The translations under genes were made by a program, and so were the position numbers. A DNA stretch of 34,395 nucleotides from Methanobrevibacter sp. (GTDB lineage Archaea > Methanobacteriota > Methanobacteria > Methanobacteriales > Methanobacteriaceae): the NCBI RefSeq assembly GCF_017447225.1, contig NZ_JAFSNZ010000082.1, positions 1 through 34,395 of the forward strand, read 5' to 3'. Below the pieces are notes generated by a model. It saw only the letters and a list, made by a program, of their open reading frames with translations. It did no database searches and was not told the DNA's origin. Below, in pieces: positions 1 to 34,395 of the stretch (position 1 is the stretch's first letter; every line of letters begins with the position of its first letter).

Positions 1-93
1 ATCTTTAATATCAGTATTGAAAGTAAACGTTTTAATTGTTGGTGTTTCTTCAATAATTTGTTTAATCTCAACGATTTGAGGAGAATTAATCAT
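1..93 (-). CDS. pyrK: Dihydroorotate dehydrogenase electron-transfer subunit PyrK (N-terminal fragment)
   Basis: Only the first 31 codons are in the window; the gene runs off the left edge. The reading frame starts at an ATG at 93-91 preceded by a strong GGAGGTGA site that lies inside the end of pyrD, and the two genes are one base apart. The peptide begins MINSPQIVEIKQIIEETPTI, which resembles the first beta strands of PyrK/ferredoxin-reductase-like FAD-binding domains. PyrK passes electrons from PyrD to NAD through FAD and a 2Fe-2S cluster in the class 1B enzyme. The call rests mainly on tight linkage to a class 1B pyrD, because the diagnostic FAD and Cys motifs lie outside the window. Confidence 0.75.
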   Translation of the reverse strand, partial: MINSPQIVEIKQIIEETPTIKTFTFNTDIKD

Positions 94-94
94 T

Positions 95-1006
95 TCACTC
101 ACCTCCGTGTGCAAGGCCAACCATCTCATCGATGGATGAATAGCCTTTTTGCTTCATGAATGTTTCCAAATCAGCGTTGATTTTACCAAATACTTCAACT
201 CCTTCATCCATAATTGCAGTACCTATCTGAACTGCTCTTGCACCTGCAAAAATGAATTCAACAACATCTTCAAAAGTGTAAACGCCTCCAACACCAATGA
301 TTGGAAGATCAACAGCCTCGTAAACTGAATACACATTACTTATTGCAATAGGTTTGATTGCCTTACCGCTCATTCCTCCGAACTTGTTGAATAAGACTGG
401 ACGGGCAACATCAATATTGATTTTCATGCCCGGACCTAAAGTGTTGATAAGGCTTAAGGCATCAGCTCCCGCATCCTCACATGTTTTAGCAATTTCAACA
501 ATGTCTGTAACATTAGGAGTCAGTTTAGCTATTATCGGCACATCACTTGCATCCTTTGATGCGGAAACAATAGTGTGGCTTAAATTACAGTCCTGACCGA
601 TTGAAGCACCATATCCTTCCATAGCATGAGGACAGGAAATGTTTAACTCAATCATATCCACATATTCTTGAACTTCACCAACCAAAGTACTAAATTCATC
701 GGGAGTGGCACCATAAATAGATGCAATGACAACATTATTATCCCTATTAATCTGTTTCAGCTCTTCCTTAAAGTTTTCAACACCAGGATTGGATAAACCT
801 ATAGCATTGATAATTCCACCATCAACGCCAACAGTAGTAGGATTTTTATATCCCGGATGAGGCTTTAAAGAAAATGATTTACTAATAACGCCTGCCGCAC
901 CTGATTTTAAAATCCAGTTCATGGAAGAAGCCGTGCTCCCCATGATTCCTGCAGCCAACATTAAAGGATTTCTGAAACGAACTCCACAAACATCAGTTTC
1001 TAACAT
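95..1006 (-). CDS. pyrD: Dihydroorotate dehydrogenase, class 1B catalytic subunit
   Basis: Oxidises dihydroorotate to orotate in pyrimidine synthesis, working with PyrK. The protein is 303 residues from the ATG at 1006, the usual size for this FMN-binding TIM barrel. That ATG is favoured over TTG or GTG codons slightly upstream because GGTGG sits at the right distance before it. Visible landmarks are FRNPLMLAAGIMG at the N-terminus, the catalytic-cysteine motif NISCPH (Cys125), which marks class 1 enzymes with Cys as base, the phosphate-binding GVGGVYTFEDVVEFIFAGA and AVQIGTA near the C-terminus. It is followed after one base by pyrK, as in many class 1B operons. A likely TATA element (TTATAAAT, minus strand) lies upstream, near 1055. 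Confidence 0.96.
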   Translation of the reverse strand: MLETDVCGVRFRNPLMLAAGIMGSTASSMNWILKSGAAGVISKSFSLKPHPGYKNPTTVGVDGGIINAIGLSNPGVENFKEELKQINRDNNVVIASIYGATPDEFSTLVGEVQEYVDMIELNISCPHAMEGYGASIGQDCNLSHTIVSASKDASDVPIIAKLTPNVTDIVEIAKTCEDAGADALSLINTLGPGMKINIDVARPVLFNKFGGMSGKAIKPIAISNVYSVYEAVDLPIIGVGGVYTFEDVVEFIFAGARAVQIGTAIMDEGVEVFGKINADLETFMKQKGYSSIDEMVGLAHGGE

Positions 1007-1088
1007 AACATCCACCAAAATTTCTATTATGTATTAATGTTTGGTTTACAAATAATTTATAATTAGTGGAAGATTGAAAAAATATGAA

Positions 1089-1622
1089 TTATTTTTCATA
1101 TTTTTCAAGTAGTTGGCGATAGTTATCATTTTGGCGTTTTAAACTGATTATATTGGTTTTATTGGTTTTTAATGTTTCTTCTTTTTCCTTAAGCAAGAGT
1201 TTTATGGTTTCATCCTGCTTTTCAATAATCAGGTCCTTTTGAGCAAGCAGACCTTCATAAGTTTTAGAAATTTTTCTAAGCTGAACTTCCAGGTTTTCAC
1301 TATTTTGCCTGATTTGGTCTTTATATTCGTCGATTAATGACCTTAAATACTTGACCTGATCCTGCTTATCGTCAATGATATCCTGCTTTTCCCGAATCTT
1401 TTTATCCAGATCATCGAGTTCCTTGATTTTGGCCTTTTCATTGTTGATTTCATTATCCAGCTTATACTCCAGGTTTTGCTTTTCGTACTTCAACTTGGTG
1501 GAATAGAGTTTCAACTTATTAATTTCCTCGTTTTTGCTTTCAAGTTCCATGGTGAGTTCATCTATTTCACCATCTTTCAATTCTATTGTTTCCTTTAAAT
1601 CTCTAAAACTTTGTTTTGACAT
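1089..1622 (-). CDS. Hypothetical coiled-coil protein
   Basis: A 177-residue, highly charged protein made almost wholly of Lys, Glu, Asp, Leu, Ile, Asn and Gln, with heptad-like spacing of Leu/Ile from about residue 10 to the end. This predicts one long alpha-helical coiled coil. There is no signal peptide, membrane segment, cysteine or enzymatic motif. The ATG at 1622 has no evident ribosome-binding site, so the message may be leaderless. It is divergent from nop5 across an 82-base gap and convergent with nothing. A structural or scaffold role is only inference. The length and frame are well supported by strong coding bias, but I do not recognise a named family. Confidence 0.8.
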   Translation of the reverse strand: MSKQSFRDLKETIELKDGEIDELTMELESKNEEINKLKLYSTKLKYEKQNLEYKLDNEINNEKAKIKELDDLDKKIREKQDIIDDKQDQVKYLRSLIDEYKDQIRQNSENLEVQLRKISKTYEGLLAQKDLIIEKQDETIKLLLKEKEETLKTNKTNIISLKRQNDNYRQLLEKYEK

Positions 1623-1704
1623 TAATTGAAATATTTGATTTTAAATCATTAAAAACTTTTTGAAGCCAAAATTTTATTAAAAATAAAAAAAATAATTTAA
1701 GAAC

Positions 1705-2838
1705 ATGGAATGTTATGTGACTTACAGCGTTAAAGGATTTTATGCGTTTAACGAAAATAATGAATTAATCTGTGAAAAGTTATTTAAAGAAGATGAAATA
1801 ATCCAAAAGCTGATTGAAATTGACAATAAGGAAATTCCTTGTGAGGAAAGCGAGCTGATTGATGAGCTGAGTGAGACTTACGACACAATATTTGTCGAAT
1901 CAAATAAGCGTGCTTCCGATTACAGATGCGACAAGGTAAAGGTCAAAAATCCTAATTCCGGAGGAAATTATCTTAGAAGCAATTTCGATTTGGATATGAA
2001 TAATGAGATTTATCAAAAATTGGCCATCTATAAGATGAAAAAGGCACAGTCTTCAGAGGATAAGCATCTGATTCAGGCCATCAACTCCATTGATGAGATT
2101 GATGAGTCCATTTCAAAATTAATCGAGAGAATCCGTGAATGGTATGCTCTCTACTTCCCAGAGATGGATTTGATAAAAAACAATGAGACATACATCAAAT
2201 TAATTTATGAAAACAAGACAAAAGAAGAAATCGTTAACGCCAAAAGCAGTGCATTCCCACAGGACATGCTGGATATAGAAGAAGATATCAATCCGGAAGA
2301 CTTAGAAATAATGAACAGATATGCCAAATCCATCTATGAACTCCAGCAGACAAGAAAAGATATTTTGAATTATATTGACAGCAGGATGGAGTCAATTGCA
2401 CCAAACATGAAATTATTGCTCGGATCATCTCTTGCGGCCAAGCTGATATCCCATGCCGGAGGACTTAAAAGACTGGCAACATATCCTTCAAGTACCGTTC
2501 AGATAATGGGTGCTGAAAAGGCATTGTTCAGACATTTAAAAAGCGGAGACCGTCCTCCAAAATACGGACTGATTTACCAGCACCCTCAAGTTCGTGGAGC
2601 AAAATGGTGGAATCGTGGAAAGATAGCCAGACTGCTTGCAGGAAGAATATCTCTGGCAGCAAGAAAAGACGTTTTTACCCATGATTTTAATCCAGAAATA
2701 TTTAATGAATTCAATGAAAAAGCACAGGAAATAGAAAAAAATAATCCATTTCCTCCAAAAACAAGTAAAAAAAGAAAAGAAGAAAAGAACAAATCAAAAA
2801 AGAAACACAGAAAATCTAAAAAAAGAAGGAGGAAATGA
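1705..2838 (+). CDS. nop5: Nop5/Nop56/58-family C/D-box RNP core protein
   Basis: Scaffold protein of the archaeal C/D-box guide RNP. It binds the L7Ae-RNA complex and the methyltransferase fibrillarin to direct 2'-O-methylation of rRNA and tRNA. The 377-residue protein has the expected order: an N-terminal fibrillarin-binding domain (about 1-110), a coiled coil (about 115-235) and the Nop RNA-binding domain (about 235-340). The Nop domain carries the hallmark GSSLAAKLISHAGGL, GAEKALFRHLK and GLIYQHPQVRGA stretches. The C-terminus is a 27-residue, almost pure Lys/Arg tail, common in this family and probably RNA-binding. The flpA gene overlaps its stop codon by four bases, so the two partners are co-translated. 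Confidence 0.97.
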   Translation: MECYVTYSVKGFYAFNENNELICEKLFKEDEIIQKLIEIDNKEIPCEESELIDELSETYDTIFVESNKRASDYRCDKVKVKNPNSGGNYLRSNFDLDMNNEIYQKLAIYKMKKAQSSEDKHLIQAINSIDEIDESISKLIERIREWYALYFPEMDLIKNNETYIKLIYENKTKEEIVNAKSSAFPQDMLDIEEDINPEDLEIMNRYAKSIYELQQTRKDILNYIDSRMESIAPNMKLLLGSSLAAKLISHAGGLKRLATYPSSTVQIMGAEKALFRHLKSGDRPPKYGLIYQHPQVRGAKWWNRGKIARLLAGRISLAARKDVFTHDFNPEIFNEFNEKAQEIEKNNPFPPKTSKKRKEEKNKSKKKHRKSKKRRRK

Positions 2839-3482
2839 AAATGGATGTTTTTTTAAAAGGTGGAGAAATCGCAACACGCAATTTAACACCAGGAATTAAT
2901 GTTTATGGAGAGGAATTAATTTCTGAAGATGTCGAATACCGATTGTGGAACCCAAGAAGGTCAAAACTTGCAGCGGCAATCCTAAACGGTTTGGAAAATT
3001 TGGATATAAAAAATAATGATAAGGTCCTATATCTTGGCGCATCAACCGGCACCACTGTTTCACATATTTCAGATATTGCATATGACGGGAAAATTTATGC
3101 CGTTGAATTTTCACCAGTGACAGCAAAAAAGTTAACCAGACTGTCACGTCAAAGGCCAAACATCTATCCTATATTGGGTGATGCTACCAAACCTAAAGAA
3201 TACATGAATTTGGTTGAAAAGGTTGATGTATTATACTGTGATGTTGCTCAGCCAACACAATCAGAATTGTTTATGAAAAATATGGATATATTCGCAAAGG
3301 AAGATGCTTTAGGAATGATAACACTTAAAGCCAGAAGTATTGATGTCATACAGAAACCTAAAAAGATATTCAAGCAAGAAGAGAAGAAAATGATAGAGAA
3401 AGGTTTTAAAATTATCGAAAAAATAAAACTGGAACCTTACGAAAAAGACCATATGGCATTCGTTGTAGAGAAAAATTTTTAA
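2835..3482 (+). CDS. flpA: Fibrillarin-like rRNA/tRNA 2'-O-methyltransferase
   Basis: SAM-dependent 2'-O-ribose methyltransferase of the C/D-box RNP, partner of Nop5 encoded just upstream. Landmarks are the fibrillarin N-terminal signature VYGEELISEDVEYRLWNPRRSK, shortened here to its key parts YGEE and WNPRRSK-LAAAI, and the Rossmann SAM-binding motif VLYLGASTGTTVSHISD. An acidic AVEFSP follows, then DVLYCDVAQPTQ. The frame opens with an ATG in the ATGA overlap with nop5. A second ATG at 2841 lies 8 bases after the AAGGAGG site, a better spacing, so translation may start there (213 residues). Fibrillarin residues for catalysis (K-D-K-H type) appear conserved: Asp in YCDVAQ and Lys in TLKARS. 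It ends at a poly-A/T-rich stretch. Confidence 0.97.
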   Translation: MKMDVFLKGGEIATRNLTPGINVYGEELISEDVEYRLWNPRRSKLAAAILNGLENLDIKNNDKVLYLGASTGTTVSHISDIAYDGKIYAVEFSPVTAKKLTRLSRQRPNIYPILGDATKPKEYMNLVEKVDVLYCDVAQPTQSELFMKNMDIFAKEDALGMITLKARSIDVIQKPKKIFKQEEKKMIEKGFKIIEKIKLEPYEKDHMAFVVEKNF

Positions 3483-4083
3483 AAAAAAATAGTGAATTTT
3501 CGCAGCATATTTAGTGAAAAACTTCTTTAGAATTTTATTCAAAAATGTTAAAAAATACCCAAAAAAGTATTACTTCGATAGCTTTTTATACCATAAAATT
3601 AAATATTATATATGCTAATGCAAATAAAATAAAAGTTCACTAAATAATCCTTTAGGTAAATTCACTCTACTAATCACTTCATTTATGTAAATCCTAAAGG
3701 ATTGAACTTATTTTATTTAAAAACTCTTTTTTATCAATTTAAAATTTTAAGCTAAAATACTGTCTTTTTATCAAAAAAGTATTACTAAAAATTAATTTTT
3801 TACAATAAATATTACTCGCTAAAAGCAATATTGACTTTAACATATCACAACAAAAATTTTAGAAAAAACACTTATACACATTGCAACATTACCCAAATAG
3901 AGATAATTTTATATGAGGTTACGCCACATTCACAATCAAGAAAAAAGTTGAATGTAAATTTGTGCCATTTTAATTAATTATAGATATGATTAAAAAGATA
4001 TTGTTTAAAAATAAATCAATATAATTTAGTGAAAATATGATAATAATAAAAGCAATTAACAAAAAATAATAAAAAGAGTGGCG
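3483..4083. other. Gene-free 600-base intergenic region
   Basis: No reading frame of credible length or composition lies here. It is extremely AT-rich. What can be seen: a TATA-like box (about 3604-3613) followed by a large hairpin at 3622-3718 and a T-run; a 15-base direct repeat (CAAAAAAGTATTACT) at 3560-3574 and 3772-3786 on either side of that hairpin; a weak 7-bp inverted repeat (ACATTCA/TGAATGT) near 3928-3955; and oligo-A tracts at 4061-4075 that read as oligo-T on the minus strand just after coaB, a likely terminator for that operon. Confidence 0.7.
3622..3732 (+). ncRNA. Candidate small structured RNA (long imperfect hairpin)
   Basis: The arms 3622-3655 and 3693-3718 pair in three blocks: AAATAAAATAA with TTATTTTATTT, GTTCA with TGAAC, and ATCCTTTAGG with CCTAAAGGAT, enclosing a 36-base loop. 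A TATTATATATG box ends about 20-25 bases before GTTCA (3635), where an archaeal transcript would start, and CTTTTTTAT (3725-3733) follows the right arm as a terminator-like T-run. The 26 base pairs are far more than chance in this short stretch. The promoter, stem and T-run order suggests an independent RNA on the plus strand, but a transposon-like remnant or protein-binding site is possible. I recognise no known RNA family. Confidence 0.4.
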
Positions 4084-4743
4084 TTATCTACATGAAATCT
4101 TTTTACAAATGACATTCATAATAGTTTTTGCAATTTCATCCTTGCTTGCAAGAGGCACTGCCAAAACATCATCATCTATAATCAGAACCTCATTCTTATC
4201 TGATCCGAAATTGCACTCATCATGGGAAACATCATTTGCAACGACCAAATCAGTTCCTGCATCCGCAATCTGCTTGCGGGCACAATAAACAATCTCATCA
4301 TGAGAAATATTGAATTCCGCCTTGAATCCAACCAAAAATATATCAGGATTAATCGTTTTGATTTGTCTAATAATCTTTAATGTCGGCTTTAAGCTGATAG
4401 CCATTGATGAATCTGAATCAATCTTTTTATTTTCACGTTCCACAACCTCAAAATCAGAAACTGCAGCTGTCGAAATAAAAATATCAAAATCTCCGACAAT
4501 GTCAAAAATAACATCAGCCATCTGCTTGGACGTTTCAACATTGATAACATTAAATAGCGGTGAAATCCTGACGCTGACCTTTGCGGCAACAAGAGTAACC
4601 TCAGCACCCAATACATATGCCTGCTTTGCAAGCGCCAAACCCATTTTACCTGAAGATTTGTTAGTAATACCTCTTACAGAATCAATAGGTTCAAAAGTCC
4701 CACCCAAACTAATTAAAACTTTTTTACCGAGAATATAAATCAC
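4084..4743 (-). CDS. coaB: Phosphopantothenate--cysteine ligase (CoaB domain as a separate protein)
   Basis: Joins cysteine to 4'-phosphopantothenate in CoA synthesis. Normally this is the C-terminal half of a fused CoaBC of about 400 residues; here it is a separate 219-residue protein. The family motifs are all present: GGTFEPIDSVRGITNKSSGKMG at the N-terminus (key parts GGT-EPID and ITNKSSGKMG), AVSDF, LKPTLKII, LVGFKAEF and VANDVS. The start is a GTG at 4743 inside a GTGA overlap with the coaC stop, so translation depends on ribosome re-initiation or frameshifting. Oligo-T tracts follow the stop. All catalytic blocks are intact, so the enzyme should be active. Confidence 0.92.
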   Translation of the reverse strand: MIYILGKKVLISLGGTFEPIDSVRGITNKSSGKMGLALAKQAYVLGAEVTLVAAKVSVRISPLFNVINVETSKQMADVIFDIVGDFDIFISTAAVSDFEVVERENKKIDSDSSMAISLKPTLKIIRQIKTINPDIFLVGFKAEFNISHDEIVYCARKQIADAGTDLVVANDVSHDECNFGSDKNEVLIIDDDVLAVPLASKDEIAKTIMNVICKKISCR

Positions 4744-5249
4744 TTCTTAGCCAAATTAATACATCTCAAAGATTCAAGAACAATATCCTCATTGTCAGGG
4801 AATTTAGCTTTTCCCTCATCCATTACCGGAGGCATGAATGAAGCTGATTTCTCATCCTTGATTTTTTGAATATTTTCCTCAATAGCCTTAAACATTGAAT
4901 CATGCATTGACGGAACAAATAAAATAGGAGTGTCATGGCCATATGCAGTAATCAATAAGGTTGAAATAGGATTATCTGCTATTTTATGTGCAAATTTACT
5001 AATAGTATTGGCAGTAGCCGGAGCAACAAGTATTAAATCCTCCTGAGAGTAACGGACATGCTCGATATTTCCAGTCAGTTCAGTTATAACCTCACTTCCA
5101 GTTGCAAATTCCATTGAATTCGGATGAATAATCCTGCAAGCGGCTTCGCTCATGAAACATTTTACATCCACGCCTTGACGCTTAAACTCTCTAGCCAATT
5201 TAATTGCTTGGGTAGCTGCCACACTACCTGTAACACATAATACTATCAT
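4740..5249 (-). CDS. coaC: Phosphopantothenoylcysteine decarboxylase (CoaC domain as a separate protein)
   Basis: FMN-dependent flavoprotein that decarboxylates phosphopantothenoylcysteine to phosphopantetheine. The start is the ATG at 5249 with GAGGT seven bases before it; the open frame extends further upstream but only into the previous gene. The 169-residue product has the HFCD-family features: IVLCVTGSVAATQAI (FMN phosphate loop), EHVRY containing the catalytic His, APATANTISKFAHKIADN and the PSMHDSM clamp. The protein stops at LAKK and the CoaB frame resumes one base back with GKKVLISLGGT, just where the fused enzyme has its linker. It is third in a four-gene operon. Confidence 0.93.
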   Translation of the reverse strand: MIVLCVTGSVAATQAIKLAREFKRQGVDVKCFMSEAACRIIHPNSMEFATGSEVITELTGNIEHVRYSQEDLILVAPATANTISKFAHKIADNPISTLLITAYGHDTPILFVPSMHDSMFKAIEENIQKIKDEKSASFMPPVMDEGKAKFPDNEDIVLESLRCINLAKK

Positions 5250-5274
5250 AGAATACCTCAAAAAAATGAAAAAT

Positions 5275-5850
5275 TTAGTTAATTGTAATGTGCTGCATGA
5301 TATAATCCGCAGCAGGCAAATTTGTCTCGTATTTATCGATAGGAGCACTATACATTATAACATAAGCTTCATTACCTCTTTCAAACCATAATGCCTTATG
5401 CTGTTTAACAACACCGGTTGAAGCGCTGGAAGTATAAATGTACTGAAGAGCTTTTTCATCGTTGATTAAGACCTCGCCTGAAGAAACCAATTCGAAAGCC
5501 TCGTCTGCCTGAACATTACTGTATGTTTTATTAACATAATTAGCAAAATCACCGGAAAACTCCTGTTTCTCCACATGTATATTGACCTGACCCACTTCAA
5601 GACTGTCAACAGAACTTTCTTTAGCTATAGCAAGAATAGTATAATTTGACGTTGCCTGAGCTATTACCCAATTTGACGGGTAATTAATTGTAACTCCGCC
5701 TTTTGAAATGGATAACATTTCAACTGATTCATTGGTGTTAGTATTACTATTGCTTTTATGATCGAATTGGATATCATTGAAAACAATGTACCCGAAAATT
5801 GCAATAATAACAATGAGTATTACAACCCCTATTAACGTAATTTTTTTCAT
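5275..5850 (-). CDS. Membrane-anchored extracytoplasmic protein, PsbP-like fold suspected
   Basis: A 191-residue protein with a short Lys-Lys N-terminus, one hydrophobic helix (about residues 4-24) and a low-complexity Ser/Asn/Thr linker (about 32-41). A globular domain of about 150 residues follows. The domain opens with a pattern ISKGGVTINYPSNW and includes WFERGNEAYVIMYSAP, which resembles PsbP/Mog1-like secreted domains common in methanogen surface proteins. The start ATG is preceded by GGTGA. It lies 24 bases after the Ser/Tyr-rich membrane protein and 25 bases before coaC, in the same operon. The function is unknown and the fold assignment is tentative. Confidence 0.75.
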   Translation of the reverse strand: MKKITLIGVVILIVIIAIFGYIVFNDIQFDHKSNSNTNTNESVEMLSISKGGVTINYPSNWVIAQATSNYTILAIAKESSVDSLEVGQVNIHVEKQEFSGDFANYVNKTYSNVQADEAFELVSSGEVLINDEKALQYIYTSSASTGVVKQHKALWFERGNEAYVIMYSAPIDKYETNLPAADYIMQHITIN

Positions 5851-5874
5851 ATAGTCACCATTTTAAAAAAAAAT

Positions 5875-6522
5875 TTAATTGGCAGTATTTTCTTGAGAAC
5901 TACTGCCATCAGAATAACTGCCCTCAGAACTACTATAATCCTGTGAATAGTCTTGACTATAGTCATACTGATAATCTGACGAATATTCCGTAGTTTCTAC
6001 ATAATCATAAGACGAATTATCATAATATGTATTATTTGAATCAACCGTAGTATTTACTGTAATATCATCAACATCCGGAAATGCGGTATCAGTTACAATA
6101 GCTACAGCATCAGTACTTGAAAAAGATTGGAAATCAAAATTGAACACTCCGAAAGCAGCACCTACAGTAAAACCTACAGCTAAAATCAACACAGCCAAAA
6201 GTTTGAAAGTGCTTGAATCCATTGGAGTTCTTTCTTTAAGTTTTTTGTCTCCTTTTTTCGGATTAATAATATATTTTTGAACCAAATCCTCTTCTTCTTT
6301 TTTATCTTTATCAATTGGTTTTTCATCTATTTTAGGAGAATCAGAAGGTTTACCTTGCATAGATCTAATTCTATTAGTAGCTTCTCTTGCATCTAATGCA
6401 TTTAGCTTATCTTCATATTTTGAACGGAAATAAATATATTTTTCCCTAGATATTTTTCCATGAGCATAGTCTGATTCTAAACTAGCCATAATCTCTAGAA
6501 GTTTATCTTTATCATTAGACAT
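5875..6522 (-). CDS. Single-pass membrane protein with SHOCT-like N-terminus and Tyr/Ser-rich outer tail
   Basis: A 215-residue protein in three parts. Residues about 5-45 form a charged helical pair containing GKISREKYIYFRSKYEDKL, similar to SHOCT/oligomerisation motifs. A basic/acidic linker runs to about 105, and one transmembrane helix follows (about 107-128, LLAVLILAVGFTVGAAFGVF). The outer tail of about 85 residues is rich in Asp, Ser, Thr, Asn and Tyr, with tandem YSQDYSQDYS units. The start has a strong AAGGAGG site. A TATA-like element with flanking GTAAAC/GTTTAC arms (6561-6583) lies upstream, so this is the first gene of the operon leading to coaC-coaB. No enzymatic motif is visible; a surface or envelope role is inference. 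Confidence 0.75.
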   Translation of the reverse strand: MSNDKDKLLEIMASLESDYAHGKISREKYIYFRSKYEDKLNALDAREATNRIRSMQGKPSDSPKIDEKPIDKDKKEEEDLVQKYIINPKKGDKKLKERTPMDSSTFKLLAVLILAVGFTVGAAFGVFNFDFQSFSSTDAVAIVTDTAFPDVDDITVNTTVDSNNTYYDNSSYDYVETTEYSSDYQYDYSQDYSQDYSSSEGSYSDGSSSQENTAN

Positions 6523-6560
6523 ACCAACCCTCCTTAAATTATTAACAATATTTATTATAT

Positions 6561-6583
6561 GTAAACATTAATTTATAGTTTAC
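6561..6583 (-). promoter_or_regulatory. Promoter with inverted repeat for the coaC-coaB operon
   Basis: On the minus strand ACTATAAATTA forms a TATA-like box, flanked symmetrically by GTAAAC and GTTTAC. It lies about 40-60 bases upstream of the ATG at 6522. The flanking 6-base arms could be a repressor site or chance in AT-rich DNA. Confidence 0.4.
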
Positions 6584-6602
6584 CTTATATTCAAAAAAAT
6601 AA

Positions 6603-7418
6603 TCAGAATTCAGGATAAGAACCTAAAACCTTGAAAAAATAGGTATTATCCTCAATTTCTTTAAGAATATTTTGGATAATCTCATCCTTACAGTGACCAT
6701 AAAAGTCAACAAAAAACAGATATTTACCTAAACCCTGCTTGGAAGGCCTTGATTCAATTTTTGTCATGTTAATATTATTTTTTTCAAATATTCCAAGAAT
6801 ATGGTAAAGTGAACCCGGACGGTCTTCATAGATTGAAAATATTATGGAAGTCTTGTCATTACCTGTCGGGTCAGTATCTTCCTTGGATAGAACAACAAAA
6901 CGGGTTTCATTGTTGTCAACATCCTGAATATTGGCTTCAAGAATTTCCAAACCATAAAGCTCAGCACTTTTTGCATTACCTATGGCTGCCTTTGAATTAT
7001 CACCTATAATGCTTTTGGCGGCACTGGCAGTGCTTACGGCATAATGAGGCTGGATATTATTGCTGCGTATAAATTCCTGACATTGGGCAATTGCCTGGGA
7101 ATGGGAATAGACATCATCAATGTCTTCAAGCACACATCCCGGATTGACTATTAAGTTCTGATTGATTGGAATAATCACCTCACCAATAATATTTAAATCA
7201 TATTTATGGGCAAGAGAATCCAATGTGATTCCAACAGGTCCTTCGATTGAATTTTCAATTGGAACTATTCCTTTGATGCACTGATCATCTGCAATGCTGT
7301 CCATAACTGCAGGAATTGTACAATAAGGAATTAAATCATCACCTAAAAGTGTTGCTGCCTCATGGGAAAATGTTCCTTTCGGACCTAAAAAAGAGATTAA
7401 TTCACTAATAATAATCAC
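6603..7418 (-). CDS. pheA: Prephenate dehydratase
   Basis: Converts prephenate to phenylpyruvate in phenylalanine synthesis. It is a stand-alone 271-residue PDT-ACT protein, without fused chorismate mutase. Catalytic-domain motifs are FLGPKGTFSHEAA, NSIEGPVG, SHSQAIAQC, STASAAK and NETRFVVLS, the last carrying the essential Thr-Arg-Phe. The C-terminal ACT domain (about 190-268) has PGSLYHILGIFEKNNINMTKIESRP, the phenylalanine-binding GALV and ESRP regions, so feedback inhibition is expected. There is no ATG: the only in-frame start is the GTG at 7418, which is itself part of the AAGGTGAT site, or a non-canonical ATT a few codons on. It is separated from the upstream CBS gene by a terminator-like hairpin. 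Confidence 0.95.
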   Translation of the reverse strand: MIIISELISFLGPKGTFSHEAATLLGDDLIPYCTIPAVMDSIADDQCIKGIVPIENSIEGPVGITLDSLAHKYDLNIIGEVIIPINQNLIVNPGCVLEDIDDVYSHSQAIAQCQEFIRSNNIQPHYAVSTASAAKSIIGDNSKAAIGNAKSAELYGLEILEANIQDVDNNETRFVVLSKEDTDPTGNDKTSIIFSIYEDRPGSLYHILGIFEKNNINMTKIESRPSKQGLGKYLFFVDFYGHCKDEIIQNILKEIEDNTYFFKVLGSYPEF

Positions 7419-7423
7419 CTTAA

Positions 7424-7461
7424 AAAAAAGAAATTGAAAGTATAGCTAAGAATAGCTACAC
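7424..7461 (-). terminator. Hairpin terminator after the CBS gene
   Basis: GTATAGCTA (7440-7448) pairs with TAGCTACAC (7453-7461) with one G-T pair and a 4-base loop, overlapping the CBS stop codon. On the minus strand an 8-base T-run follows at 7424-7431, just before the pheA start. It may attenuate transcription into pheA. Confidence 0.5.
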
Positions 7462-8261
7462 TAAGCTTCTAATTTTGCAATTAGTCTTAAAATATCGGTT
7501 TGGGTTACAATTCCCACAACGACATCATCTTCTACAACAGGCAAACCGTTGAATCCGGTTTCCATCATTATTTTTGCAACTTCAGAAATGCATGTATCTT
7601 TAGTCACAACACGTGGATTGGTAGACATGATATCTTCAACCAATACTTCTTTGATTTGAGATTTTTGGTATTTTTCCGGAACTTTTTTTCTAAAGTCAAT
7701 GAAAGCTCTCATTAAATCTTTAGATGTAATCATTCCAACTAATGTTTCATCATCGATAACTGGAAGTCTGCCGACTTTAGAATCGAGACTGACTCTTCTT
7801 GCATGAACCAGCCTTTCGGATGGTGAAACTGATTTAATATCTTTAGACATTAATTCTTTGGTGCATATCTTATCATATTCACCGTCAACAGCCAATGTTA
7901 CGAAATCAGCTTTTGAAACAATACCTACCATTTCATCTCCGTCCATTACAGGAACTGATCCGATTCCATTTTCAAGCATAATTTCTGCTACTTCAGCTAA
8001 ACGCATTGTTTGCGGAACGGATATGATGTCCTTAACCATTACAGATGAAACATGGAGCCTTGAAGCAGGCATGCTTTCATATTTTGATGAACCGAGTTTC
8101 TTTGCAATGTCCCTTTCGGAAACAATACCAACTAATTCTTTGTTGTTAAGAACTGGAAGGCGTGAAATTTTATTTTTTCTAAGCAGTTTTAATGCATCTG
8201 CAAGACTTTGATCTTTGTCTATGGTAATTAATGTAGTAGACATTAAATTTTTGATTTGCAT
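7461..8261 (-). CDS. Four-CBS-domain protein (second of a tandem pair)
   Basis: A 266-residue protein consisting only of four CBS domains (about 1-60, 72-125, 135-190 and 207-264), each with the MS/MV-x-D-I-x-S-V start and GIVSxxD/GIVTQTD end. Two Bateman modules are expected. CBS modules bind adenine nucleotides, SAM or similar ligands and usually act as sensors; no catalytic, DNA-binding or membrane segment is attached. The start has GGAGGTTGC before the ATG, and the gene lies 14 bases after a second four-CBS gene, so the two are co-transcribed and might hetero-oligomerise. The ligand and partner are unknown. Confidence 0.9.
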   Translation of the reverse strand: MQIKNLMSTTLITIDKDQSLADALKLLRKNKISRLPVLNNKELVGIVSERDIAKKLGSSKYESMPASRLHVSSVMVKDIISVPQTMRLAEVAEIMLENGIGSVPVMDGDEMVGIVSKADFVTLAVDGEYDKICTKELMSKDIKSVSPSERLVHARRVSLDSKVGRLPVIDDETLVGMITSKDLMRAFIDFRKKVPEKYQKSQIKEVLVEDIMSTNPRVVTKDTCISEVAKIMMETGFNGLPVVEDDVVVGIVTQTDILRLIAKLEA

Positions 8262-8275
8262 AGAGCAACCTCCAT

Positions 8276-9139
8276 TTATAAGTTTTTAACAGCTCTTAAG
8301 ATATCTCTTTCAGTAATAATACCAATTATAGTATCATCTTTAACTACTGGTACACCACCAATATTGCTTATTTTGAATAATTCACAGATTTCACCAATAG
8401 TGTCTTCTGGTTCTACAATAATTGCATCTTTAACCATGATATCGGATAATTTAGTTTCTAAAACTTCACTTGCAGCGTTTGAATTTAAATTATCGAATAA
8501 TTCTTTAGCATTAAGGAAACGAATAATATCTGTTGAAGTTACAATACCTAACAATTTTTTAGCTGCTTTGGAAATGTCAGCTTCCCCTCCAACAATAGGA
8601 ATTCTTCTTAATCCATTTCTGACCATAATCTTACATGCACTTTCTACCGGAGTACCTGGAGTGGTAGTGAAAACTTTTGTACTCATGTAATCTTGTGCTG
8701 TTCTATCATCCATTTCTCCTGCAAGAGATAATGCGATATCTCTTTCTGTAACAATACCTGCGAGTTTATCATCTGAATCAATAAGAGGAAGTGCTCCTAT
8801 CTGATTTGCAAGCATTACATCTACAACTTCTTTAATAGAAGATTTTTCAGATAAACATATGACATCACGGGACATGATTTCACGTACAGGTTCATTGATA
8901 GCTGCTAAGAAGTTGTCTTCATATTTTTTCTCAATAATGTTAAATTTGTTACCTCCGCCAAAGAAGTCCAATATATCCATTACAGTTACGATACCTAATA
9001 CTTTACCGGAACCAGGATCGGTAATTGGTAATCTTCTGAATTGGTGTTCCATCATTACTTTTGCAGTATCTTTGATACTTTTACTTGGAGGAATTGATAC
9101 AACATCTTTAGATGCTATTTTCATTATATTTTCATTCAT
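8276..9139 (-). CDS. Four-CBS-domain protein (first of a tandem pair)
   Basis: A 287-residue protein with four CBS repeats: about 5-62, 82-135, 146-207 (with an insertion before KKLLGIVTSTD) and 228-286. Typical cores are RRLPITD, GALPLID, RRIPIVG and GGVPVVK, each followed by a GIVT/GIIT-x-x-D segment. The ATG at 9139 has GAGGTGAATGT before it. Like its downstream neighbour it carries no output domain, so it likely regulates another protein by ligand-dependent binding. The two genes have similar architecture and presumably arose by duplication, but their sequences have diverged clearly. Confidence 0.9.
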   Translation of the reverse strand: MNENIMKIASKDVVSIPPSKSIKDTAKVMMEHQFRRLPITDPGSGKVLGIVTVMDILDFFGGGNKFNIIEKKYEDNFLAAINEPVREIMSRDVICLSEKSSIKEVVDVMLANQIGALPLIDSDDKLAGIVTERDIALSLAGEMDDRTAQDYMSTKVFTTTPGTPVESACKIMVRNGLRRIPIVGGEADISKAAKKLLGIVTSTDIIRFLNAKELFDNLNSNAASEVLETKLSDIMVKDAIIVEPEDTIGEICELFKISNIGGVPVVKDDTIIGIITERDILRAVKNL

Positions 9140-9181
9140 ACATTCACCTCAAACTTGTAATTATGCGCCTAATAAAATCAT

Positions 9182-9880
9182 TTACTCTATATTCAAAATC
9201 TTATGAATCTGAGGAATGGTTGAAACATCGAAATATTTACCAACAATCTCAGAAAACTCAAATAAACAATCAGAAAGATTTTTCCATTCGTTCAAAGGGC
9301 TGGAAGGTTGAATAATAAATTGGATGTTATTTTCATCAATAATTTCCTTATCAATTTTTTTAATTACCTCTTCAAATGATTCTATTTTTAAGCTTGGCAA
9401 AATAACTACTTTACAATATACATTTATAGATTTTTCTATTAATAAATTTAGTGATTTAATTTCATTTAAAAAAATATCTTCATCAAAATGACCTTTAAAT
9501 TGTTCTTTTAGCTTAATATCAAGTGAAACAATATCTAAATCATCAATTAAATCAATATTCTCCGGTAGAGTACCATTTGTCTCAAGCATTATATTGAGGT
9601 CCGTGAGCTTAGAAACCTCGTTGATGAACTCTGGATACAATGAGGGTTCGCCACCGGTAAAAGATATAGTATGACAGTCAGGAGTTAAAATACTTTCGAT
9701 TTGTGATACGACCTCCTTAGGTGTCATGAGCATACCTTCCTTTTCGGAAATGCTGTGTTTCGTATCGCAGTAATCGCAGTTCAGATTGCAGCCTGCAAAA
9801 CGTACGAATATCTGTCTCTGGCCTATCAGGATGCCTTCTCCCTGAAATGATGAAAATATTTCAATAATTGGAGCTTTCAT
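9182..9880 (-). CDS. queE: 7-carboxy-7-deazaguanine synthase (radical SAM)
   Basis: Radical-SAM enzyme that rearranges 6-carboxytetrahydropterin into 7-carboxy-7-deazaguanine, on the route to preQ0 and, in archaea, archaeosine in tRNA. The protein is 232 residues with the N-terminal EIFSSFQGEGILIG signature and the cluster motif CNLNCDYC (Cys31, Cys35, Cys38). TGGEP follows, the SAM-binding stretch of the family. It starts two bases after queD in the same operon. The C-terminal half is less conserved, as usual. QueC, the next enzyme, is not in this window. Confidence 0.95.
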   Translation of the reverse strand: MKAPIIEIFSSFQGEGILIGQRQIFVRFAGCNLNCDYCDTKHSISEKEGMLMTPKEVVSQIESILTPDCHTISFTGGEPSLYPEFINEVSKLTDLNIMLETNGTLPENIDLIDDLDIVSLDIKLKEQFKGHFDEDIFLNEIKSLNLLIEKSINVYCKVVILPSLKIESFEEVIKKIDKEIIDENNIQFIIQPSSPLNEWKNLSDCLFEFSEIVGKYFDVSTIPQIHKILNIE

Positions 9881-9882
9881 AA

Positions 9883-10404
9883 CTATTCCACGAATTCCTT
9901 TTTATATTGTGCGCCCTGACCTATTCCCTCATTAACGCAAACTGAGATATATTCCAGATTGTCATAGGTTTCTGATAATTTACGGTATAGGGATTCTGCA
10001 AAAAACTTGGAAAGCTCTTCAGCAGAAGTATAAGGAAGCGGCAGGAATACACAGTCGACTGAAGGAACAGAATAACCTTTACCATCAATTTTAAATGAAA
10101 CTATCTCTTCTTCTTTCAAATCAAAAATTGAATCCTTTTCCTTATTGAAATCCTTAAAATCAATTAATGAATTATATACCGGAATCAAAAGCCTGTGGTC
10201 GAGCTCGTCACAGATGGCTTTAGTGTATTTTTTTACATCCTTAAAGTCTACAACGAATTCGAACTCACCTGCCCTTTCACCTTCTATTTCAACATCGACA
10301 AAGTAAGAGTGTCCATGTATAAATCCACATGATTCATGACCAGGAATGACATGGGCAGATGAGAATCTTAAATTTGACTGAATACCATTAACTAAAATTT
10401 TCAT
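9883..10404 (-). CDS. queD: 6-carboxytetrahydropterin synthase
   Basis: Makes 6-carboxy-5,6,7,8-tetrahydropterin from dihydroneopterin triphosphate, the step before QueE. The 173-residue protein has the zinc site His18, His30 and His32 in the FSSAH and HGH motifs, with the catalytic Cys26 ([11 protein letters not shown]). Later come DELDHRLL, with the Asp-His pair, and CVNEG, with the pterin-anchoring Glu. It is longer than the bacterial enzyme (about 120 residues) because of an insertion around 85-120. Its ATG overlaps the stop codon of the upstream DUF366-like gene by four bases. Confidence 0.93.
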
Positions 10405-10988
10405 GCTAACACCTTGGTTTTACTAATATCTTTTTCAATTGTTTCAATTTCATCAATGAATCTGTCAACAACTTCAAAAATCAAATCCTTTAAGTTATTT
10501 TCATTAAAGACATTACCATCATCAATATCATATAATCCTATTGTTTCAACGTCCCCTGGAGTTCCCTTATCTTCGAGATTCAATGCAAAATGAATCTTTG
10601 CAGAACTTAGAGAAACGCTGGCTATTGAAATGCTGAGTTTTCTTCCATCAACAAAAATATCATCACCTTCACGGGTTGTCTTAACTCCCCTTTCAGTCAG
10701 GATTTCTCTAAAAATCATTACAAGAAGCCTTTGGCGAAGATAGGCTATTCTCATATTTGTAGGCTGCTGATCGAAGAATTCACAAATGAAATTAACCATA
10801 TTGTTTGACTTGATTTCCAATCCGACATCGGCAAAGTCCTTTAAATTATCAGGAGTGATGTTTACCGGACCAATCCATGTGACGATTGATGAGCCGTAAA
10901 TTCCAAACTCCTGGAAAGCCCATGAGGGATTGATTTGGCTGCCGTCGTATTCAAAAATATCTTCAACATGTTTATGAGTTATATTCAT
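10401..10988 (-). CDS. DUF366-type protein linked to 7-deazaguanine genes
   Basis: A 195-residue soluble protein that I match to the archaeal DUF366 family from overall character ([19 protein letters not shown] near the N-terminus and [17 protein letters not shown] in the centre) and from its place before queD-queE. No classical enzymatic motif is seen, though the conserved His, Asp and Ser/Lys positions could form an active site. The ATGA overlap with queD implies a shared product ratio, so a role in preQ0/archaeosine synthesis or tRNA modification is likely by context only. A TATA box at about 11011-11018 lies only about 25 bases from the ATG, so the operon transcript may be nearly leaderless. 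Confidence 0.75.
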
Positions 10989-11010
10989 TTTAAAACCTAT
11001 TCTTTATAAT

Positions 11011-11018
11011 TTATAAAA
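11011..11018 (-). promoter_or_regulatory. TATA box of the DUF366-queD-queE operon
   Basis: TTTTATAA on the minus strand, about 25 bases upstream of the ATG at 10988. At archaeal spacing the transcript would start at or just before the start codon. Confidence 0.5.
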
Positions 11019-11070
11019 AAACTTACAATACTATATTAGTTGAAGATATTAAAAAAGGTTAAGAAAAAAT

Positions 11071-11109
11071 AAGAAAAAAAGTATCATCTCCAATTGGAGA
11101 AAAATACTT
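11071..11109 (-). terminator. Hairpin terminator after the duplicated-domain exported protein
   Basis: AAGTAT (11079-11084) pairs with ATACTT (11104-11109) around the perfect 14-base palindrome TCTCCAATTGGAGA (11088-11101). On the minus strand a T-rich run follows. It sits just after the stop codon at 11116 and ahead of the queDE promoter. Confidence 0.65.
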
Positions 11110-11115
11110 GAAAAT

Positions 11116-12246
11116 TTAAATTGTTGAATTAATGCCAACATTGCCTGAATATACAGTTAATTCAGGATAATCAATAGTTATGTGAAGTTCTGAATGTGTA
11201 TCCTCGACATGTTGCTGTGAAGGTTCATTTGATAATTCTAAATCACGAATCTCTTCATTAGAATGAATTGGATGATAATCCGGATTTGAATATAACTCCT
11301 GCAGATAATGGTCATTATTCCAGGAATCTAATGCTTCTTCACGAGATATTATAGCAGGATTATTAATATCAAAATAGTTTTTCACACCGAAATGAAGCGG
11401 ATAATCGCAAATCATAACATCATCTAAAGGTACTGTAACATTTCCCAATACCACATATCTTCCGCAATCCATACATAACAGATATTTGTCTGTGAAATCA
11501 TCATGAACATTTAAAAATATCTCATCATGGCCAGGCAATTGACGATAATTCATGTTTAGTTGGTTAGTTTCATACTCAAATCTTTCTTTTTGAACTTCAT
11601 CAGGGAATTCACCATTTTTCAGATAATATTTAGCATCCCACGCATCGTAGATATATGGGCTTGACAAATCAAAGTAAGAATCTCCTATTCCACAATTAAG
11701 ATGACATATGAAATCAGTTTCAAGAGGGATTGTAATATTTCCTAACGGAATAAAACCGTCTTCAACACACCATCCATACTTATCCGTAAAGTCCTGGCCT
11801 TTTTTGATAAAGATATGGTCTTTATAATTTGGAGATAAGATATAATCAGATTTATTAATATTATCAAATGGAAGAGTACCTTGCTGAAGAGGATAAAAAT
11901 AAGGATCTTTTCCACCGGATGGCTGTCCGCCAATTGATACATCAGCAACACCTGCAGTATAACCCACATAAGAACTTATTTTAGTTGAATTATCCAAATC
12001 AGTTGTTGAATCTGGAGACATATCCAATACAACGTTGCTTAATTGTTGAAGAACACTACTTGAAGCAATACTTTTAACAAGTTCTTCATTGGATAAAGAA
12101 ATATCTCCAGACATTTTTTCTTCATCCGGCAATGAAACATTATCATTAACATCATCCATTTCATTTGAAACAGGATTATTTATCACTTGTGATGAAAAAT
12201 CACTTGAAACAAATGCATAGCCCCCTACAATTAATCCAATAGCCAA
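11116..12246 (-). CDS. Exported or membrane-anchored protein with a duplicated Cys-containing domain
   Basis: 376 residues from the only canonical in-frame start (TTG at 12246). The frame stays open upstream, and the codons from about 12279 add KKIIAGVCVLL, which would complete a classic signal anchor; a GGGGTG start/ribosome site there is out of frame by one base at a run of seven A. The N-terminal region (20-115) is acidic and Ser/Asn-rich. Two copies of a domain of about 70 residues follow (about 144-213 and 242-313). Each has (H/E)IF-x(6-7)-DFTDKY-x(2)-C, then LGN(I/V)T(I/V)PL, IC and YFD. Together with the Cys residues this suggests metal binding or disulfides outside the cell. I do not recognise the family. 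Confidence 0.75.
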   Translation of the reverse strand: MAIGLIVGGYAFVSSDFSSQVINNPVSNEMDDVNDNVSLPDEEKMSGDISLSNEELVKSIASSSVLQQLSNVVLDMSPDSTTDLDNSTKISSYVGYTAGVADVSIGGQPSGGKDPYFYPLQQGTLPFDNINKSDYILSPNYKDHIFIKKGQDFTDKYGWCVEDGFIPLGNITIPLETDFICHLNCGIGDSYFDLSSPYIYDAWDAKYYLKNGEFPDEVQKERFEYETNQLNMNYRQLPGHDEIFLNVHDDFTDKYLLCMDCGRYVVLGNVTVPLDDVMICDYPLHFGVKNYFDINNPAIISREEALDSWNNDHYLQELYSNPDYHPIHSNEEIRDLELSNEPSQQHVEDTHSELHITIDYPELTVYSGNVGINSTI

Positions 12247-12564
12247 TAAGACACAAACGCCTGCAATTATTTTTTTAATATTTTCACCCCCACAGATTTT
12301 AGTAATATTTATTATACATTTAATGACTTATATATTTAACTTTTTTAAAGATTCATTTAAATTTCTTGAAAAGATTATTTACCAATATCAATTTGTAAAT
12401 TAGATATAGGATAACACACAGCAATACCAGAATAAAAATCAAAATATACATAATTAAACACAACCACTGTAATATATATTATTCAATTAATGACATATAA
12501 ATGTTACACATAACACAAAATAAATTTAATAGATGATACAGAAGTTTATAAAGGAGTTATTTTT
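12247..12564. other. Divergent promoter region
   Basis: Apart from the likely upstream coding extension of the minus-strand exported protein (to about 12279-12287), this holds promoter signals only. On the minus strand TAAATATATAAG (12327-12338) lies about 40-50 bases before that gene. On the plus strand CATATAAATG (about 12494-12503) lies about 65 bases before the nucleotidyltransferase, whose AAAGGAG site is at 12551-12557. No RNA gene or further frame was found. Confidence 0.6.
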
Positions 12565-13635
12565 ATGCAAGTAAGAACAAGAGATTTTATTTACACGACT
12601 GACGGAATGTATTTCGCATCAACAAATTACATCCATCCGGAAGACAGATACATCTCATTTTTAAGATATATCCCTGATGAAAATGGAGACAGGGAAAAAG
12701 ACGGTATAAGATATAGAAAAGTTGGCTCTGAAGAAGCATATTCATATTTACGTGAAAATTATCCGGATTACTTATATTTCTGTGACGTTACCAATGTGGA
12801 AATGATGGGAGTTCCTATCGATAAGGTAGAAAGAGTAATCAAACCTGAAAACAGATTGCTGGGTCTTAAAAAGACATTTGAATCTGGCGGAGAAGTTAAA
12901 AATCCTGAAATCATAGCAAAACTAATGGACGTGTGCGACTTCTTCCACTACATTGCAGGAATAGACTATGAAGATATGGGAATTTCAGGGTCCATTTTGC
13001 CGGGACTCCAAAAAGAGGATGTTTCAGATTTGGATTATGTAATCTATGGACTTGACAACCACAGGAAAGCCATTGAAGCATTTAAAAAACATAGAAATGA
13101 GGAAGTCTACATTGAAGAAGTGGACAAGCACATCACCTTAAACGGAATTACAGATGACTACTGGGACTTTGTTTACAACAAAAGAATGAGCGATTCCAGC
13201 CTGACTCCTGAAGAATTCAAATGGTATGAAAACAGAAAAGCCAACAGGGGAACAATCAACGGCACATTATTTGATATTTTAGCCACAAAAGGATATGATG
13301 AGATTAAAGGAAGCTGGGGAGATACAAGATATGAACCTCAGGGAATAGCTAAAATAGAATGCGATATCGTAAGCGCACTTGGAGCCTTTGACAATCCGTC
13401 ATTATACACAATTGAGAATCTGGAAGTCCTTGAAGGCGTTGAAAAAGACATTGTAGAAGTTGTTTCATTCACACACACCTACGCCGGCGAAGTGGTTGAT
13501 GGAGAACATGTGATTGCCAAAGGAAAAGTCGAAAAGGTAATTCAGGATGGAAAGGAAGACTACTACAGGCTTGTTGTCGGAACTACCCGTGAGGCAATAG
13601 ATGAATATCTCAAGCTAAAAATTCCTCCTGCATGA
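12565..13635 (+). CDS. Predicted nucleotidyltransferase (COG1665-like)
   Basis: A 356-residue soluble protein with a polymerase-beta-type nucleotidyltransferase signature in its middle: G142-S143 in GISGSILPG, then D155 and D157 in SDLDYVIYG, matching the GS-x(10-13)-DxD metal-binding pattern. The residues on either side (1-120 and 190-356) are conserved-looking but carry no motif I can name. This fits the archaeal family of predicted nucleotidyltransferases known mainly from methanogens; its substrate is not known. The ATG is preceded by AAAGGAG. It is a single gene, divergent from the exported protein and followed by the Cas4-like gene with its own promoter. Confidence 0.8.
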   Translation: MQVRTRDFIYTTDGMYFASTNYIHPEDRYISFLRYIPDENGDREKDGIRYRKVGSEEAYSYLRENYPDYLYFCDVTNVEMMGVPIDKVERVIKPENRLLGLKKTFESGGEVKNPEIIAKLMDVCDFFHYIAGIDYEDMGISGSILPGLQKEDVSDLDYVIYGLDNHRKAIEAFKKHRNEEVYIEEVDKHITLNGITDDYWDFVYNKRMSDSSLTPEEFKWYENRKANRGTINGTLFDILATKGYDEIKGSWGDTRYEPQGIAKIECDIVSALGAFDNPSLYTIENLEVLEGVEKDIVEVVSFTHTYAGEVVDGEHVIAKGKVEKVIQDGKEDYYRLVVGTTREAIDEYLKLKIPPA

Positions 13636-13740
13636 AAATATTGTCCTGAGTGATAAATATTTACTTGAAACACCATAATTTTATTAACATCACCTTATTT
13701 ACTTCTTTTAAAAGAATTGGCCTCATTTAACACCACCATT

Positions 13741-13748
13741 ATTTATAA
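13741..13748 (+). promoter_or_regulatory. TATA box of the Cas4-like gene
   Basis: ATTTATAA about 45-50 bases before the ATG at 13792, giving a predicted start of transcription near 13770. A GAGGTTAG ribosome-binding site precedes the ATG. The gene is therefore likely expressed on its own. Confidence 0.5.
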
Positions 13749-13791
13749 CATGAGATACAACCTAATATTACAAAAATTGAGAGGTTAGAAA

Positions 13792-14586
13792 ATGATTAAC
13801 GTATCTGCAATAAGGTCATATATGTACTGTCCAATGAAACTCTACCTGCAGAGCCATGTGGACCAAAGAGAAAACAGCGCAATAGAACTGAATCTGGAAT
13901 TGAAAAAGATAAAAATAGATACACAGGATCTGATTCAGAAAAATATGCGCAAACTAAAAAAGGAAATGAACATAACCCAAATCGAGGATACACTATCGGA
14001 AAACGTTGCAAATTATCTTGAAAGCACATTTTCATCAATCCAGAACATGGATTTGGGATTGACAAACGACCAGGTGATTGAAATAAACAACGAAACCTAC
14101 TTCAACATAAAGCTCCAGGCATTAAAATCCAAACAGGCCATGGAACTATTAGGAAAAAACGGTTTTGGAATAGTCGACATGTTTTTTCCGAACTGCATGT
14201 ATTCCTATTTACTTAAAGACCAGAGACTGGAACTGATTGGATTATGCGATAAGATTGAAATAGTTGACGGCAAATATTTCCCGATTTCAATAAAGCATAA
14301 CAATCCACCACTGAAAGGAGTATGGGATCAGGATGCAATGGACCTTGCAGCAAATGCAATACTGATAGAAGAGGAATTTGAAACTGAAGTCTTTGTAGGG
14401 TTTATTGAATACAGTAAAATCAATGAACGAAGACCAGTAGTGATGGATGTGAACCTGAGAAAATCACTGTTCAATACAATAAACGAAGTAAAAGAAATAG
14501 AATACAACAAAAAAGTGCCAACCGTGAAAATAAACGATAGAAAATGCGGAAATTGTGAATATAAAAATATATGCATAAAAGAATAG
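13792..14586 (+). CDS. Cas4-like PD-(D/E)XK/RecB-family protein, stand-alone
   Basis: 264 residues with the Cas4/RecB layout: the N-terminal YMYCPMKLYLQ (Cys13) and the C-terminal triad CGNCEYKNIC (Cys252, Cys255, Cys261), which together would bind a 4Fe-4S cluster. Between them are the nuclease-core positions LCDKIEI (Asp153) and FPISIKHN (Lys168), then DQDAMDLAANAILIEE, like the Q-x3-Y helix. In active Cas4 the segment reads E-x-K, but here Ser166 stands where Glu is expected. The nuclease may therefore be altered or inactive. No cas1, cas2 or effector gene is nearby; a small CRISPR array lies about 20 kb away. It could be a non-CRISPR Cas4 homologue acting in DNA repair. Confidence 0.8.
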   Translation: MINVSAIRSYMYCPMKLYLQSHVDQRENSAIELNLELKKIKIDTQDLIQKNMRKLKKEMNITQIEDTLSENVANYLESTFSSIQNMDLGLTNDQVIEINNETYFNIKLQALKSKQAMELLGKNGFGIVDMFFPNCMYSYLLKDQRLELIGLCDKIEIVDGKYFPISIKHNNPPLKGVWDQDAMDLAANAILIEEEFETEVFVGFIEYSKINERRPVVMDVNLRKSLFNTINEVKEIEYNKKVPTVKINDRKCGNCEYKNICIKE

Positions 14587-14607
14587 GGAACTAATCCTTA
14601 TTCTTTT
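14577..14607. terminator. Bidirectional hairpin terminator between convergent genes
   Basis: AAAAGAATAGGG (14577-14588) pairs with CCTTATTCTTTT (14596-14607) over 12 positions with one G-T, around a 7-base loop. Both stop codons (Cas4-like at 14586, ABC ATPase at 14607) lie inside it, and each strand gives a T-run after the stem. Confidence 0.7.
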
Positions 14608-15290
14608 TAGTCATAAAATTTACCTAAGAACTCTTTCATTCTGGCATTATCAGATGAGAATACCTCATCAGGAGTTCCTTCTTCAATAATATAGCCATCG
14701 TCCATGAAAATTATCTTATCTGCCACATTACGTGCAAATGTCATTTCGTGAGTAACAATAACCATAGTCATGTGTTCAGCAGCCAAATCCCTGATTACAA
14801 CCAGAATTTCACCAGTCAATTCGGGATCCAATGCTGAAGTCGGCTCATCGAAAAATAGAATATCCGGATTCATTGCAAGAGCACGGGCTATTGAAACCCT
14901 TTGCTGCTGGCCTCCAGACAATTCATGAGGATATGCGTCTTCCTTATCAGACAGTCCCATTTTCTTAAGCAAATCACGAGCGGATTTGAAAACTTCATCC
15001 TTATCTCTTTTTTGAACTTTGATTGGAGCATTAGTAATATTTTTCATGACAGTATGATGTGGGAACAGATTGAAATCCTGGAACACCAAACCGAATGTTC
15101 CATTAAAATCAATTATTCCACTATCTTCCTGCTCCAAATCTGTTATACAACGAAGTAAAGTTGATTTGCCTGAACCTGATGGTCCGATAATACATAATAC
15201 TTCACCTTTTTCAACATTAAGAGAAATATCTTTAAGAACTACATTATCATCGAAACTTTTTTTAAGATTTTTTACTTCCAATAAACTCAT
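14607..15290 (-). CDS. Polar amino-acid ABC transporter, ATP-binding protein
   Basis: The ATPase subunit that powers uptake of a polar amino acid (GlnQ/HisP type), on the inner face of the membrane. In its 227 residues are Walker A (GPSGSGKST), the Q-loop (FQDFNLFPHH), the signature LSGGQQQRVSIARALA, Walker B (ILFFDEPTSALD) and the switch His (VTHEMTF). The length is standard, with no C-terminal regulatory domain. It is last of three genes after the permease (10 bases) and the binding protein. The exact amino acid cannot be read from the sequence. Confidence 0.95.
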   Translation of the reverse strand: MSLLEVKNLKKSFDDNVVLKDISLNVEKGEVLCIIGPSGSGKSTLLRCITDLEQEDSGIIDFNGTFGLVFQDFNLFPHHTVMKNITNAPIKVQKRDKDEVFKSARDLLKKMGLSDKEDAYPHELSGGQQQRVSIARALAMNPDILFFDEPTSALDPELTGEILVVIRDLAAEHMTMVIVTHEMTFARNVADKIIFMDDGYIIEEGTPDEVFSSDNARMKEFLGKFYD

Positions 15291-15300
15291 AATATCTCCC

Positions 15301-15951
15301 TTATGCTAAATAATTAAATCTTTTTTCAAGACGTTCCATTACAAATGCTACAAGCACGTTAAATACATAATAAAATACTCCTGCAACCAGTAAAGCTGCG
15401 ATGGATGCATCAGCTGCAGCAATCTGTTTGGCCACAGTAAACATTTCCGGAACTGCGATAACAAAAGACAATGAAGTATCCTTTACAAGAGTAATGACCT
15501 CGTTTGTTACTGATGGAAGAATAATTCTAAATACCTGCGGTAAAATAATCGTGAAAAATGTTTGAACTTTACCGTAACCCAATACCTGAGCAGCCTCATA
15601 CTGACCTTTAGGAATAGCTTCAATACCTCCCCTATAGATTTCAGCAAAGTATGCTGCGTAATTTATTGAAAATGCAATGATAACAGCGATAAATCTATAG
15701 TCCGGTGAAAGGGTTGCTCCGAATATATAATAAGGTCCGAAAAATACAACAATTAATTGTAACATTAATGGCGTACCCCTCATGATAGATATGTAAATTT
15801 TCATTAGCCATCTGAGAGGAGCGAATTTACTCATTCTTCCGAATGCAATTAATAATCCTAATGGAAGAGAAAATAATAATGTAAGTAAGAATATTTCGAT
15901 GGAGGTAACCATACCATCCATCAATAATCCTACCATTGATTCTAACATCAT
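15301..15951 (-). CDS. Polar amino-acid ABC transporter, permease
   Basis: A 216-residue membrane subunit of the HisM/GlnP family with about five hydrophobic helices. It carries the cytoplasmic coupling motif EIYRGGIEAIPKGQYEAAQVLGYG (key part GQ-EAA-x3-G) that contacts the ATPase. A single permease gene implies a homodimer. An RGTPLMLQLIVVFF stretch at about 58-71 is also typical. It lies between the binding-protein and ATPase genes with short gaps, as in bacterial-type PAAT operons. Confidence 0.94.
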   Translation of the reverse strand: MMLESMVGLLMDGMVTSIEIFLLTLLFSLPLGLLIAFGRMSKFAPLRWLMKIYISIMRGTPLMLQLIVVFFGPYYIFGATLSPDYRFIAVIIAFSINYAAYFAEIYRGGIEAIPKGQYEAAQVLGYGKVQTFFTIILPQVFRIILPSVTNEVITLVKDTSLSFVIAVPEMFTVAKQIAAADASIAALLVAGVFYYVFNVLVAFVMERLEKRFNYLA

Positions 15952-15976
15952 AGACTAGTCTACCTCATTTCAAAAT

Positions 15977-16807
15977 CTATTTTTGAATAAGGGAACCTGG
16001 TACACCGTATTCAGTATAGTTTTCTGCAATAGCAGAGATGGTACCGTCAGCGTACATTTCATCTAATGTTGCTTGAACTTGATCTTTTAATGCAGTGTTA
16101 CCTAATTTGAATCCAACACCATATTGTTCAGAGGAAATTGGAGTGTCTAAAATTTTGTAACTGTCTGAACTGTTTGAAGAACTGATTTGGTATTGTGCAA
16201 CACCAATATCCATTGCAACTGCATCACATGCACCGGATTGTAAATCCATAAATGCAGTGTTATAATCTGCAACTTGTACTAAATCAGCAAAGGTATCTGC
16301 GATAGTTTTGTTGTCTCCTTCAAGAGCAGCTAAAGCAGAGGAATCTTTTTGAGTTTCTACAGTTTTACCTGCTAAATCTTCAATTGAATCAATTCCAGAA
16401 TCTGTTTTTACAATGATAACTTGTTTGTTGTCGATGTATGGTTCGGACCATGTGTAGTCATCTTCCCTACCGTTTATTGTGAATCCGTTCCAGATACAGT
16501 CGATAGTTCCTGAATTTAATTCAGAGTCTTTAGCATCCCAGTCAATTGGCTGTTTTACTAAAGTCCAGTTGTTTCTGTCACAAACTTCTTGTGCTAAATC
16601 TAAGTCAAAACCAACATATTCTCCATTTTCTGAGAACCCGTAAGGTGGGAACTCAGCATCAAAACCAACGATGAATGTATCATTATCGTTAGTTACTGCA
16701 TCACTAGAATCACCGCCTAAAAAGTCAAACCAACCTGCACTAGCAGTTCCCATAACTAAAAAAGCGACTAAAACTAATGCTAAAATAACACCTATTTTTT
16801 TATTCAT
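15977..16807 (-). CDS. Polar amino-acid ABC transporter, substrate-binding protein
   Basis: 276 residues: a Sec signal sequence (MNKKIGVILALVLVAFLVMG, ending TASAGWF) and a family 3 solute-binding domain. Typical parts are FIVGFDAEFPPYGF, GFDLDLAQEV, DCIWNGFTI, YTWSEPYIDNKQVIIV and AVAMDIGVAQYQI. There is no lipobox Cys after the hydrophobic segment, so it is either held by an uncleaved N-terminal helix or trapped under the pseudomurein wall. First gene of the transporter operon, with a palindromic promoter region upstream. The Asp residues around the pocket suggest a polar amino acid, but the ligand is not certain. Confidence 0.94.
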   Translation of the reverse strand: MNKKIGVILALVLVAFLVMGTASAGWFDFLGGDSSDAVTNDNDTFIVGFDAEFPPYGFSENGEYVGFDLDLAQEVCDRNNWTLVKQPIDWDAKDSELNSGTIDCIWNGFTINGREDDYTWSEPYIDNKQVIIVKTDSGIDSIEDLAGKTVETQKDSSALAALEGDNKTIADTFADLVQVADYNTAFMDLQSGACDAVAMDIGVAQYQISSSNSSDSYKILDTPISSEQYGVGFKLGNTALKDQVQATLDEMYADGTISAIAENYTEYGVPGSLIQK

Positions 16808-16853
16808 TTTAAAACACCATAGTCATTATAAGAATAGAAAAATATTCTAATCT

Positions 16854-16872
16854 ATGATATAAATTATATCAT
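16854..16872 (-). promoter_or_regulatory. Palindromic promoter/operator of the amino-acid transporter
   Basis: ATGATATAAATTATATCAT is a perfect 9+1+9 palindrome that contains the TATA-like box (AATTTATATC on the minus strand), about 47-65 bases before the ATG at 16807. A regulator bound here would block TBP. Chance is possible in AT-rich DNA, but the symmetry is complete. Confidence 0.45.
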
Positions 16873-16934
16873 TTACAATATATAACATTATAAGATTTGA
16901 TATAAAGCAATAATAATTTTTGAACAAAATTTAT

Positions 16935-16945
16935 TAAAAAAAAGA
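16935..16945 (-). terminator. Oligo-T terminator of the ehb operon
   Basis: A run of eight T on the minus strand just after the ehbQ stop codon, without a strong hairpin. This is the archaeal oligo-T type of terminator. Confidence 0.45.
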
Positions 16946-16947
16946 GA

Positions 16948-17607
16948 TTAAAATTTGATATTGTCGCCCAAACGTGAAATATCAAATACTGCAGTATCCG
17001 CAATAGCCATCACGGCCAGAACACCTGCCTGAATCGGATCAGTTACAATCAAATCAGCATACTTTGTTACGCTTCCAGGCATGTTTAATGAGATAACAAT
17101 CAAATCATTATCCTTTTTAACCTGCTTTACTGATTCTGTAATAGCACCACCCATAAGTGAACCTGCAAGAACCAGTGCACTTACACGAGGCAATCTTGAA
17201 ATAGCTTCAACAGCCTCCGCAATATTGTGTTCACCAACAAGAGGAATGGTATCTATACTGATACGTTCACCCCGTATGTTATGCCTGTCCGCTTCAGTTA
17301 TAGCGCCCATAGCAACTTGAGATACCTGAGCGCCGCCACCAACGATGATAATACGTTTACCATATATGTCCAACTGAGAACCGTGCAATTCAACGGATTC
17401 CACTTCAGGAATCTTTTTCAAATCCTCAATCAAACCGTCGATGTCTTCAACATGCTCAAGTTCAAAATTGATAGAACCTTTATTGTTTTTTTCAACATAA
17501 AGGTGAGTGTAGCTGATATTAGCACCATATTCACTGATTACGGCAGTAATATCATCCAAAACTCCCTTTTTCTCATCGCTTATGATAGTAATACTATAAT
17601 CATTCAT
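16948..17607 (-). CDS. ehbQ: Energy-converting hydrogenase B subunit EhbQ (ACT-domain protein)
   Basis: Last gene of the ehb operon, 219 residues. The N-terminus (about 1-75) is an ACT domain: [18 protein letters not shown] and [11 protein letters not shown], the ligand-binding fold of amino-acid-sensing proteins. The rest (about 80-219) is a nucleotide- or ligand-binding-like domain with [29 protein letters not shown] and [11 protein letters not shown]. There are no membrane helices and no metal-ligand cysteines, so it is not an electron-carrying part. It probably regulates the complex or is a soluble partner; that is inference. The ATG overlaps the end of ehbP by eight bases. The name rests on position and on this gene's usual place at the end of the operon. 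Confidence 0.82.
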
Positions 17608-17863
17608 TTTGTGGCCTGATTTTGTCTAATTCTGCATGTGCTTTTTTCCACATGCGCAAGTAATTGTCTTCACGAGTGACCGGAATAACATCAAGACCTA
17701 AATCTCTATGTTCAGCAATCCATTCTTCGTGAAATACAGGTATTTCAATTTTTATTGGTTCAGAGGTTTTATTTACGACTATGAGATTCCTATATGGAAA
17801 ATCCCATTCAACAATATAGCCTCCAAGACTTACTATATGATATGGTCTCATAACAAATTTCAA
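17600..17863 (-). CDS. ehbP: Energy-converting hydrogenase B subunit EhbP
   Basis: A small soluble protein of 87 residues ([20 protein letters not shown]) rich in aromatic and charged residues, with no Cys and no membrane helix. I chose the TTG at 17863, five bases after GGTGA; GTG at 17872 lies inside that site, and a later ATG would remove four residues. It lies between ehbO and ehbQ with minimal gaps. The function within the complex is not known; the name is from operon position and size. Confidence 0.8.
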
Positions 17864-17873
17864 AATAATCACC

Positions 17874-18878
17874 TCATAATAATCCGATTACGACAGCCAA
17901 TATTCCAAGCAATGTTGCTCCAAGAATTGAAGGCAAGAGTTGTCTGTTGGTAAATACTGGAGTAAATGCAGAAAATATCCCCATCATCAATACAAAGACC
18001 AAAACAACAAATATATTGAGCAATATTGTTGGGGAGAACACTGTTGGCGGAATTCCGATAAACAATACTGAGAATAAAACACCTAAAGTCAGCATTAAGA
18101 ATCCTCTTGTAATGAATACAACTGATCTGTATTTTGAAGCATATTCCATGTATGGTCCTTCAATAACATCACATTTGGCTTTGATAATTGAAAACGGATA
18201 TTCATTTAACATAATCATGTAACCTATGAAAAATACTACTGCAGCAATTCCACCAGCTACTGTAAATAAGAATGGTCCGTGAGCCTGTTGATATGACACG
18301 ATATCCTGAAGGAAAATGCTTCTGGCCTGTGTTACAGGAGCGAATAATGCCAAATACAAAGGGAATGAACCATAGGTTATCATTCTTAGGGATCTTCTAG
18401 CACTTATATCTTCAATAAATGAACGGGTAGTATTTAAGTGTGCTGCACCTTTTACCCTATCAGGGAAAGGCATTCTGACAGACATCACAGATTTGGACAA
18501 AGCACCCATCAATACATAACAAATCTCTTCAACCTTTAAAAGACCTACAATTGCAACCAGACTTGCAAGAGCAGGAATTGCATATGCATAAGGAGTTAAA
18601 GCAATGAACAGGAATAATACGACTAAAAAGCATATTACAGGTAATGCATTATATAATCCCGGCACCGGAGAAGAAGGCTTGATATTCTCTTTAAATAAGA
18701 ATTTGATTGGAGCCATTATTCCAGGACTTGTTACAGGAGGTCCGATTCTTTGCTGAATCCTTGCATGAATATATTTTCTTTCAATTCCAGGCAATAATGT
18801 GGAAATTATAAAACAGACAATAACAGTTATTATTACTGCTAAAATTGAATTTATTGCAATAGCATTAATTTCAAACAT
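17874..18878 (-). CDS. ehbO: Energy-converting hydrogenase B subunit EhbO (NuoH/EchB-like membrane anchor)
   Basis: A membrane protein of 334 residues with about eight helices, homologous to complex I NuoH, the subunit that docks the hydrogenase module onto the membrane arm. Family marks are [16 protein letters not shown] in the first loop (key part QQRIGPP) and a loop with EGPYMEYAS, resembling the acidic quinone-site loop of NuoH. It lies four bases after ehbN. It should couple the redox reaction at the NiFe module to ion flow in the antiporter-like subunits. Confidence 0.93.
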
Positions 18879-18882
18879 GATT

Positions 18883-20010
18883 CTATCTCCTTATAATCTC
18901 AATTGCCCTATCAGTGCATGTGAAACATGGGTCGCATTGCACAATACATAGCTGTGCATCTGTAATATGATCACCTATACAAGCATATTGCATTGCACCA
19001 ATGTTTGCCATTGACGGAGTTCTGATAATACAGTGCCTAATTCTTCCGCTTTCCAATGCATAGGAATGATAAAGAGTTCCTCTTGGAACTTCAATATAAC
19101 TTTCAATAATGTCAGTGTCAAACATTTCCCAATCCCTATTTACTACTTTTCCTTCAGGGATATTGGCAATAGCTTGACGGATAATTTTAATTGATTCGAA
19201 AGACTCCAAAGCTCTCATCAAAAGATTTGATTTGACGTCACCATCAGGTTGGGTCACAACATTAAAGTCAAAGTCATCATATTCAAACATTGTAGTCCTT
19301 AAATCTCTTGCAACACCCGTTGCTCTTAATGACGGTCCTGTAACAGCCAATTTAATAGCTTGTTTGGCAGGCAATGCACCGACACCAGTGACCCTTGAAA
19401 TCAATATTGAATCCGCCAAAAATCTTTGAGCGAAATCCGTTAATCCTTCTTCTAATTTATCCATATCCTCTTTAAGTCTTTGCAGTTTTGCCTCATCCAA
19501 GTCACATCTTGGCCTTACACCACCAAGTACAGGACAACCATATTGAACCCTGTTTCCTCCAATCATGGCAAGAAGTTCCATTACAATTTCCCTTAAGTAA
19601 AATACCCTCATTGAAAATGTCTCGTGAGCTACAGTTTCACAACCGTGCGCCAAATAAAGGAAATGTGAGTGTAATCTTTCAAGTTCACCCATTATTACAC
19701 GAATATAACGTGCTCTTTCAGGTATTTCAATATCAAGACCAATTTCTGCGGTTCTGCATGAATTCCATACATGTGAGTTTGAACATATTCCACAAATCTT
19801 TTCTGTTAAAGCGTTGGCTTTTTCAACTGGTAATCCTTCCATGATACGTTCAATACCCCTATGATTAACACCAATTGTTATTTCAGCTTCCTGAACAATT
19901 TCATCTTCAACAAAAAGCCTTACCCTATATGGTTCCAATGCAGCGGGGTGAACTGTACCCATTGGAATTTCTGTTTCGATAATATTACTTCTTGGTACTT
20001 TTTCCTCCAT
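18883..20010 (-). CDS. ehbN: Energy-converting hydrogenase B large subunit EhbN ([NiFe] catalytic subunit)
   Basis: Catalytic subunit that activates H2 at a Ni-Fe centre. The four cysteine ligands are visible: [11 protein letters not shown] (Cys73, Cys76) and DPCFTCTDR (Cys362, Cys365), as in Ech-type group 4 hydrogenases. [14 protein letters not shown] near the N-terminus is another family mark. The chain ends ten residues after the last Cys, so little or no C-terminal peptide would be cut off at maturation. The 375-residue length is normal. It is encoded eight bases after the small subunit ehbM. Confidence 0.96.
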
Positions 20011-20018
20011 TTAATCAC

Positions 20019-20465
20019 CTAATCCGCATCTAATAATGTTGGTAATAATGATACCACACCAGCTAAAACATCTTGAGGCCTTACTGCACATCCAGGTATC
20101 TTTGCAGCGACAGGTATGACGTTTTCAACTGGACCTTCAATTTCCTCGGACGGAATATCCCCATGAATGTTTTTGTATACTCCACCCATCAATGCACAAC
20201 TTCCAGCAGCTACAACTAACTTCGGTTCGGGGATAGCTTCATAAATAGCTTCCAGAGGTTTTCTGTTCAAATGTGTAACAGGTCCTGTTACAACCAATAC
20301 ATCAGCTTCACGAGGATTCCAAGTTAGGAAAACCTTATACTGTTCAGCATCAAATCTTGGAGATAATATTGAATTTACAATTTCAATATCGCAACCATTA
20401 CATCCTCCAGTGTATACTAGCATGACATGTATTGCTCTTGCTCTTGAAAAAGATTTAATCCCCAT
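20019..20465 (-). CDS. ehbM: Energy-converting hydrogenase B small subunit EhbM
   Basis: A 148-residue homologue of EchC/NuoB that holds the 4Fe-4S cluster nearest the NiFe site. The ligands are Cys22 and Cys25 (YTGGCNGCD), Cys90 ([10 protein letters not shown]) and Cys126 ([12 protein letters not shown]). The stretch [10 protein letters not shown] is also conserved in this family. It is joined directly to ehbL upstream and lies nine bases from ehbN downstream. Confidence 0.96.
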
Positions 20466-20957
20466 TTATTCACCATCCTCTCTATTTTTTAACACGGTTT
20501 TATCTGAAAGATACGTTGCAATAACTTTAAGTTTATCTTCTGAAATTTTAACCGGCTGTTTGATTAGTTCGTTGACATTGACTTCCTGATCTCCAACACA
20601 GCTTGGATGAATTGTTCCTTTCTGTCCGTAAAGTGAGAATACCGGACAGAAATCATGACAATAATAGCAAACTATACATTTTTCAAGATTAATTTCAGGT
20701 ACTTGATTTTTAATCCAGTCTTCTGTTATTTTAACTGGTGTTGCTAGATTTTTCATCTCTATAGCATTTGTTGGACAGACATTTGCACAGCCTGCGCAAC
20801 CGATACATGCAGATTCGTCCACCCTATCGTCCACTTCAACGGATAGTGTGGCAATCTGATTTCTCATATCCATATCGGTTACTCTATCTGCAGCAAAAAA
20901 GATTCTTTTAAAGTTAGTAAACGCTCCTTCCAAAGCTACTCTTAGCATACTTCTCAT
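20466..20957 (-). CDS. ehbL: Energy-converting hydrogenase B subunit EhbL (8Fe ferredoxin)
   Basis: A 163-residue protein with two 4Fe-4S motifs: Cys51-54-57-61 (CIGCAGCANVCP) and Cys94-97-100-104 (CIVCYYCHDFCP). The 33-residue spacing between them is longer than in simple 2x4Fe ferredoxins and resembles NuoI/EchF. It probably carries electrons between the small subunit and either the EhbK polyferredoxin or soluble ferredoxin. It starts immediately after the ehbK stop codon and ends immediately before ehbM. Confidence 0.93.
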   Translation of the reverse strand: MRSMLRVALEGAFTNFKRIFFAADRVTDMDMRNQIATLSVEVDDRVDESACIGCAGCANVCPTNAIEMKNLATPVKITEDWIKNQVPEINLEKCIVCYYCHDFCPVFSLYGQKGTIHPSCVGDQEVNVNELIKQPVKISEDKLKVIATYLSDKTVLKNREDGE

Positions 20958-22358
20958 TTAAATACCCTCTATTGAATCTTTAAAATTTCTCTCGAAGATA
21001 AATGCGTTTGCAGGACAGCTGTTCTTACATGCACCACAATATGTACATTTTTCTTCATTAACTATAAATTCACCATTAATTTCATCAATTGCTTCGTATG
21101 GACATGTTTTATGACATAAACCACAATGCATACATAATTTTTGGTCAATTAGATTGAATCCGCCAGAGATTTCTGCCTTATACATTGTTGTTCTAGGAAT
21201 TGCATTGACCGGACAGTGAACTGCACAGTTTTCACACAATATACATTTTTCGAGATTCACTGAAATTGTGCCTCTGTTTAATGTGATTGCATCTTCCTGA
21301 CACACTTCGCAACATATTCCGCATGAGATACATTCATCGGAAACGCTTCCGTCCCAGCTTGCAACCTTATATCCTCTTGCATTGACTACATCACAAACCT
21401 GAACACATTTTCCGCAGCTTACACAGAATCCTGCAAGTGTTGGAAGCTCAACTTCATCAAATTCGTCATAGATAAACATCTCTTCATCCTCATGCAAGGT
21501 TTTTACAGGACAATGGCTGATTGCCTTGTCATGAGTTGAATCGACATCTTTGGTCGGATCATATCTTAATTTTGAATCGTCTTTTACAAGTGATCCGTTC
21601 TCACATAAGTCGGAACATAAACCACAGTTAAGACAGGATACAATATGTCCATCAGCTTTCTGATTGATTTTGTTGACAATCAAATTGAAATCGTCCATGG
21701 ATATTGCATTGTTCGGACAGGATTTCATACAGTTCAGACAAAGAGTACATGTTGAACTGTTAATGATTTGACTTTTATTCATTGATCCGTTAGGACATAC
21801 GTCACTGCATATTCTGCATTCACTGCATATTCCTTCAGACCTGTCCCTGACAACATCGATAGCGTTTGTAGGGCAGTACTGATAACATCGTCCGCAGAAT
21901 ATACATTTATCAAAGTCAGTTCCGAAATATCCTCGGGTAACTTCCTTGACCTTATCTGCCTTTTGAGGAAGATTGTCATATTTTGGAATCAGCATGTTCA
22001 TTGATTCTATGAAATTTATCTGTTTTTCACGTGTGAATTCGCTTCCGTCGACTCTTGACGGACAGATTTCACTGCAGACGCCACAGCGTGAACATAATCC
22101 GTAAACGATGCCGTCTTCAATATGGATGTTGTTTGTAGGACAGTTGTACATACAGATTCCGCATCCGTTACATTTTGCCCTGTCTATAACATAGCCCCCA
22201 TAACTGTTGATGAAAATAGCATCATTCGGACAGTTTTCATAACAGATTCCGCAAGTAATGCAGCTGAAAGCTTTTCCATTAATTAAACGGATTGCTTTTG
22301 TAGGACATTGTTTAATACACTCTCCTTTTCCTTCACATGTATTAGTTGATAAAAACAT
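20958..22358 (-). CDS. ehbK: Energy-converting hydrogenase B subunit EhbK (polyferredoxin)
   Basis: A 466-residue iron-sulfur protein. I count 12 canonical CxxCxxCxxxC motifs, starting with CITCGICYENCP and ending with CTYCGACKNSCP, plus an atypical one at the extreme N-terminus (CEGKGECIKQCP). About 12-13 4Fe-4S clusters are therefore possible, in an electron wire. Some units vary: CSDLCENGS and CEVCQEDA have replaced the usual Pro after the last Cys. One HCPVKTL segment near 285 seems to be the remnant of a further unit. It sits between the membrane genes ehbA-J and the hydrogenase genes ehbL-O. Confidence 0.94.
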   Translation of the reverse strand: MFLSTNTCEGKGECIKQCPTKAIRLINGKAFSCITCGICYENCPNDAIFINSYGGYVIDRAKCNGCGICMYNCPTNNIHIEDGIVYGLCSRCGVCSEICPSRVDGSEFTREKQINFIESMNMLIPKYDNLPQKADKVKEVTRGYFGTDFDKCIFCGRCYQYCPTNAIDVVRDRSEGICSECRICSDVCPNGSMNKSQIINSSTCTLCLNCMKSCPNNAISMDDFNLIVNKINQKADGHIVSCLNCGLCSDLCENGSLVKDDSKLRYDPTKDVDSTHDKAISHCPVKTLHEDEEMFIYDEFDEVELPTLAGFCVSCGKCVQVCDVVNARGYKVASWDGSVSDECISCGICCEVCQEDAITLNRGTISVNLEKCILCENCAVHCPVNAIPRTTMYKAEISGGFNLIDQKLCMHCGLCHKTCPYEAIDEINGEFIVNEEKCTYCGACKNSCPANAFIFERNFKDSIEGI

Positions 22359-22370
22359 TATAACACCCCT

Positions 22371-22622
22371 TTAGCTACTCCTTGCAAATATGAATTTAGA
22401 CAACAGAACACCAATTAAAGCTGAAGCAAAAGCGGTGGACAATGGGAAATAATCATAAAATGGGAATTCCCCCAATTGCCATGCCATAACGAGTCCAGCT
22501 ATAATAATGATTACATATGAGGAGGCCTTAAATGAAGTGTCATCCATATTTCCGGTTCTGATTTGAGACCCGATGATTATGCCCAGCAGCAAACCGAATA
22601 TTATTGGTCCTAAAGAAATCAT
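22371..22622 (-). CDS. ehbJ: Energy-converting hydrogenase B subunit EhbJ (small membrane protein)
   Basis: 83 residues with three predicted membrane helices (about 5-20, 33-50 and 60-78). The first, [17 protein letters not shown], is Gly-rich. There are no catalytic motifs. The ATG overlaps ehbI's stop by four bases. Its role in the membrane arm is unknown; the name comes from operon order and size. Confidence 0.82.
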
Positions 22623-23089
22623 TCTGCTTCCTCCTCTACTAATTTTTTAAATCCTGCGAATGCGATTACAATAGCGCTTAATCCTACGAATACTTTTAAA
22701 CCTACGAAAATATTCAGGTAAGGAATAATACCTGCATTAGTGGAATCAGGATAATGGAATATTGTCTGGATTGAAGCCGGAACAATATTGAATATGTCTG
22801 CTCCGACATTATACAGGAAGAATCCTCCTGCAAATAATCCGACAAGACCTAAAATAATATATCCTAACGCACCGATAGATTCAAATATGTCAATGTAGGT
22901 ATGTGAAAATTCCAATGGAGAATTGCCTAATCCGTAAACGAGAATGGACAGGATAACCCCAGAGGCAATCATTGCTCCACCTTGGAAACCTCCCCCAGGA
23001 GTTATGTGACCTCCAAGAATAGTCATTATACCTAAACAAATCAGCAAGATTGAAATTGGTAAAGATATTAATTTAAGAATTTGACTCAT
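22619..23089 (-). CDS. ehbI: Energy-converting hydrogenase B subunit EhbI (MnhB/MrpB-like)
   Basis: 156 residues, four predicted membrane helices. The hallmark [19 protein letters not shown] (residues about 26-44) belongs to the MnhB domain of Mrp-type Na+/H+ antiporters. It likely forms part of the ion-moving module that couples hydrogenase turnover to the cation gradient. It overlaps both neighbours by four bases. Confidence 0.92.
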
Positions 23090-23361
23090 GGTTTGCCCCC
23101 TAATCTTCCTCTACCAAATACAAGTAAAACTACAAGTCCTGCAGTTAACAGTATGATTGATTCTCCTAATGTATCATAGCCTCTGAAATCAAAAATAACT
23201 GCCGTTACCATATTTGGTGCTATTTGAGTTCCTAATGCGTTATAAATGTTGCTTACACCTGGAGTAATCATGCTGCTTACATGGTAAACTGCATCAAATA
23301 ATGTAACTGAAAGTATTGCAGTCATAACAGCTGCGAATAAATTTCTAATAGTGTTAGACAA
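23086..23361 (-). CDS. ehbH: Energy-converting hydrogenase B subunit EhbH (MbhE/MrpB N-terminal-like)
   Basis: A small membrane protein of about 91 residues ([20 protein letters not shown]). The core [22 protein letters not shown] is typical of MbhE and the MrpB/MrpA C-terminal region in Mrp antiporters and group 4 hydrogenases. I chose the TTG at 23361 because GGGGTGG lies five bases before it; an in-frame GTG at 23370 would add three residues. Two membrane helices are expected. Confidence 0.87.
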
Positions 23362-23689
23362 GAGTACCACCCCAATATAAGAATACTACAATCAGACCTA
23401 AAACAATGATTGCATAGAACAACATTTTTTCCAATGAATCTTCCTGTTCTATTTTGAACTTAGGAATGAGAGGTATATTGCTGATTAACACTATAGCAAG
23501 AATGAATGTAACCAACCCTGCAAGCAATATGCTGACATGTCTAAGCAATAAAGAAGCGATAACCAATGAAACAATGAGAAATATTTCAGCAGTAATGCTT
23601 CCGGAAACATCCGCATTAGTTACAGGACCTGGAGAGAACAATTCTTTAAACTTTTTTACAACATAAAATATTTGATCATAAAGTTTCAT
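23354..23689 (-). CDS. ehbG: Energy-converting hydrogenase B subunit EhbG (membrane protein)
   Basis: 111 residues with a charged N-terminal segment, then three predicted membrane helices (about 32-49, 52-70 and 87-106). No residue motif for ion transport is obvious. The start overlaps the ehbF stop by four bases, and the end overlaps ehbH by about eight. Named by position. Confidence 0.82.
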
Positions 23690-25143
23690 TGCAACATGCC
23701 TCCTACATAACTGGAAATTCCATTAGTTACAATATCCGGGAATAAACCGAATGCGATAATTATTAACAATAAAACTGCCATTGCAAATACCATTGCCCTT
23801 GGAACGTCCTTGTCAACAACTTCCAAATCATGTGGTTTAGGTCTTAAAAACATAGAGTAGAATGTTTTTACAAATACTACAAAGGTTGCAATACTGACCA
23901 TAATAGTTAAAATGGACAATTCGGGATAACCACAACTTAAAGAAGCCTGAACAAGCATTAATTTTGATTGAAAACCGCTTAATGGAGGTACACCGGCCAT
24001 AGCTAAACCGCCAATGAGAAGCATTATTCCAACTTTAGGGTGATAAGCCAAAAGACCTCCCAATTTACGTGTATCCACTTCATTAGTAGCATTTACAATA
24101 GCTCCGAAACCAATGAATAATAATGCAGTAATAACTATTTCGTTTAAAGCCTGGAACAGACCTGCTGTTATAGCAAACTGTGTTCCAAGACCGATACCTA
24201 ATCCTATGAAACCTAGCTCTCCCACAGCTAAAAATCCGATCATACGTCTGAAGTCTGTCTGGGTCAGTGCAAGAGATACGCCTAAAATCATTGCAATAAC
24301 AGAGAACAGGACTATGAGAACTTCGAATATCGGAAGAACTGAGTATATTCTGAACATTATGATAACAATTGAAATCATTGAAATAACTGTGAATGACTGG
24401 AGTAAAGCTGCTCCATGAGGTTCTGCCTTGGAATAGATTCCGGATTTGATAGTGTGGAACGGAGGTAAACCTGAAGCATATAACCATCCGAAAAATATCA
24501 ATCCAAGTGATAACAGGAACACGGGAGAAGTTATATCCAATAGTCCTCCACGGATAATGGCTACAATATCTGTAACGTTAACGGTACCTGTCATTGCTAA
24601 AAGGAATCCTATTCCCAGAAGCATTATAGGACTTCCGATTGAACCTAAAATCATATATTTCAAAGCCATTTCATAACTGTAGTCAATTGATGAAGCCGCC
24701 ACTATACCGACCTGTGCAAGCGCCAATATTTCAAAGAACACAAACATGTGGAAAATATCATCTGTCAATATCAGTGCAGTTACTGAAGCCGTACCCATGA
24801 ATAGCAGGAACAAATATGGTCCTGAGACCTTTTTATATTTGGTCAGGTAAATGAAGACCACTAAAAATGTCAATATTCCAATTACTGCAATGAATATCTG
24901 CTGCAGGAAGCTGAATGAATATGTGATTGCCGGATGATAAACAATATTTGTAACATTATCCACAATCGGCTGATAACCTCCGAAGAAATGGAGACCGTAA
25001 TTTGATGCCAACGGGATGATAGGCAAACATATAGCAACAACAAATGCAAATATCCTGATAACTTTGTCGAATTTTGAAAAAGCACTGATGAGCAATGCCG
25101 CCATCATAGGTACAATAACCATCAAAGGAATTAATTCATTCAT
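23686..25143 (-). CDS. ehbF: Energy-converting hydrogenase B subunit EhbF (MrpD/NuoN-like antiporter subunit)
   Basis: The large ion-translocating subunit, 485 residues and about 14 membrane helices. The ATG at 25143 has GGAGGAAT before it; an open extension upstream belongs to ehbE's frame-overlap region. Marks of the proton-conducting family are [17 protein letters not shown], with a buried Glu near residue 138, and [21 protein letters not shown], with a Lys in the next helices. Conserved [15 protein letters not shown] is also seen. It uses the ion gradient to drive reduction of ferredoxin by H2. It overlaps ehbE by eight bases. Confidence 0.94.
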
Positions 25144-25522
25144 CGTATTCCTCCTGTTTGGATGTGTCAGCAAGCATTACACTAGTACTTAATGTTCCGT
25201 ATTTTCTGTATAGAACCATTACTAAAGCAAGCATAACTGCTAATGTGGAAGCTCCAATTACGATACTGGTAAGTACCAAACCGTATGGAAGCGGATATGA
25301 TGCGTTTGACGCAAACCATGTCGGATCCATATCCGGCAATAAGATTGGAACTATTCCTCCAGCTTTATAACCAATTCCTACAATGAACAGATTGGCTCCC
25401 TCTTCTATAAAGCTGATACCAATGATTTTTTTGATAATATTATCTACAAAGATTGCTGCATAAAGACCAATGACAACAAGAGCAATTGATGTAAACAATA
25501 CTGCCAATTGAGTTTCAGCCAT
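25136..25522 (-). CDS. ehbE: Energy-converting hydrogenase B subunit EhbE (MnhC/NuoK-like)
   Basis: 128 residues with three membrane helices, homologous to MrpC and NuoK. The parts [20 protein letters not shown], in the first helices, and [24 protein letters not shown] are typical; the family's buried acidic residues are present (EEGANLF). Its ATG shares one base with the ehbD stop codon. Confidence 0.92.
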
Positions 25523-25755
25523 TATGCATCACCCCTTTGAGTTTTCTTAACAGCCAATGCTATGAATACCGGCACGATTGCCGCACCAACAATAGCCTGA
25601 GTTAATGCAACATCAGGAGCAAGCAGAATTTGGAACAATACTGCAAGAGCCCCACCGGAAAAACCTGTTAATATTGCTGCCTTCAATAAATCCTTTTGAA
25701 TTAGAGCAAGGATGGCACTTACAATAATTATAATCATCAATATTATATCCAACAT
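25522..25755 (-). CDS. ehbD: Energy-converting hydrogenase B subunit EhbD (DUF4040/MbhD-like)
   Basis: 77 residues, about three membrane helices. The C-terminal [20 protein letters not shown] is the conserved block of DUF4040/MbhD proteins in Mrp-like modules. It lies two bases after ehbC. Confidence 0.9.
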
Positions 25756-25757
25756 CT

Positions 25758-26186
25758 TTACTCCTCCTCAACAATATCCAAGGTTGAAATTGTGAAACGA
25801 TCATCAGTTTTGAGCTTTTCGGAATCCTCATTTTCCAATTCCTGAACTTTAGATCTAGGTACGATAAACGGATTTGAATCGTCTACATCATCTTCTTCAA
25901 TTTCACCTAATTTAGCGTTATTCTCAACATCCTCACCTTTATAAAAGGCATTAGCTATTGCATGAGCTGTAAATGGTGCTATAATGAAGTATATTCCTGC
26001 AAGCAGATATTGGCCTAAACCAATCATTGCAATAATACAGGCGATATCGAATATACCTACAATATGGATTCTACCATAAACCGCATTTTTCATATCTTTA
26101 GAAAGACTTAAAAGACCGACAGCAGATACAATTACCAGAAATGCCGCAATTATCAGAAGGGCTGACTGTATATACTCAACAATCAT
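25758..26186 (-). CDS. ehbC: Energy-converting hydrogenase B subunit EhbC (MnhG-like, acidic tail)
   Basis: 142 residues. The first 85 form an MnhG-like membrane domain: [21 protein letters not shown], then [16 protein letters not shown], three helices. The last 55 or so residues are a very acidic cytoplasmic tail ([12 protein letters not shown] and so on), absent from simple MnhG. Its start codon shares a base with the ehbB stop codon. Confidence 0.9.
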
Positions 26187-26449
26187 TACTTATCGCCCCC
26201 GGCAACAACAGCAAAAGCAACAGTACCTACAAATCCAAAGAATATTAAAGCTAATGATATATCCCTATAAAAAGTGAGATTATACATTTCTCCACAAACA
26301 AGTAAAGCCATAGCAAAAGCTACAACAACAACGGAACTTCCAAGCAATCCCATTGATGTGGTTTTGTATGCGCTTGCCCTTAGAGCTGCAATCATCATTA
26401 TCATGAATGCAATAATCAAAATATATTTTGAAATAATCAATATGTCCAT
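26186..26449 (-). CDS. ehbB: Energy-converting hydrogenase B subunit EhbB (MnhF-like)
   Basis: 87 residues and three membrane helices. It matches MnhF/MrpF proteins in size and in the ending YRDISLALIFFGFVGTVAFA, the MrpF-like D-(I/L)-x-L-x-(L/F)-x(3)-F/G pattern. It follows ehbA after 54 bases. Confidence 0.88.
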   Translation of the reverse strand: MDILIISKYILIIAFMIMMIAALRASAYKTTSMGLLGSSVVVVAFAMALLVCGEMYNLTFYRDISLALIFFGFVGTVAFAVVAGGDK

Positions 26450-26503
26450 TACTATCCCACTCGATTAATTTAAATAAAAAGAAAAGTTATTTAACAAATA
26501 AAT

Positions 26504-26818
26504 CTACTCTAACATTTTCTTAATATACTTTTCAAAAGGAATTATATCCTCTTTACTTCTTGGAGAAATAGCAGCTACTTTAATAATTTGATTTTCAGAA
26601 TCTAAATCTACAGATAAAGTTCCTGGAGTTAAAGAAATACTATTTGCTAAAATTGTCTGTGAAACAGGTCTTTTCAATACTGTTTCAACGTCTATAACTA
26701 CAGGATTAATATCTCTTCTCATAATCTTATTAAAAACAACGTCAACGGTTGATTTAATAATTTCGTAAATAAGGTCTAAGAAATAAATAATTCCATAACC
26801 AATTCTAGTCAAAAACAT
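26504..26818 (-). CDS. ehbA: Energy-converting hydrogenase B subunit EhbA (MnhE-like)
   Basis: First gene of the 17-gene operon, 104 residues. An N-terminal amphipathic/hydrophobic segment (YGIIYFLDLIYEIIKSTVDV) precedes a soluble domain with LANSISLTPGTLSVDLD, the diagnostic SITLTPGT-like block of MrpE/MnhE. It is shorter than bacterial MnhE (about 160) because membrane helices are missing at the N-terminus. The ATG lies about 40-50 bases after the promoter TATA box and has GGAGCTT before it. Confidence 0.92.
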   Translation of the reverse strand: MFLTRIGYGIIYFLDLIYEIIKSTVDVVFNKIMRRDINPVVIDVETVLKRPVSQTILANSISLTPGTLSVDLDSENQIIKVAAISPRSKEDIIPFEKYIKKMLE

Positions 26819-26862
26819 TAAACAAGCTCCATTTCAATTAAATTTTAAGTCAAAATCTTGAC

Positions 26863-26912
26863 TATATAAACATACATTATTATTTATCATGATTATTTAT
26901 TATAAATGTATG
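26863..26912 (-). promoter_or_regulatory. ehb operon promoter with upstream inverted repeat
   Basis: TTTATATA on the minus strand (26863-26870) is a strong TATA box, about 45-50 bases before ehbA. Directly upstream, CATACATT (26871-26878) and AATGTATG (26905-26912) form an 8-base inverted repeat around ATCATGAT. It overlaps the site where TFB would bind, so it is a plausible operator for the whole 10-kb operon. Confidence 0.5.
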
Positions 26913-27164
26913 CTTTTGATAAAAAAAATTTATAACATTGACAATGAAAAATTGAAAAAATTAATCTAATTAAATTAAATTTTGTAAAATCAAATTTAAG
27001 AAAGATAAATCACATAATATCTGATTTAAAAAGGTTTTGATTAAAATAATGAAAAAAATAAATGAAAAAGTTATCATGACAAATTAAAATATATGAAAAT
27101 TCCTTAAATTGTTTCAATAAAGACGAATAATAAATATGAACAATGTTAATGATTTTTACAAAAG

Positions 27165-27172
27165 TTTATAAA
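27165..27172 (+). promoter_or_regulatory. TATA box of the small membrane protein gene
   Basis: TTTATAAA, about 48-53 bases before the GTG at 27218, giving a predicted transcript start near 27195 and a leader of about 20-25 bases. Confidence 0.5.
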
Positions 27173-27217
27173 CAATTAAAGTTAAAAAAATACATAATTG
27201 AATAAATGAGGTGATTA

Positions 27218-27433
27218 GTGGTAAATGCTATACTTGCTGCAATTTTATCCTTCTTCATTCCAGGATTAGGACAGGCTATTGCTGGTGACATTAAAAAAGG
27301 TATTATCTTTTTTGTAATCGCAGTGATTATCGGAATTGTTGCAGGATTTATCTTCAATAATTGGATTGTATGGATAATAGGCCTGATATATGACTTATAT
27401 GTAGCATATGACGCATATCAAATGGCCCAATAA
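27218..27433 (+). CDS. Small TM2-like membrane protein
   Basis: 71 residues starting at GTG (GAGGTGATTA before it). The stretch ILSFFIPGLGQAIAGDIKKG is characteristic of TM2/DUF5683-type proteins, with PGLGQ and a following Gly-x(2)-Lys-Gly. Two or three hydrophobic segments follow, then a C-terminal YDLYVAYDAYQMAQ. No zinc ribbon is attached, unlike in some relatives. Monocistronic: its own promoter and terminator. Function unknown. Confidence 0.82.
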   Translation: MVNAILAAILSFFIPGLGQAIAGDIKKGIIFFVIAVIIGIVAGFIFNNWIVWIIGLIYDLYVAYDAYQMAQ

Positions 27434-27457
27434 GCCATTATTTTTTTTCTTTTTTTA
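27421..27457 (+). terminator. Hairpin terminator of the TM2-like gene
   Basis: AATGGC (27421-27426) pairs with GCCATT (27434-27439) across the stop codon, followed by a long T-rich run to 27457. Confidence 0.6.
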
Positions 27458-27746
27458 ATTACATCATGAAAGCAATATTCCAAAATAACGGGAATATTTA
27501 ATGAAATGAGACTGGCGAAAAATTCAAATTCTAAAAATTACAGTTTCATCACTAAAAATTCAAAATCGATTTAATATCCTATTTTTCAAAAAGAAATGAT
27601 TTTCATCCCCAAAATTATGAAATAAAAAACTTCCCATATGAGGTCAATATTGCTTTAAAGAGGTTAAAATCTATTGAAATAACCTATAACACTTATATAT
27701 GAGTAAAATAGATGAAAAAACACAACCCAATGAAAAGGTGAAAAAT

Positions 27747-28067
27747 ATGGAACCTCATGAAAAAATAATAAAATCATTGAAAAATAAGGTAGATGAAAAA
27801 GAGATTGTTGAAGCATTGCTCCCTGAAGAAAATGAAGGCACCGATTTGAGAAAGATTGGTGATTCAAAAGACCTTGATTGCGATGGAAAAAATGAGCTGT
27901 TTGACGGAATATATGAAGACAGTAAAGAGGAAGTGATTATTGATATAAGACTAACTGATCACATCCTTGATGAAAAGGAACTTGAAGAACTAGTACCTTT
28001 CTGGAGAGCATTGACTGAAACATACAACAAACCCGTTTCTCCAGTATTTATTGTGAGGCCAAAATAA
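27747..28067 (+). CDS. Hypothetical acidic protein
   Basis: A soluble, strongly acidic protein of 106 residues (MEPHEKIIKSLKNKVDEKEI). The open frame extends 16 codons upstream to an ATG at 27699, but that ATG lies on the TATA-like box (CTTATATATG, 27692-27700), and only the ATG at 27747 has an AAGGTG site, seven bases before it. The centre has a possible DLDCDGKNELFDG loop, calcium-loop-like but not a clear EF-hand. The C-terminus RALTETYNKPVSPVFIVRP may be a beta-rich end. I recognise no family. It is followed by the transporter gene with its own promoter. Confidence 0.7.
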   Translation: MEPHEKIIKSLKNKVDEKEIVEALLPEENEGTDLRKIGDSKDLDCDGKNELFDGIYEDSKEEVIIDIRLTDHILDEKELEELVPFWRALTETYNKPVSPVFIVRPK

Positions 28068-28071
28068 GTAA

Positions 28072-28110
28072 ATCTATATATCTGGAAAAACAAATTTAGT
28101 TATACCTAAA
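28072..28110 (+). promoter_or_regulatory. Promoter with palindromic operator of the BASS-like transporter
   Basis: TCTATATATC (28073-28082) is the TATA box. The palindrome TTTAGTTATACCTAAA (28095-28110) covers the expected transcription start and lies just before the GGTGA site. It differs by one base from TTTAGGTATACCTAAA at 32584-32599. It resembles DtxR-family metal-regulator operators (TTAGG-N4-CCTAA), which is inference. Confidence 0.5.
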
Positions 28111-28122
28111 AATGGTGATTGG

Positions 28123-29088
28123 ATGGATTTGATAGAAAAGATGGAACCGATAATTTTAATATTAGCCATATTCATAGGACTAATCTTAAGCAGAATAGAT
28201 TTGCTGGCCAGTAATACCGGAAATCTGATTAACTTATTCCTGTGCCTGATGCTATACGGATTATTTTTAGAGGTTCCTCTTAAAGACCTGAAAAAAAGCT
28301 TTAAAAATATCAAATTCACATCCACAAGCCTAATCATTAATTTTATATGGACACCGCTATTTGGTTATTTGTTAGGAGACATATTTTTAAATGGCAATAT
28401 CGATATATTCATCGGATTTTTCATGTTAATATTGACACCTTGCACTGACTGGTATTTGGTATTTACCAAAATGGCTAAAGGAGACCTGAACTTAAGCATA
28501 TCACTACTTCCTATAAACCTAATCTTGCAGATTATTTTACTTCCCATATATTTAATAATATTTTTCTCAAGCAACAATTCAATGAACTACATTGATCTTG
28601 GATATTCATTGCTGATAGTGATTGTGATACCGTTTGCATTAGCGCAGATAACTAAAATTATCTTAAAAAATAACTTGAAAGAAAAAGTAACCGGATTTTT
28701 TAGTGAATATCAGATCGTCTTTTTAGCATTAGCAGTTTTTGCAATATTTAACAGTAATGGAGAGCTATTGTTTGAAAATCTGGAATCAGTTTTAACAATA
28801 TTTCCTCCATTGCTTGCATTTTTTGCAGCGAACACTATTATAGACTTACTTTTATCTGAAAAAATCAACTTCACATACGAGGAATATGCAAGCCTTACCA
28901 TGACCACACTGGCTCGAAATTCACCATTGGCACTGGCCATTGCAATTAACTCATTTCCCGGACATGAACTGATAGCTATCGCGCTTGTTATCGGACCGCT
29001 GATAGAGCTGCCTGTCCTATATCTCGTTTCAAGATTTGCATTGATGATAAAAAATTCAGGACTCTTTTTTACATGCAGAATCAACTGA
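28123..29088 (+). CDS. ACR3/bile-acid:Na+ symporter-like membrane transporter
   Basis: A membrane protein of 321 residues with about ten helices. The block LTPCTDWYLVFTKMAKGDLNLSISLLPIN (key parts TPCTDWY and AKGDLNLS) matches the ACR3/BASS superfamily, where the Cys in the PCT motif is important in ACR3 arsenite efflux. PLALAIAINSFPG in the second half is the matching repeat segment. Export of an oxyanion or transport of an organic anion is possible; the substrate is not clear. The ATG has GGTGATTGG before it. Its end overlaps the convergent gene by eight bases. Confidence 0.85.
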   Translation: MDLIEKMEPIILILAIFIGLILSRIDLLASNTGNLINLFLCLMLYGLFLEVPLKDLKKSFKNIKFTSTSLIINFIWTPLFGYLLGDIFLNGNIDIFIGFFMLILTPCTDWYLVFTKMAKGDLNLSISLLPINLILQIILLPIYLIIFFSSNNSMNYIDLGYSLLIVIVIPFALAQITKIILKNNLKEKVTGFFSEYQIVFLALAVFAIFNSNGELLFENLESVLTIFPPLLAFFAANTIIDLLLSEKINFTYEEYASLTMTTLARNSPLALAIAINSFPGHELIAIALVIGPLIELPVLYLVSRFALMIKNSGLFFTCRIN

Positions 29089-29779
29089 TAAAGCTTTCAA
29101 AAAGTGTAAATAGCATTGGGATTCTGCAAATCAAAGCCAAAATTATTAAAATGAATATTGCTCCGATTGCAAAGTTTCTATAATATTTTTTTGAAGAGAC
29201 AGGAGCGAATAGTTTGACGCCTGCAGGAGTCGTTGCATCAAGAACAACATGAGAAAACAGTCCTAAAAACAAAGACAGGACTATCTGAATATAAGTTATT
29301 TCAAATGCCCGTAAAAACACTACAGAAATGAAAAATAATGGGATGAATATAGGAAGTAACCTTTTATTAAGGAATAGAAAGCTTAAAAGAGCTATCAGTA
29401 TTGCGATTAAGTAGTTATTCGGGAGGACTGTTACATTAATTATCAAATCCCACCCCCATATTAATATTAGAGAAACTGCAGAAGCCAATATTATAGTTCC
29501 AGGGATAGAATGTGTAAAACTTCTGTGTTCTGAGAAATAAAAGGTTACACCGAGAAATACTATTATCAGTCCTATAAAATAAGGCAATTTTAGGACATAT
29601 AATGATATGAATACCAATAAACCTAAAATAATCATCTTATAAACATTCTCTTTCCTGAATTTATGATCAAAGTCTGGAATGTTTGCACCAATGACGGCCA
29701 AAGCAATTATCAGAGGATTAAAAGAAAACATCAATGCCAATATTAATGCAAACAGAGAATGACCCTTATAAGAAGACAT
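29081..29779 (-). CDS. YdjM-type membrane-bound metal-dependent hydrolase
   Basis: A 232-residue protein with about six membrane helices. The metal-binding pattern of the YdjM family is complete: KGHSLFALILAL, GANIPDFDHKFR, EHRSFTHSIPG and FSHVVLDATTPAGVKLFAP, giving a His/Asp set at the membrane face. Biochemical function is unproven for most members; phospholipid or LexA-related roles have been proposed in bacteria. Start: AAGGTGATAAC before the ATG. An ATTTATATTTA box lies upstream near 29830. Confidence 0.88.
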   Translation of the reverse strand: MSSYKGHSLFALILALMFSFNPLIIALAVIGANIPDFDHKFRKENVYKMIILGLLVFISLYVLKLPYFIGLIIVFLGVTFYFSEHRSFTHSIPGTIILASAVSLILIWGWDLIINVTVLPNNYLIAILIALLSFLFLNKRLLPIFIPLFFISVVFLRAFEITYIQIVLSLFLGLFSHVVLDATTPAGVKLFAPVSSKKYYRNFAIGAIFILIILALICRIPMLFTLFESFIS

Positions 29780-29874
29780 GTTATCACCTTACTTACAAAA
29801 ATCCTAATGGATTTCATTAATATTTAAATAAATATAAATATATCTAGTTTATCCGAGAGCATTTGAACAGTAAT

Positions 29875-30615
29875 TCAAAATCCAAAATAAGCTAAAAAAC
29901 TTTTCATCTGCTCTAAAGACTTTTCAAAACTTCCTTTTCCGATTGAAGCAAATGGAGACAATACTTCACATGTAACCGCAGGAGTTCCTCTCAGATTGCA
30001 CACATCCTCAACGGCTCCTTTATACTGTGAGCCTGCAATATCATATGTGATTATTTCACTTCCGACATTTTGGGAAATGTAGCGTGCTATCAAAAAGCTT
30101 TCGGGAGACGGGTTTTTTGATGAAAACACCGATTCACAACCGGGATTGCTGTTATATGCTGTTGAGTGAAAATCACCGACAAAATCTATTTTCAGCTCTT
30201 CAATGGAGCGAACAATTTGGTTGCTTAATGAATTAGTGATATGTGCTGCCCTATTTAAATCTAGTGAATTGAATGTTCTTTCATTGTTCATTGTAGATTT
30301 TGGACTGGCAAAAGGGATAAAATAAATAGTGTTGTTTATTTTTTTGTCGATTAACTCATTCAATAATGTTAAATTAGCTAATTGTGGAGGTAATTCGTTT
30401 CCATGGATACCGGATAAAATAAGAATTTTTTTACCTTTATTTCCCATTTTAAAAATTGGGGTTCCGTAAACACAGGAATATAAAACGAATCTGGAAAAAT
30501 CAGTCAATCTGATTTCTTCAAAAATATTCTTGTTTCTGGAAATATAGCCCCTTGAGAGAAAAGAAACATATGTCATTTCCACATTTTCAAAATTATCCAC
30601 AGCATCGAAATCCAT
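29875..30615 (-). CDS. Succinylglutamate desuccinylase/aspartoacylase-family hydrolase (M14-like)
   Basis: A 246-residue zinc hydrolase. Zinc ligands are His71 and Glu74 (GIHGNE) and His150 (GDFHS); DLNR (119-122) is the conserved substrate-binding Asn-Arg, and Glu216 (TCEVLSP) the catalytic base. All key residues of the AstE/AspA family are in place. It should cleave an N-acyl amide bond of an amino acid or a related carboxypeptidase substrate; the exact one is not known. It is divergent from the helicase, with only 47 bases between. Confidence 0.9.
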   Translation of the reverse strand: MDFDAVDNFENVEMTYVSFLSRGYISRNKNIFEEIRLTDFSRFVLYSCVYGTPIFKMGNKGKKILILSGIHGNELPPQLANLTLLNELIDKKINNTIYFIPFASPKSTMNNERTFNSLDLNRAAHITNSLSNQIVRSIEELKIDFVGDFHSTAYNSNPGCESVFSSKNPSPESFLIARYISQNVGSEIITYDIAGSQYKGAVEDVCNLRGTPAVTCEVLSPFASIGKGSFEKSLEQMKSFLAYFGF

Positions 30616-30662
30616 ATTAATTTATTAAATCAAAGTCTTATTTAACATTTTTACTTGTTGGG

Positions 30663-32588
30663 ATGAAATTGAAAAAATATATTAAAAAATTAATTAAACT
30701 TGTCAATTATGAGCGCGAAGCTGAAATCGAACTGATGGTTTCTGAAATAGAAAAGATGTCAGGCCAAAAAAGGGAAGAACTTGGAAGAGCCATCAATAAG
30801 GTTAAAGGCAAATATATTGGAAAGGAACTGGGCTTAAACATTGTACAGTTCGGAAGACCTGAAATCATAGACACTGAAATCAGTGTTGGAGACATGATTC
30901 TTGTAAGTACAGGAAATCCACTGCGAAGCGACCTGACAGGTACCGTAACTGAAAAAGGAGCCAGATTTGTAAAAGTTGCCTTTGACGGAAGGGTTCCCAA
31001 ATGGGCACTGAAAAAAAAGGTGCGTCTAGACTTATATGCCAATGACATTACATTCAGACGAATGGAGGATAATCTGAAGCATTTAAGCTTAAGGGGTAAA
31101 AATGCATTGGAATATTCCCTGAACAAAAGAGACCCCCAGCCAAGCAGAGACAATGTTTATATCGACTATATTGACCAGCATTTAAACGAATCACAAAAAT
31201 TAGCGGTTAAAAACTGTTTAACTACACAAAATTTCTTTTTAGTTCACGGTCCTTTCGGAACAGGGAAGACAAGGACATTAGTCGAATTGATATCCCAGGA
31301 AGTAAGACAGCACAGGAAAGTTCTCACAACCGCTGAAAGCAATGCTGCAGTGGACAACATTGTTGAAAGGCTTGTTCTCAATAAGAAACCGAAGATAACC
31401 AGATTGGGCCATCCGCAAAGGGTATCCAAAGACAATATTACCTACACATTAGCCTATAAAGTTGAAAAACACTCCCTTAACGATAAGATAAAAAGAATCC
31501 ATAAAAAAATCGATAATTTAATTGAAAAAAGAAGCAGCTTTACAAAGCCAACTCCACAATACAGAAGAGGATTTAGCGACCATGACATATTATATCATGC
31601 CTCCAAGGGAAAGGGAGGGCGTGGAATAAGTGCCGAGAAAATGAAGTCCATGGCAAACTGGCTTGATTACAATTTAGAAATCGATGAACTTCATGATGAG
31701 ATTAAAAGAGTGGAAAACAAGATGATCAAGGATATTATTGAAACAAGCGATGTGATACTATCCACCAACTCATCAGCTGCACTTGACAGCATTAAAGACA
31801 CAAAATTCGATGTGGTGATAGTTGATGAGGCATCACAGGCAACAATTCCAAGTGTTCTGATTCCGATAGCCAAGGCCCGCAGATTCATTCTTGCAGGAGA
31901 CCACAAGCAACTTCCGCCAACCATAATCAGCGACAGGGCAGGTGATTTGCAGGATACGCTGTTTGAATCACTGATTGAGAAATATCCTCACAAGTCACAG
32001 CTTCTGAATGTTCAGTACCGTATGAACAAGACACTTATGGAGTTTCCGAACCATGAATTCTATAACAACAACCTGAAAAGTGATTCAAGCGTTAACGACA
32101 TTACCTTAAAGGATATTTCGGATGTTGAAGACGATGATGCATTATTGTTTATAGACACTTGTGACTTGGAAAAAAATCATGAAAAGCATCTCAAGGATTC
32201 AAAGTCTATTGTGAATCATATCGAGGCCAGAATTGCCCTGAAGGTAGCTAATGACTACATCAAATCCGGAATTTCACCAGAAGACATTGGAATAATTAGC
32301 CCATATGCTGATCAGGTAAAAATAATATCAGAAAAGACAGATATTGAAGTCAAGACTGTTGACGGTTTTCAGGGCCGTGAAAAAGAAATCATTATAATTT
32401 CAACAGTTAGAAGCAATGAATATGGACATATTGGATTTTTAAAGGATTTAAGAAGGCTTAATGTTGCAATAACCCGTGCTAAAAGAAAACTGATAATTAT
32501 AGGCAACAGTGAAACGTTGAAATCAAATGCAACATATGAACGCTTGATTGATTTTGTTGAAGACAAAAACTTGAGAGTTATAATTTAG
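30663..32588 (+). CDS. SF1 (UPF1/IGHMBP2-like) DNA/RNA helicase
   Basis: A 641-residue helicase of the IGHMBP2/SMUBP-2 group found widely in archaea. The N-terminal OB-like part (about 70-150) has VGDMILVSTGNPL and LDLYANDITFRRMEDNL. The helicase core follows: Walker A at about 195 (HGPFGTGKT), DEAD-like VDEASQ at about 386, QYRM at about 449, VDGFQGREKEIIIIS at about 565 and NVAITRAKRKL at about 598. No accessory zinc or R3H domain is present. It unwinds 5'-3' in studied relatives; the cellular role is unknown. The ATG has no strong ribosome-binding site. Confidence 0.93.
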   Translation: MKLKKYIKKLIKLVNYEREAEIELMVSEIEKMSGQKREELGRAINKVKGKYIGKELGLNIVQFGRPEIIDTEISVGDMILVSTGNPLRSDLTGTVTEKGARFVKVAFDGRVPKWALKKKVRLDLYANDITFRRMEDNLKHLSLRGKNALEYSLNKRDPQPSRDNVYIDYIDQHLNESQKLAVKNCLTTQNFFLVHGPFGTGKTRTLVELISQEVRQHRKVLTTAESNAAVDNIVERLVLNKKPKITRLGHPQRVSKDNITYTLAYKVEKHSLNDKIKRIHKKIDNLIEKRSSFTKPTPQYRRGFSDHDILYHASKGKGGRGISAEKMKSMANWLDYNLEIDELHDEIKRVENKMIKDIIETSDVILSTNSSAALDSIKDTKFDVVIVDEASQATIPSVLIPIAKARRFILAGDHKQLPPTIISDRAGDLQDTLFESLIEKYPHKSQLLNVQYRMNKTLMEFPNHEFYNNNLKSDSSVNDITLKDISDVEDDDALLFIDTCDLEKNHEKHLKDSKSIVNHIEARIALKVANDYIKSGISPEDIGIISPYADQVKIISEKTDIEVKTVDGFQGREKEIIIISTVRSNEYGHIGFLKDLRRLNVAITRAKRKLIIIGNSETLKSNATYERLIDFVEDKNLRVII

Positions 32589-32609
32589 GTATACCTAAAC
32601 TTTATATAT
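32584..32609 (+). promoter_or_regulatory. Palindromic operator and TATA box before a candidate small RNA
   Basis: TTTAGGTATACCTAAA (32584-32599) is a perfect 16-base palindrome that begins in the last codons of the helicase gene. TTTATATAT (32601-32609), a strong TATA box, follows after one base, so the palindrome covers the TFB site. A one-mismatch copy lies at 28095-28110. Confidence 0.5.
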
Positions 32610-32627
32610 TATGAAAATCTAAATATA

Positions 32628-32775
32628 AAGTAGAGAGCGAAATGTGCACTCACAATTAAAACACTTTCAAACTCTGCTCTTAATTGGGTGTTTAATTTTT
32701 CAAAAGCCCATATAACTTTTCAACCTCAATTATAACTCCCGATTAAGAGTACTCTTCTGTCAATTACTTTTTTTG
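32628..32775 (+). ncRNA. Candidate small RNA or long structured leader upstream of argG
   Basis: Starts about 25 bases after the TATA box at 32601-32609 and ends in a 7-base T-run at 32768-32774. Pairings: CTCTTAATTGGG (32677-32688) with CCCGATTAAGAG (32738-32749), 12 pairs with one G-T; CAATTAA (32653-32659) with TTAATTG (32680-32686), which would exclude the first; and the 12-base palindrome AAGAGTACTCTT near 32745. The region has no open frame. Since argG has its own TATA-like box near 32794, a separate RNA is favoured, but a regulatory leader with alternative folds cannot be ruled out. I recognise no family. Confidence 0.4.
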
Positions 32776-32793
32776 AAATAACCACATATAATA

Positions 32794-32802
32794 ATTATAT
32801 AC
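32794..32802 (+). promoter_or_regulatory. TATA-like box of argG
   Basis: TTATATACT, about 58-66 bases before the argG ATG, giving a start near 32825 and a leader of about 35 bases that ends in GGTGATTAA. Confidence 0.45.
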
Positions 32803-32859
32803 TATTAAAAACAAAATTAAATAATGAATTCATTTTTATAAAATTATTTTGGTGATTAA

Positions 32860-34035
32860 ATGGATAAAGTAGTTTTAGCATTTAGTGGAGGATTAGACAC
32901 CTCCGTATGTGTTAAATTATTAGAAGAAAAATATGATGTTGAAGTAATAACCGCTTGTGTAGATGTAGGACAAGGCGAAGAAGAAATGGCTAAAGCAGAA
33001 AGCATGGCTGCAAAAATTGGAACTGGAAAACACTACACAATTGACGCTAAAGAAGAATTTGCAAACGAATATATTGCAAGAGGAATAAAAGCAAACGCTG
33101 AATACGAAGGATATCCTTTAAGTACTGCACTTGCAAGACCATTAATAGCTCAAAAAATCATTGAAGTTGCTGAAAAAGAAGGAGCTACCGCAATTGCACA
33201 CGGATGTACCGGAAAAGGAAACGACCAATTCAGATTCGAAGCAGTAATTCTTGCAATGTCAGATTTAGATATAATCGCTCCAATCAGAGAATTAAACTTA
33301 ACCAGAACTGAAGAGCAAGCATACGCTGAAGAAAAAGGCATCAAATTAAATTACGATAAAATCTACAGTATTGATGAAAACATCTGGGGAAGATCCATTG
33401 AAGGAGGAAACCTTGAAGATCCTGCAAACGAACCTCCTGAAGACATTTACGAATGGACCAAATCCTGGAAAGACGCTAACGATGAACCTCAAAAAGTTAC
33501 AATCGAATTCGAAGAAGGTATTCCTGTAGCTATTGACGGTGAAATGATGCCGTTAATCGAATTAATCAGAAAAGCAAATCAAATTGCCGGTGACAACGGT
33601 ATTGGAAGAGTTGACACCATTGAAAATAGGATGATCGGACTCAAAAGTAGGGAAAACTACGAAGTTCCGGGAGCAAAACTCTTAATTGCAGCTCACCAGG
33701 CACTTGAAGAGCTCGTACTTACCACTGACGAGTTAAGATTTGCAGAATACATGTCCACATTATATGCTGACTTGGTATACAGAGCACTATGGCAAGAACC
33801 TTTAAGAGAAGACTTAGACCAGGCTATCGACAACATGCAGCAAAGAGTCAGCGGTGAAGTCACAATGAAACTCTTTAAAGGCTCAATTCAACCGTTAGTA
33901 AGAAAATCACCTTTCAGCTTACACAGCATCGAACAAATCACTTTCGAAGATAAGGAAACCGATCAAAGAGAAGTTGAAGGTATGATTAAATACCACGGTT
34001 TACAAGCTGCAAATTATCAGAAATTAAACAGATAG
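32860..34035 (+). CDS. argG: Argininosuccinate synthase
   Basis: Joins citrulline and aspartate with ATP in arginine synthesis. The 391-residue protein has the ATP pyrophosphatase loop [10 protein letters not shown], the citrulline/aspartate site residues in [13 protein letters not shown], and [14 protein letters not shown] and [17 protein letters not shown] further on. All are intact. The ATG has GGTGATTAA before it. It stands alone, without argH or argF nearby, and ends at a hairpin terminator. It is directly followed by the CRISPR array. Confidence 0.98.
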
Positions 34036-34062
34036 CTTCAAAGCTATCTTAAACTCTTTTTT
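34030..34062 (+). terminator. Hairpin terminator of argG
   Basis: AGATAGCTT (34030-34038) pairs with AAGCTATCT (34041-34049), across the stop codon, followed by CTTTTTT (34056-34062). Confidence 0.7.
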
Positions 34063-34113
34063 ATTATTCAGTAAATTTTAAAAAACATTAAAAGAGTATG
34101 ATTAATGATGAGA

Positions 34114-34395
34114 GTTTAAAATAGACTTAATAGTATGGAAATGGATGTTGGAGGTTTAAGATTATGATAGGTGAGAAAGTTTAAAATAGACTTAATAGTA
34201 TGGAAATTATGTGACTGTAGAGAATGAGGATGCTGATAAGGTTGCTGGTTTAAAATAGACTTAATAGTATGGAAATTTATATCTATAATTAAATATATTA
34301 TTATTATTAATGTTTAATATAGACTTAATAGTATGTAAATTTGGATTTTTTTTTCATATTTGTTTATTTTCAAATTGTTTATAATATAATTAATA
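34114..34395 (+). CRISPR. Small CRISPR array with decaying distal repeats
   Basis: The 29-base repeat begins GTTTAAAATAGACTTAATAG and ends TATGGAAAT. Identical copies are at 34114-34142, 34179-34207 and 34248-34276. A fourth copy at 34312-34340 has two changes (GTTTAATAT; TATGTAAAT). A fifth, more decayed copy begins at 34377 and is cut by the window end: 16 of its 19 visible bases match. Spacers are 36, 40, 35 and 36 bases. The ATGGAAAT end resembles the ATTGAAA(C/T) handle of type I-B repeats, so the crRNA strand is plus and the leader would be on the left, in the 50-60 AT-rich bases after argG. No cas gene lies adjacent within the window. Confidence 0.9.

Follow-up and report, generated by a model that had tools for sequence, protein, structure and literature searches.

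Methanogenesis is among the most iron-hungry metabolisms, and in bacteria, small RNAs controlled by an iron repressor are a textbook subject. To our knowledge, how archaea, and methanogens especially, ration iron is largely unknown. Two nearly identical palindromes in a stretch of 34,395 nucleotides from Methanobrevibacter sp. (the window), one at the promoter of a membrane transporter and one beside the TATA box of an unannotated candidate RNA, raise the question of which regulator reads them and what the second of them controls.

Palindromes at two promoters

The perfect palindrome TTTAGGTATACCTAAA occupies positions 32584–32599, one base upstream of the TATA box TTTATATAT (32601–32609, forward strand). 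Positions 28095–28110 carry TTTAGTTATACCTAAA, a copy with one mismatch, which lies between a second TATA box (TATATAT, 28075–28081, forward strand) and the start codon of the transporter gene, over the expected start of transcription. An earlier note on this DNA had described both placements. The first is exact in coordinates and spacing (a single C separates palindrome and TATA box), and the second agrees with a site that begins 14 nt past the TATATAT element. We searched the genome to which the window belongs (2.16 Mb in 117 contigs, the window being contig 77) and found the full 16-mer 4 times without a mismatch and about 10 times with one. The middle four bases are free to vary, which reduces the operator to TTTAGG-N4-CCTAAA. 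In this form (TTTAGGNNNNCCTAAA) it has 18 exact copies in the genome, all of them intergenic, whereas the reversed control has 4 and base composition predicts 0.25. The earlier note had proposed such a search, together with a check of conservation; matches do sit at promoters, those of feoB and of P-type metal ATPases among them, and the two window sites have been kept in related species across the genus.

The transporter gene (28123–29088, forward strand) encodes a predicted membrane protein of 321 residues that belongs to the SBF/BASS superfamily (Pfam PF01758, E = 6e-25); about 40 of 60 genomes of the genus have a strong ortholog. The order of TATA box, operator and ATG is kept in orthologs: in 29 of 30 the operator lies 10–15 nt before the ATG and just past a TATA-like element, with the consensus TTTAGTYATRCCTAAA. 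A G-to-T change in the upstream half-site (TTTAGT) is itself conserved, for which we found no explanation. The protein is nearer to ACR3-type arsenite exporters than to classical BASS transporters, yet it remains below the family cut-off (121.9 bits against the 282.8 set for NCBIfam acr3) and does not qualify as an ACR3 member; its substrate is unknown. On the strength of the computed counts and conservation, and without binding or expression data, we conclude that both palindromes are real DNA switches of Methanobrevibacter, a gut methanogen, and its relatives.

A candidate repressor and its regulon

The genes that adjoin computed operator copies include feoB, which has a cluster of several sites, feoA, the gene of a DtxR-family repressor, two heavy-metal P-type ATPases and ABC exporters. 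They also include an FeGP-cofactor gene beside hmd, an HdrB-containing Fe–S operon in the heterodisulfide-reductase region, a hydrogenase delta subunit, some adhesin-like genes and both window loci. The repressor is the only PF02742 (DtxR-family) protein in the genome and consists of Fe_dep_repress and Fe_dep_repr_C domains followed by a C-terminal FeoA domain; its relatives in the PDB are IdeR, DtxR, ScaR and MntR, and its best matches include ScaR and SloR. An operator with 1–2 mismatches lies 45–61 nt upstream of the repressor gene in each of the 10 genomes of the genus that we checked. Eight exact sites were examined in another family of the order, and all of them precede feoA–feoB; the four genomes of a third family contain no exact operator. 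The position of Cys102 in DtxR is taken as an iron-type metal ligand, and the repressor has a Cys there, within a QACEMEH-type motif, at 19 of the 20 regulator loci that we examined. In the alignment this Cys stands where ScaR and SloR, which are manganese-type regulators, have Glu. The marks of a DtxR regulon are present, namely an encoded repressor, a TTAGG/CCTAA inverted repeat at iron-uptake promoters, an operator at the repressor's own promoter and the Cys ligand. Because it is the sole DtxR-family protein, has an operator at its own promoter, shares that operator with feoA–feoB and carries Cys for Glu, an Fe(II)-responsive DtxR-type repressor is by far the most likely binder of the operators; binding itself is inferred.

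Two other readings of the palindromes have to be weighed against this one. Taken alone, the window gives some room to the idea that they are chance products of AT-rich DNA, as two matches at up to three mismatches are only mildly unusual there (3 of 100 shuffles, or 3%, reach two). The genome-wide excess, the intergenic placement, the functional coherence of the adjoining genes and the conservation in relatives contradict this idea, leaving it with next to no credibility, and we dismissed it on the genome-wide counts and the conservation. The operators might instead belong to a manganese (MntR-like) or mixed-metal regulator. An MntR-type model gives the best NCBIfam score for the repressor, though all scores are below cut-off, ScaR and SloR are among the best PDB matches, and heavy-metal ATPases fall within the regulon. 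Against this, feoA and feoB carry the most conserved sites and the regulator has Cys in place of the Glu of ScaR and SloR, and we hold a manganese or mixed-metal regulator to be unlikely. Iron is accordingly favoured over manganese as the predicted signal, on the evidence of the feoAB promoters and the DtxR-like ligand, with metal dependence being inferred. The earlier note's proposal of a DtxR-family metal operator common to the transporter and a small RNA has passed the computational tests that the note put forward, with binding, metal dependence and transcription not shown.

The bacterial DtxR box is longer and overlapping, whereas here the operator is a single 16-bp unit, TTTAGGN4CCTAAA, which stands at archaeal TATA promoters and appears to control small RNA genes as well. 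In other respects the system is like bacterial DtxR/IdeR regulons and the DtxR–FeoB pair of methanogens, the response of which has been described in Methanococcus voltae (PMC8516115): a DtxR-family repressor is present, and TTAGG/CCTAA half-sites mark both its own gene and the genes of iron uptake. The operator delimits an iron regulon in methanogens of the gut and rumen that can be put to the test.

The small RNA gene RNA1

The palindrome at 32584–32599 is followed on the forward strand by a small RNA gene of about 145 nt, RNA1 (~32630–32774). Its start is inferred about 25 nt past the TATA box and its end is placed at a T-run (32768–32774). By blastn, 59 of 60 genus genomes match the stretch that follows the palindrome; only about 45 of these matches are long, the rest being short fragments, and the long ones stop at the T-run near 32774. 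An exact TTTAGGN4CCTAAA is found at all 44 RNA1 loci examined, 30 of which are from distinct aligned genomes, and in these 30 the perfect operator is directly followed by a CTTTATATA-like TATA element. Control of RNA1 by the iron repressor is therefore read from sequence only, from an operator that adjoins the TATA box at 44 of 44 loci.

The computed structure consists of a variable 5′ hairpin and then a 14-bp stem that closes a loop. The arms of the stem lie at 32675–32688 (family sequence ACUCUUAAUUGRGG) and 32738–32751 (CCYCAAUUAAGAGU), both on the forward strand, and are supported by covariation: 98.8% of cells are paired, four pairs show two-sided changes, and none of 500 shuffles scores as high. 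Between them, the ultra-conserved loop GCCCAUAUAACUUUUCAACCUCAAUUAUA (32706–32734, forward strand) contains an anti-Shine–Dalgarno-like CCUC and, within it, CAACCUCAAUU is invariant in 30 of 30 sequences. Folding z-scores range from −3.0 to −4.9 for five homologues, in the predicted folds of which the loop is mostly unpaired, while the window's own minimum-energy fold pairs part of it. A covariance model matches the window at 32632–32774 (E = 1e-27). Applied to 150 genomes of the order, it finds RNA1 in 49 of 67 genus genomes, nearly always as a single copy, and gives one weak match outside the genus; there is no match in 18 genus genomes, some of them about 99% complete. Among 84,980 GTDB species the exact RNA1 pattern occurs in 26 Methanobrevibacter records, MAGs of M. 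millerae and M. thaueri among them, and in three unrelated bacteria, where it looks like chance. No Rfam family reaches the gathering score for RNA1, and no tRNA identity was detected. A protein-coding transcript is opposed by single-base indels in the conserved loop and by the lack of a conserved ORF in the alignment. The upstream neighbour is nearly always a helicase of the IGHMBP2 family.

What kind of gene this is, and how its product acts, can each be read differently. In most genomes argG (argininosuccinate synthase) lies about 110–130 nt downstream on the same strand, as would suit a cis-acting argG leader or attenuator. In 7 of 30 genomes, however, argG is absent alongside, displaced or beyond the contig end, and the other neighbours include an ABC substrate-binding-like protein, an opposite-strand surface protein and adhesin-like genes, while RNA1 and the operator remain. 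Conservation also stops at the T-run, beyond which lies a TATA-like element that belongs to argG. We dismissed the leader on the differing neighbours and rate it as very improbable. Since the downstream neighbours change while RNA1 and its operator persist, we conclude that RNA1 is a real, previously undescribed and unannotated stand-alone non-coding RNA gene, on comparative grounds and with transcription not shown; the candidate RNA of the earlier note is in this way borne out by conservation and covariation. As to its action, AUAAUUGAGGUUGAAAAGUUAUAUGGG, to which the loop is the reverse complement, resembles a ribosome-binding site with a start codon after it; for this reason a role as an anti-ribosome-site RNA is attractive. 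Genome searches for the loop complement gave no recurrent mRNA target or ribosome-site match, and class tests over 653 gene starts (Fe–S-motif proteins and secreted proteins) did not rise above core-preserving shuffles; the target statistics rest on about 626 kb of sampled genome stretches, not on the whole genome. Adhesin-like genes were a weak lead that failed the class test. The lack of a clear mRNA target, together with a conserved loop longer than a short seed requires, could mean that RNA1 has a protein partner through which it acts, or that it serves to sponge up other RNAs. The anti-Shine–Dalgarno-like core of the loop speaks against this, as does the plausible mRNA partner of a second RNA family that has the same operator (described below), so that we consider a protein partner or sponge rather unlikely without discounting it. 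Because the target searches and class tests were negative, base-pairing with mRNAs is held only as the most likely mode of action, with somewhat better than even support; it is inferred, and the target is unidentified.

We put a probability of roughly 80% on the combined explanation, in which a DtxR-family Fe(II) repressor controls the transporter and RNA1, and RNA1 most likely pairs with ribosome sites, a step that by itself has only the somewhat better than even support stated above. The Fe(II)-dependent repressor, the cell's only DtxR-family protein, would have both palindromes as its operators, with repression as the inferred sign. When iron is present, a repressor dimer on 32584–32599, adjoining the TATA box of the small RNA gene, would prevent loading of TBP and TFB, and repressor on 28095–28110 would cover the start region of the transporter transcript and block initiation. 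When iron falls, RNA1 and the transporter would be released along with feoB, the metal ATPases, the repressor gene and a second small RNA family. The 14-bp stem of RNA1 would then present its invariant loop, with the anti-Shine–Dalgarno-like core, for pairing with the ribosome-binding sites of mRNAs, which may lower their translation during iron shortage.

A second RNA family and known iron-sparing RNAs

Tracing the operator elsewhere led to this second RNA family, which is unrelated to RNA1 and multicopy. It carries two operators 68–72 nt apart that bracket the promoter and start. A model of the family finds it in 57 of 60 genus genomes, including all 31 good ones, at 1–5 copies each; changes on both sides are seen in 10 of the 24 predicted pairs, and it has no Rfam match at the gathering score.

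Iron-sparing small RNAs are known from bacteria, namely RyhB, PrrF, FsrA and IsrR (PMC9410917). The present RNA genes are like them in being apparently under an iron repressor, and the second family is possibly like them in matching an mRNA for an iron-rich protein at its ribosome site. They differ in being archaeal, in DtxR-type rather than Fur control and in lacking an Rfam family; moreover, no target of RNA1 is known and there are no experimental data. An archaeal small RNA linked to metal homeostasis has also been described, Haloferax volcanii s479 (PMC8155600), which is tied to zinc transport, not iron, and is encoded between a CRISPR locus and the cas genes. We found no iron-controlled archaeal small RNA in the open-access literature, where s479 and the DtxR–FeoB response of M. 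voltae come nearest, and cannot exclude an older description elsewhere. DtxR operators and bacterial small RNAs controlled by an iron repressor (for example, IsrR, PMC9410917) are already known, and the archaeal case is new to the open-access literature searched. Our results suggest that regulatory RNAs are part of the response of these archaea to a shortage of iron, as they are in bacteria, and the RNA genes offer direct handles on whether iron supply tunes the methane-forming enzymes.

It is an evenly balanced question whether this amounts to RNA-based iron sparing in Methanobrevibacter. On that proposal the DtxR-type repressor would free two unrelated RNA families at low iron: single-copy RNA1, the loop of which resembles the antisense of a whole ribosome-binding site, and the second family (1–5 copies), which would pair at the ribosome site of fwdF and probably at those of further iron-rich proteins of methanogenesis. 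The gene fwdF encodes the iron-rich polyferredoxin of formylmethanofuran dehydrogenase. An early impression that iron proteins were enriched in the duplex energies of the second RNA was dropped for all but fwdF, as class tests against core-preserving shuffles came out negative for this family too. The rank of fwdF, second among 654 gene starts, is not independent evidence, since fwdF was found by an anti-seed search. The predicted pairing stands on conservation, as a candidate iron-sparing interaction and not as proof. In the genome of the window, the single-stranded AAUCUCCAAAAUU of the second RNA is a perfect 13-nt complement of the fwdF ribosome site. The seed differs between genomes, in which the longest perfect match to fwdF ranges from 7 to 13 nt, and the ribosome site retains AAAATTTTGGAGAT in 30 of 30 genomes. 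It does so although it overlaps the end of an upstream reading frame, the preceding codons of which vary at synonymous positions.

A second small RNA family

We identified a second family of multicopy small RNAs with paired operators (TTTAGG-N4-CCTAAA), which is unrelated to the window RNA and is present in 57 of 60 genus genomes. Copies in the window's own genome lie on contigs C22 (11166-12080, locus L023), C86 (3785-4049, L029) and C44 (857-1118, L025), and rubrerythrin is adjoined by three tandem copies. The ribosome site of fwdF, encoding the polyferredoxin of formylmethanofuran dehydrogenase, is a possible pairing partner. The genome's other SBF/BASS transporter gene (L029:2709-3650, C86) is convergent to a family copy.

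An RNA-like element at feoB and short ORFs

Paired operators also mark a third RNA-like element adjoining feoB (L021:5291-5540 on C11, between the feoB promoter and the gene that follows, and L043:1433-1501), which differs in sequence from both the window RNA and the second family; its conserved stretch ctaatttgatattactaatgtgttg... recurs in genome G014. Near feoB, an operator-like site precedes a small Cys-rich ORF (L021:5609-5722; MATKNKPKCCESAANETNTVKRIFKKIWTFFFGCNCH), possibly a FeoB-associated small protein. Elsewhere, a very short ORF with a strong ribosome site (L028:6374-6436, C66; MIIGIENLKEKQKEKDEESD) immediately follows an exact operator and TATA box.

Adhesin-like genes and the transporter operator

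Operators upstream of genes for adhesin-like surface proteins (L033:5433 and L035:5099) suggest that some adhesins are under iron control. In the transporter operator (window 28095-28110; orthologs L097-L126), nearly all species carry TTTAGT as the upstream half-site. This conserved asymmetry remains unexplained; whether it reflects an initiator constraint we raise only as a question.
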